Assembly (NCBI GenBank): GCA_003433295.1 | Contig: CP016202.1 | Coordinates: forward strand, 1,680,850-1,721,812 | DNA from: Eubacterium minutum ATCC 700079 | GTDB lineage: Bacteria; Bacillota; Clostridia; Peptostreptococcales; Anaerovoracaceae | Length of the DNA stretch: 40,963 nt | Direction of reading: 5' to 3' | Shown here: piece by piece, positions 1 through 40,963 of the stretch | Position numbering within the stretch: the stretch's first letter is position 1 | Layout of the letters: each line of letters begins with the position of its first letter | The notes under the pieces: model-generated | The model's input: only the letters and a program-made list of their open reading frames with translations | Told to the model about the DNA's origin: nothing | Database searches by the model: none | Translations under genes and position numbers: made by a program

Positions 1-531
1 ATCGGAAAAGCCTACGGATATCAAATGGGAATAAAGCACCGCTACCGCGAGGGCGATATGGATCAGGTCGACAGGGTGATATGGAGTCTTAAGAACGATC
101 CCGGCTCAAGACGTATAATGACGAACATGTACAACCACCACGATCTGTCGGAGATGGCGCTGTATCCCTGCGCGTATTCCATGACGTTCAACATCGCGGG
201 GAACAGACTTAACGCTATCCTGCACCAGCGTTCCCAAGATATGCTGACCGCCAACAACTGGAATGTCGTTCAGTACGCGCTGATAGTATATGCGATGGCA
301 TCGGCGTACGGATACGAGCCGGGAGAGCTTGTGCACGTTATCGCAAACGCGCACATCTATGACAGGCACGTGGATATCGTAAAGGAAATGATTGAAAACG
401 AGCAGTTTGAAGCGCCGAAGTTTTTCATAGACCGCACCGTAAAGGACTTCTATGAATTCAATAAAGACAGTTTTAAACTTGAAAATTACAGATACAACCC
501 GTTTGACAAAAAGATTGAAATCGCAATATAA
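1..531 (+). CDS. thyA: Thymidylate synthase, C-terminal part (5' end outside window)
   Basis: Open in frame from the first base, so the N-terminus lies outside the window. The enzyme methylates dUMP to dTMP using methylene-tetrahydrofolate. Visible ThyA landmarks in order are the DPGSRR phosphate-binding segment, the catalytic cysteine in LYPCAY, the QRSQD motif (Arg, Ser and Asp of the dUMP site), the Asn in WNVVQYAL, and the His and Tyr of NAHIY near the C-terminus. The usual His after the catalytic Cys is Ala here, as in some shorter clostridial or phage-type versions. The next gene is dihydrofolate reductase, which regenerates the folate this enzyme oxidises, so the pair probably forms one unit. 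The family call is firm; only the start is unknown. Confidence 0.93.
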   Translation: MGKAYGYQMGIKHRYREGDMDQVDRVIWSLKNDPGSRRIMTNMYNHHDLSEMALYPCAYSMTFNIAGNRLNAILHQRSQDMLTANNWNVVQYALIVYAMASAYGYEPGELVHVIANAHIYDRHVDIVKEMIENEQFEAPKFFIDRTVKDFYEFNKDSFKLENYRYNPFDKKIEIAI

Positions 532-672
532 CGATGCGTTGGTACCGTACGGCAAGTCATCGCGAAACAGGCGCGACGGTTTACGCGGGGTCGGCGGGAA
601 ATCGGCGGAGATGGGAATCGGCGGACATTGCGATCGCGGAAGAAAATATAAAAATTATGTGGGGGAAACTGA

Positions 673-1182
673 ATGAAGTTGATTTTGGCGGCCGATGAAA
701 ACTGGGCCATAGGATATAAGGGCGGATTGCTGTGCCATCTGTCAGCGGATTTGAAGTACTTCAAAAAGATGACGACCGGGCATGCCGTAGTTATGGGCAG
801 GCGCACGCTTGAAAGCCTGCCGGGGAAGAAGGGGCTGCCGAATCGCAGAAACATCGTCCTTACGGCAAACAAGGAGTTTTCGGCGGACAACGTCGATGTT
901 ATCTGCCACGACATGAACGAGCTGATGAGAACGCTGAAAGACGGTAAGGGAGATGACGATGTCTTTGTAATCGGAGGCGCGAATGTTTACAGGCAACTTT
1001 TGCCGCTCTGCGATATATGCTATATAACGAAAATATACAAAACTTTTCCTGCCGATGTTCACTTCGTCAATCTCGACGATATGGAAGAGTTTGAAATAGC
1101 CGACGAGAGCGACCTCATGGAAGAAAACGGGATAAAATACCGGTTTGTCACGTACGAAAGAAAATCCCGGAAGAAAGCATGA
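673..1182 (+). CDS. folA: Dihydrofolate reductase
   Basis: Reduces dihydrofolate to tetrahydrofolate with NADPH in the cytoplasm. The 169-residue length is normal. Recognisable family segments are the N-terminal ILAADENWAIG strand and loop, the conserved Asp and Phe of the ADLKYF helix, the MGRRTLESLP NADPH-binding segment, the RNIVLT strand and the VIGGANVY motif. GGGGGAAA precedes the ATG at a good distance. It follows thyA, matching its role. One oddity is that the usual Pro-Trp after the mobile loop is Leu-Cys (GGLLCHL), so the substrate-site tryptophan is absent; several clostridial DHFRs also vary here as far as I recall. I see no separate promoter in the 140 bases before it. Confidence 0.93.
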   Translation: MKLILAADENWAIGYKGGLLCHLSADLKYFKKMTTGHAVVMGRRTLESLPGKKGLPNRRNIVLTANKEFSADNVDVICHDMNELMRTLKDGKGDDDVFVIGGANVYRQLLPLCDICYITKIYKTFPADVHFVNLDDMEEFEIADESDLMEENGIKYRFVTYERKSRKKA

Positions 1183-1247
1183 AATCAGCTGAATCGGTGA
1201 GGAGACCCCGTTAAAAACCGGTCGAAGACCGAAGAAAGTATTGGAGC

Positions 1248-2015
1248 ATGAAAGAAAAGATAAATCAGATAAAACATGAAGATGAGGAACTGATCTTCGG
1301 AAGAAATCCCGTGACTGAAGCTTTAAAGAGCGGAAGAGAGATTGAAAAGATCCTTATTCAGAAAGGCGCGGGAGGCTCTGTCGGCAGGATACTGCGTATG
1401 GCAAAGGAAAGAGGCGTTCCCGTCCGCGACGAGAGTAAGGCGAATCTCGACAAGAAGAGCGCGGGAGCATCTCATCAGGGAGTTGCCGCAATAATTTCAC
1501 CCTATAAATATTGTCCCGTGGAAGATATACTCGCGCTTGCGAAAAAACGTGAGGAACCTCCTTTTATCATCATATTGGACGGTCTTGAGGATCCGCATAA
1601 CATGGGAGCAATAATGCGGACGGCGGAATGCGCCGGCGCTCATGGAGTCATAGTTGCCAAGAGGAGAGCGGCGGGTATTACCGGAACCGTCGCGAAAGCT
1701 TCCGCGGGAGCGGTCGAATATCTGCCCTGCGCAAGAGTCGCCAACATAGCACGGACCGTCGATATGCTGAAAGAACAGGGATTGTGGATATACGCCTGCG
1801 ACATGGACGGCGATACTTATTATAAAGCGGATATGAAAGGTCCGATGGCGCTGGTTATAGGCAACGAAGGTTCGGGCATAAGCCGCCTCGTAAAGTCGAA
1901 ATGCGATTTTGTCGTATCGATTCCGATGCGTGGCAGAATCTCATCGCTCAATGCATCGAACGCCGCAGCGGTGCTCATGTATGAAATCAGGAAACAGCGA
2001 GATGCGGTTCTGTGA
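1248..2015 (+). CDS. rlmB: 23S rRNA (guanosine-2'-O-)-methyltransferase, RlmB/SpoU (TrmH) family
   Basis: A 255-residue SPOUT methyltransferase that would methylate a ribose 2'-OH of 23S rRNA with SAM. The N-terminal substrate-binding domain opens with IFGRNPVTEAL, typical of RlmB. The catalytic knot carries the three SpoU motifs: LEDPHNMGAIMRTAE (motif 1), ALVIGNEGSGIS (motif 2) and SIPMRGRISSLNASNAA (motif 3). The rRNA target is inferred from family; tRNA methylation by a TrmH relative is the alternative. GGAG sits only one base from the ATG, so the GAAGAAAG 12 bases upstream may be the working ribosome site. It may be co-transcribed with thyA-folA and is followed by a terminator. Confidence 0.9.
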   Translation: MKEKINQIKHEDEELIFGRNPVTEALKSGREIEKILIQKGAGGSVGRILRMAKERGVPVRDESKANLDKKSAGASHQGVAAIISPYKYCPVEDILALAKKREEPPFIIILDGLEDPHNMGAIMRTAECAGAHGVIVAKRRAAGITGTVAKASAGAVEYLPCARVANIARTVDMLKEQGLWIYACDMDGDTYYKADMKGPMALVIGNEGSGISRLVKSKCDFVVSIPMRGRISSLNASNAAAVLMYEIRKQRDAVL

Positions 2016-2169
2016 AAAAATTTTTAAGAGCAGTGTGTCAATGGAATTTTGTCAAGAGAATTTTATCGTAGTCTTAGTTGTCAAATCTTAGTTATCAAGA
2101 AAGTTTTGTCGTAGGAGAGGTTCTTGATATGAGAAGCGGATTAAAATAATGATGTGGCGTCTTAACAGT

Positions 2170-2201
2170 GAGACAGGCCGTTTGACAGCCTGCCTCTTTT
2201 T
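2170..2201 (+). terminator. Rho-independent terminator after rlmB
   Basis: A stem of GAGACAGGC with GCCTGCCTC (one A-C mismatch) is followed by five T residues on the + strand. It closes the thyA-folA-rlmB direction just before the convergent kal gene. The 150 bases between rlmB and the hairpin hold no gene that I can see. Confidence 0.8.
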
Positions 2202-2238
2202 AATATCCGCTTAATATTCGCGATTTATGCTTCGACTG

Positions 2239-2634
2239 TTATTTGCGCTTCATTTCCTTAGGTGTAACGCAGGTTCCCGTCGCTCTTGCCACAATGATAG
2301 GCTCTTCGAGGAAATCAGCGGCGGATGCGTTGATGTCTTTTCTGGAAACGATGACCTTGCGTGCCTCAAAGGACATCTTTCGTGAAGAGTTTCCGATCTT
2401 TGTGATCTCGCCGTATGCCTCGATATAATCGCCTGCGAATGTAGGCGCCAGGAATTCGATGTTGTCGTATGCGCAGAACAGACCTTCGTCTCCGTCAAGT
2501 TTGATCAAAAGTTCCGTCGCAACGTCGCCGAACAGGTGTACCATGTGCGCCCCGTCAACCAGTTCTCCGCCGTAATGAGCATCCTTTGCGGACATCCTGA
2601 GGCGTAGTGTAGATGTAATTTTTTCTTCAGCCAT
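2239..2634 (-). CDS. kal: 3-aminobutyryl-CoA ammonia-lyase
   Basis: Removes ammonia from L-3-aminobutyryl-CoA to give crotonyl-CoA, a late step of lysine fermentation. The 131 residues match the small single hotdog-domain Kal proteins: [26 protein letters not shown], the [13 protein letters not shown] strand, [12 protein letters not shown] and the closing GTCVTPKE. The reading frame stays open far upstream, but ATG at 2634 is preceded by GGAG at seven bases and gives the family N-terminus. It reads away from the regulator and the main kam operon, from its own promoter at 2720-2748, so its expression can be set separately. Kal acts after Kce, which is not in the window. Confidence 0.92.
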
Positions 2635-2688
2635 TTGTTTACTCCTTTTCATTTTGTCGTTATCTCCGATCCCGCGTATAGCACGGGA

Positions 2689-2713
2689 ATCGCTCATCTC
2701 TCCGATGAGCGAT
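2689..2713. promoter_or_regulatory. Perfect 10-bp inverted repeat at the kal transcription start
   Basis: ATCGCTCATC and GATGAGCGAT flank a 5-base loop. The expected kal start site (about 2713) falls at the edge of the repeat, so it is either a repressor operator or a hairpin at the 5' end of the kal mRNA. A second small inverted repeat (TCCCG/CGGGA) lies between it and kal. Confidence 0.6.
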
Positions 2714-2719
2714 GAGTTA

Positions 2720-2748
2720 ATTATAGTTATAAATACGGAGGCTGTAAA
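2720..2748 (-). promoter_or_regulatory. Sigma-A-type promoter for kal
   Basis: Read on the - strand: TTTACA at 2748-2743, a 17-base spacer, then a perfect TATAAT at 2725-2720. The leader to the kal ATG is about 80 bases. Confidence 0.75.
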
Positions 2749-2754
2749 TAACAT

Positions 2755-2783
2755 TTGCAAAACTTGGGGAAATGTTTTACCAT
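2755..2783 (+). promoter_or_regulatory. Probable promoter for the Kdd-like regulator
   Basis: TTGCAA, a 17-base spacer and TACCAT lie back to back with the kal promoter, the two -35 boxes being six bases apart. The -10 is weak, which would suit a regulator that controls its own level. GGAG precedes the ATG at 2839. Confidence 0.45.
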
Positions 2784-2838
2784 TGACGAAGAAAAGAGCG
2801 AACCGTTTTAGGTTCGATGAAAAAGGAGTGAAACAGAA

Positions 2839-4887
2839 ATGAGTCAATACGATGGCTTCGGGCAGACGCGCGTGCTTGAACCTCAACACGTCCTGCCGAC
2901 TTCGGCGTGGAAGTTGGACAACAGTCGTAATTTGGAATCCTTTGAAATGAGGGTTGATATACATAAAATACATATAGAGGGGACCAGCTTCAAACAGATC
3001 TGCCTTGAGGCGAACGACAACGACGAACGCATAAAACAGAAGATAATGGATATTGTCATACGACGCGGGAAACTCCATAACCCGGTGACGGATACGGGTG
3101 GGCTTTTTTTTGGCACCGTCAGCGAAATAGGCTCGGAGTATGAGAACGTTCTGAAGCTTAAGCCCGGTGACGAGATTATCTGCAATACATCCATGGCGTC
3201 CGTCCCGATCGGCATCGATAAGGTGAGTTCGATAGACAGAGCTTTCGGTCAGGTGGATGTGGAGGGTCACGCCATCGTGTACGACAAGATACCGGTGGTG
3301 AAGCGGAGCAAGGACGTAAACCTCAACCTGCTTCTGTATGCGCTGAACGAATCGGGAACCTTGCTGAAAGTGAGCAGCACCGCCGTGGGAAAGAGAAAAT
3401 TTCTCGTCGTGGGCAATAATAAACTTACGAATCTGTTTTTCGGTTATGCCATAAAAAAAGTCGCGAGGGAAGATGCCGAGATAATCTGTCTGCTCGACAG
3501 AAAGACGGAATCCATGCTTGGCGGAAGTTCCATGGACAGGCTGATGGACAGCGTGTTCTCGGAAGTGCGCATGGTAGACATATTGAAGCCGTTGGAATGC
3601 ATGGAAGAAATTCAGAAAAAGGCGCCGTTCGATCTGTCGGTTAACTGCGCGGATATACCCGGAGCGGAAACGATAAATATCCTGGCGACAAGGCAGGGCG
3701 GCACGGTTGTCTTTGCCAACCTGATAAATAACTACAACATTGCGCTCTATATAACGGAAGCGATTTCAAAACAGCTGGAGATAAAGTGTGCCGACGGCTT
3801 TGTGGCGTCGTATGAGAACTTCGACATAGACATAGTCAAAGACATAGCTCCGTACGTGGAGCGTGCCGTTGAGATGAACGTGAGATTCAACGATGACCCG
3901 GCGTATCCGATAAACAGGGAGAGCAGGCTCAGAGAGGTGTCGGGACAGCGGCAGACGATGCTGGAAGATTTTATCTGCGAGAGCAGAGCCATGGCGACGG
4001 TCCTCGATGAGATACTGACGGTGTCGAAATACGACTGCAATGTCCTTATAACGGGTGATACCGGCGTGGGCAAGGAGAATGTTGCAAACATCATCTATAA
4101 AAACAGCACCAGAAAGATGCAGCCGTTTATAAAAGTAAACTGCGCGTCCATAGCCTCCGAACGGCTCGAGGCGGATTTCTTCGGCATTGAGCGCGGCAGG
4201 AGCGGCTATTTTGAACGTGCCGACAACGGAACGATATTCCTCGACGATGTCGGTGAACTTTCCGCCGATATGCAGGCAAAACTGCTCAGAGCGATCCAGG
4301 ACGGTGAGTTTTTCAGAGTGGGCGGCACCGCTCCGGTCAAGACCAATGTAAGGATTTTGTCGGCCACCAACAGGAACATGGAGAACATGATAAGCGAGGG
4401 GGAATTCAGACGCGACCTGTATTATCGGCTGAACGTGGTGCACATACAGGTTCCGAAACTCAAGGAAAGAATCGGGGACATAGCCGCTTTGACACGGCAC
4501 TTCCTCGGCAAATACGGCAAAAAGTTCGACATGAAGAGAACCATAGACAGGGATGCGGTAGAGTATCTCAAGCAGTGTGACTGGCCCGGGAACATACGGG
4601 AATTTGAAAATACGATACAGCGACTTATGATAGGAACTCCGCGCAAGCAGATTACACTCATAGACGTTATGCGCGAGATGCACGGCGATGTATTTGAAAC
4701 TTCCTCGGGAAATTCGGAAAACATGCAGGAGGGGCAGGTTATGGATCTTGACAGGATGGTAAAGAACTTTGAGAAGAACATTCTGAAACACGCCTGCGAG
4801 CAGTTCGGCTCGACCAGGAAAGTCGCAAAAGCCGTGGGGATCAGTCAGACGCAACTCGTGCGTAAGAAGAAAAAGTACAACCTCTGA
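2839..4887 (+). CDS. Kdd-like sensor domain fused to NtrC-type AAA+ regulator lacking GAFTGA
   Basis: A 682-residue fusion. Residues 5 to about 350 are a paralogue of the dehydrogenase Kdd encoded just downstream: [18 protein letters not shown] (81-98) aligns with NPWTGSGGMLIGTVEEIG of Kdd, and GHAI is shared. The dinucleotide loop is lost: Kdd has VIGGGGKSG, this protein VVGNNKLTN (190-198). Residues about 368-600 are an NtrC-like AAA+ domain with Walker A GDTGVGKE (406-413), Walker [11 protein letters not shown] (465-474), sensor I around SATNRN, the arginine region [11 protein letters not shown] and sensor [12 protein letters not shown]. The sigma-54-contacting GAFTGA loop is deleted: FFGIERG runs straight into RSGYFE (447-459). 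Residues 645-682 form a Fis-type helix-turn-helix. It probably senses a pathway intermediate and controls kal and the kdd-kam operon at sigma-A promoters. This function is inferred; the domain reading is clear. Confidence 0.88.
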
Positions 4888-4922
4888 TCGTATTCTCGAA
4901 TCGTATTTCCGAATCGCATTCC
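4886..4922. repeat. Three GATCGTATT/GAATCGTATT-like repeats after the regulator
   Basis: GATCGTATTC (4886), GAATCGTATT (4898) and GAATCGCATT (4911) follow one another at 12-13 base steps, the first overlapping the stop codon of the regulator. The same GAATCGT word recurs at 5006 and 5038. They may be binding half-sites or a decayed repeat. Confidence 0.5.
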
Positions 4923-4993
4923 CAAAGGGGCGCCGCTTTGCAGAGAAGCGGGGCATGCGAAAACTGCGCCGCAAAGGATGGGCCGCACAACCG

Positions 4994-5044
4994 TGAACCG
5001 AAAATGAATCGTGATTGCCCCGCTATGAACCAAAAATGAATCGT
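4994..5044 (+). promoter_or_regulatory. Paired 19-bp direct repeats upstream of kdd (candidate activator sites)
   Basis: TGAACCGAAAATGAATCGT at 4994-5012 and TGAACCAAAAATGAATCGT at 5026-5044 differ at one base. Their start-to-start distance is 32 bases, close to three helical turns, so both face the same side of the DNA. The nearer copy ends 20 bases before a -35 box. This arrangement suits a dimeric or oligomeric activator; the Kdd-like regulator encoded next door is the obvious candidate. Confidence 0.55.
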
Positions 5045-5063
5045 AACAAGGATTGTCAAAAAA

Positions 5064-5118
5064 TTGCCAAGTGGCGACATCGGAAATTATAGACATGTTT
5101 TATAAAGAAAACTATAAT
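5064..5118 (+). promoter_or_regulatory. Overlapping sigma-A-type promoters for the kdd-kam-ato operon
   Basis: Two promoters can be read: TTGCCA (5064-5069), 17 bases, TTATAG (5087-5092); and TAGACA (5090-5095), 17 bases, TATAAT (5113-5118). The second has the better -10. I see no sigma-54 -24/-12 element (TGGCA-N7-TGC type) between 4888 and 5187. Confidence 0.65.
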
Positions 5119-5187
5119 AAGGTCGTCGGCTTAATGTCGAATAAATTAGCTTTAAAATATTATTAAAATCTTTAGGAGGATAATGTA

Positions 5188-6249
5188 ATGAAAAAAGGAA
5201 ATCCATACGGAACTCACAGAGTAATTTCACCAAAGGGTGTTCTACCGCAACCCGCTGATGTTATCGATAACGATATGGAGATCTATGACAACGAGATCAA
5301 GATCGCTGTCAAGACTCTCAACATCGACTCGGCATCTTTCACGTCGGTTGTGGATCATGCCTGCGGAAAGAAGCCAACAGATGATTTGTCGGCAGATGAC
5401 ATCGAAAAGATAAAGGAAACGATGCTGGGAATCGTGGCTAAAGCAGGTAAGCATAAGAACCCTTGGACAGGTTCCGGTGGAATGCTGATCGGTACCGTGG
5501 AGGAGATCGGGCCTGAATGGAAAGGTGACCTCAAGGTTGGGGACAAGATTGCAACGCTCGTGTCACTTTCCCTTACACCTCTTGTGATCGACGAGATCCT
5601 TGAGATGAGACCCGCTATTGATCAGGTTGATATCAAGGGACATGCGATCCTGTTCCAGAGCGGCATCTATGCAAAGCTTCCTGCTGACATGGAAGAAGGC
5701 CTTGCGCTCTCTGCGCTTGACGTTGCGGGAGCACCTGCTCAGACGGCAAAGCTTGTTAAACCGGGAGACACCGTTCTTGTAATCGGCGGCGGCGGAAAAT
5801 CAGGACTGCTCTGCCTCTACGAAGCAAAGAAGAGAGCGGGAGTTACCGGTAAGGTTATCTGTGCGGCGGGAACGCAGAGATCTGAAGACAGAGCCAAGAA
5901 CCTCAACCTTGCGGACGAGTACTTCCATATAGACGCTACCGATGCGGTTGGAATGTATGAGAAAATAATGGAGCTTACGGACGGTGAACTTTGCGATGTT
6001 GTAATCAACGTTGTAAACGTGGAAAATACCGAGATGGCTTCAATTCTCGCAACCAAAGACGACGGTCTTGTATACTTCTTCTCGATGGCTACGAGCTTCA
6101 CGAAAGCGGCACTCGGAGCTGAGGGCGTAGGTAAAGACGTAAATATGATTATAGGAAACGGTTACTGCAAGGGACATGCCGAGGTCACTCTGCAGGAACT
6201 GAGGGAAAACGAAGGCTTGAAGGATCTTTTCCGCAAGATGTATGCTTAA
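5188..6249 (+). CDS. kdd: L-erythro-3,5-diaminohexanoate dehydrogenase
   Basis: Oxidatively deaminates 3,5-diaminohexanoate to 5-amino-3-oxohexanoate with NAD(P)+, the third step of lysine fermentation. The 353 residues have an N-terminal catalytic part (YGTHRVISPKGVLPQPA, NPWTGSGGMLIGTVEEIG at 91-108, AIDQVDIKGHAI) and a Rossmann part with an intact glycine loop VLVIGGGGKSGLL at 196-208. AGGAGG lies nine bases before the ATG. It is the first gene of the rightward operon and the paralogue of the sensor domain of the regulator upstream, so enzyme and regulator probably bind related ligands. The downstream junction to kamA holds a strong hairpin. Confidence 0.92.
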   Translation: MKKGNPYGTHRVISPKGVLPQPADVIDNDMEIYDNEIKIAVKTLNIDSASFTSVVDHACGKKPTDDLSADDIEKIKETMLGIVAKAGKHKNPWTGSGGMLIGTVEEIGPEWKGDLKVGDKIATLVSLSLTPLVIDEILEMRPAIDQVDIKGHAILFQSGIYAKLPADMEEGLALSALDVAGAPAQTAKLVKPGDTVLVIGGGGKSGLLCLYEAKKRAGVTGKVICAAGTQRSEDRAKNLNLADEYFHIDATDAVGMYEKIMELTDGELCDVVINVVNVENTEMASILATKDDGLVYFFSMATSFTKAALGAEGVGKDVNMIIGNGYCKGHAEVTLQELRENEGLKDLFRKMYA

Positions 6250-6273
6250 TTTACTGAGCATTGTAATCGGCGG

Positions 6274-6308
6274 CCGCTCAATGAGTCCGAAAGGGACTCA
6301 TTGAGCGG
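6274..6308 (+). other. Strong 15-bp hairpin between kdd and kamA
   Basis: CCGCTCAATGAGTCC pairs perfectly with GGACTCATTGAGCGG around a GAAAG loop. No T run follows, so it is not a standard terminator. It is more likely an mRNA processing or stability element that separates kdd from kamA output. Confidence 0.7.
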
Positions 6309-6376
6309 ACACCGATGAAAGTCACGGCGTTTAGAAGCAGAAAAAAGAAAGAAAAGAGGAAAACAGGAGATTTATT

Positions 6377-7639
6377 ATGGCTATTAGAAATTGGAAAGAC
6401 ATCCCTCTGTTCAAGGATGTCACTGAAGAACAGTGGAAGGACTGGCACTGGCAGGTTGCCAACAGATTGTCCACGGTAGAAGACATCAACAAGGTGATCA
6501 ACCTGACGGACAAGGAAAAGGCCGATATAGAGAAGGTAATAGGGGGATTCAGAGTCGGAATAACGCCTTACTACGCTTCTTTGATGGATACGGACGATCC
6601 TACCGATCCCGTAAGGATGCAGGCGGTCCCTACGCTTGCGGAGATGCACAGATCTGAAGCCGACGATGCGGATCCTCTCCACGAGGATGCCGACTCACCG
6701 GCGCCGGGACTGACTCACAGATATCCTGACAGAGTGCTCTTCCTTATCACCGACCAGTGTTCAATGTATTGCCGTCACTGTACAAGGAGAAGGCTTGCGG
6801 GAGAAACCGACGGAGCGAGATCGAGAGAAGATATCGATGCATGTATCGAATACATCAGGAAGACCCCGCAGGTTAGAGACGTACTGCTCTCCGGCGGTGA
6901 CGCTCTGCTCGTTGAAGACAGTACTCTCGAGTACATAATCAGCGAACTTCGCAAGATCGACCATGTTGAAATCGTAAGGATCGGAAGCAGAGTTCCTGTC
7001 GTTATGCCACAGAGAATTACCGACGATCTGGTTAACATGCTTAAGAAGTATCATCCGATCTGGCTGAATACACACTTCAATCACCCGCAGGAAATGACTT
7101 CCGAGTCAAAAGAAGCTTTGAGAAAACTCGCGGATGCGGGGATCCCTCTCGGAAACCAGAGTGTATTGCTCAGAGGTGTCAACGATGACAAGTCCATCAT
7201 GATGGATCTGGTGCATGAACTTGCCCTGAACAGAGTAAGACCTTACTACATCTACATCTGCGACCTTTCCGTAGGTATAGAGCACTTCAGAACCACGATG
7301 GCAAAAGGTATGGAGATTATGGAAGGCCTGAGAGGACACACGTCCGGCTACTGTATCCCTACATTTGTAATAGACGCTCCGGGAGGAGGCGGAAAGACGC
7401 CTGTAATGCCTCAGTATGTAATCTCCGAAACACCGGACAAGATTATCCTGAGAAATTACGAAGGTGTTATCACGACTTACACGCAGCCGCATCTGCCTGA
7501 TATTAAGTGCAACTTCAACTATCGCAAAGGTAAACCGGGAATCAAGGTTGAGGGTGTATCAGCTCTCGGCGAAGGCTTGCAGATCAAGTCGATGGAACCG
7601 GCACATCTTGCAAGACACGAAAGAAACAAGCATGAATAG
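6377..7639 (+). CDS. kamA: L-lysine 2,3-aminomutase
   Basis: A radical SAM and PLP enzyme that converts L-lysine to L-beta-lysine, the first step of the pathway. Length is 420 residues, as in clostridial KamA. The 4Fe-4S cysteines are C128, C132 and C135 (CSMYCRHC), followed by TRRR. A SGGDALL segment follows, typical of the SAM/PLP region. The PLP lysine lies in APGGGGKTP near the C-terminal third. ATG is preceded by AGGAG. The gene is bracketed by two strong hairpins (6274-6308 and 7670-7705), unlike the tightly packed kamB to atoA part. The close relatives EpmB (YjeK) and glutamate 2,3-aminomutase are less likely given the neighbours. Confidence 0.95.
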   Translation: MAIRNWKDIPLFKDVTEEQWKDWHWQVANRLSTVEDINKVINLTDKEKADIEKVIGGFRVGITPYYASLMDTDDPTDPVRMQAVPTLAEMHRSEADDADPLHEDADSPAPGLTHRYPDRVLFLITDQCSMYCRHCTRRRLAGETDGARSREDIDACIEYIRKTPQVRDVLLSGGDALLVEDSTLEYIISELRKIDHVEIVRIGSRVPVVMPQRITDDLVNMLKKYHPIWLNTHFNHPQEMTSESKEALRKLADAGIPLGNQSVLLRGVNDDKSIMMDLVHELALNRVRPYYIYICDLSVGIEHFRTTMAKGMEIMEGLRGHTSGYCIPTFVIDAPGGGGKTPVMPQYVISETPDKIILRNYEGVITTYTQPHLPDIKCNFNYRKGKPGIKVEGVSALGEGLQIKSMEPAHLARHERNKHE

Positions 7640-7669
7640 GAAGTCTGCCTGACAGACCTATTGACAAAA

Positions 7670-7705
7670 TAATGAATAGGGGGACTCAGTTCTCCCTATT
7701 CATTA
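7670..7705 (+). other. Strong hairpin between kamA and kamB
   Basis: TAATGAATAGGG pairs perfectly with CCCTATTCATTA, and the stem can extend three more pairs to a 6-base loop. No T run follows on the + strand. The stem repeats the GAATAGG found at the kamA stop codon. Together with the kdd-kamA hairpin it flanks kamA. Confidence 0.7.
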
Positions 7706-7732
7706 AAACATTTTACCGGTAAGGGAGTTTTG

Positions 7733-8752
7733 ATGGAGTTATTGCGGGAACTGTCAACTAAATACAAAACGTTATCCATAGTCGGCATGTCTAAGAATGC
7801 GGGGAAAACGACCGCCTTGAATTATCTGATAGAGGAGGCTATGGATGAGGGGATAAAACTCGGAGTAACGTCCACGGGAAGAGACGGAGAAACCCAGGAT
7901 CTGGTTACCGGAACGGAGAAACCGAGAGTCTATTTAGATGAAGGAAGTCTCGTTGCCGTACCGTCTTTCCTTTATGAAATGTCGGATGCGGGGCTTGAAG
8001 TCATAAAGAGAACCGATTATTCGACCGCGATAGGAACACTGCTCATATGCAGGGTCCGGGAAGCGGGCTATGTGCAGGTTGCAGGTCCCGTTATAAACGC
8101 CGAGCAGAAGATGCTCTGCGAAGATATGCTTAGAGAGGGATGCGATCTGGTTTTGATAGACGGCGCGATAGATCGCAAGACGATCGCGTCGCCGGATACT
8201 TCCGATGCCATAATACTGGCTACGGGAGCTGTGATATCAAGGAAACTCGGCAAGGTCGTTGAAGAAACGGCTCATGTCGTAAATCTGTATTCCACCGAGG
8301 AACTTGAAGCGTGTAAATACAGAGAGATTATAGAAAAAGAAAATTTTGATGATAAGATTATGCTGATAGATGAGGACGGAAGTGTGAACAAACTGGACCT
8401 CGTTACGGGTCTGGGAGCCGCAAGGCACATAGACGAGGCCATAGATGAAAATACGAGGTTTGTCTACATACCGGGAGCTTTTACTAACAGCGTGATTTCA
8501 GATATACGCACCGCCAAACTGAAAGGGGTGCGCTTCGTGCTGAAAGACCCGACGAAGATATTCATCAATCCTATGGATTGGGGAAAACTGAGGAAAAGAG
8601 GGTTCAGGGTATCTGTACTCAAGAAGATTGAGATTGCGCTCATTACCGTAAATCCATGGGCGCCGGCAGGTTACACGTTCGATAACCGTGTGCTGCTTGA
8701 GGAGATGAAAAATGCCCTGCCGGAGATACCGGTGATAGATGTAAGGATGTAA
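7733..8752 (+). CDS. kamB: KamB, lysine 5,6-aminomutase reactivation-associated protein
   Basis: A 339-residue protein with a P-loop near the N-terminus (GMSKNAGKTT). It belongs to the conserved KamB family found beside kamC and kamDE in lysine fermenters. The proposed role, helping to reactivate the B12- and PLP-dependent 5,6-aminomutase with KamC, follows family annotation rather than anything catalytic visible here. A TTG three bases upstream is in frame, but ATG at 7733 is better placed behind AAGGGAG. The stop lies two bases before the kamC start, so translation is probably coupled. Confidence 0.85.
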   Translation: MELLRELSTKYKTLSIVGMSKNAGKTTALNYLIEEAMDEGIKLGVTSTGRDGETQDLVTGTEKPRVYLDEGSLVAVPSFLYEMSDAGLEVIKRTDYSTAIGTLLICRVREAGYVQVAGPVINAEQKMLCEDMLREGCDLVLIDGAIDRKTIASPDTSDAIILATGAVISRKLGKVVEETAHVVNLYSTEELEACKYREIIEKENFDDKIMLIDEDGSVNKLDLVTGLGAARHIDEAIDENTRFVYIPGAFTNSVISDIRTAKLKGVRFVLKDPTKIFINPMDWGKLRKRGFRVSVLKKIEIALITVNPWAPAGYTFDNRVLLEEMKNALPEIPVIDVRM

Positions 8753-8754
8753 GG

Positions 8755-10623
8755 ATGCAGAACGGATCAAACAGAAGACTGGCAAACGTAAAGACCAGAA
8801 AAGAAACCGGTCTGGACTACGTGATGCTGAAAATGGATATCATCTCACCTTTCGGGAAAAAGAAAGTGAAGGAAATCAGACCGTTTTTCCCGGGGGATGA
8901 GGACGCGCTGAGGTCGGAATTGAACAGGGTCGAGGATATGATCGCTTTTATCGTCAGGTATCCGCGGCTTAAAGACAAGATTCAGGAAATATTCATGGAG
9001 GTCAAGGATTCCACCAACACCATAGAAAGAAGCGCAGGCAACGTACTTTCCGTGGTGGAAATATTCGAGATAAAATCTCTGCTTCTGCAGATGCGTCAGC
9101 TTTTGAAACTTACAAGAGACAAGGAACAGGGGGATTACGATACGGCATGCGGCTGCGTGGAAGAGTTCAGAGAAAGCCGCGTCGAGGAGACTGTGGATGA
9201 AGCGGAACCCGTGTCCGATGCGGGAACGGCGCTTAATCGGGAAGAAGCCGCCGGCAGGGGCGATGCGACCGAAGCGGATGATTCCGGAGGGGGAGACGTC
9301 GTGTCGGGCGGTGAGGATGTGAACGTGCCGCAGGAATATTTCCTTGAAGACACGGAAGAACTTCTGGACATTCTCGACCCGCGCGGCGACAGGATGAATA
9401 CATTTTACATCTACGATGAATTCAGCGAGATCTTGGCTTCGTACAGGAAAAAGAAAAGAGAGTGTGAACTCGAGATAAGGCGTGCGCAGAAGAAATCGAG
9501 AGAAAATTTGAGAAAAGAACACGGAGTGCAGCTCACACCTAAATTTGACATCGTGGTGGCGAGGTCGCATCCGGACTTTGAAAAGATCGAAAAACTCGGC
9601 GAGCTTGAGGAAGTCGATCGGGATTATATGAGCGTCACGTTCAAACTCAAGCCTAACGAAGAGGTCTTTAAGCATACCGCGGATATGGAAGATCTCAATG
9701 AAAAGATAGAAGCCGAAGAGGAACGTATAACGGAGATACTTTCGAGAAAAATTTCCGGTTACAGAGATGTTCTTCTCAGAAACTGCGAAACCATGGGCGC
9801 GCTTGAATTTGCGCTTGCCCGGGGGCTGTATGCCATAAAGAGCAGACTTGTGAAACCGGAAATAGCCGAGGAACATGTGCTCGAATTTGAAAACGGACGA
9901 AATCTTCAGGTCGAAGAGATTCTAAAGTCAAAGGGAAAGGAATACTGTCCGGTTTCATTGTCGCTCAAAGACGGTGTCACATGCATCACCGGCGCAAACA
10001 TGGGCGGTAAAACCATATCGCTTAAGCTTTCCGGGCAGGTCGCCATACTGGCTCAGTACGGTTTCTTTGTCCCGGCGGAAAAGGCGAGAGTCGGTCTTTC
10101 CAACTATATGCAGATCCTCATAGGGGACAGTCAGTCCGTCGAACGCGGGTTGTCCTCGTTCGGATCGGAGATGGAAGAACTTAAAGAGATATTTGATCAT
10201 GGCACGGAACGTTCCGTGATACTGATAGATGAGATTGCAAGCGGCACAAACCCGCTTGAGGGTCTGGCGCTTACAAAGTCGATTGTGGACTATCTTATGT
10301 CAAAACCGTATATTTCCCTGATAACGACGCACTTTGAAACCGTGACAGAGGCGCGGGGCGTCATCAATATGCAGGTGCGGGGTCTTGCGGACGCGGACTT
10401 TGCGCTCCTGGACAGAGAGATAAAGTATGCAAAACGTCGTGACAGGATAAATATAATATCGAAGTACATGGACTACAGGCTGTGTAGAGTGGAAGAAAAT
10501 GGAGAAGTTCCTAAGGATGCCCTGAACATTGCAAAAATGCTGGGAATCAGCACGGAGATAATAGACGGGGCGAAAAAATATATCTATAAGGAGAAAAAAG
10601 ATGAAAAGCAAATTAAATCTTGA
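8755..10623 (+). CDS. kamC: KamC, MutS-like ATPase (lysine 5,6-aminomutase reactivase component)
   Basis: A 622-residue protein whose C-terminal third is a MutS-type ABC ATPase: Walker A TGANMGGKT near residue 412, a signature-like region LSSFGSEMEEL, and Walker B VILIDEIASGTNP near residue 487, followed by TTHFETV. The middle resembles the MutS lever and clamp helices; no mismatch-binding domain is seen. In lysine fermenters this family is proposed to reactivate lysine 5,6-aminomutase with KamB. Residues about 135-205 are a strongly acidic, low-complexity stretch rich in Glu, Asp, Ala and Gly, probably disordered. The 3' end overlaps kamD by 23 bases and carries its AAGGAG ribosome site, tying the two genes together. 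Confidence 0.9.
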   Translation: MQNGSNRRLANVKTRKETGLDYVMLKMDIISPFGKKKVKEIRPFFPGDEDALRSELNRVEDMIAFIVRYPRLKDKIQEIFMEVKDSTNTIERSAGNVLSVVEIFEIKSLLLQMRQLLKLTRDKEQGDYDTACGCVEEFRESRVEETVDEAEPVSDAGTALNREEAAGRGDATEADDSGGGDVVSGGEDVNVPQEYFLEDTEELLDILDPRGDRMNTFYIYDEFSEILASYRKKKRECELEIRRAQKKSRENLRKEHGVQLTPKFDIVVARSHPDFEKIEKLGELEEVDRDYMSVTFKLKPNEEVFKHTADMEDLNEKIEAEEERITEILSRKISGYRDVLLRNCETMGALEFALARGLYAIKSRLVKPEIAEEHVLEFENGRNLQVEEILKSKGKEYCPVSLSLKDGVTCITGANMGGKTISLKLSGQVAILAQYGFFVPAEKARVGLSNYMQILIGDSQSVERGLSSFGSEMEELKEIFDHGTERSVILIDEIASGTNPLEGLALTKSIVDYLMSKPYISLITTHFETVTEARGVINMQVRGLADADFALLDREIKYAKRRDRINIISKYMDYRLCRVEENGEVPKDALNIAKMLGISTEIIDGAKKYIYKEKKDEKQIKS

Positions 10624-12154
10624 CTTTAAGGTTGTTGAAAGTGCAAGGAATCATGCAAGGAATATCGCAAGAGATATGCAGGAATTCATTGAAAGACACA
10701 CGACCGTGTCCACTGAAAGAACGATCTTGAGGTTACTGGGAGTTGACGGAGTTGACGATGTTGACAACCCGCTTCCGAATGTGGTGGTGGATCAGATCAA
10801 GGACGCGGGCGCTCTTTCCACGGGCGTTGCGTACTGGATCGGAAACGCCGTAGTACATACCGGGAAAGATCCTCAGACGATTGCGGAGGAGATGTCGCAG
10901 GGCAAACTGGACGTTCTGAAACTGCCTACCTGCTCTATGGAAGAAGCCGCGGAGGCGCTGAAACCTTCGATTAAGAAAACTTTTGACAGGATCGACATGC
11001 AGAAGGCAAAGCGCCAAGAATATCTGGATACCATAGGTTCCGGTCCGGAGCCGTTCCTTTATGTTATCGTTGCAACGGGTAACATCTATGAGGACGTGGT
11101 GCAGGCGCAGGCTGCCGCAAGACAGGGCGCCGACATTATAGCGGTAATAAGAACCACGGCACAATCTCTCTTGGACTACGTACCTTACGGCGCCACTACC
11201 GAGGGATTCGGCGGAACGTATGCGACTCAGGAGAACTTCAGAATCATGAGAAAGGCTTTGGATGAGGTCGGAGAAGAAGTCGGAAGGTACATAAGACTGT
11301 GTAACTACTCATCGGGAATGTGCATGCCTGAAATCGCGGCTATGGGAGCCTTGGAGAGACTCGACGTTATGCTCAACGACGCAATTTACGGTATTTTGTT
11401 CAGGGATATCAACATGCAGAGGACATTGGTAGACCAGTTCATGTCGAGAGTCATCATAGGCTACTGCGGTATTATATTCAACTCGGGTGAGGATAACTAC
11501 CTGACCACGGACGATGCCGTGGAAGCCGCTCATACGGTAACCGCATCGCAGTTCATCAACGAGCAGTTTGCCGTTCTTGCAAACATTCCGGAAGAGCAGA
11601 TGGGTCTTGGTCACGCATTTGAGATGGATCCGAAGACGGAAGACGGATTTTTGCTTGAACTTTCACAGGCTATCATGGCAAGAGAGATTTTCCCTAAAGC
11701 AAGCCTGAAATACATGCCTCCTACGAAATTCATGACGGGTAATATTTTCATGGGGCACATACAGGATGCTTTGTTCAATCTGGTTGCAATCTGGTCAAGT
11801 CAGTCGCTGTTGCTACAGGGAATGCTTACGGAGGCCATCCATACTCCGCACATGCACGACAGATACCTCTCCATTGAAAATGCGCAGTACATCTTCAATA
11901 ACTGCAAACACATCGGTGAAGAAGTTGAGTTCAAAAAGGACGGTATAATCCAGAGCCGCGCGCAGGAAGTGCTCGGCAAGGCCGACGCGCTGCTGGCCGA
12001 GGTTGAAGAGGAAGGGCTCTTTGAGACAATTCAGAAGGGCAAATTCGGTGGAGTCAAGCGTCCGTTCGACGGTGGGCATGGTCTTGAAGGTGTAACCACA
12101 AGAGGTGAAAACTACTTCAACCCGTTCACTAAGCTTTTCATGGATCATAAATAA
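10601..12154 (+). CDS. kamD: Lysine 5,6-aminomutase, alpha subunit
   Basis: Large TIM-barrel subunit (517 residues) of the adenosylcobalamin- and PLP-dependent enzyme that turns beta-lysine into 3,5-diaminohexanoate. The sequence matches the KamD family throughout: TERTILRLLG near the N-terminus, FLYVIVATGNIYEDVVQAQA, SLLDYVPYGATTEGFGGTYA, YSSGMCMPEIA, and the C-terminal ENYFNPFTKLF. AAGGAG seven bases upstream sits inside kamC. kamE follows after 13 bases, so the two subunits are probably made in equal amounts. Confidence 0.95.
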   Translation: MKSKLNLDFKVVESARNHARNIARDMQEFIERHTTVSTERTILRLLGVDGVDDVDNPLPNVVVDQIKDAGALSTGVAYWIGNAVVHTGKDPQTIAEEMSQGKLDVLKLPTCSMEEAAEALKPSIKKTFDRIDMQKAKRQEYLDTIGSGPEPFLYVIVATGNIYEDVVQAQAAARQGADIIAVIRTTAQSLLDYVPYGATTEGFGGTYATQENFRIMRKALDEVGEEVGRYIRLCNYSSGMCMPEIAAMGALERLDVMLNDAIYGILFRDINMQRTLVDQFMSRVIIGYCGIIFNSGEDNYLTTDDAVEAAHTVTASQFINEQFAVLANIPEEQMGLGHAFEMDPKTEDGFLLELSQAIMAREIFPKASLKYMPPTKFMTGNIFMGHIQDALFNLVAIWSSQSLLLQGMLTEAIHTPHMHDRYLSIENAQYIFNNCKHIGEEVEFKKDGIIQSRAQEVLGKADALLAEVEEEGLFETIQKGKFGGVKRPFDGGHGLEGVTTRGENYFNPFTKLFMDHK

Positions 12155-12167
12155 GGAGGGAATTTCG

Positions 12168-12962
12168 ATGTCAGAAAATAAAACAGCGGTAACGACCGCG
12201 GACTTGACAAAAGTCAAGCCATACGGTGATACTTTAAACGACGGTAAAGTAGAGATGGCGTTCACACTTCCCGTTCCTTTCGGTGAAGAGGCGGAAGAGT
12301 GCGCCAAGCAGTATGTAAAGAAGATGGGTTTTGATGAGCCCAATGTTACTTATTATCACGAGCTTGCGCCGGGATATACTTTCTTTGTAGTCTACGGCTC
12401 GGCACAGCAGACCATAGATTATACGGCAATTCACGTACCTAAGGTAGAAGGTAACGTTATGGACAGAGTTGAGTGCGGCGACTGGATCGGCGAAAACATC
12501 GGCAGGGACATTGTCGTTGTCGGCGCTTCCATTGAGTCGGACGCTCACACCGTGGGTATCGACGCCATCATACAGATGAAGGGCTTCCACGGTCATTTCG
12601 GCCTTGAGAGGTTCAAGAATGTCGTTCCGTACAATATGGGTTCTCAGATTCCTTGTGAAGAACTTATCGCAAAAGCGAAGGAAGTGAATGCGGACGCGAT
12701 TCTGGTTTCACAGACCGTAACTCAGAAGGACATTCATATCATGAATCTGACAAAGATGGTTGAGTTGCTTGAGGCGGAAGGCTTGAGAGACAAAATCGTG
12801 TTGACGTGCGGCGGACCGAGAATTTCCCACGAACTTGCGCAGGAACTTGGATATGACGCGGGTTTCGGTCCGGGGAAATATGCCGAGCATGTTATGTCCT
12901 ACATCATGCAGGAAGTTCAGAAGCGCGGATGGGAGAAGAAACCTAAGATTGAGGACCGCTGA
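12168..12962 (+). CDS. kamE: Lysine 5,6-aminomutase, beta (cobalamin-binding) subunit
   Basis: Small subunit (264 residues) carrying the Rossmann B12 domain. The base-off cobalamin motif DxHxxG is DAHTVG with His127, and Lys138 lies eleven residues later, the same separation as His133 and Lys144 of the Clostridium sticklandii enzyme, where that lysine binds PLP. The N-terminal part (VEMAFTLPVPFG, YGSAQQTIDYTAIHVP) forms the dimerisation domain. ATG at 12168 follows AAGGAGGG; an earlier in-frame ATG would place the start inside kamD and lacks a good site. Partner of KamD. Confidence 0.95.
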   Translation: MSENKTAVTTADLTKVKPYGDTLNDGKVEMAFTLPVPFGEEAEECAKQYVKKMGFDEPNVTYYHELAPGYTFFVVYGSAQQTIDYTAIHVPKVEGNVMDRVECGDWIGENIGRDIVVVGASIESDAHTVGIDAIIQMKGFHGHFGLERFKNVVPYNMGSQIPCEELIAKAKEVNADAILVSQTVTQKDIHIMNLTKMVELLEAEGLRDKIVLTCGGPRISHELAQELGYDAGFGPGKYAEHVMSYIMQEVQKRGWEKKPKIEDR

Positions 12963-13076
12963 CAATATATCGCCGGGCGCATCCGGTTATATCTGAACGT
13001 ACAGGTAGATAGAGGGTCTGCCAAACTCTGTTGCCGGACCCTTATCATATAAAAGTATTACAGAAAGGTGATGAAA

Positions 13077-13799
13077 ATGATTAACAAGGTAATTACTGCC
13101 GATCAGGCGGTAGCAGGCGTTGAAGACGGCATGACCATCATGGTCGGGGGTTTCCTGGGAACGGGCTCTCCGGAAATCCTGATGGACGCTCTTGTAAGGA
13201 AAGGTGTCAAGCACCTTACAGTTATAGGCAATGACGGAGGTCTGGCAGAGGGACAACCCGCCAATTTTCCGGGCAAAACTTCAAGAGGCATAGGCAAATT
13301 GCTGGAGCATCATATGGTAGATCATATTATAGCTTCACATTTGGGAGTGAATCCGAGACTGAACGAGCAGTTTGCGGACGGAAGTCTTAAGTACACTCTG
13401 GTTCCGCAGGGAACTCTGGCGGAAAAAATCAGAGCGGCAAATTACGGGCTGGGAGGAGTCCTGACACCTACGGGCATAGGTACTCCTATGGAAACGGAAA
13501 AAGATGAACTCGGACGTGACAAGATGACGGTGGAAATCGACGGTGTGAAGTATCTTCTGGAAAGACCTCTGCGCGCCGATTATGCCTTTTGCAGGGCTTC
13601 CATATGCGATACGTTCGGTAACTTCACGTGTTCAAAAGCGACCAAGACCTTTAACTACACCATGGCGGGCGCGGCCGATCACGTCGTTGTTGCAACCGAG
13701 AAACTGGTCGGCATAAAAGAAGTCGATCCCGATACTTTCGAGATAGCTGGAGATCTTGTGGATAATGTAGTGGAAGGAGAACCGAAATGGCAGATATAA
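13077..13799 (+). CDS. atoD: CoA-transferase subunit A (butyryl-CoA:acetoacetate type)
   Basis: Alpha subunit of a family I CoA-transferase, 240 residues. The GDGxxGMTIMVGGFxGxG-type opening is seen as DGMTIMVGGFLGTGSPE, followed by the conserved IGNDGG. In lysine fermentation this enzyme moves CoA from butyryl-CoA to acetoacetate; the substrate is inferred from context, since acetate CoA-transferases look alike. Starts at 13068 (GTG), 13071 and 13077 are in frame; AAAGGTG at 13064-13070 fits only 13077. The 114 bases after kamE hold a weak GGGTC/GACCC hairpin without a T run. The end overlaps atoA by 13 bases. Confidence 0.92.
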   Translation: MINKVITADQAVAGVEDGMTIMVGGFLGTGSPEILMDALVRKGVKHLTVIGNDGGLAEGQPANFPGKTSRGIGKLLEHHMVDHIIASHLGVNPRLNEQFADGSLKYTLVPQGTLAEKIRAANYGLGGVLTPTGIGTPMETEKDELGRDKMTVEIDGVKYLLERPLRADYAFCRASICDTFGNFTCSKATKTFNYTMAGAADHVVVATEKLVGIKEVDPDTFEIAGDLVDNVVEGEPKWQI

Positions 13800-14443
13800 A
13801 AAGCAGAATCGCGAAGAGAGTCGCAAAAGAGATGCATAACGGGGACGTTGTAAACCTTGGAATCGGTTTACCTACCATGGTTCCTCAGTTTATCCCCGAT
13901 GATGTAATAGTGACGCTTCACTCGGAGAACGGGTTTGCGGGACTTGCGGGTCCTGTTACGGAAGCGGGAGAAGTAGACGTGGACGTTATTGACTCAGGCG
14001 GTACGTATGTAAAGACGGTTGACAGAGTCAAGTACTTTGATGCAGCCGACAGTTTCGGGATCATCCGCGGAGGACATGTGGATGCCACCGTGCTCGGGGC
14101 TATGCAGGTTGCGCCTAACGGAGATCTTGCAAACTGGATTATTCCGGGAAAGAAGGTTGCCGGCATGGGCGGCGCGATGGATCTGGTTGTCGGCGCGAAG
14201 AAAGTTATCATCGCCATGACACACACTCAGAAAGGAAATCACAAGATACTTGAAAAATGTACCCTGCCTCTCACGGCTGAAAAGGTTGTGGATCTCATCG
14301 TTACTGAGATGGGAGTTATGGAAGTAAGACCTGAAGGTCTTGTGGTCACGGAATTACATCCTGACTTCAGCAAGGAAGATATTCAGGAGGCTACGGGCTG
14401 CAAACTGATCTTTGCGGACGATTTGAAACCTATGGAAGATTAA
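13787..14443 (+). CDS. atoA: CoA-transferase subunit B (butyryl-CoA:acetoacetate type)
   Basis: Beta subunit, 218 residues, carrying the catalytic glutamate of family I CoA-transferases in HSENGFAGLAG. Other family segments are NLGIGLPTMVPQFIP, DSGGTYVKTVD and MGGAMDLVVGAKKVI. The ATG lies inside atoD behind GGAAGGAGA, so the subunits are translationally coupled. It is the last gene of the lysine operon, closed by the terminator at 14519-14569. Its product yields butyrate and acetoacetyl-CoA, returning carbon to energy metabolism. Confidence 0.93.
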   Translation: MADIKSRIAKRVAKEMHNGDVVNLGIGLPTMVPQFIPDDVIVTLHSENGFAGLAGPVTEAGEVDVDVIDSGGTYVKTVDRVKYFDAADSFGIIRGGHVDATVLGAMQVAPNGDLANWIIPGKKVAGMGGAMDLVVGAKKVIIAMTHTQKGNHKILEKCTLPLTAEKVVDLIVTEMGVMEVRPEGLVVTELHPDFSKEDIQEATGCKLIFADDLKPMED

Positions 14444-14470
14444 TACGGTATACGGTATTAGACCGGAGGC

Positions 14471-14495
14471 ATTAAAGAAATTCTTTTTCTTTAAT
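14471..14495 (+). other. Hairpin just after atoA
   Basis: ATTAAAGAAA and TTTCTTTAAT form a perfect 10-bp stem around a 5-base loop; CCGG copies on either side can extend it. No T run follows. It probably protects the 3' end of the operon mRNA or aids the terminator that follows. Confidence 0.55.
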
Positions 14496-14518
14496 TTCCG
14501 GAATCACACGGGAATATG

Positions 14519-14569
14519 AAAAAGAGCTTTACGTCGAATCAAACAGGTGTTTGGCGTAAGGCTCTTTTT
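14519..14569 (+). terminator. Rho-independent terminator of the lysine operon
   Basis: AAAAAGAGCTTTACG pairs with CGTAAGGCTCTTTTT (one T-G pair), with a further CAAACA/TGTTTG stem inside. The A and T runs at the two ends let it work in both directions, also stopping transcripts from alaX. Confidence 0.88.
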
Positions 14570-14581
14570 GCGCAGGGAAAC

Positions 14582-14786
14582 CCGACAGATCACTTGAGCG
14601 GGGGTGACCGACAAATCACTTGAGTCAGGAGCCGGAAGCAAATGACTTCAATCGTAAAGTCCGGCAAATCACTCAAGTCGGGAGCCGGAAGCAAATGACT
14701 TGAATCATAAAGTCCGGCAAATCATTTCAATCACGAAGTCCGGCAAATGACTTCAATCATGAAGGCCATAGATCACTTAAGTACGG
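14582..14786. repeat. Degenerate tandem repeat array, eight units of 24-29 bp
   Basis: Units begin with CCG at 14582, 14608, 14632, 14661, 14685, 14714, 14740 and 14766. The shared core is CCGGCAAATCACTTGAGTC or a close variant. Two unit types alternate and give a 53-bp higher-order repeat (14608-14660 and 14661-14713). The word CTTGAG appears in both orientations (CTCAAG in the fourth unit). The last unit runs into the 3' end of the - strand alaX-type gene. Nothing else is visible between the terminator at 14569 and that gene. Confidence 0.8.
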
Positions 14787-16158
14787 ATGACAGAAATGCC
14801 TCCATGCTGTTCCTGTCCGGGAAAAAGACTCTGCCGGAGCTGATCTTACCGCCGCCTTTGCCGCCGAAGGATTTTCCGATGGTTTTAATGATGCCGCCGC
14901 AATCTCTGCCGGAAACGTCGCGGTCCGTGTCATCGTTGCCGCGCCGTTTGCCGGCGGCGCTGCGCGCTGTATCGTTATCAGGTCGGCTCTTTGCGGTGTT
15001 GAGATCTGACAATAGTAAAACGGTATTGGAGTTTAAATCCGCCAGAGCAATAATTCCGGTAACCGAGGCGGATATTTTTTTACTGAGATTGAGAAGATCG
15101 TCAACGGAGAAATCGTCATATCTTCGCACCATGCCGTCATGCATTTCTTCCATAATCTTTTTTGCCTCGGAATCTATCGCAAGCGATCTGAAGTGCCGGA
15201 GTTGCAGGCGCATTTCATTCATATGTTTCATTTGGGCATCATATTTTTCATTTATGTCCGCATATCCCGTAGAGAGTTTAAGGCTCATGTCATACAGCGA
15301 GTTCAGGCGGCTCTGATATTGTCTGAAAGCACGCTTGCCGGCCTCAAAATATATGCGCGTCATGCCCTTATTAGGCTCAATCTTATATATCTTTATCAGC
15401 CCCACCTGCCCCGCGGTTGACGGATGAGTTCCGCAGCATGCCACACAGTCGTCGGGGCATGAGGGATCTCCGATCGTCACTACGGAGATATTTTCATCCA
15501 ATGTCAGTTTTTTTCTGAGAGGGAGTTTTTCCGCATCGCTTCCTGACAGGAAATGGTCCACGGTAACCGGCGCATCACTCCATATTACCCTGTTTGCCTC
15601 AAGTTCCGCACGTTCAGCCATTTCCCACGTCATTTTCCGGCGTTTCCCGTTTTCTTGTAATTTGGCATCGCATATACCTGCTTCGCTTTGCCCGCCGGAT
15701 CCATCCTCGAATGAAATGTCTATGGTGATACAGTCTTCACCCATGTGGAATCCCTTGTTGACACCACCGAACAGCCTGTATACGGCGCCGGAAAGTATAT
15801 GTTCGCCGCAGTGCCTTTGCATGTTGTCAAAGCGGTGATTCCAATCGAGAATCATTTTTATCTCGAAGCCGTCAATTCTGCCGATGCTTCGGAGTGCGCA
15901 GTCTTTTAAGATGGCGGCGTCGGATCCGGAAATTACATGGACGACTTCGTCATCCTTCTCATAAACATTTAAAATTTCGACTGTATTTCCATCAAAGGAT
16001 ATTGTTCCTCTGTCACAACTCTGGCCGCCTCCTGTAGGAAAGAAAATGGTATCCTGTGTGACGAGTTCTGCGTTTTCCCCATCGTAATTTATAGATATGA
16101 CGCTTGTTTTCAAGGTTGCAGAGTACTGGTCGGTTTGATAAAACTTATTGGTTATCAT
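14773..16158 (-). CDS. Alanyl-tRNA editing protein, AlaX-L type with DHHA1-like C-terminus
   Basis: A 461-residue free-standing relative of the AlaRS editing half, expected to hydrolyse Ser-tRNA(Ala) or Gly-tRNA(Ala). The N-terminal barrel has FFPTGGGQSCDRG. The zinc site is HxxxH at 116-120 (HCGEH) and CxxxH at 241-245 (CCGTH). A helical linker and a glycine-rich C-terminal region (GGKGGGK) resemble DHHA1. GGAGG precedes two ATG codons; the second, at 16158, has the better spacing, and the long upstream open frame lacks family sequence. The last repeat unit of the neighbouring array forms its final codons. Its promoter contains a DnaA box. Confidence 0.88.
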   Translation of the reverse strand: MITNKFYQTDQYSATLKTSVISINYDGENAELVTQDTIFFPTGGGQSCDRGTISFDGNTVEILNVYEKDDEVVHVISGSDAAILKDCALRSIGRIDGFEIKMILDWNHRFDNMQRHCGEHILSGAVYRLFGGVNKGFHMGEDCITIDISFEDGSGGQSEAGICDAKLQENGKRRKMTWEMAERAELEANRVIWSDAPVTVDHFLSGSDAEKLPLRKKLTLDENISVVTIGDPSCPDDCVACCGTHPSTAGQVGLIKIYKIEPNKGMTRIYFEAGKRAFRQYQSRLNSLYDMSLKLSTGYADINEKYDAQMKHMNEMRLQLRHFRSLAIDSEAKKIMEEMHDGMVRRYDDFSVDDLLNLSKKISASVTGIIALADLNSNTVLLLSDLNTAKSRPDNDTARSAAGKRRGNDDTDRDVSGRDCGGIIKTIGKSFGGKGGGKISSGRVFFPDRNSMEAFLSSVLK

Positions 16159-16198
16159 CATGTCCTCCAAAACATAAAATAATAAAAATAAAGCGAAC

Positions 16199-16227
16199 AA
16201 AATATGTGGATAAAATCCTATTGACAA
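16199..16227 (-). promoter_or_regulatory. Promoter of the alaX-type gene, overlapped by a DnaA box
   Basis: On the - strand TTGTCA (16227-16222), a 17-base spacer and TATTTT (16204-16199). A perfect DnaA box fills 16205-16213, in the spacer directly against the -10. Binding there would be expected to block the polymerase. Confidence 0.6.
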
Positions 16228-16374
16228 AGATATGAAATACTGCTCATCATTGCAATACCAGTGGTTTAGAACTTTGTGGTTATCCACAGGCACGTATGGA
16301 TAATTTTGTATACAATTTCCCGACTTCCTGTGGAAAAGTCGGTCGACAGCCTTAAACACGCGACTTGTGGAATG
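16205..16374. promoter_or_regulatory. Cluster of DnaA boxes beside an AT-rich stretch
   Basis: Two perfect 9-mers are present: TGTGGATAA at 16205-16213 (reverse) and TTATCCACA at 16280-16288 (forward), the latter inside the palindrome TGTGGTTATCCACA. Relaxed copies follow: TATGGATAA at 16295, TGTGGAAAA at 16329 and TGTGGAATG at 16366. An AT-rich stretch of about 40 bases (16165-16204) adjoins. No dnaA, dnaN, rpmH or other origin marker is in the window, so this is a DnaA-binding locus rather than a proven origin. Confidence 0.7.
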
Positions 16375-16571
16375 TTGACAAAAGTGCGTGCAGGGGCGAA
16401 CATTGGTTTACATAAAACATGTGAGCAGGTTGCTTTTTAAAAAATACATAGCCTGATTTGAGCCGAATTTTATTTGCCGCCGGGATGTAAAAAATGTATA
16501 TGGGAGGCTCCGTCATACATAAGAGTAACGGTAAATGTGCCCCGCATACAGAAAATCCCGTATCCTTCGGT
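16375..16571. other. Intergenic stretch with no recognised feature
   Basis: Between the DnaA boxes and the stop of the next - strand gene I see no gene, clear promoter or T-run terminator on either strand. Confidence 0.5.
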
Positions 16572-17762
16572 TCAGTCCGCCTTTATCGCGTCTATGAACG
16601 ATAAGAAGTCCGTGAAAGCGCTCTCCAGATATTGTATAAGAACCGGCTCGTTAAATTCAAAACTTCCTTTTGCGTTCAACAGAGGCTTGAGTTTGGAAAT
16701 GTTCAGGTTCAGTTCGAGTTTTCTGATTCCGCGCAGTGTAGGGGCGGCGACCAGAAGTTCACCGTTGTCATTTATATGATATATACCGAGCAGGTCGTTA
16801 TAAAGGTAGTAGTCGGGAAGATCGACATGACTGTTGTTCGGATGGTAAATCATGAAAGTTTTACCGCCGTGTTCATCGTGTTCGGCAGCATTGTTCAGCA
16901 GCCTCATGCTTGAACTCGAAAAATCATCTATCCCGCCGTCAAAAGAGTATATGGTTATGAACTCGGCATGCGATAATTGCAGGTACGCTTCTTTCTCCGT
17001 TACGGGCAATATTGATACACATTCACAGGCGGAAATTTTCATATCTTCGATTTTGAGATGAGATGACACAACGTAATACTTATCCGCGGCTTCAACGAGA
17101 GAACGGCAGTTCACGGATTCTCTGTCTTTGCATATCCTGACCGCATTTGTGTACAGTGTCCCGCGGGAAAAATCGGGTAAAATATCAACGTTGACCCACG
17201 GTTTTGCGAGAAAAGCGGCGGCCGTGAAATCTTTTCCCACGCAACGCATCAGGAAGTAGTTTGCAAGGGCGTTGAAATTGACGATTTCGGCGCAGGATTT
17301 TTCGAAAATCCTTGCTTTTTCGGAAGTGCTCAACTCGGGCTTCAATTTGAGAAGGAAAGCAAGGTCGTGAAAATTCGCGGGCAACGGTATTCCGTGGATT
17401 CTGTTGTACTCTATAAATTCGCCGAGAAGCCATGCGGCCTCTTTCAACGTAAGCGGCGTCTTTTTACCGCCGAGTCCGCCTATAAGAGAGTTTTCAATGT
17501 CCTTCAGTTCTTTATCCGCTTCTTTATCCGTCGTACCGCGTGAGCATCTGTATGATTCGTAACGGTCAAAACCGTATTCTTCCGCATCGAAATAGAAATA
17601 CTGGTGAAATTCCCGATTTGAATTACTCCAGGATATGCAAAGACAAACAACGCCCATCAACCTCGTGTTGGTTATCCACGCAGAGGTGAAGCGTTCGCCC
17701 GCAGGGGTCGACATTCCGGCAAGGCCTCCTTTTAAGACTTTAAAAACCCGTTTATCAGACAT
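16572..17762 (-). CDS. Protein of unknown function, 396 residues
   Basis: I do not recognise this protein. The start at 17762 (MSDKRVFKVLKGG) is chosen because GGAG lies six bases before the ATG and a promoter is found upstream; the frame stays open further up but without family cues. It appears soluble: no signal peptide or membrane segment is seen. The first 80 residues contain a Trp/Phe/Tyr-rich region (AWITNTRLMGVVCLCISWSN). There is a Gly-Gly-Lys-Lys-Thr turn near residue 100 that is not a proper P-loop. The C-terminal half reads as alternating strands and helices, with a YHPNNSHVDLPDYYLYNDL segment. Codon use and composition resemble the surrounding chromosome. It stands alone between the DnaA-box cluster and the SAM riboswitch. 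Confidence 0.75.
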   Translation of the reverse strand: MSDKRVFKVLKGGLAGMSTPAGERFTSAWITNTRLMGVVCLCISWSNSNREFHQYFYFDAEEYGFDRYESYRCSRGTTDKEADKELKDIENSLIGGLGGKKTPLTLKEAAWLLGEFIEYNRIHGIPLPANFHDLAFLLKLKPELSTSEKARIFEKSCAEIVNFNALANYFLMRCVGKDFTAAAFLAKPWVNVDILPDFSRGTLYTNAVRICKDRESVNCRSLVEAADKYYVVSSHLKIEDMKISACECVSILPVTEKEAYLQLSHAEFITIYSFDGGIDDFSSSSMRLLNNAAEHDEHGGKTFMIYHPNNSHVDLPDYYLYNDLLGIYHINDNGELLVAAPTLRGIRKLELNLNISKLKPLLNAKGSFEFNEPVLIQYLESAFTDFLSFIDAIKAD

Positions 17763-17865
17763 TGAGACTCCTTTTGCTTGCATTTGCATCCCGCCCGAAG
17801 ATTGTCCGGATTCCCGATTCGCAGTATTTTGACCGCATTTGCGGGAACAATGTGCATTTAATGGG

Positions 17866-17894
17866 ATTATACATTTTTTTTCGTGCCGTGGCAA
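17866..17894 (-). promoter_or_regulatory. Promoter for the unknown gene at 16572-17762
   Basis: On the - strand TTGCCA (17894-17889), a 17-base spacer and a perfect TATAAT (17871-17866), about 100 bases before the start codon. The rest of the gap to the metK promoter shows no feature except A/T runs. Confidence 0.7.
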
Positions 17895-18011
17895 TAAACG
17901 GGATAATGAAGGACGGTGTCAAATTTCTGTTGTTTTTTTTTGCCGACGTCATCAGGAAGCGGATTTCCGAAAATGATGAGTGAAATTGCCCCGACTCTTG
18001 CCGTCGCGCCG

Positions 18012-18039
18012 TTGACTTTGGTTTTAATATCGGTATAAT
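18012..18039 (+). promoter_or_regulatory. Promoter of the SAM riboswitch-metK unit
   Basis: TTGACT, a 16-base spacer and a perfect TATAAT. Transcription would begin near 18046, just before the riboswitch P1 stem. A second TATAAT at 18045 would start inside P1 and is less likely to be used. Confidence 0.8.
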
Positions 18040-18050
18040 ATGGGTATAAT

Positions 18051-18166
18051 CCTTATCGAGAGAGGCGGAGGGAATAGGTCCTGTGATGCCCGGCAACCTG
18101 GAAAGATTCCGGCTGTGAATCCATGCAAGGTGCTACATCCTACAGAAGAAATTCTGAAAGATGAGG
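18051..18166 (+). ncRNA. SAM-I (S-box) riboswitch
   Basis: The S-box core is clear: CTTATCGAGAGAGGCGGAGG at the 5' side, then GCCCGGCAACC, AGGTGCTACATCC and GAAAGATGAG. The closing stem P1 is CCTTATC (18051-18057) with GATGAGG (18160-18166). It binds S-adenosylmethionine and favours the terminator that follows, so metK and lysC are turned down when SAM is plentiful. Confidence 0.95.
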
Positions 18167-18193
18167 AAGGAGTTACGCGATTTGTGAATTCAT

Positions 18194-18240
18194 GCCTTTT
18201 CTTTCGATAGGAATTCATTAAGAAAAGGCGTTTTATTTTG
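18194..18240 (+). terminator. SAM-controlled attenuator terminator before metK
   Basis: GCCTTTTCTT (18194-18203) pairs with AAGAAAAGGC (18220-18229) and is followed by GTTTTATTTT. It is the expression platform of the SAM-I riboswitch. Confidence 0.88.
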
Positions 18241-18295
18241 ACTGAATACCGATATTGATTCGGAAGTCCATATCGATTGGAGACAGGAGGAGGAA

Positions 18296-19480
18296 ATGAA
18301 AAGACTGTTTACATCAGAATCTGTTACGGAAGGTCATCCCGACAAAATGTGCGACCAGATTTCAGATGCTATTCTGGATGCGATAATGAAAGACGATCCT
18401 GACGGACGCGTGGCGTGCGAAACCACGGCCACTACCGGATACGCTATGGTCATGGGAGAAATAAGCACAAAGTGCTACGTTGATATACCCAAAATTGTAC
18501 GCGGTGTAATAAAGGATATAGGATATGATAAAGGCGAATACGGCTTTGATGCCGCCACATGCGCGGTTCTGAGCGCGATAGACGAACAATCTTCGGACAT
18601 TGCAATGGGCGTTGACGATGCGCTCGAGCATAAAGAAGGGACCATGAAAGATGAGATAGAGGCAATCGGCGCGGGAGACCAGGGAATGATGTTCGGGTAT
18701 GCCTGCAATGAGACGGAGGAACTTATGCCCATGCCTGTTTCTCTTGCGCATAAATTGGCGTACAGGCTCACTGAGGTGAGGAAGAGCGGGACACTTAAAT
18801 ATCTTAGACCTGACGGAAAAACGCAGGTTACGGTGGAATACGACGGTGATCGGGTGAAAAGAATAGATACGGTTCTGATTTCAACCCAACACGATCCCGA
18901 TGTCAGCCAGCAACAGATCAGAAAGGATTTGATTAAAAATGTAATTGAACCCATCATACCGGAACAGTTGCTTGATGATGAAACCAAGTATTTTGTGAAT
19001 CCAACGGGAAGATTCGTTATAGGCGGTCCTCACGGGGATTCCGGACTCACGGGCAGGAAGATTATAGTCGATACATACGGTGGGGCTTCCCACCACGGAG
19101 GAGGAGCTTTTTCGGGGAAAGATCCCACAAAGGTTGACCGTTCGGCGGCATATGCCGCAAGATATGCGGCAAAGAATCTCGTGGCCGCGGGATTTGCGGA
19201 CAAGTTGGAAATTCAGCTTGCATATGCGATAGGGGTTGCTGAACCCGTTTCCGTGACGGTAAATACATATGGGACCGGCAGATTGCCCGATGACAAAATC
19301 GCAGAAATCGTAAATAAGCATTTCGACTTAAGACCTGCGGCAATCATTCGCGACCTTGATTTGAGAAGACCTATTTACAGGAAGACGGCGGCGTACGGTC
19401 ATTTCGGAAGAACCGATGTTGAACTGCCGTGGGAGAGACTCGACAAGGTTGGGACATTGAAAGCGGAACTGGATCAATAG
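18296..19480 (+). CDS. metK: S-adenosylmethionine synthetase
   Basis: Makes SAM from methionine and ATP. The 394 residues show all MetK signatures: [13 protein letters not shown] near the N-terminus, [49 protein letters not shown], and a C-terminal [18 protein letters not shown] precedes the ATG. It lies directly behind the SAM-I riboswitch, which fits product feedback. SAM is also the cofactor of KamA, so demand in this organism may be high. Confidence 0.97.
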
Positions 19481-19494
19481 CTCAGGAGATTTTT

Positions 19495-20805
19495 ATGGGA
19501 ATAAAGGTATTAAAGTTTGGCGGTTCTTCGGTGGCTGACGGAATACAGCTGCGCAAGATGAAGAGCATAATAGATTCGGATGCGGACAGGAGGTATATTG
19601 TAGCGTCCGCTCCGGGGAAGCGTTTTGAGATAGACAACAAGGTTACGGATCTTCTGTATCTGTGCAAAACCCATATGGAGCAGAATCTGCCGTATGAACA
19701 GGTTTTTCAGGTGATTCGCGACAGGTTCAATGCTGTAAAGATGAATCTGGACATAAATGTCGATATGGGGATTCACTTTGAGGAAATTCTGACCAACATG
19801 AAGAAGGGATGCTCAAAGGATTACCTGGCAAGCAGGGGGGAATATCTGTCCGCCGTACTGGTTGCGGCATATCTAAAAGTGGATTTTGTCGATGCGGCAG
19901 GAATGATTTTGTTTGACGACAAAGGCAGACTGTTGTTTGAGGAAACGGACAATGCCATAGCCTCAAAACTTTCGGCGCACAAGATGGCGGTGATCCCGGG
20001 CTTTTACGGGACCGATGTGGAAACCGGGGAGATCAGGACGTTTTCCAGAGGCGGCTCCGACATTACCGGCGCTTTAATTGCGAGGGCGCTCAATGCGCAG
20101 GTATATGAAAACTGGACGGATGTTTCCGGCTTTCTGATGGCGGATCCGAGGGTTGTGAAGAATCCGAAGCCGATTGAAAAGATTTCGTATAAGGAACTGA
20201 GGGAACTTTCCTACATGGGGGCTTCGGTGCTGCATGAGGATGCGATTTATCCGTGCAGAATGGCCAATATCCCGATAAACATAAAAAACACCAATCATCC
20301 CGACGATCCGGGAACGATAATAACCGATGAGGAGGAATCCGATCAGAAGATAGTCACGGGTATTGCGGGGAGCAAGGATTTTACCGTCATTGCGATCTAC
20401 AAGAATATGTTGAGCCATGAAAAGGGCTTTGTGCGCAGAATACTGATGATACTGGAAGATTTCGATATAAGCATAGAACATCTTCCGACGGGAATAGACA
20501 CCGTGTCGGTGGTTCTGTCGGATAAGTCGATCGACGGCAGACTCGATGAAATCATTGAGGAGTTTCAGACGCAGCTCAGACCGGACGGCGTTGAAGTGTT
20601 TGAGGATATTGCGCTGATAGCAACCGTCGGCGCGGGAATGAACAGAAGGACGGGAGTGTCGGCAAAACTCTTCACCGCGCTTGCCGAGGCTGACGTCAAT
20701 ATAAGGATGATAGATCAGGGTTCCAGTGAGATGAATATAATAGTGGGCGTTGAAAACACCGATTTCAATACCGCAATAAAGGCAATCTACCGGGCGTTTG
20801 AGTAA
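19495..20805 (+). CDS. lysC: Aspartate kinase
   Basis: Phosphorylates aspartate, the entry to lysine, threonine and methionine synthesis. From ATG 19495 (after AGGAG) it has 436 residues, opening with VLKFGGSSVADG. Further motifs are FSRGGSDITGA, the aspartate/ATP segment ENWTDVSGFLMADPR, and two C-terminal ACT domains (from about residue 300; the second has ATVGAGMNRRTGVSAKLF). An upstream in-frame ATG inside metK is not supported. It begins 14 bases after metK, so it should fall under the same riboswitch and answer to SAM rather than only to lysine. It resembles the isozymes with an insert after FGGSSV. Confidence 0.92.
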   Translation: MGIKVLKFGGSSVADGIQLRKMKSIIDSDADRRYIVASAPGKRFEIDNKVTDLLYLCKTHMEQNLPYEQVFQVIRDRFNAVKMNLDINVDMGIHFEEILTNMKKGCSKDYLASRGEYLSAVLVAAYLKVDFVDAAGMILFDDKGRLLFEETDNAIASKLSAHKMAVIPGFYGTDVETGEIRTFSRGGSDITGALIARALNAQVYENWTDVSGFLMADPRVVKNPKPIEKISYKELRELSYMGASVLHEDAIYPCRMANIPINIKNTNHPDDPGTIITDEEESDQKIVTGIAGSKDFTVIAIYKNMLSHEKGFVRRILMILEDFDISIEHLPTGIDTVSVVLSDKSIDGRLDEIIEEFQTQLRPDGVEVFEDIALIATVGAGMNRRTGVSAKLFTALAEADVNIRMIDQGSSEMNIIVGVENTDFNTAIKAIYRAFE

Positions 20806-20899
20806 TCGAAAAGAAACTGCAGCAAAAGCGATAAGAACTTTTTTGAGGTTAAGACACTTTGAGGGATTTGCATAACCCTGAAAATATGAGAGAGGTTTT

Positions 20900-22180
20900 A
20901 TGACAAGAGAGAATGAAAAAAATATGAGAGAAGATTACATTGAGTTGAACGAAGAGGTGAAAGACGAAGACGTTGTTCCGGAATTGACCGGCAAAGAACC
21001 TCAGCCGGCAGATGACGGAGGGGGAAAAACTCCCAAAAGAGCACCTGAAGGGGAAAGGGAGGATCGTCCGAGAGTTACGGGGATTCTGGATATTGCCGAA
21101 GGAGGCTTCGGTTTTCTGCGGTTTGACAATTTCCTTACCAGTGAAAGGGATATTTATGTTTCTCCAACGCAGATTCGCCGTTTCAACCTGAAAACGGGGG
21201 ATGAGATACAGGGTATTTCCCGCCTGCCCAATGAGGGGGAGCGTTTCGGAGCCTTACTGTATGTGGAAACGGTAAACGGGGATGAACCCGGGGTTTCGAT
21301 AAGAAGACCGAATTTCAGCGACCTCACACCTTTATATCCGAGGCAGAGACTGACCCTTGAAGACAGTCCGGTAGAACTTTCGACTCGTTTGATAGATTTG
21401 ATTGCGCCGATAGGAAAGGGGCAGAGAGGTCTTATCGTGGCTCCGCCAAAAGCGGGAAAGACGACACTGCTGAAAAGCATCGCGCACAGTATAGAGAAGA
21501 AGTACCCTGAGGTAGAGTTGATAGTGCTTTTGGTGGATGAGCGTCCGGAAGAGGTGACGGACATGAAGAGGACACTTACGCGGGGGAAGGTTATATTTTC
21601 GACATTTGATGAACAGCCGCAGCATCATGCAAAGGTTGCGGAGATGGTTCTGGAGAGAGCAAGGCGACTTGCCGAGCACGGACGTGACGTTGTGATTCTT
21701 TTGGACAGTCTGACGAGATTGGCGAGGGCGTACAATCTTGTGATCCCGGCATCCGGCAGGACCTTGTCGGGAGGGCTTGACCCGGGAGCGCTGTACAAGC
21801 CGAAGCAGTTTTTCGGCGCGGCTAGAAACCTTGAAGAGGGCGGAAGTGTCACCATACTTGCCACGGCGCTTGTGGATACGGGCAGCAGGATGGATGACGT
21901 CATATTTGAAGAGTTTAAGGGTACGGGAAATATGGAACTGCATCTGGACAGGAAACTCCAGGAAAAGAGAATTTTCCCGGCAATAGATCTGCATAAGTCG
22001 GGGACGAGAAGAGAAGAGCTTCTGATGAGCAGAGATGAGATGGAAGCCGTTTTGACCATGCGGAAAGTACTGTCCGATCAGAACACGCAGGAAGCGGGGG
22101 AAGAGATCATAGATAACCTCGCCCACACCAAAACCAATAAAGATTTTATCGACATCATCAAGCGCATATTCGGAAGATAA
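20900..22180 (+). CDS. rho: Transcription termination factor Rho
   Basis: Hexameric RNA helicase that ends transcription. The 426 residues include a short acidic, variable N-terminal extension (to about residue 50). The cold-shock-like RNA-binding domain follows with [14 protein letters not shown] and [12 protein letters not shown]. The RecA-type motor has Walker [11 protein letters not shown] near residue 182, [13 protein letters not shown], the Walker B region [16 protein letters not shown] and the [18 protein letters not shown] loop. The start is either 20900 (after GAGAGG) or an internal ATG eight codons on. The 17-bp repeat array begins nine bases after its stop. Confidence 0.97.
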
Positions 22181-22189
22181 CGTGATTGC

Positions 22190-22291
22190 GCATATAGAAC
22201 CGTGTTGCATATAGAGTCGTGTTGCATATAGAACCTTGCTGCATATAGAGTCGTGTTGCATATAGAACCTTGCTGCGTATAGAACTGTGTA
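22190..22291. repeat. Tandem array of six 17-bp units after rho
   Basis: GCATATAGA (GCGTATAGA in the last copy) recurs exactly every 17 bases at 22190, 22207, 22224, 22241, 22258 and 22275. The other eight bases alternate between an AACC type and a GTCG type, giving a 34-bp super-period over the first five units. It fills most of the gap between rho and the next gene, and no terminator is seen there. Confidence 0.9.
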
Positions 22292-22347
22292 GAGAATCGG
22301 TACCGCTGCGTGAGTTTGCATGACATCGAGTGATGATAGGAGCATTT

Positions 22348-23484
22348 ATGGATATGAGTAAAATTTTCCTCAAGGATGCCTGCCCGACCCCCATAGGAGG
22401 GCAGGCGGTTCTTGAGGGTGTGATGATGAGAGGTACGGAAAGGACCGCCATTGCGGTGCGGACTCCGGGCGGCGACATACATGTAAAGACTCAGAGCAAC
22501 GGAAACAGAAGCAGATTGATGAAAATACCTGTAATAAGGGGTGCGGCCGCATTCCTGAATTCTCTCGTTGAGGGAACCGGAACGCTTGCGTATTCAGCCG
22601 ATGTGCTTGAATACTATGCATCCGACGGGGGTGACGAACATGCGGAAGACGACGACGGAACCGGCGCGGGCGATAAGCGACTGACGGCAGAAAATGAGCG
22701 GATGACTTTTACGGACAGTATAGAGGACCGACTGGCGGACAAGATGGGGACACAGAGGCTTTGGAACTTTTTGTTGTTTATGTCCGTTGCCATTGCGATA
22801 ATTTTTTCGGTGGCTTTTTTTGTTTTACTGCCCACAATGGCGGTAGGATGGCTGAAGACCTTTGTTCACAACGCCATAGGTCTCAATCTTATAGAAGGCT
22901 TCTTGAGGATAGCGATATTTTTGATATATATAACGGCCATATCGAGAATGTCCGATGTCAAGCGTCTGTTTCAGTATCACGGTGCTGAACACAAGACCAT
23001 ACATTGCTTTGAAAACGCAATGGAACTTACACCCGCAAATGCTCAGACTTTTTATACTCTCCATCCGCGCTGCGGAACAAGTTTTCTCATGTTTGTAATG
23101 TTGATAAGTCTTATTTTGTTTTCACTGTTCGGCTGGCCGAATCTGCTGTGGCGCATACTGTCCCGTGTCATTCTCATTCCGGTAGTGGCGGGACTTTCTT
23201 ATGAACTGTTGAAATGGGCGGGGCGATCCGACAATCTTATCGTAAGGATTTTGAGTATGCCCGGGCTTTATCTGCAGAAAATCACGACCAACGTGCCGGA
23301 TGATGAACAGCTTGAGGTTGCTATCATATCGTTAAAAGCCGTATTGGTAGATCCCGAAGCCCCTTACATTGAGGGCAAAGTGGACAGTGACGGAAATTTG
23401 GTTGAGGAAGTCAGGATAGAAGAAGAGAAAAGGCGACGGGCGGAAGAAGAAAAGGAAGCAAGGAAAAACAGGAGAGGGCAATGA
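22348..23484 (+). CDS. yqhQ: DUF1385 membrane protein (YqhQ family)
   Basis: A conserved membrane protein of unknown biochemical role, 378 residues. The family opening GGQAVLEGVMMRG is present, and the second half has IPVIRGAAAF, the HGAEHKTIHCFE motif and LHPRCGTSFL. Hydrophobic segments lie around residues 130-160, 175-200, 235-255 and 265-285. An acidic, low-complexity loop (residues about 90-115) and a highly charged C-terminal tail (Glu/Arg/Lys) are visible. ATG at 22348 has TAGGAG six bases upstream; earlier in-frame starts do not. It overlaps prmC by four bases, the usual neighbour in Clostridia. Confidence 0.88.
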   Translation: MDMSKIFLKDACPTPIGGQAVLEGVMMRGTERTAIAVRTPGGDIHVKTQSNGNRSRLMKIPVIRGAAAFLNSLVEGTGTLAYSADVLEYYASDGGDEHAEDDDGTGAGDKRLTAENERMTFTDSIEDRLADKMGTQRLWNFLLFMSVAIAIIFSVAFFVLLPTMAVGWLKTFVHNAIGLNLIEGFLRIAIFLIYITAISRMSDVKRLFQYHGAEHKTIHCFENAMELTPANAQTFYTLHPRCGTSFLMFVMLISLILFSLFGWPNLLWRILSRVILIPVVAGLSYELLKWAGRSDNLIVRILSMPGLYLQKITTNVPDDEQLEVAIISLKAVLVDPEAPYIEGKVDSDGNLVEEVRIEEEKRRRAEEEKEARKNRRGQ

Positions 23485-24566
23485 CTGTACGGGAATTGAT
23501 AACCTTAGGCGAAAGAGAACTTGCGGCGGCCGGCGCGGAAAATGCGAAAGGCGACAGCAGGCAGTTATATAGCCATGTTACATCTTTGACATATGCTGAA
23601 ATTTTCATTTGCTACGACAACACCGTTTCCGATCGGACGAAGCGGGAGTTCATGAAGCTGCTCGGTAGACGGGCCTCAGGCGAACCGCTGCAGTACATTA
23701 CCGGGAAGCAGGACTTTATGGGGCTTACGTTCAGGGTTTCTCCCTCGGTATTGATACCGCGTCCCGAAACGGAGCTTTTGGTGGAGAATGCGCTGAACCT
23801 TATAGAAAAAAAGATGAAACTTGAGCCTTCCATAAATCGAAACGGCGGATGTGCCGGACGGTCTGAAGAAAACGAGCATGCCCGGAACGTAAGAATACTT
23901 GATCTTTGCTGCGGGAGCGGTGCGATAGGTGTGTCGCTGGCCAAACTTGCGTCCGAAACGGCAAATGTCCGAGGCGTTGAAGTCTGCTGTTGCGATATCA
24001 GCGGCGCGGCTTTGGAAGTGGCTGAGCGGAATGCACGACTGAACGGTGTGAAACCGGAATTTCGCCGGGGAGATCTCTTCGAGGCATTGGGTTCCCAAGC
24101 GTTGGGTAAAGAAAGATGTACGGAACATGATGTGAGGAACGGCGGTAACCGGTCACAACACTGCGGCAGTAACCGGTCACGACACTGCGGCAGTGGTGGA
24201 CGAACCTGCGGCGGTGAGGGAGAAAACCATGCCGGTAGCGATAAACAGGGTGATTTTGATCTGATTGTGAGCAATCCGCCTTACATTGAATCGTCGCTGA
24301 TTCCGAAACTCAGGATTGAAGTTTCGGGGCATGAGCCGATGGAAGCGCTCGACGGGGGAGAAGACGGCATGGACATATGCAGAAGGATCATAGCCTCCGC
24401 TCATAAGTACATGAAGAAAAACGGGGTGTTGCTTATGGAAATAGGGTATAACCAAAAACAGGCGCTGTTGAATGTGATAAACACGGACGGGCATTACATC
24501 GAACCACACTGTCTGAAAGACCTTTCGGGCAGGGACAGGATACTGATCGCATATGCGGCATACTGA
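23481..24566 (+). CDS. prmC: Peptide chain release factor N5-glutamine methyltransferase, with low-complexity insert
   Basis: Methylates the GGQ glutamine of release factors with SAM; its substrate RF1 is encoded at 27662. The N-terminal helical domain ends at FMGLTFRVSPSVLIPRPETELLV. The methyltransferase core has LDLCCGSGAIGVSLAKL and the NPPY motif in DLIVSNPPYIESS. At 361 residues it is about 70 longer than usual. The extra length is mostly a Gly/Ser/His/Arg-rich insert of about 45 residues just before NPPY, coded partly by a 24-bp tandem duplication, plus a smaller insert after the N-terminal domain. Both lie at surface loops and the motifs are intact, so activity is plausible. Confidence 0.92.
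   Translation: MTVRELITLGERELAAAGAENAKGDSRQLYSHVTSLTYAEIFICYDNTVSDRTKREFMKLLGRRASGEPLQYITGKQDFMGLTFRVSPSVLIPRPETELLVENALNLIEKKMKLEPSINRNGGCAGRSEENEHARNVRILDLCCGSGAIGVSLAKLASETANVRGVEVCCCDISGAALEVAERNARLNGVKPEFRRGDLFEALGSQALGKERCTEHDVRNGGNRSQHCGSNRSRHCGSGGRTCGGEGENHAGSDKQGDFDLIVSNPPYIESSLIPKLRIEVSGHEPMEALDGGEDGMDICRRIIASAHKYMKKNGVLLMEIGYNQKQALLNVINTDGHYIEPHCLKDLSGRDRILIAYAAY
24145..24192 (+). repeat. In-frame 24-bp duplication inside prmC
   Basis: Two 24-base units (24145-24168 and 24169-24192) begin GTAACCGGTCAC and differ at one base. A decayed third copy follows. Because 24 is a multiple of three the frame is kept and the protein gains eight residues per unit. Confidence 0.85.
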
Positions 24567-24729
24567 ACACCTTGGGGGTGTAAATAATGACATTGATATT
24601 ATCATCGGGATAATTTTTACGTATTCATCATTGAAGTTCCTGTAAACGTGTAATGCCTGTTGCTACTTGTCAAGGACTTTTTAATCATTTTTATTTTCGT
24701 ACATATTATTTTTCTCCTGTTTTTGCAAC

Positions 24730-24761
24730 AAAAAAGACGATAGATTTTTATTTCTACCGCC
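24730..24761 (-). terminator. Terminator of the ORF6N operon
   Basis: On the - strand GGCGGTAGA pairs with TCTATCGTC (two G-T pairs) and is followed by six T residues. It lies about 40 bases after the ORF6N stop codon. Confidence 0.8.
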
Positions 24762-24803
24762 TTGCTTAAAGCTCATATAACTGTCTAATCTGTTATTTGC
24801 ATA

Positions 24804-25817
24804 TTAAATTTTCAAATTCTTATTGTTTAACATTCCACCAAACATTGTATGATACATATCCTTTGATGATTCTTCTATCTTGGTAATACTTGATATTTTA
24901 TTTCCTGCATCCTTCGATGATGCTCCACAAAGATAAAAGGCTTCATTTTCTGTTCCATAGTCTATTGCAATATACCTATCGTGATACTTTTTACCTGCAA
25001 TCTTCATTTTTAAATTGATGTTAGAGTAATCTCTTATAAAATCGTTTAGAATATTTTTTGTAAGCATATCTTTATTTCTTACATTGTCGCTAAATATAAT
25101 GACTTCAACACTATCTTTTGTAGCTCTAAGAAGTTCTAATGTTTTTAAGCCTATATAGTTATCTATTATATAAATGCTTTTCTTTGCAGACTTATATAGC
25201 TTAGTATAGGCAACATCCGCTTCAATCTTATCTCCATTCATCAAGAGGAAGTGTTTATAGGTGTCCGGATCTATAAAATTATCCATTACCTTTTTCAAAT
25301 CTTCTTTTGTTGCTAAAGTGCTAATTTTATCATTTATTTTTGCTATATCATTTGTATTCCGATTGGTTTGTATAGCTATTTGGACTAACTCTTTTGAACC
25401 GATAAAATCTTGATTTTCAATAATAAAGTCTTTCATTTGCTTAAACATTCGTATTAAAGCCTTGCTCTGTTTAACTGCCAGTTCTCCCCTTAATACAGTC
25501 ATAAGCATATAAATCCCCTGTTCCGTAAAGGCGTAGGGATTGTACTTTATATTGCTTCCTCTGCCTGTTCCTTTGTTCAAGGTCGCATTTTGCGACCTTG
25601 AAAGTTCAGATATTTCCTCATCAGTCAATTGAAACATAAAATCATCATCAAATTTTTCATGATTTCTTTTAACTTGTTCGTTAAATCTTTTTGTAGAATA
25701 TCCATAAATTTCAGCAAGTTCAAAATCAAGCATAACCTTTTGATTTCTTATATAGTAAATCTTACTTTTAATTGTAGTGTCATCTATTACCACAATCTCT
25801 TTATTTTCTTCTGTCAT
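24804..25817 (-). CDS. ORF6N-domain DNA-binding protein with PLD-like C-terminal region
   Basis: A 337-residue protein of mobile-element type. Residues about 15-100 are an ORF6N domain: YYIRNQKVMLDFELAEIYG, TKRFNEQVKRN, FMFQLTDEE and the AFTEQGIYMLMTVLRG segment. Such domains bind DNA in phage antirepressors and related proteins. A charged helical linker with coiled-coil character follows (about 145-185). The last 120 residues have a YHDRYIAIDYG motif and a strand pattern like a phospholipase D-type half domain, with Arg in place of the usual Lys. ATG 25817 follows GGAGGTG; the earlier TTG overlaps that site. Role within the element is not known. Confidence 0.82.
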   Translation of the reverse strand: MTEENKEIVVIDDTTIKSKIYYIRNQKVMLDFELAEIYGYSTKRFNEQVKRNHEKFDDDFMFQLTDEEISELSRSQNATLNKGTGRGSNIKYNPYAFTEQGIYMLMTVLRGELAVKQSKALIRMFKQMKDFIIENQDFIGSKELVQIAIQTNRNTNDIAKINDKISTLATKEDLKKVMDNFIDPDTYKHFLLMNGDKIEADVAYTKLYKSAKKSIYIIDNYIGLKTLELLRATKDSVEVIIFSDNVRNKDMLTKNILNDFIRDYSNINLKMKIAGKKYHDRYIAIDYGTENEAFYLCGASSKDAGNKISSITKIEESSKDMYHTMFGGMLNNKNLKI

Positions 25818-25890
25818 AAAATGCACCTCCAAAATTATCTACATATTTTTTCCAATCCGCCACGCACTGCGTGACTTTTTGAAATCAATA

Positions 25891-26214
25891 TCATGTCCTT
25901 TTGTATTTTTCTACTCCACCTTCAGCTTTTCCGATGTGTTCTACATTTTTCACAAGTCCGTTATTTACATTTTCATAAAACCATCTGCCAATTAAAGCCG
26001 GCGGTGTTGCGATTAACTCTCTTAAAACAAACTCTTTTTCCTTCGGCAAGGAGCTTATTTTATTTAGTAAGGTATTATACAGTGTGGCATAGCTTGTATT
26101 TTCTTGCAAACTGCTACACTTACAATATTCACTAATGCTTGGGTAATTACCCTCTATTGCTTTTTTAGTTAAAATTTTCAGTTCTTCATCGGTTACCGTA
26201 AATTGAATTCGCAT
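25891..26214 (-). CDS. DUF1413-type small protein of mobile element
   Basis: A 107-residue protein. The first 35 residues (MRIQFTVTDEELKILTKKA) look like a ribbon-helix-helix opening. The rest, LPKEKEFVLRELIATPPALIGRWFYENV, fits the DUF1413 family found on clostridial conjugative elements. GAGAGG precedes the ATG. It lies 70 bases upstream of the ORF6N gene on the same strand, so the two may be co-transcribed. Function is not known. Confidence 0.7.
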   Translation of the reverse strand: MRIQFTVTDEELKILTKKAIEGNYPSISEYCKCSSLQENTSYATLYNTLLNKISSLPKEKEFVLRELIATPPALIGRWFYENVNNGLVKNVEHIGKAEGGVEKYKRT

Positions 26215-26395
26215 TTATATGACCTCTCTTTATAACTGAGTTTATTACAATATCATTGTCATTTTATCATAAATGCAATGATTTTTCCATACTACAATTT
26301 TAAGCCTTGCATGATGTTTTTACACTTAGCCATAATCTGACACCACTTTTCCCATTACTGCTCTAAAAATGCCTTTACACCGCCTTGTATGATAG

Positions 26396-27055
26396 CTATA
26401 AATGTTCCCCCTTGTCATAATCTTCAAAGGTATATACTTTTGATTTACTGCCTTCCTTTAATTTCCCTTTATCCTGCTCATACCAATGAATTAAGGTCGC
26501 ATAATGGTCTTTGTAGTTTCTTCCTGTGCTTTGCATATAGGTTGAAAGCTTTTCTATCATTTTCTCCCTATGATCTTGCATTTTATCCTTTAGCTTTTCA
26601 TATTCTTCATCTGTTAAGGAAACATTTTTATATTCTCCGTAAAAAGAGGGGGATATTTTTTCTTTCTCCCCCTCTTTTTCTACCTATATCTCTTTCTCTA
26701 CCTCTATATCTCCGTTGCAGTTTTGTTGCAAAAGGTTGCAAGATGTTGCATTGCAACACTTTTTGCCCTCTCGATTTTCTCGAACGCCTTGTAGAAGCTG
26801 TCTCTGAACCTATTAGACTTGAAATTTCTATTAAAAAATACTCGTCATTTTCTGTGATTATCTCCATCAATCCTTGTGCCATAAGATAGTTCACTGTAAC
26901 CATTACATCATCTTTCGTTTCATCAATCGTTAATGCAAGCTCTTTGATAAAGTCTATTTCTACTCCGTCATAATACAGTTTTCCACTATCTTTTAGGCTA
27001 AGCAAAAGCAATTTAAGGTAAATGATTGTATAGGTATCTTCTTCCTCTTAATTTC
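26396..27055 (-). pseudogene. Broken phage replisome-organizer-like gene
   Basis: The pieces match one protein type, a phage replisome organizer N-terminal domain protein. The 5' part reads TYTIIYLKL, then LLLLSLKDSGKLYYDGVEID and ISSLIGSETASTRRSR. The 3' part, in another frame, reads EYKNVSLTDEEYEKLKDKM, then EKLSTYMQSTGRNYKDHYA. I see at least three lesions: an indel before the TYTIIYLKL segment with loss of the true N-terminus (near 27045), a frame change near the TTGCAA-rich stretch around 26740, and an in-frame TAG near 26690. It would not give the full protein. Similar genes on conjugative elements act in initiating DNA replication. Confidence 0.75.
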
Positions 27056-27061
27056 TCAAAT

Positions 27062-27123
27062 AAAAAAAGAATTAAGAAGTGCATATTTCACTAAAATAGT
27101 GATGAAGTGTTCTTCTTAATTCT
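27062..27123 (-). terminator. Long inverted repeat with T run at the right edge of the insert
   Basis: AGAATTAAGAAG (27068-27079) and CTTCTTAATTCT (27112-27123) are perfect inverted copies, with an inner CACTA/TAGTG stem. On the - strand a run of seven T residues follows, so it would stop leftward transcription. It could equally be the end of a small mobile element. Confidence 0.6.
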
Positions 27124-27145
27124 ATAACTCCGGGAAAAACTCCGG

Positions 27146-27159
27146 AAAAACTTTACACC
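27146..27159. repeat. 14-bp word shared with the end of the ISLre2-like element
   Basis: AAAAACTTTACACC here is identical to 40690-40703, next to the ISLre2-like transposase at the window's right end. It may be the relic of an IS end left at the insert boundary. A 12-base direct repeat (CTCCGGGAAAAA / CTCCGGAAAAAC type) precedes it. Confidence 0.45.
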
Positions 27160-27176
27160 CCGTATGAAAATAATCT

Positions 27177-27206
27177 TTGACTTAACCGCAATGGTTATGT
27201 TATCAT
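27177..27206 (+). promoter_or_regulatory. Promoter of rpmE
   Basis: TTGACT, an 18-base spacer and TATCAT. It lies right of the AT-rich insert, so rpmE has its own start of transcription after being cut off from the upstream block. Confidence 0.65.
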
Positions 27207-27213
27207 ACAGGAG

Positions 27214-27232
27214 CTGCACGAAATCGGTGCAG
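27214..27232 (+). promoter_or_regulatory. Hairpin at the 5' end of the rpmE mRNA
   Basis: CTGCAC and GTGCAG form a 6-bp stem right at the expected transcript start. bL31 autoregulatory leaders are known in other bacteria; whether this is one cannot be told from one sequence. Confidence 0.4.
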
Positions 27233-27276
27233 ACTATTTGCAAGGGTGAATACCTGAGCGGAAGAGAGGTGAAAGC

Positions 27277-27477
27277 ATGAAGGAAGGAATCCATCCTGAA
27301 TACACGGAATGTAAAGTAACTTGCGCATGCGGAAATTCTTTTGTTACGAGATCTACCAAGCCTGAACTCAGACTTGAAATTTGCTCAGCATGTCATCCGT
27401 TCTTTACAGGTCAGCAGAAGTTCGTCAATCGCGGCGGCCGTGTTGAAAAGTTCAAGCAGAAATACAATATCGACTGA
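27277..27477 (+). CDS. rpmE: 50S ribosomal protein L31
   Basis: A 66-residue bL31 of the zinc-binding type. Cysteine pairs CAC and CSAC (residues 16, 18, 37 and 40) form the metal site, and the C-terminal [13 protein letters not shown] is typical. GAGAGGTG precedes the ATG. In related genomes it usually sits next to rho; here it lies after the mobile fragment and before prfA, with its own promoter and terminator. Confidence 0.96.
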
Positions 27478-27529
27478 TTGTGAGGATTTTTGCTTGAAAT
27501 TCCCTGTTAAATTCAGAAGAAAGAAATCG

Positions 27530-27561
27530 TATCACCGGCGTCGGAAGCCGGTGATATTTTT
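27530..27561 (+). terminator. Terminator after rpmE
   Basis: TATCACCGGC and GCCGGTGATA form a perfect 10-bp stem around a 7-base loop, followed by TTTTT. It ends rpmE as a single-gene transcript. Confidence 0.9.
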
Positions 27562-27596
27562 AATGTATAAATTGTTATGCTTATTGTATAAAAAAC

Positions 27597-27625
27597 GTGA
27601 CACTATGTTCAAGTTGTGTTAAAAT
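27597..27625 (+). promoter_or_regulatory. Promoter of prfA
   Basis: GTGACA, a 17-base spacer and TAAAAT, each one base from consensus, 37 bases before the prfA ATG. Confidence 0.75.
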
Positions 27626-27661
27626 TATTAACTGAAAATACTTAAGGAGTATGCAAAAACG

Positions 27662-28726
27662 ATGTTTGAAAAGTTAGACGTAGTTGTCGACAAATATAAT
27701 GAGTTGACTAAACTCGTGGCGGACCCCGATATAATTTCCAATCAAAGTGTTTGGCAGAAGCACATGAAGGAAATGGGGGAGATGGAACCCATCGTAAAGA
27801 AATATACAGAATATAAGAATGCGAAAGAAGAACTGGACTTTGCCAGAGAGATGGTGGAGAACGAAAGCGATGAAGAAATGCGCGACATGGCAAAGGCCGA
27901 GATTTCCGAGCAGGAGAGCAGCATTGAGAATATAGCGGCGGAACTTAAAGTTCTGCTTATTCCTAAGGATCCGAACGATGAGCGCAACGTGATTCTTGAG
28001 ATTCGCGCGGGCACGGGAGGAGAAGAAGCGGCTTTGTTCGGCGCCGACCTTCTGCGTATGTACATGCGGTACGCCGAGAGAAGACACTGGAAAGTAGAAC
28101 TCATGGACGTGAACGACACCGGTATAGGCGGAATCAAGGAAGCGGAGGTCCTGATCAAGGGGCGCGGGGCTTATTCCAGACTCAAGTACGAAAGCGGCGT
28201 GCATCGCGTTCAGAGGGTTCCGGAAACCGAAACTTCAGGAAGAATCCATACCTCCGCGGCAACGGTTGCCGTATTGCCCGAGGTTGACGATGTGGAGATA
28301 AACATAGATCCGAACGATGTTAAAGTCGATGTTTACCGCGCATCGGGAAACGGAGGGCAGTGCGTAAACACCACGGATTCCGCGGTCAGACTGACACATG
28401 TGCCGACCGGACTTGTGGTCACATGCCAGGATGAAAAATCACAGATAAAAAACAGGGAAAAGGCGATGAAAGTCCTGAAAGCGAGACTCTACGACAAGAT
28501 GCAGCGCGAGCAGGCGGATAAAATTGCCGCAGAAAGAAAAGACCAGGTAGGTTCGGGGGACAGAAGCGAGAGAATACGTACTTACAATTTCCCACAGGGT
28601 CGCTGTACGGATCACAGAATAGGACTTACTCTTTACAAACTGGATACCATTCTGGACGGTGAAATTGAAGAGATAATAGACTCGCTGACCACGGACGATC
28701 AGGCGAAGAAGATGAACGACTTTTAA
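27662..28726 (+). CDS. prfA: Peptide chain release factor 1
   Basis: Reads UAA and UAG stop codons and releases the peptide. The 354 residues show the helical N-terminal domain, [14 protein letters not shown], the stop-recognition segment [18 protein letters not shown] (PxT motif PET, common in Firmicutes as far as I recall) and the catalytic GGQ in [17 protein letters not shown]. Its methylase prmC is encoded upstream but separated by the mobile fragment and rpmE. The stop codon overlaps the tsaC/sua5 start by one base (TAATG). Confidence 0.96.
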
Positions 28727-29721
28727 TGAATACCAGGAAACTTACGGATAAAAAAGAAGATATAGAGATAGCGGCGAAAATAATTGCGGATGGCGGACTT
28801 GTGGCTTTCCCCACGGAAACGGTCTACGGTCTCGGCGCCGATGCGATGAATCCGCAGGCGGTAAAAAAGATATATGAGGCAAAGGGAAGACCTTCGGACA
28901 ATCCCACGATAGTTCATATAGCGTCAAATGACGATATGTCCTTGCTTACAGACAATGTGACCAAGGACATGGAACGTCTGATGGAGCGGTTTTGGCCCGG
29001 TCCGATGACGATGATTGTGCAGAAAAAAGAAGATGTTCCGTATGTCACCACGGGGAACCTCGAAACGGTCGGCGTGAGGATGCCGGAAAATGAGGTCGCA
29101 AGACAACTGATAGAATTGAGCGGGCGTGTGATAGCGGCCCCGAGCGCCAATATCTCGGGAAAGCCGAGCCCAACGAATTTCCATCATGTGATCGACGATC
29201 TCGACGGGAAGATCGATGCGGTGATCTGCAGCTCTCCGTCGAATATAGGGATAGAGTCTACGGTTATAGATATGACGGGAGAAACGCCGGTGATACTGCG
29301 GCCGGGATACATAACCAGAGAAAATGTGCAGTGGTTGCTGAAAAAAAATGTCGAAATGGACTCCGCGTTGAACAGAAAACCAGGTGATGACGAGGACTTC
29401 AGTCCGAGGGCGCCGGGAATGAAGTACAGGCACTATGCGCCCGATGCGGAGATGATAATTTTTCAGGGAAAACCCGAAGCGGTTGCCGAGGCAATGGACT
29501 TGGAGCAAAGGGAAAGGCAGAGTCTCGGCGAGCGGGTGTGTATAATATCGTATGACGGTGATGAGAAAGCCGCGGCACGCAATTTTTTTGCACAACTCAG
29601 ACAGGCGGACAAAGACGGATATGACATAATTCTGGCAGCGGCGCTTCCCGAAAAAGGAATAGGATTTTCCGTAATGAACAGGATGTTCAAATCGGCGTCT
29701 TTTAATATAAGGAAAGTATGA
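28726..29721 (+). CDS. Threonylcarbamoyl-AMP synthase (Sua5 type)
   Basis: Makes threonylcarbamoyl-AMP from threonine, bicarbonate and ATP for the t6A37 tRNA modification. The 331 residues comprise the YrdC domain (TETVYGLGADA, KIYEAKGRPSDNPTIVHI, RFWPGPMT, APSANISGKPSPT) and the extra C-terminal Sua5 domain from about residue 225, joined by a PGMKYRHYAPDA linker. The length places it with Sua5/YwlC rather than the short TsaC. It starts inside the prfA stop codon, so translation is coupled, a common arrangement in Firmicutes. Confidence 0.93.
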   Translation: MNTRKLTDKKEDIEIAAKIIADGGLVAFPTETVYGLGADAMNPQAVKKIYEAKGRPSDNPTIVHIASNDDMSLLTDNVTKDMERLMERFWPGPMTMIVQKKEDVPYVTTGNLETVGVRMPENEVARQLIELSGRVIAAPSANISGKPSPTNFHHVIDDLDGKIDAVICSSPSNIGIESTVIDMTGETPVILRPGYITRENVQWLLKKNVEMDSALNRKPGDDEDFSPRAPGMKYRHYAPDAEMIIFQGKPEAVAEAMDLEQRERQSLGERVCIISYDGDEKAAARNFFAQLRQADKDGYDIILAAALPEKGIGFSVMNRMFKSASFNIRKV

Positions 29722-29773
29722 CGGATAAGTTTGGGCAAGAGGTGGATCTGCCACTGAATAAATATGTGACGGT

Positions 29774-29795
29774 GTTGCCGTGAACCGGCGGCAAC
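29774..29795 (+). other. Small hairpin before rpiB
   Basis: GTTGCCG and CGGCAAC form a 7-bp stem with an 8-base loop in the gap between the sua5-type gene and rpiB. No T run follows. Confidence 0.4.
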
Positions 29796-29849
29796 CCTAT
29801 ACAAACGTATAAGATATGCAAATGTATGAGATAAAGAAGGGAAACAGGA

Positions 29850-30281
29850 ATGATTATTGCCATAGCGGGAGATCACGGAGGTTTTGTTCTTAAGACGGCG
29901 CTCTGTAAACATCTGAAGAAAAGAGGCTTTGAAGTGCTGGATCTCGGAACCGATTCGCAAGAGTCGGTAGACTATCCTCAGTTCGGTAAGGCCTGCGCCG
30001 AAGCTGTTGCGGGCGGGGAGGCCGACAGAGGAATAGTGGTGTGCGGAACGGGAATAGGCATTTCCATCGCCGCAAACAAGGTCAGAGGGATCAGATGCAG
30101 TCTTTGCACCTCGGTTGAGATGGCGGAACTTGCGAGAAAACACAACGATGCCAACATGCTTGCGCTCGGCGGGAGAACGACCTCCGAGGAGGAAGCCGTC
30201 AAAATAACCGATGTCTGGCTCGACACTGAATTTGAGGCCGGCAGACATCTGCGCCGCGTGGAGATGCTCAACAGGATGTAG
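29850..30281 (+). CDS. rpiB: Ribose-5-phosphate isomerase B
   Basis: Interconverts ribose-5-phosphate and ribulose-5-phosphate, feeding PRPP for the upp product next door. The 143 residues have the family's GDHGGFVLK opening, the DYPQFGKACAEAV segment and the active-site VCGTGIGISIAANKVRGIR with its cysteine and anion hole. GGGAAACAGG lies before the ATG. Other LacA/RpiB family sugar isomerases are possible, but neighbours and motifs favour RpiB. Confidence 0.93.
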   Translation: MIIAIAGDHGGFVLKTALCKHLKKRGFEVLDLGTDSQESVDYPQFGKACAEAVAGGEADRGIVVCGTGIGISIAANKVRGIRCSLCTSVEMAELARKHNDANMLALGGRTTSEEEAVKITDVWLDTEFEAGRHLRRVEMLNRM

Positions 30282-30328
30282 CCGTAAACGACATGCTGAA
30301 TTATTATATATGAACGGGAGAGTGTAAA

Positions 30329-30958
30329 ATGGGAAAGGTATATGTTTTTAATCATCCGCTGATTCAACACAAGGTTTCTTTGATGAGAGACAAGGAAACC
30401 AGCGTCAAGGAGTTTCGTGAACTTGCAAAAGAGGTGGCGCTTCTGATGGGGTTTGAGGCGACGAGGAATCTTCCTCTTGAGGAAGTCGAGATAGAGACTC
30501 CGATATGCGCAGCGAAAGTGAATATGCTCAAAGGGGAAGATCTTGCCATCATTCCTATCCTGAGAGCGGGACTCGGATTTGTTGAAGGCATGCTTGAGCT
30601 TGTTCCGAACGCCAAAGTCGGACACATAGGTCTTTACAGAGATCCGGAAACTCATAAACCGGTCGAATATTACTGCAAACTTCCGACGGATATAGAAAAG
30701 AGACAGGTTTTCGTGGTGGATCCCATGCTTGCCACGGGAGGAAGCGCGGTTGAGGCGATAAGACTTCTCAAGGGTTACGGAGCAAAGGACATCACGTTCA
30801 TGTGTCTGATTGCATCGCCGGAGGGGATCGGGACACTGCAGGCGGAACACCCCGACATAGATATTTTTATAGCCGCAAAAGATGAGAAACTGAACGAGAA
30901 TGCATATATAGTTCCGGGACTTGGGGATGCGGGCGATCGGCTCTACGGCACAAAATAA
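30329..30958 (+). CDS. upp: Uracil phosphoribosyltransferase
   Basis: Salvages uracil to UMP with PRPP. The 209 residues match Upp: the [21 protein letters not shown] opening, [14 protein letters not shown], the PRPP-binding [18 protein letters not shown], and the C-terminal uracil-binding [12 protein letters not shown]. It follows rpiB by about 50 bases and ends 22 bases before tyrS, so the genes may share a transcript. Confidence 0.96.
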
Positions 30959-30980
30959 CGGGTTTGAGGAGAAAATAAGG

Positions 30981-32315
30981 ATGAAGAATTTTATACCTGA
31001 CGGCATAAGTGAATTCGACAACGTTTTTGACGTTTTGAAAGAGCGTGGATTTATAGAACAGACGACCGATGAGGAAAAGATACGCAAACTGCTGTCCGAG
31101 GAGAAAATCAAGTTTTACATAGGATTTGACCCGACTGCGGACTGTCTGCACGTCGGACACTTCATGCAGGTTATAATAATGATGTACATGCAGAAGTACG
31201 GGCATACGCCTGTGGTTCTGTTAGGCGGAGGAACCGGCATGGTGGGAGATCCGTCGGGGCGCACCGACATGAGAAAGCTCATGGGTGTCGAAACCATAGA
31301 CGACAACTGCAGACGCTTCAAGAAGCTCTTTGATGCTTTTCTGGAATTTGACGATGAATGGAAGTACGAGGGCAATGGAGGCGTGTTTGAGCCGGGGCAT
31401 CAAAACAGGGAACCGGAACCGGGCAGGGCTGTCAGCGTGAATAACGCGGGATGGCTACGTCCGCTCAATTACATAGAATTTGTGCGTTCGGTCGGAACAC
31501 ATTTCAACGTGAATCAGATGCTCAGAGCGGAAGCTTTCAAACAGCGGATGTCGAGAGAGGGAGGTCTGTCGTTCTTTGAGTTCAACTATATGCTCATGCA
31601 GTCGTACGACTTTGCCGTGATGGCGAGAGATTTCGACGTAAAGATGCAGTTTGGCGGCAACGATCAGTGGTCAAACATAATAGGCGGAGTGGAATTGACA
31701 CGCAAGATGTACGGAAAAGAAGTCTACGGAATGACTTTTTCGCTTTTGACAAACAGTGAAGGCAACAAGATGGGAAAGACCGCCAACGGAGCCTTGTGGC
31801 TCTCTGCCGAAAAGACATCCCCGTTTGAATTCTATCAGTACTGGCGCAACGTCGGCGACCTCGATGTCGAAAAGTGCCTTAAGATGCTGACGTTCCTGCC
31901 GATGAACGAAATCAGAAAACTGGCTTCGCTGGAGGGTGCTGAAATAAACAGAGCCAAGGAAATATTGGCGTTTGAGGTGACTAAACTGGTTCATGGAGAA
32001 GAAGCGGCGGCAAAAGCGCAGAAGGGCGCAAGAGCCGCGTTCTCGGGAGGAAGCGGGACGGACAACATACCCGAAAAAAGCTTCCCGAAAGAAGAGTTTT
32101 CGGGAGAAGGAAAAGGGTTGCTTACGCTTCTGAAAGAACTCGAGTTGGCATCATCTAACGGAGAGGCGAGAAGAACCGTCGAGCAGGGTGGCCTTTCGAT
32201 CGGCGGGGAAAAAATTACCGACGCAAGGTTCAGAGTTACGGAAGACATGTTTGAGGGAGGTGAAATCCTAGTACAGAAAGGTAAAAAGAAGTTCATAAAG
32301 GTCGTTTTGGAATAA
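30981..32315 (+). CDS. tyrS: Tyrosyl-tRNA synthetase
   Basis: Charges tRNA-Tyr. From ATG 30981 it has 444 residues. The class I signature is HVGH at 57-60 and the KMSKS loop is KMGKT near residue 263. GGGTGMVGDPSGRT and QFGGNDQWSNI line the substrate site. The C-terminal S4 domain carries LASSNGEARRTVEQGG. There is an insert of about a dozen residues, rich in Gly, Glu and Pro, near residue 135. An upstream in-frame ATG inside upp is rejected because the family N-terminus begins at 30981. No T-box leader is present in the short gap before it. Confidence 0.94.
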   Translation: MKNFIPDGISEFDNVFDVLKERGFIEQTTDEEKIRKLLSEEKIKFYIGFDPTADCLHVGHFMQVIIMMYMQKYGHTPVVLLGGGTGMVGDPSGRTDMRKLMGVETIDDNCRRFKKLFDAFLEFDDEWKYEGNGGVFEPGHQNREPEPGRAVSVNNAGWLRPLNYIEFVRSVGTHFNVNQMLRAEAFKQRMSREGGLSFFEFNYMLMQSYDFAVMARDFDVKMQFGGNDQWSNIIGGVELTRKMYGKEVYGMTFSLLTNSEGNKMGKTANGALWLSAEKTSPFEFYQYWRNVGDLDVEKCLKMLTFLPMNEIRKLASLEGAEINRAKEILAFEVTKLVHGEEAAAKAQKGARAAFSGGSGTDNIPEKSFPKEEFSGEGKGLLTLLKELELASSNGEARRTVEQGGLSIGGEKITDARFRVTEDMFEGGEILVQKGKKKFIKVVLE

Positions 32316-32436
32316 GAAAGGACGTGTGAGAACAGACGATTGCATTTCGGCAGAGTTTGTTGTCATGCCGCGAATGCGTGAGAGTGTGGCGTTTGTGTGT
32401 ATTTGATGCAGTTTTGTATGGGAGGAAAGAAGAATT

Positions 32437-32982
32437 ATGGAAAACGGCAGAGGAAAGCGTTCGAAGAGCAAACAGATAATTATATCTGCGGCAAAAAATT
32501 TGTTTGAGGAAAAAGGTCCGGGGCATGTAACGTTCAATGATGTGGCGAAGAAAGCTCAGATGTGCAGAACCACAATTTTCAACTATTTTACGAGTGTCAA
32601 TGAGATCCTGCTGGCGATTATGGATGAAGAAGTCAGGAATCTCATGAATTTCTGTGAAACATCCAGGAGCGAAGGGATAGATCTGGTGCTTGACGTATTC
32701 TCGAAAATTATTGAAGACACCGCAAAGTTCCCCGTTCTTACGACCAAACTCATCGCCGGGAGCGTGGTTGACACCAACAGGCGGAAAGTCATTGCGAAAA
32801 TTGAAGAAGTAATCAATATTGCGTTTGCCGGAAAATCAAAGGAGGAAATAGAGAGGAGAGTGGTGCTTATAACAGGCACCTATTACGGTATCGTCAATCA
32901 CTATTTCCTTTCCGGAAAGGTACTGGATCCGATCAAGATGAAGCGCGAGTTCAGAACGTATATCACGCCGCTGCTCACGTAG
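32437..32982 (+). CDS. TetR/AcrR-family transcriptional regulator
   Basis: A 181-residue repressor-type protein. The N-terminal helix-turn-helix reads IISAAKNLFEEKG, VTFNDVAKKAQMCRTTIFNYF, the standard TetR pattern. The rest is an all-helical ligand-binding and dimerisation part with no recognisable ligand signature. GGGAGG precedes the ATG. No transporter or enzyme gene sits beside it, so its target is not evident; the nearest downstream promoter is that of the rplM leader. Confidence 0.88.
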   Translation: MENGRGKRSKSKQIIISAAKNLFEEKGPGHVTFNDVAKKAQMCRTTIFNYFTSVNEILLAIMDEEVRNLMNFCETSRSEGIDLVLDVFSKIIEDTAKFPVLTTKLIAGSVVDTNRRKVIAKIEEVINIAFAGKSKEEIERRVVLITGTYYGIVNHYFLSGKVLDPIKMKREFRTYITPLLT

Positions 32983-33018
32983 AGGAGAGAACCCGCCGCG
33001 TCATCGGAATAAAAATGC

Positions 33019-33047
33019 TTGATTTCGGCATATGGACATAGTATAAT
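33019..33047 (+). promoter_or_regulatory. Promoter of the rplM-rpsI leader
   Basis: TTGATT, a 17-base spacer and a perfect TATAAT. Transcription would start near 33054. No other good promoter is seen before rplM, which implies a leader of about 360 bases. Confidence 0.75.
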
Positions 33048-33051
33048 GAAC

Positions 33052-33143
33052 GACGCACCGCGACATCGGACGGTCATTCGGATCCCGCGGGGTTTGATGG
33101 ACCGGAGGCAAGAACCGCTTCAGGGTTGCGGGTGCGTCGTTTT
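33052..33143 (+). ncRNA. Structured leader RNA or attenuator upstream of rplM
   Basis: GACGCACC at 33052-33059, right at the transcript start, pairs with GGTGCGTC at 33131-33138, which is followed by GTTTTT. The 70 enclosed bases can form further stems (CCCGCGGG; CCGC/GCGG). This is either a small RNA with its own terminator or a regulated attenuator for rplM-rpsI. I cannot match it to a known riboswitch or to the L13 leader by eye. Confidence 0.55.
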
Positions 33144-33144
33144 T

Positions 33145-33174
33145 CACAGAGCAGGGTTTACCGGCAGCTCTGTG
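33145..33174 (+). other. Hairpin in the rplM leader
   Basis: CACAGAGC and GCTCTGTG form an 8-bp stem around a 14-base loop directly after the T run of the preceding structure. It could be part of an autoregulatory ribosomal-protein leader. Confidence 0.5.
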
Positions 33175-33274
33175 AGCTGAATCAAATTTAGTTATGCCGA
33201 CCAGGATTGAATTTCCCAACCCGTTCAATTCCAGTAGGCAGGACCGAAAAAGAATATTGAAACAGTGTTTCCGG

Positions 33275-33372
33275 CATTTCGCCGGCAAGACCGGAGAAAG
33301 TGCAAAAGGCATTTGCCGGCAGAACCGGAAAAAGCTCAAAAAACATTTGCCGGCAGGCGAAAGTCGAAAGGA
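33275..33372 (+). repeat. 34-35 bp tandem repeat in the rplM leader
   Basis: Units starting CATTT at 33275, 33310 and 33344 (35 and 34 bases, then a partial copy) share TTGCCGGCA followed by ACCGGA and an A-rich tail. The palindromic GCCGGC recurs in each. It lies within the transcribed leader, 40 bases before rplM. Confidence 0.75.
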
Positions 33373-33411
33373 TGCTGAAACGGTATTCTCAGTAGGTAGA
33401 AAGGAAAAATT

Positions 33412-33840
33412 ATGAAATCTTACATTGCGAAACCTGCGGAAGTGCAGCGTAAATGGTACGTTGTGGACGCAGAGGGCAGGACCCTCGGGAGAATGGCTTC
33501 TGAAATCGCCACCGTTCTCAGGGGAAAGAACAAACCTACGTTCACACCGCATGTCGATTGCGGAGATAACGTGATTGTCGTTAACGCCGAAAAGGTGAGC
33601 GTAACGGGAAAAAAGAGGAAAGAAAAGACGTATGTGTCTTACTCGGGTTTCCCGGGCGGAAAGAAGGAAGTCACATTTGAGGAGCTTCTTGCGAAGAAAC
33701 CCGAGGAAATCGTACGTCATGCGGTTAAGGGAATGCTTCCGAACGGTAAACTTGGCAGGCAGATGTTCAAGAAACTGCACGTTTACACGGGTCCTGAGCA
33801 CAAACATGCCGCGCAGAAGCCGGAAAAATTGGATTTTTAA
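33412..33840 (+). CDS. rplM: 50S ribosomal protein L13
   Basis: A 142-residue uL13. Family landmarks are [44 protein letters not shown] and the C-terminal [30 protein letters not shown] precedes the ATG. It forms the usual pair with rpsI, 18 bases downstream, behind a long structured leader. Confidence 0.98.
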
Positions 33841-33858
33841 GGAATGGAGGAATAAAAC

Positions 33859-34254
33859 ATGGCTATGACACAGTATCGTGGTACGGGTAGAAGAAAGTCT
33901 TCCATTGCGAGAGTCAGATTGCTCCCCGGTACCGGCAAAGTAATTATCAATAAGAAGGAACTCAACGATTATTTTCCTGCGGAACTTTTGAGACGCGAGG
34001 TTCTCAGACCTCTGTCGGTAGTCGGAGCGGAAGGTAAGTACGATATTATCGCGCTTGTCAGCGGCGGCGGTCTTACGGGACAGGCAGGAGCTTTGAGACA
34101 CGGTGTTTCAAGAGCTTTGGTCGCGACCGAAACGGAAGGCTACAAGAAGGCACTGAAGCTGGCAGGATTTCTGACGAGGGATCCGAGAATGAAAGAAAGA
34201 AAGAAATACGGGCTTAAGAAGGCTCGTAAAGCTTCACAGTTCTCTAAGCGTTAG
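33859..34254 (+). CDS. rpsI: 30S ribosomal protein S9
   Basis: A 131-residue uS9, opening with [17 protein letters not shown], with [19 protein letters not shown] in the middle and the basic C-terminal tail [17 protein letters not shown] that reaches the ribosomal P site. TGGAGG precedes the ATG. It is the last gene of the rplM unit, followed by a terminator. Confidence 0.98.
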
Positions 34255-34295
34255 TTTATTCCACAATGTTTATGACTGTGATAAAAGTCAAGAGA

Positions 34296-34323
34296 GGTGC
34301 TTTCCCCGGAAAGCATCTTTTTT
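34296..34323 (+). terminator. Terminator after rpsI
   Basis: GGTGCTTTCC and GGAAAGCATC (one G-T pair) form a 10-bp stem with a 2-base gap in the written loop, followed by six T residues. Confidence 0.9.
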
Positions 34324-34349
34324 GATATTAATGAGGAAGGGGGATAGAT

Positions 34350-34910
34350 ATGAAATTGATGATTGCTTCCGACATACACGGTTCGGAATACTTTTGCCGC
34401 AAGACGGTGGAAACATTTGAAAAAATAAAGGCGGACAAACTGCTGCTGCTTGGCGATCTGCTCTACCACGGGCCGAGAAACGACCTGCCTGAAGAATATG
34501 CACCAAAGGCCGTGATTGCAATGCTAAACCCGCTTGCGGACAGGATCCTGGCGGTTCGCGGAAATTGTGAGGCGGAGGTGGATCAGATGGTGCTCGATTT
34601 TCCGGTGCTGGCAGATTATTCACTCATAGAAACGGGCGGAGTCCTTATTTTTGCGACTCACGGTCATGTGTACAATCAGGAGAACGTACCTCCTATGACT
34701 GCCGGAACCATATTGCTCAACGGACATACACATGTGCCGGCGTGCGTGGAGCACGACAATTACACATACATGAACCCGGGTTCGGTTTCGATACCGAAGG
34801 AAAACAGCAGGCACAGTTACATGACCGCACAGGACGGAGAATTCAACTGGGTCGATCTGGAAACGGGCGAAACTTACAGGCAGTACACCGCACGGACCGC
34901 GTTGAAATGA
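34350..34910 (+). CDS. yfcE: YfcE-family metallophosphodiesterase
   Basis: A 186-residue calcineurin-like phosphoesterase. Metal-binding motifs are all present: SDIHG near the N-terminus, LGDLLYHGP, RGNCEAE, THGH and GHTHVP. The MJ0936/YfcE family hydrolyses phosphodiesters in vitro; the physiological substrate is not settled. It is followed after 11 bases by a HAD phosphatase, so the two may act together. Confidence 0.9.
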   Translation: MKLMIASDIHGSEYFCRKTVETFEKIKADKLLLLGDLLYHGPRNDLPEEYAPKAVIAMLNPLADRILAVRGNCEAEVDQMVLDFPVLADYSLIETGGVLIFATHGHVYNQENVPPMTAGTILLNGHTHVPACVEHDNYTYMNPGSVSIPKENSRHSYMTAQDGEFNWVDLETGETYRQYTARTALK

Positions 34911-34921
34911 GAGGTACCGGT

Positions 34922-35620
34922 ATGATTGAGCGGAAGGACAGAAAAATTGCGGGCGTTATATTTGACGTGGACGGAACTCTCCTGGACACTATGCCTGTAT
35001 GGCGCAATTCCGGAGCGAGGTTTCTGGCTTTGCTCGGAATACAGGCGGAAAGGGGACTGGGCGAAAAGCTTTTTTCCGAAACCGTTGAAACGGGCGCAAA
35101 ATACATAGTCGATAAATACAGATTGGAGATGAGCGCGCAGGATGTTGCGGACGGCATAGACGCGCAGGTTGCTCATGCGTATGAGAGTGAAGCGGGATTC
35201 AAGCCGGGCGCGGAAAAACTTTTAAATACCTTAAAAGATCAAAATATACCGATGACGGTTGCCACTTCTACACGCAGACACTTAATAGAGATGGCTTTTG
35301 AACGTCTGGGGATCATGGACTGTTTTGTCGGGATATTCACGGCGCCGGAAGTGGGCAAAACCAAAGGCGAACCGGATATATTCCACCTTGCGGCGAATCG
35401 TATGGGGACTCCCGTAAGAGATACATGGGTGTTTGAAGACGGTCTGTATGCAATAAAGACTGCATTCCGTGAGGGTTTTGGAACCGTGGGCGTATATGAT
35501 GAAACGAGCGGTAAAGATACCGCGGAGATAAAGAACTTTGCGCACTACTACACAGAAAGTCTTGAAGGATTTGACTTTATCGAAGCCGTCGGCGGAAGCA
35601 AACGGCCGAATCTGATTTGA
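34922..35620 (+). CDS. HAD-superfamily phosphatase (beta-phosphoglucomutase-like subgroup)
   Basis: A 232-residue hydrolase. Motif I is FDVDGTLLDT with the nucleophile and acid/base aspartates. A helical cap follows, then motif II (VATSTRR), the motif III lysine region (GKTKGEPD) and motif IV FEDGLYAI, where the usual Ser after Asp is Gly. ATG 34922 follows GAGAGG. It is closest in layout to the PGMB/phosphoglycolate phosphatase-type HADs, but the substrate is not predictable. Confidence 0.88.
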   Translation: MIERKDRKIAGVIFDVDGTLLDTMPVWRNSGARFLALLGIQAERGLGEKLFSETVETGAKYIVDKYRLEMSAQDVADGIDAQVAHAYESEAGFKPGAEKLLNTLKDQNIPMTVATSTRRHLIEMAFERLGIMDCFVGIFTAPEVGKTKGEPDIFHLAANRMGTPVRDTWVFEDGLYAIKTAFREGFGTVGVYDETSGKDTAEIKNFAHYYTESLEGFDFIEAVGGSKRPNLI

Positions 35621-35803
35621 AATGTTTAAATCAGGAAATCTTAATTATTATTAAGTCTTTTCGGTTGCGCTGTTCAGAACCGGTTTATGAGTATAGAATG
35701 GAAACATGCATGTGTGCAGGGATGCGGCTGCATGCAAATATTCGATACCGAGGAAGAAAGGAAATTACCCTTGCGCCCGGCGTAGGGAATACCCGTTTTA
35801 AGG

Positions 35804-36523
35804 ATGAAATACAATAAAATTTTAGTTGTTGACGATGACCCGAATATCAGAGAGGTCTTGTCAATTCTTTTGGAAAGTGAGAATTATGAAGTCGAGGAGG
35901 CTTCAAATGGCAGCATTGCGGTAGAAAAAGTGCTGGGAGCGCTTGAAGAATCTTCCGCTTTCGATCTTGTAGTGCTGGATATAATGATGCCTGAAATGGA
36001 CGGCGTTGAAGTTTGTCGGAAAATACGCGAAAAGTCCACCGTTCCGATCTTGTTTCTGACCGCAAAGTCGCAGGACAAGGATAAAGTCGATGCGTACACG
36101 AGCGGCGGAGATGATTTTCTGGTAAAGCCTTTCTCGCAGACTGAACTTGTAATGAAGGTGAGGTCGCTCATCAGGCGCCGCATGGACTACGACAGGCGGG
36201 ATGAAGACTCTTTGAACAACGACACGAAAAAAACCATATACAATATAGTTATAGACGCGGTAAAGAGGACCGTATTCAAAGATGACGTCAGAATCAATCT
36301 GACCGACAAGGAATTTGATATTCTGCAATATTTTATGGAGCATAGGGGAGATGTGGTACAGAACCGTGATCTTTACGAGGACGTCTGGGAAGAAAAATAT
36401 CTGCCCTCCGCGAGCAATACAATAATGGTACACGTCCTTAACCTAAGAAAAAAACTTGAGGATGATGCCAACAAGCCTAAGATTATAAAGACCGTCTGGG
36501 GAAAGGGGTACAGGATTGAATAG
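35804..36523 (+). CDS. OmpR/PhoB-family response regulator
   Basis: A 239-residue two-component regulator. The receiver domain has the acidic pair (VVDDDPN), the phosphorylated aspartate in VVLDIMMPEMDG, the Thr switch (FLTA) and the Lys of VKPF. The C-terminal winged helix has LTDKEFDILQYF and TVWGKGYRIE. It resembles VanR-like regulators. AAGG touches the ATG, a poor ribosome site, so translation may be weak or start elsewhere. It overlaps the partner kinase by 8 bases. The 180 bases before it hold no clear promoter. Confidence 0.93.
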   Translation: MKYNKILVVDDDPNIREVLSILLESENYEVEEASNGSIAVEKVLGALEESSAFDLVVLDIMMPEMDGVEVCRKIREKSTVPILFLTAKSQDKDKVDAYTSGGDDFLVKPFSQTELVMKVRSLIRRRMDYDRRDEDSLNNDTKKTIYNIVIDAVKRTVFKDDVRINLTDKEFDILQYFMEHRGDVVQNRDLYEDVWEEKYLPSASNTIMVHVLNLRKKLEDDANKPKIIKTVWGKGYRIE

Positions 36524-37982
36524 GCCTCCTTTGAAGCATCCGCAAAAGAAATATTTTTACTCATTGAATATAAAACTCATGTTGGTGGTATTGCTTGCGA
36601 TACTGTCGTCGCTTGTCGTATTCTGGTCGATGTGTAAGTTGGAAGATTACGTGGCGGATAAAGTATATCTGTCGGATTATGCAAAGAAAAAAGCGCTGGA
36701 TTCAAAGTACGATAAATTCAACAGATATGTAAAGGAAATGAATGTAAAAGGGACGGATAAAAAGAAATTAAGCGCATGGCTGAAAAAGGAGAAATACACC
36801 CGGCTTTTTGTTTGGGACAACAATCGTGACGTCTTTTCGGGCGGGTGGAGCGCGAATTCCGAAACCACGCAGGGAGTATTGAGAGACAGTGTTTCCCTTG
36901 AGGAGAATAAAGAGGAGATAGTACTCAAGGAGAAAAATACAAAAAACAGAATAGGTTCGGATTCTTTTAAAGAGGACATATACAACAGGTACGTGTGGTT
37001 TGCCGACGGCAAGTACTACACATATATCAACGTAAACGGGGAACAGTACTGGTACAATATAATGGACGTGGCAACCGTGATAATGACGGTCTTTGCCTTT
37101 TTGTTTGTCATCATGTTCTACAACACCATGGTGACAGGGAGAATCAAGCGTTTCTCCAATGAGGTTGTAAATATAAGCAGCGGCAATCTTCAGAGCGAAA
37201 TAAGAGTGGACAGCAGGGACGAGATAGGGCGGCTCGCGATGAGCGTTGACAACATGCGCAACTCTCTTCTTGAAACCATGAACAATGAAAAGGCCGCTTG
37301 GGCTGCTAACACTGCACTGATTACGGCGATGTCGCACGATGTCCGGACCCCGCTTACATCGCTGATAGGTTATCTGGACATAATAGAAGGGAAGAAATTC
37401 AGAACGGAAGAAGATTTAATCCGCTACATACATTCATGCCGGGAAAAGGCTTTTCAGCTTAAAGACCTGTCCGACGAACTTTTCAGCTATTTTCTTGTGT
37501 TCGGAAATCCGGGGAACGCGGAACTTGAAGAAGTTGATGCGGGCATACTGTTTCAACAGCTTCTCGGGGAACATGTGGCGGAAGTACTGAATTACGGCAG
37601 AAACATAACGCTGACCTACGACATACCGGAGGACGTATGGGTTAAGGTGAACGTTTCGTCGCTCAGAAGACTGTTTGACAACCTTTTCTCCAATATATTA
37701 AAATATGCAGGTAAGGACTTTCCTGTGGAAGTATGCGCCGCATACTCGGAGAACCGGATTGAAATTTTGTTCAGAAATACAATCTGGAAAGAGGCGAAAC
37801 AGCGTGAAAGTACCAAGATAGGAGTCAAAACATGCCGAAAAATATGTGAGGACATGCACGGCACGTTCAGCGCAATTGAAGAAGGCGAAAGCTACGTTAC
37901 GCATATAACTTTCCCTGTACCGCGGTCAAAAGAGGGCGGCGGGGAAAAAGACGACGCTGACGGCGGGGCGCGGAATTCCTGA
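36516..37982 (+). CDS. Sensor histidine kinase, partner of the upstream regulator
   Basis: A 488-residue membrane kinase starting at TTG 36516, with AAGGGG seven bases upstream. One membrane helix lies near residues 18-40 and another near 180-203, enclosing a charged, extracytoplasmic sensor region of about 140 residues. A HAMP-like segment follows, then the H-box MSHDVRTPLTSLIGYLDII. The N-box is RLFDNLFSNILKYA. The ATP lid is degenerate: the usual DxGxG is replaced by RNTIWKEA before STKIGVKTCRKICEDMHG, as in a subgroup of firmicute kinases. The signal is unknown. The start inside the regulator gene indicates coupled translation. Confidence 0.92.
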   Translation: MNRPPLKHPQKKYFYSLNIKLMLVVLLAILSSLVVFWSMCKLEDYVADKVYLSDYAKKKALDSKYDKFNRYVKEMNVKGTDKKKLSAWLKKEKYTRLFVWDNNRDVFSGGWSANSETTQGVLRDSVSLEENKEEIVLKEKNTKNRIGSDSFKEDIYNRYVWFADGKYYTYINVNGEQYWYNIMDVATVIMTVFAFLFVIMFYNTMVTGRIKRFSNEVVNISSGNLQSEIRVDSRDEIGRLAMSVDNMRNSLLETMNNEKAAWAANTALITAMSHDVRTPLTSLIGYLDIIEGKKFRTEEDLIRYIHSCREKAFQLKDLSDELFSYFLVFGNPGNAELEEVDAGILFQQLLGEHVAEVLNYGRNITLTYDIPEDVWVKVNVSSLRRLFDNLFSNILKYAGKDFPVEVCAAYSENRIEILFRNTIWKEAKQRESTKIGVKTCRKICEDMHGTFSAIEEGESYVTHITFPVPRSKEGGGEKDDADGGARNS

Positions 37983-38035
37983 GCAGACACCTAAATACAG
38001 TTTCTGAATCCATGTCGGAGTAAGAGAGAAATAAG

Positions 38036-38764
38036 ATGACGAAGAAAGATATACCGAGAATAACGGGAACATTGAGAGCAAAGTCGATACAGGTGCCGGA
38101 AGCAATCTGGTCCGCAAAAGGAATGGTCGTTCTGGGCAGAAGGATCAAATCCTGCATTTTCACCACGGATCTTGCCATAATCCGCAACTGTAACGCTGAT
38201 GCCGTTCTTGCCGTGTATCCTTTTACGCCTCAACAGATAATTAACAGCGCCATAATCAATGCCGCGTCGATACCGGTGTTCTGCGGTGTAGGGGGAGGAA
38301 CCACTCAAGGGTTGAGGACAGCGCTTATCTCAAAGGATGCAGAAGGTGACGGAGCATACGGCGTTGTCGTAAACTCCCCGATGAAAAACGAAAACATCAA
38401 AATGATAAAGAGCGTGGTCGACATTCCCATCATCGCGACCGTTGTAAACGAAAGCACGGACATAGACGCGCGCTTTAAGGCGGGCGTATCCATCCTCAAT
38501 GTTTCTAACGCCGCGAAGACGCCGGAACTTGTACGTCACATCAGGAAGGACTATCCCAAAATCCCGATAATAGCCACGGGCGGTCCCACAAACGATTCGA
38601 TAGAGGAAACGATTGCCGCGGGTGCGAACACGATAAGTTATACGCCGCCGGACATTGCTGACATCTTCAGCGCCATGATGGTCGAATACCGCAGGGAGGC
38701 CGAGATGGTAGAATCACCTCAGGAAAAGGAAGAAATACTCGAAGAACTGTTGGAATTGTTGTAG
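38036..38764 (+). CDS. TIM-barrel protein of unknown function
   Basis: A 242-residue protein with a regular beta/alpha pattern and a phosphate-binding-like loop near the C-terminus (IIATGGPTNDSIEET) followed by ISYTPP. This recalls aldolase- or IGPS-like barrels, and related clostridial proteins are often labelled simply as hydrolases. Other visible segments are VFCGVGGGTTQGLR and VVNEST at strand ends. The C-terminal 25 residues are Glu-rich. It follows the histidine kinase by 53 bases, so it may be part of the same transcript. Substrate unknown. Confidence 0.7.
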   Translation: MTKKDIPRITGTLRAKSIQVPEAIWSAKGMVVLGRRIKSCIFTTDLAIIRNCNADAVLAVYPFTPQQIINSAIINAASIPVFCGVGGGTTQGLRTALISKDAEGDGAYGVVVNSPMKNENIKMIKSVVDIPIIATVVNESTDIDARFKAGVSILNVSNAAKTPELVRHIRKDYPKIPIIATGGPTNDSIEETIAAGANTISYTPPDIADIFSAMMVEYRREAEMVESPQEKEEILEELLELL

Positions 38765-38943
38765 GCTATGAAATCGCATTTTTCGCCGTAGAGAGACTAT
38801 CCGAGACGATATTGCGTTAGAAAATTTTTTGAAAAACGTTCTATATAAATTTGATTTAGCCGGAGATGTCGAGTCGGAACCTACTTTGCAAATTAACAAC
38901 AGAAAAATATGCATGGACATTAAGTTTTTTTACCGGATTCATA

Positions 38944-38972
38944 TTGACTTTTTATCTTTGCGGTGATATTAT
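38944..38972 (+). promoter_or_regulatory. Promoter of tRNA-Lys
   Basis: TTGACT, a 17-base spacer and TATTAT, about 43 bases before the mature tRNA. The remaining 180 bases back to the TIM-barrel gene show no gene. Confidence 0.7.
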
Positions 38973-39015
38973 AGCACACGTGTCGGGCGTATTTGTCCGA
39001 ATATGCGATGCGTAT

Positions 39016-39091
39016 GCACCATTAGCTCAGCTGGTAGAGCACCTGACTCTTAATCAGGGTGTCCAGGGTTCGAGCCCCTGATGGTGTACCA
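39016..39091 (+). tRNA. tRNA-Lys, anticodon CTT
   Basis: Full cloverleaf of 76 bases with encoded CCA. Acceptor GCACCAT pairs with ATGGTGT (one G-T). The anticodon stem is CCTGA/TCAGG with loop CTCTTAA, giving anticodon CTT for the AAG codon. The T arm is CAGGG TTCGAGC CCCTG. It marks the junction between the normal chromosome and the AT-rich right end. Confidence 0.97.
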
Positions 39092-39099
39092 ATTGAAAA

Positions 39100-39120
39100 G
39101 CTCCGGTATTTTACCGGAGC
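39100..39120 (+). terminator. Terminator after tRNA-Lys
   Basis: GCTCCGGTA and TACCGGAGC form a perfect 9-bp stem with a TTT loop. The T run after it is broken (CTAATTTTA). Confidence 0.75.
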
Positions 39121-39131
39121 CTAATTTTATC

Positions 39132-39758
39132 CTATTTATCTTTTTTTATACTTTTATATCCAAAATGTCCCAGCGCAACAACATAGCTGCCGTCTTCATT
39201 CCAGCGAATGGTTAAATATGTTGCCAACACTCCATCATTAAATTTTACTTTTGCAATATTATCCTTGTCCAGTTTATCTGTGATATTCACAACATGGTCT
39301 CGGTAATAAAGCATTATTTGACCTTTACCATTTTTTTCGACTTCTACTTCCTGATTCAGTTGTTCAATAATTTCCTCCGGTGTAGCTGCACGCATTTTAC
39401 CTTTCCCATCCTCAACCGCTCCACCGGTGCCTCTTACAGTTCCATCAGGATATGTAAGCTTAAATTCATATTCACCTATCTGCTCAACCTTAACCTTTGT
39501 TGCACTGCCGTAGAGCCAAGAATCAACATTTTTCTTAAATCCGGCAAAATCCATCGCATAGGATACAGTCGCAAGACAGAACACCAATGCAAGGGATGCA
39601 GCCAATGTAGTAAGTCTCCTCTTCCCACGGAATATAGGTGTCCTTTTTACACTATTCTTACTCTCCATTTTTTTAGCCTCCTTCAGTACTTTTGTTGCAA
39701 ATTCAGCAGAAGGCTTAATAATAGAAGATGCATTCCTGTATTTTTCATGGTTAGTCAT
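39132..39758 (-). CDS. Membrane-anchored anti-sigma-factor-like protein
   Basis: A 208-residue protein. A charged cytoplasmic N-terminus of about 48 residues is followed by one membrane helix (LTTLAASLALVFCLATVSYA, 49-68) and an exported C-terminal domain of about 140 residues. Layout and position directly behind an ECF sigma gene (one base between stop and start) fit an anti-sigma factor that holds the sigma at the membrane. No zinc HxxxCxxC motif is seen, so it is not a ZAS-type anti-sigma. The exported domain has alternating strands and no match I recognise. Composition is AT-rich, unlike the genes left of the tRNA. Confidence 0.75.
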   Translation of the reverse strand: MTNHEKYRNASSIIKPSAEFATKVLKEAKKMESKNSVKRTPIFRGKRRLTTLAASLALVFCLATVSYAMDFAGFKKNVDSWLYGSATKVKVEQIGEYEFKLTYPDGTVRGTGGAVEDGKGKMRAATPEEIIEQLNQEVEVEKNGKGQIMLYYRDHVVNITDKLDKDNIAKVKFNDGVLATYLTIRWNEDGSYVVALGHFGYKSIKKDK

Positions 39759-39759
39759 T

Positions 39760-40254
39760 TTACCATTCCTCCTTTAGCTTTTCTCTAAGAATCTCGCGGC
39801 CTCTATAAAGATGCGCCTTTACTGTGTTCTCTTTTTTCTCCACTATCTTCGCTATTTCTTTTACTGAATATCCCTCATAATAGAACAAGTGCACCACAAC
39901 TCTACATTTCTCCGGCAGCCCCATAACTGCCCGAATCAAATTCTCTGAAGTTTCATTGATACCTTCATCCGATTCCTCATTTCTTGATGCGAGCCATTCA
40001 GTGAAATCCGGGACACTGACCTTCGTTCGGTGCCAAAATGATGTTTTTAAGTTCTTCGCTTTGTTAACAGTCACCCTCAAAAGCCATGCTTTGATATGCT
40101 CTTCACTTTCAAAATCCTGATCTGCTTTGAAGTATGCCAGAAATGCTTCCTGAGCAATATCTTCTGCGTCATCATGATGCTTGCAGATATAGAACGCCGC
40201 CTTATATATGTTGCTTTGATATTTTTCCAGTACTTGCTCTAACGTGAGTTTCAC
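39760..40254 (-). CDS. ECF-type RNA polymerase sigma factor
   Basis: A 164-residue sigma factor. Region 2 has YKAAFYICKHHDDAEDIAQEAFLAYF (shown here as one helix pair), followed by IKAWLLRVTVNKAKN. Region 4 has LPEKCRVVVHLFYYEGYSVKEIA and a helix-turn-helix ending AHLYRGREILREKL. It starts at GTG 40254 behind GGAGGAGG; an ATG just upstream runs into a stop. It is coupled to the membrane protein encoded next. Target genes are not evident, and an autoregulated promoter could not be identified. Confidence 0.9.
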   Translation of the reverse strand: MKLTLEQVLEKYQSNIYKAAFYICKHHDDAEDIAQEAFLAYFKADQDFESEEHIKAWLLRVTVNKAKNLKTSFWHRTKVSVPDFTEWLASRNEESDEGINETSENLIRAVMGLPEKCRVVVHLFYYEGYSVKEIAKIVEKKENTVKAHLYRGREILREKLKEEW

Positions 40255-40285
40255 TCAGCCATTCCTCCTCCTCTTGCCACTATCT

Positions 40286-40309
40286 GTGAAAGACCTTTCA
40301 CTTATTATA
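40286..40309 (-). promoter_or_regulatory. -10 box and inverted repeat before the ECF sigma gene
   Basis: On the - strand a perfect TATAAT (40309-40304) is followed at once by GTGAAAG-GT-CTTTCAC (40301-40286), an inverted repeat with a 2-base centre at the expected transcript start. No good -35 is present, which suggests help from an activator or an alternative sigma. Confidence 0.5.
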
Positions 40310-40441
40310 CAATTCATCTAATGAAAAGGTTTAATACATCGTGCATTATTTTTCATCACCTTATATGATGAAATTCAAATATCTCTTTCTTGTTATCCTC
40401 AATCCGGTCAACAGGCTCATATAGTCCATCTCGTAGCTCTA

Positions 40442-40669
40442 TTCTCAAAAGCTTTCAGAGGACGATTTGGCAGGGAAACTGTCAGGAACAGTATACTAAA
40501 GATTAAAGTTCCCGGAAAGGAAGCAAAGGAAACGGCAAAGGAAGTAAGAGAACTTCACATATTTGCCGATGAAGACCATGCACATATCCAGAAACCCGGC
40601 AAAGCTAAAGGCAAGAAAAATCAGGTAGTTCCTGTGGTTAAAGTTGCAGAGGGAATCTATGCAATCTAA
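40442..40669 (+). pseudogene. Internal fragment of an ISLre2-like transposase
   Basis: The frame carries FRGRFGRETVRNSILKI, then KEVRELHIFADEDHAHIQ and PVVKVAEGIYAI before a stop, which matches the middle of ISLre2-type transposases (the acidic ADEDH segment). There is no start codon or 5' part, and the normal C-terminal third is missing. It ends 20 bases before the end-like sequence of the next IS copy, so it may have been cut by that insertion. Confidence 0.6.
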
Positions 40670-40689
40670 CCTGTCAATCAAAAAGTCGT

Positions 40690-40726
40690 AAAAACTTTAC
40701 ACCGTCTATCAAAATGATAGTGTAAA
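40690..40726. repeat. Probable left end of an ISLre2-like element
   Basis: AAAAACTTTACACC is followed by an inverted repeat TTTACAC (40696-40702) / GTGTAAA (40720-40726) with an inner TATCA/TGATA. It lies 90 bases before a transposase start. The other end of the element is outside the window, so the terminal repeat is not confirmed. Confidence 0.45.
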
Positions 40727-40755
40727 ATAATTGTGGAGTTTTTAATAAAAAAATA

Positions 40756-40816
40756 TAGAGATCAACCCAACGTGGTACAATAATGAACCATCCCAAAATA
40801 CGAAAGGAGATCTCTA
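40756..40816 (+). promoter_or_regulatory. Long-range stem enclosing the transposase ribosome site
   Basis: TAGAGATC (40756-40763) pairs with GATCTCTA (40809-40816). The right arm covers the end of AAAGGAGA and the A of the start codon. In a transcript entering from outside, this fold would hide the ribosome site. Confidence 0.55.
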
Positions 40817-40963
40817 TGGAAACAATTATACAACAAATCACATTGGAATTGGGAAGAAAAATAACAAAAAAAGCACTTTCGGGAGGACTAAATGATATAG
40901 ATGCATTTTCTCATGATATTTTCACGGACTGTAAAGAAGCATCGGTATTGATGATTGAGACGA
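40816..40963 (+). CDS. ISLre2-like transposase, N-terminal part (runs off window)
   Basis: Open from ATG 40816 to the window end, 49 residues visible: METIIQQITLELGRK and GLNDIDAFSHDIF. This resembles the N-terminus of ISLre2 (UPF0236) transposases. AAAGGAGA precedes the ATG. The adjacent internal fragment of the same family supports the call, but the catalytic region is not in view. Confidence 0.6.
   Translation, partial: METIIQQITLELGRKITKKALSGGLNDIDAFSHDIFTDCKEASVLMIET

Follow-up and report, generated by a model that had tools for sequence, protein, structure and literature searches.

A Kdd-fold regulator beside the lysine fermentation genes kal and kdd and its probable repeated change from sigma54 to sigmaA-type promoters

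To our knowledge, the passage of a bEBP from sigma54 remodelling to activation of the housekeeping polymerase is unclear, and a gene of Eubacterium minutum ATCC 700079 raises the question of how such a passage may proceed. In the window (the whole stretch of 40,963 nucleotides that was analysed), this gene sits between the divergent genes kal and kdd and heads a lysine fermentation cluster, which comprises lysine 2,3-aminomutase, KamB, KamC, both lysine 5,6-aminomutase subunits and two CoA-transferase subunits. We consider it likely that its product regulates kal and kdd, and that this regulator has repeatedly moved from a sigma54 remodeller to a fixed-distance sigmaA activator.

Domain architecture and the sensor fold

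The regulator is a Kdd-fold N-terminal domain joined to a bEBP-type AAA+ domain and an HTH domain. The features of its frame are as follows.

2839..4887, plus strand: fusion regulator (Kdd-like N-domain, AAA+, HTH) of 682 aa in an open frame, defined by profile and structure matches
2839..3888, plus strand: N-terminal Kdd-fold domain, about residues 1-350, from the phmmer match to 7dl3 (residues 7-334) and an AF2 model
3412..3432, plus strand: degenerate dinucleotide loop GNNKLTN (residues 192-198), aligned with 77 Kdd sequences
4054..4074, plus strand: Walker A GDTGVGK (residues 406-412), kept, by alignment
4177..4212, plus strand: loop 1 junction, site of the GAFTGA deletion (residues 447-458), by alignment
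4243..4248, plus strand: Walker B acidic pair DD (residues 469-470), DE in 51/51 GAFTGA-bearing rows
4741..4884, plus strand: HTH_50 DNA-binding domain (residues 635-682), from Pfam

After the N-domain and a linker, Pfam places Sigma54_activat (PF00158, E 2.9e-54) at residues 379-537, AAA_lid_14 at 542-617 and HTH_50 at the C-terminus. The N-domain matches PDB entry 7dl3 with an E-value of 4.1e-23, and its AlphaFold model (pLDDT 90.6) is closest to the 3,5-diaminohexanoate dehydrogenase 7dl0 (Z 36.5, rmsd 2.8), in a match that spans the whole domain (335 residues). The four solved Kdd entries are the four top structural matches (Z 30.6-36.5), followed by a medium-chain alcohol dehydrogenase at Z 17.2; against the Kdd profile NF052381 the domain scores 135.4 bits, under the cut-off of 200. 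The original prediction, that the N-terminal 350 residues or so are a paralogue of Kdd, is thus borne out, and its reading of an enzyme paralogue reused as a sensor is supported by the fusion of this fold to AAA+ and HTH domains.

N-domain matches occur in 183/297 genomes of the order and in 32/391 genomes of the class at large, with few fused frames outside the family. The fetched loci contain 113 fusion frames, of which 63 form group A (including the window protein) and 50 are group B paralogues; two of the group A rows (one each from L096 and L097) belong to a neighbouring paralogue and serve as the outgroup. For 54 of the 63 group A rows, the fetched sequence also includes a downstream kdd gene in the same orientation. 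A contig scan with peptide patterns, partly taken from AAA+, matched mainly the AAA+/HTH part in all 80 loci selected. Outside the fusion counts stand L083 (G225; N-domain only, at a contig end), L139 (the window genome's own paralogue, with a run of N), L102 (G294; interrupted frame, GAFTGA present) and L147 (G196; a 400-aa N-domain frame only). Left out of the analysis were G288 (contig edge, L270), L267-L269 and L271, as well as G253 and G674 of the window's genus, which gave weaker or partial matches.

Two kdd-like genes, mostly in tandem, lie downstream of the regulator in L047-L057, L059, L064, L065, L071, L075, L076, L078, L084 and L093, which are GAFTGA-type loci plus some GAFTGA-less ones (L051, L052, L059). 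The group B loci L103-L153, with their 50 paralogous fusions, have an adjacent -24/-12 site in 36/50 cases. The window's genome itself has a second fusion (L003/L139, G000:C1, about 129,066-131,248) whose GAFTGA is intact and whose sequence includes a run of N. Downstream of it come a TGGCACG-N4-TTGCA promoter and what looks like an operon for GABA fermentation by the GABA-to-crotonyl-CoA route, with gene names assigned by reading: aminotransferase, 4-hydroxybutyryl-CoA dehydratase, CoA-transferase, permease and alcohol dehydrogenase. This paralogue may be a case of the Kdd-like sensor fold being redirected to other amino acids.

In the alignment with 77 Kdd sequences, GGGGKSG of Kdd is GNNKLTN in the regulator, as originally read; across the 63 group A fusions the first loop glycine G200 is retained in 97%, and the Kdd-invariant residues G202, K204 and G206 in 5%, 0% and 0%. 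For the ligand, one would most naturally think of an amino acid of the pathway, for instance 3,5-diaminohexanoate or its keto product, and we give this guess an even chance. Alternatively, the N-domain might still bind NAD(P)(H), or even act as a dehydrogenase, and so sense redox state or flux and not a metabolite. E307 and G320, which align with Glu310 of Kdd, the residue at the NADPH amide, and with its neighbour Gly323 (PMC9902596), are retained in 63/63 group A fusions, so that dinucleotide binding may persist despite the altered loop. Moreover, the further-out fusions L246 (G315) and L138 (G266) still combine a GANGKxG dinucleotide loop with one of the GAFTGA type; they are possibly the ancestral form of the sensor, and they suggest that an early form of it could bind a dinucleotide. 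The near-complete replacement of G202, K204 and G206, and the replacement of K306, G310 and H330 throughout group A (63/63), nevertheless make a present-day NAD(P)(H) sensor unlikely, and a pathway metabolite is the ligand that we prefer.

Loss of the GAFTGA loop among orthologues

In the window regulator, FFGIERG is joined directly to RSGYFE, GAFTGA being deleted, and no GAFTGA-type motif was found anywhere in the entire 682-aa frame, in agreement with the absence originally noted for the AAA+ domain. All 50 group B fusions and 48/63 group A fusions have a GAFTGA-type loop, which reads GAFTGA, GSFTGA or GTFTGA. The 15 group A proteins without it are those of the window, of six other genus members fetched, of three g3, three g4 and one g5 genome and of one g35 genome, and their loop 1 sequence differs between lineages.

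The changes were followed by parsimony on a tree built without the loop columns. Five changes were obtained, and five again after the addition of new g3, g4 and g35 proteins, a parsimony figure on a backbone that is partly open. A single clade of all 15 GAFTGA-less rows is rejected (AU p 0.0019), and one single ancient loss with it. The g4 proteins are sister to the GAFTGA-bearing g7 proteins on a branch starred in both trees, and L052 nests among GAFTGA-bearing g3 proteins, a placement starred in the first tree and not in the enlarged one. Since the GAFTGA orthologues mostly have predicted sigma54 promoters at the same two operons, these results point to the GAFTGA-less form as a derived state with more than one origin.

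That the loss is a by-product of the loss of sigma54 itself is rejected, as rpoN was found in 14/15 GAFTGA-less genomes of the first set, the window's own included, and in 11/12 of the second (25/27 in all; one, G724, as a fragment). The exceptions are G277 and G729; G277, a fifth g5 genome, is without GAFTGA, and no rpoN was found in its 90%-complete assembly. Overall, rpoN is present in 62/64 first-set genomes and in 13/17 of a later set, which repeats the two rpoN-less genomes. The presence of rpoN in most GAFTGA-less genomes suggests a change specific to the kal/kdd regulator in most cases.

In the window protein Walker A is retained, as are the residues that we take, after the assignment in PspF, to be the sensors and arginine fingers. 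The original statement that Walker A, Walker B and both sensors are kept therefore stands for Walker A and the presumed sensors; Walker B reads DD, not DE. This change is likely mild, because in PspF the E108D variant behaved on duplex DNA as the wild type does, though its ATPase activity was reduced (PMC4132715). In the first set, Walker B differs from DE in 11/15 GAFTGA-less rows versus 0/51 GAFTGA rows (48 of group A and three of group B), with DD in the window's genus and L063, NE in L051 and L059, and TE in L066; the presumed sensor I asparagine, present in the window protein, is lost in 8/15. The Walker A lysine is present in all 26 GAFTGA-less rows aligned. The ratio of AAA+ to N-domain divergence is 1.01-1.12 among GAFTGA-less pairs versus 0.77-0.92 among kept pairs, and HTH divergence relative to the N-domain is not faster among GAFTGA-less pairs, the pairs in both comparisons not being independent. 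We infer that ATP binding may stay useful, for example for the oligomer state, and that hydrolysis-driven remodelling would no longer be selected. In G277 (L066), from a genus that mostly has GAFTGA, the AAA+ domain is strongly altered, with TE at Walker B and changes at the finger and sensor residues. A pseudogene reading of the regulator is rejected in view of its open frame, the conservation of sensor and HTH, and the retention of the palindromes described below.

Promoter classes, palindromes and the proposed mechanism

The presumed targets and the predicted regulatory elements of the window are as follows, the start codon of kal being taken by reading the ORF listing.

2239..2634, minus strand: kal, 3-aminobutyryl-CoA ammonia lyase, divergent presumed target (NF052388, 186.9 bits, cut-off 160)
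2720..2748, minus strand: sigmaA-like kal promoter TTTACA-N17-TATAAT (-35 at 2743-2748, -10 at 2720-2725)
2755..2762, minus strand: TTTTGCAA, probable relic of the -12 half of an ancestral sigma54 kal promoter, as alignments suggest
2799..2816, no strand: candidate UAS CGAACCGTTTTAGGTTCG in the kal-regulator intergenic region, a perfect palindrome, from the palindrome scan
4994..5011, plus strand: candidate distal UAS upstream of kdd, TGAACCGAAAATGAATCG (10/12), from the palindrome scan
5026..5043, plus strand: candidate proximal UAS upstream of kdd, TGAACCAAAAATGAATCG (10/12), centred at -91 from the predicted start
5090..5118, plus strand: sigmaA-like kdd promoter TAGACA-N17-TATAAT (-35 at 5090-5095, -10 at 5113-5118)
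5188..6249, plus strand: kdd, catalytic paralogue and presumed target (NF052381, 243.3 bits, cut-off 200)

All promoters are predictions from sequence with our own weights, and starts were set seven bases after the -10 element or 12 bases after the -12 element. The window's kdd promoter scores 12.7, compared with a maximum of 9.1 in 20 shuffles, and its promoter block is conserved in seven aligned loci of the genus. The best -24/-12 scores of the window are only 4.7 at kdd and 3.0 at kal. The sigmaA-like character that had been ascribed to the local promoters is thus supported at both kal and kdd; no sigma54 promoter is seen in the sequence upstream of kdd, and the proposed loss of sigma54 contact gains support from the GAFTGA deletion together with the missing -24/-12 sites. 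A local role of the regulator is likewise favoured, as the genome has only one perfect copy of the palindrome, the one at 2799-2816 listed above; one-mismatch copies elsewhere in the genome fall in seven places, versus about six for a control pattern.

A second type of palindrome was observed between the proximal site and the -35 element of kdd: a Rex-like sequence, TTGTCAAAAAATTGCCAA, at 5053-5070 (11/14). It recurs with 10-11/14 matches at the matching place in L042-L046 of the same genus, and by alignment in L041, and the genome has a gene with a Rex-type DNA-binding domain (PF06971). Sites with 10-12/14 matches also occur at various places in GAFTGA-bearing loci, and a Rex link to the kdd promoter is suggestive only.

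Sigma54-type sites were scored between the fusion and kdd and upstream of kal, a score of at least 10 counting as a site; this threshold was chosen after seeing the first set and was fixed for the second set before its loci were fetched. The second set consists of 60 further family loci (48 with the motif, 12 without), hand-picked among the new genomes listed; among the matches listed, it includes seven new g3, nine new long-match g4 and one new g35 genome. In the first set, a site is found at kdd in 38/39 GAFTGA loci versus 0/15 GAFTGA-less loci (9/48 kept rows, with no kdd in reach, being left out) and at kal in 32/38 versus 0/14 (10/48 kept and 1/15 lost rows having no kal start). The GAFTGA scores range over 11.6-17.7 at kdd and 11.0-19.9 at kal, and the sole kdd exception, L087, scores 6.6. 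In the second set, the counts are 42/42 versus 0/7 at kdd, with 11/60 loci (five lost, six kept) left out for want of a kdd in reach, and 42/48 versus 0/12 at kal, where, unlike in the first set, 400 bases were scanned regardless of the kal start. A chance origin of these sigma54 promoters is rejected, since only 107/2700 randomised regions score at least 10. Conversely, the best sigmaA-like site below the kdd palindromes averages 11.7 in lost loci versus 6.9 in shuffles, and 7.1 in kept loci versus 6.4. Fisher tests ignore kinship, and the three well-supported independent pairs, in which kdd follows the expected direction in nearly all pairings and kal in 2.5/3 on average, are too few for significance. 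Among orthologues beside kdd, GAFTGA status is nonetheless a predictor of the predicted promoter class.

Both groups of loci share the 18-bp palindrome YGAACC-N6-GGTTCR, which is present in most of them between kal and the fusion and upstream of kdd and is probably the binding site of the regulator. Palindromes with at least 10/12 matches far exceed the shuffle expectation: 25 in 15 kdd regions of lost loci (14/15 have one; 0.20 expected), 15 in 14 kal regions of lost loci (13/14 have one; 0.25 expected) and 60 in 39 kdd regions of kept loci (0.70 expected). At kdd they are often paired 30-34 bp apart (21/22 spacings measured in GAFTGA loci); the window's pair, with 10/12 matches only, lies 32 bp apart at -91 and -123.

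The two groups differ in how these palindromes are spaced from the predicted starts. In GAFTGA-less loci, the proximal kdd palindrome is centred at -88 to -92 from the sigmaA start in 15/15 cases of the first set (sd 0.83) and at -90 to -92 in 7/7 new loci (22/22 over both sets), compared with 3/78 GAFTGA kdd loci (2/38 and 1/40, two of the 42 kept second-set loci giving no palindrome-to-start distance); the shuffle chance of this spacing is about 3-8% per locus. In GAFTGA loci, the proximal palindrome lies -298 to -61 from the sigma54 start of kdd (sd 46, n=36), a range in keeping with enhancers that act by looping. In L049, L072 and L274, all GAFTGA loci, a TATAAT near -90 is already present; two of the three belong to g3, where the -90 geometry may be partly inherited. 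At kal, the distance from palindrome to sigma54 start in GAFTGA loci is rigid (-62 to -64, n=31), so that presumably one protein works with two spacings there, rigid at kal and very variable at kdd.

In the mechanism that we propose, the protein would be a one-component regulator of lysine fermentation, with an altered Kdd copy as its sensor and, as its output, a bEBP-type AAA+/HTH module no longer acting on sigma54. It would probably bind the palindrome at one site for kal, perhaps serving its own gene as well, and, with a spacing of 32 bp, at two sites for kdd. From positions near -90 and -122 it would activate the sigmaA polymerase by direct contact at a fixed distance, which can be likened to class I activators. 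With Walker A kept, ATP is probably bound; its role may lie in oligomerisation and not in remodelling of the promoter. This would be a derived state, since at these two operons, where the palindromes are shared, its GAFTGA orthologues mostly face predicted -24/-12 promoters.

The same elements could also belong to a protein that mainly represses sigmaA promoters, or to a TyrR-like dual regulator, with the ligand releasing or converting it. Palindrome 2799-2816 ends 22 bp before the regulator's own start codon, which fits autorepression, and TyrR mainly represses (PMC4374768). This reading keeps some plausibility but seems rather improbable to us, given that the positions of the kdd and kal sites, near -90 and -122, leave the core promoter free, and that occlusion would not need a proximal spacing of -88 to -92 at kdd in 22/22 loci. 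Still less probable is that the GAFTGA-less forms are decaying bEBPs, with kdd and kal constitutively expressed from sigmaA promoters: loop 1, Walker B, sensor I and arginine-finger residues do vary or are lost among GAFTGA-less rows, and some of the branches are long, but the frames are open, the N-domain and HTH are conserved, and the palindromes are far above chance with a spacing tighter than in the kept forms. That the regulator still activates sigma54 through another loop at unseen promoters, for which rpoN in this genome and in 14/15 and 11/12 GAFTGA-less genomes might speak, is scarcely credible: neither kal nor kdd has a -24/-12 site, the genome contains a single perfect palindrome, and loop 1 differs between the GAFTGA-less lineages.

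For the sigmaA activator that we favour, the kal side offers possible intermediates. GAFTGA-less kal genes have a predicted sigmaA-like promoter, mostly TTTACA-N17-TATAAT or -TATACT, with the palindrome mostly at -90 to -106, more variable than at kdd. TTGCAA is kept at the matching place in 9/15 GAFTGA-less loci (counted by eye in alignments) and is probably a relic of the -12 half. A sigmaA-type kal promoter also occurs in some GAFTGA genomes: in four sampled g5 genomes, GAFTGA persists and kdd has a sigma54 site, but kal has none (scores 1.0-4.1) and shows a sigmaA-like promoter scoring 10.9-12.0 with the palindrome at -95 or -96, the score of L057 not exceeding the shuffle maximum of 11.4. 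If these promoters are functional, one protein serves both polymerases, with sigma54 at kdd and sigmaA at kal. The fuller claim is that, in one regulator lineage, a sigma54 enhancer system at kdd that tolerates varied distances gave way several times to a sigmaA system of class I with a fixed distance, with sensor and sites kept and with living intermediates such as a g5 protein serving both holoenzymes; in our view it is evenly balanced between right and wrong.

Comparison with known systems

TyrR, a GAFTGA-less relative that acts with sigma70, is a ligand-sensing one-component regulator with an ACT/PAS N-domain, and NtrC of Rhodobacter capsulatus and of Caulobacter carries a response-regulator receiver. 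Both NtrC proteins, together with VspR, are described as GAFTGA-less bEBPs acting with sigma70 (PMC10274813). The regulator resembles these NtrC proteins as an AAA+ bEBP in which the loop 1 motif is deleted, NtrC being reported on sigma70 promoters (PMC10274813); it differs in that its sensor is an enzyme fold, and in that GAFTGA orthologues beside the same operons let the regulator's change be followed together with that of the promoters. With no loop 1 motif and with predicted sigmaA-type promoters that have upstream sites, it shares the defining absence of the known GAFTGA-less bEBPs acting with sigma70 and appears to work like them.

With TyrR of Enterobacteria, the regulator has in common a similar HTH (the TyrR homologue 1g2h matches residues 631-681, E 0.0026) and a 6-6-6 box geometry, the TyrR box being TGTAAA-N6-TTTACA (PMC4374768). 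Its N-domain and its box sequence are different, and it scores 244.4 bits against the TyrR equivalog NF008085, below the cut-off of 576. Compared with Kdd (7dl0, 7dl1, 7dl3, 7dl7), it has the same N-domain fold at 22-23% identity, but its loop and many Kdd-invariant residues are replaced, and the domain is fused to AAA+ and HTH. The one-component sigma54 EBPs of Clostridiales are alike as ligand-sensing EBPs of amino acid catabolism in related bacteria (PMC6615313). In the survey of 490 such EBPs, section 5 names PAS, GAF, PrpR_N, ACT, CBS, V4R and other sensors, with none like Kdd among them, and the word lysine has no occurrence in the survey (PMC6615313). Among ranked results from one open-access library, we found neither a Kdd-fused regulator nor a replicated switch of this sort described, and no regulator of this type for lysine-to-butyrate fermentation, a pathway that matters in gut bacteria and whose own enzyme would here be reused as its sensor.

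Thus, bEBPs without the sigma54 loop are known already, singly. Here, the same gene stands beside the same operons in both states, in close relatives, with possible intermediates and with the probable half of an old promoter still visible, so that each step of the switch can be rebuilt and assayed. This natural series could show how a change of RNA-polymerase partner evolves with the DNA-binding sites kept.
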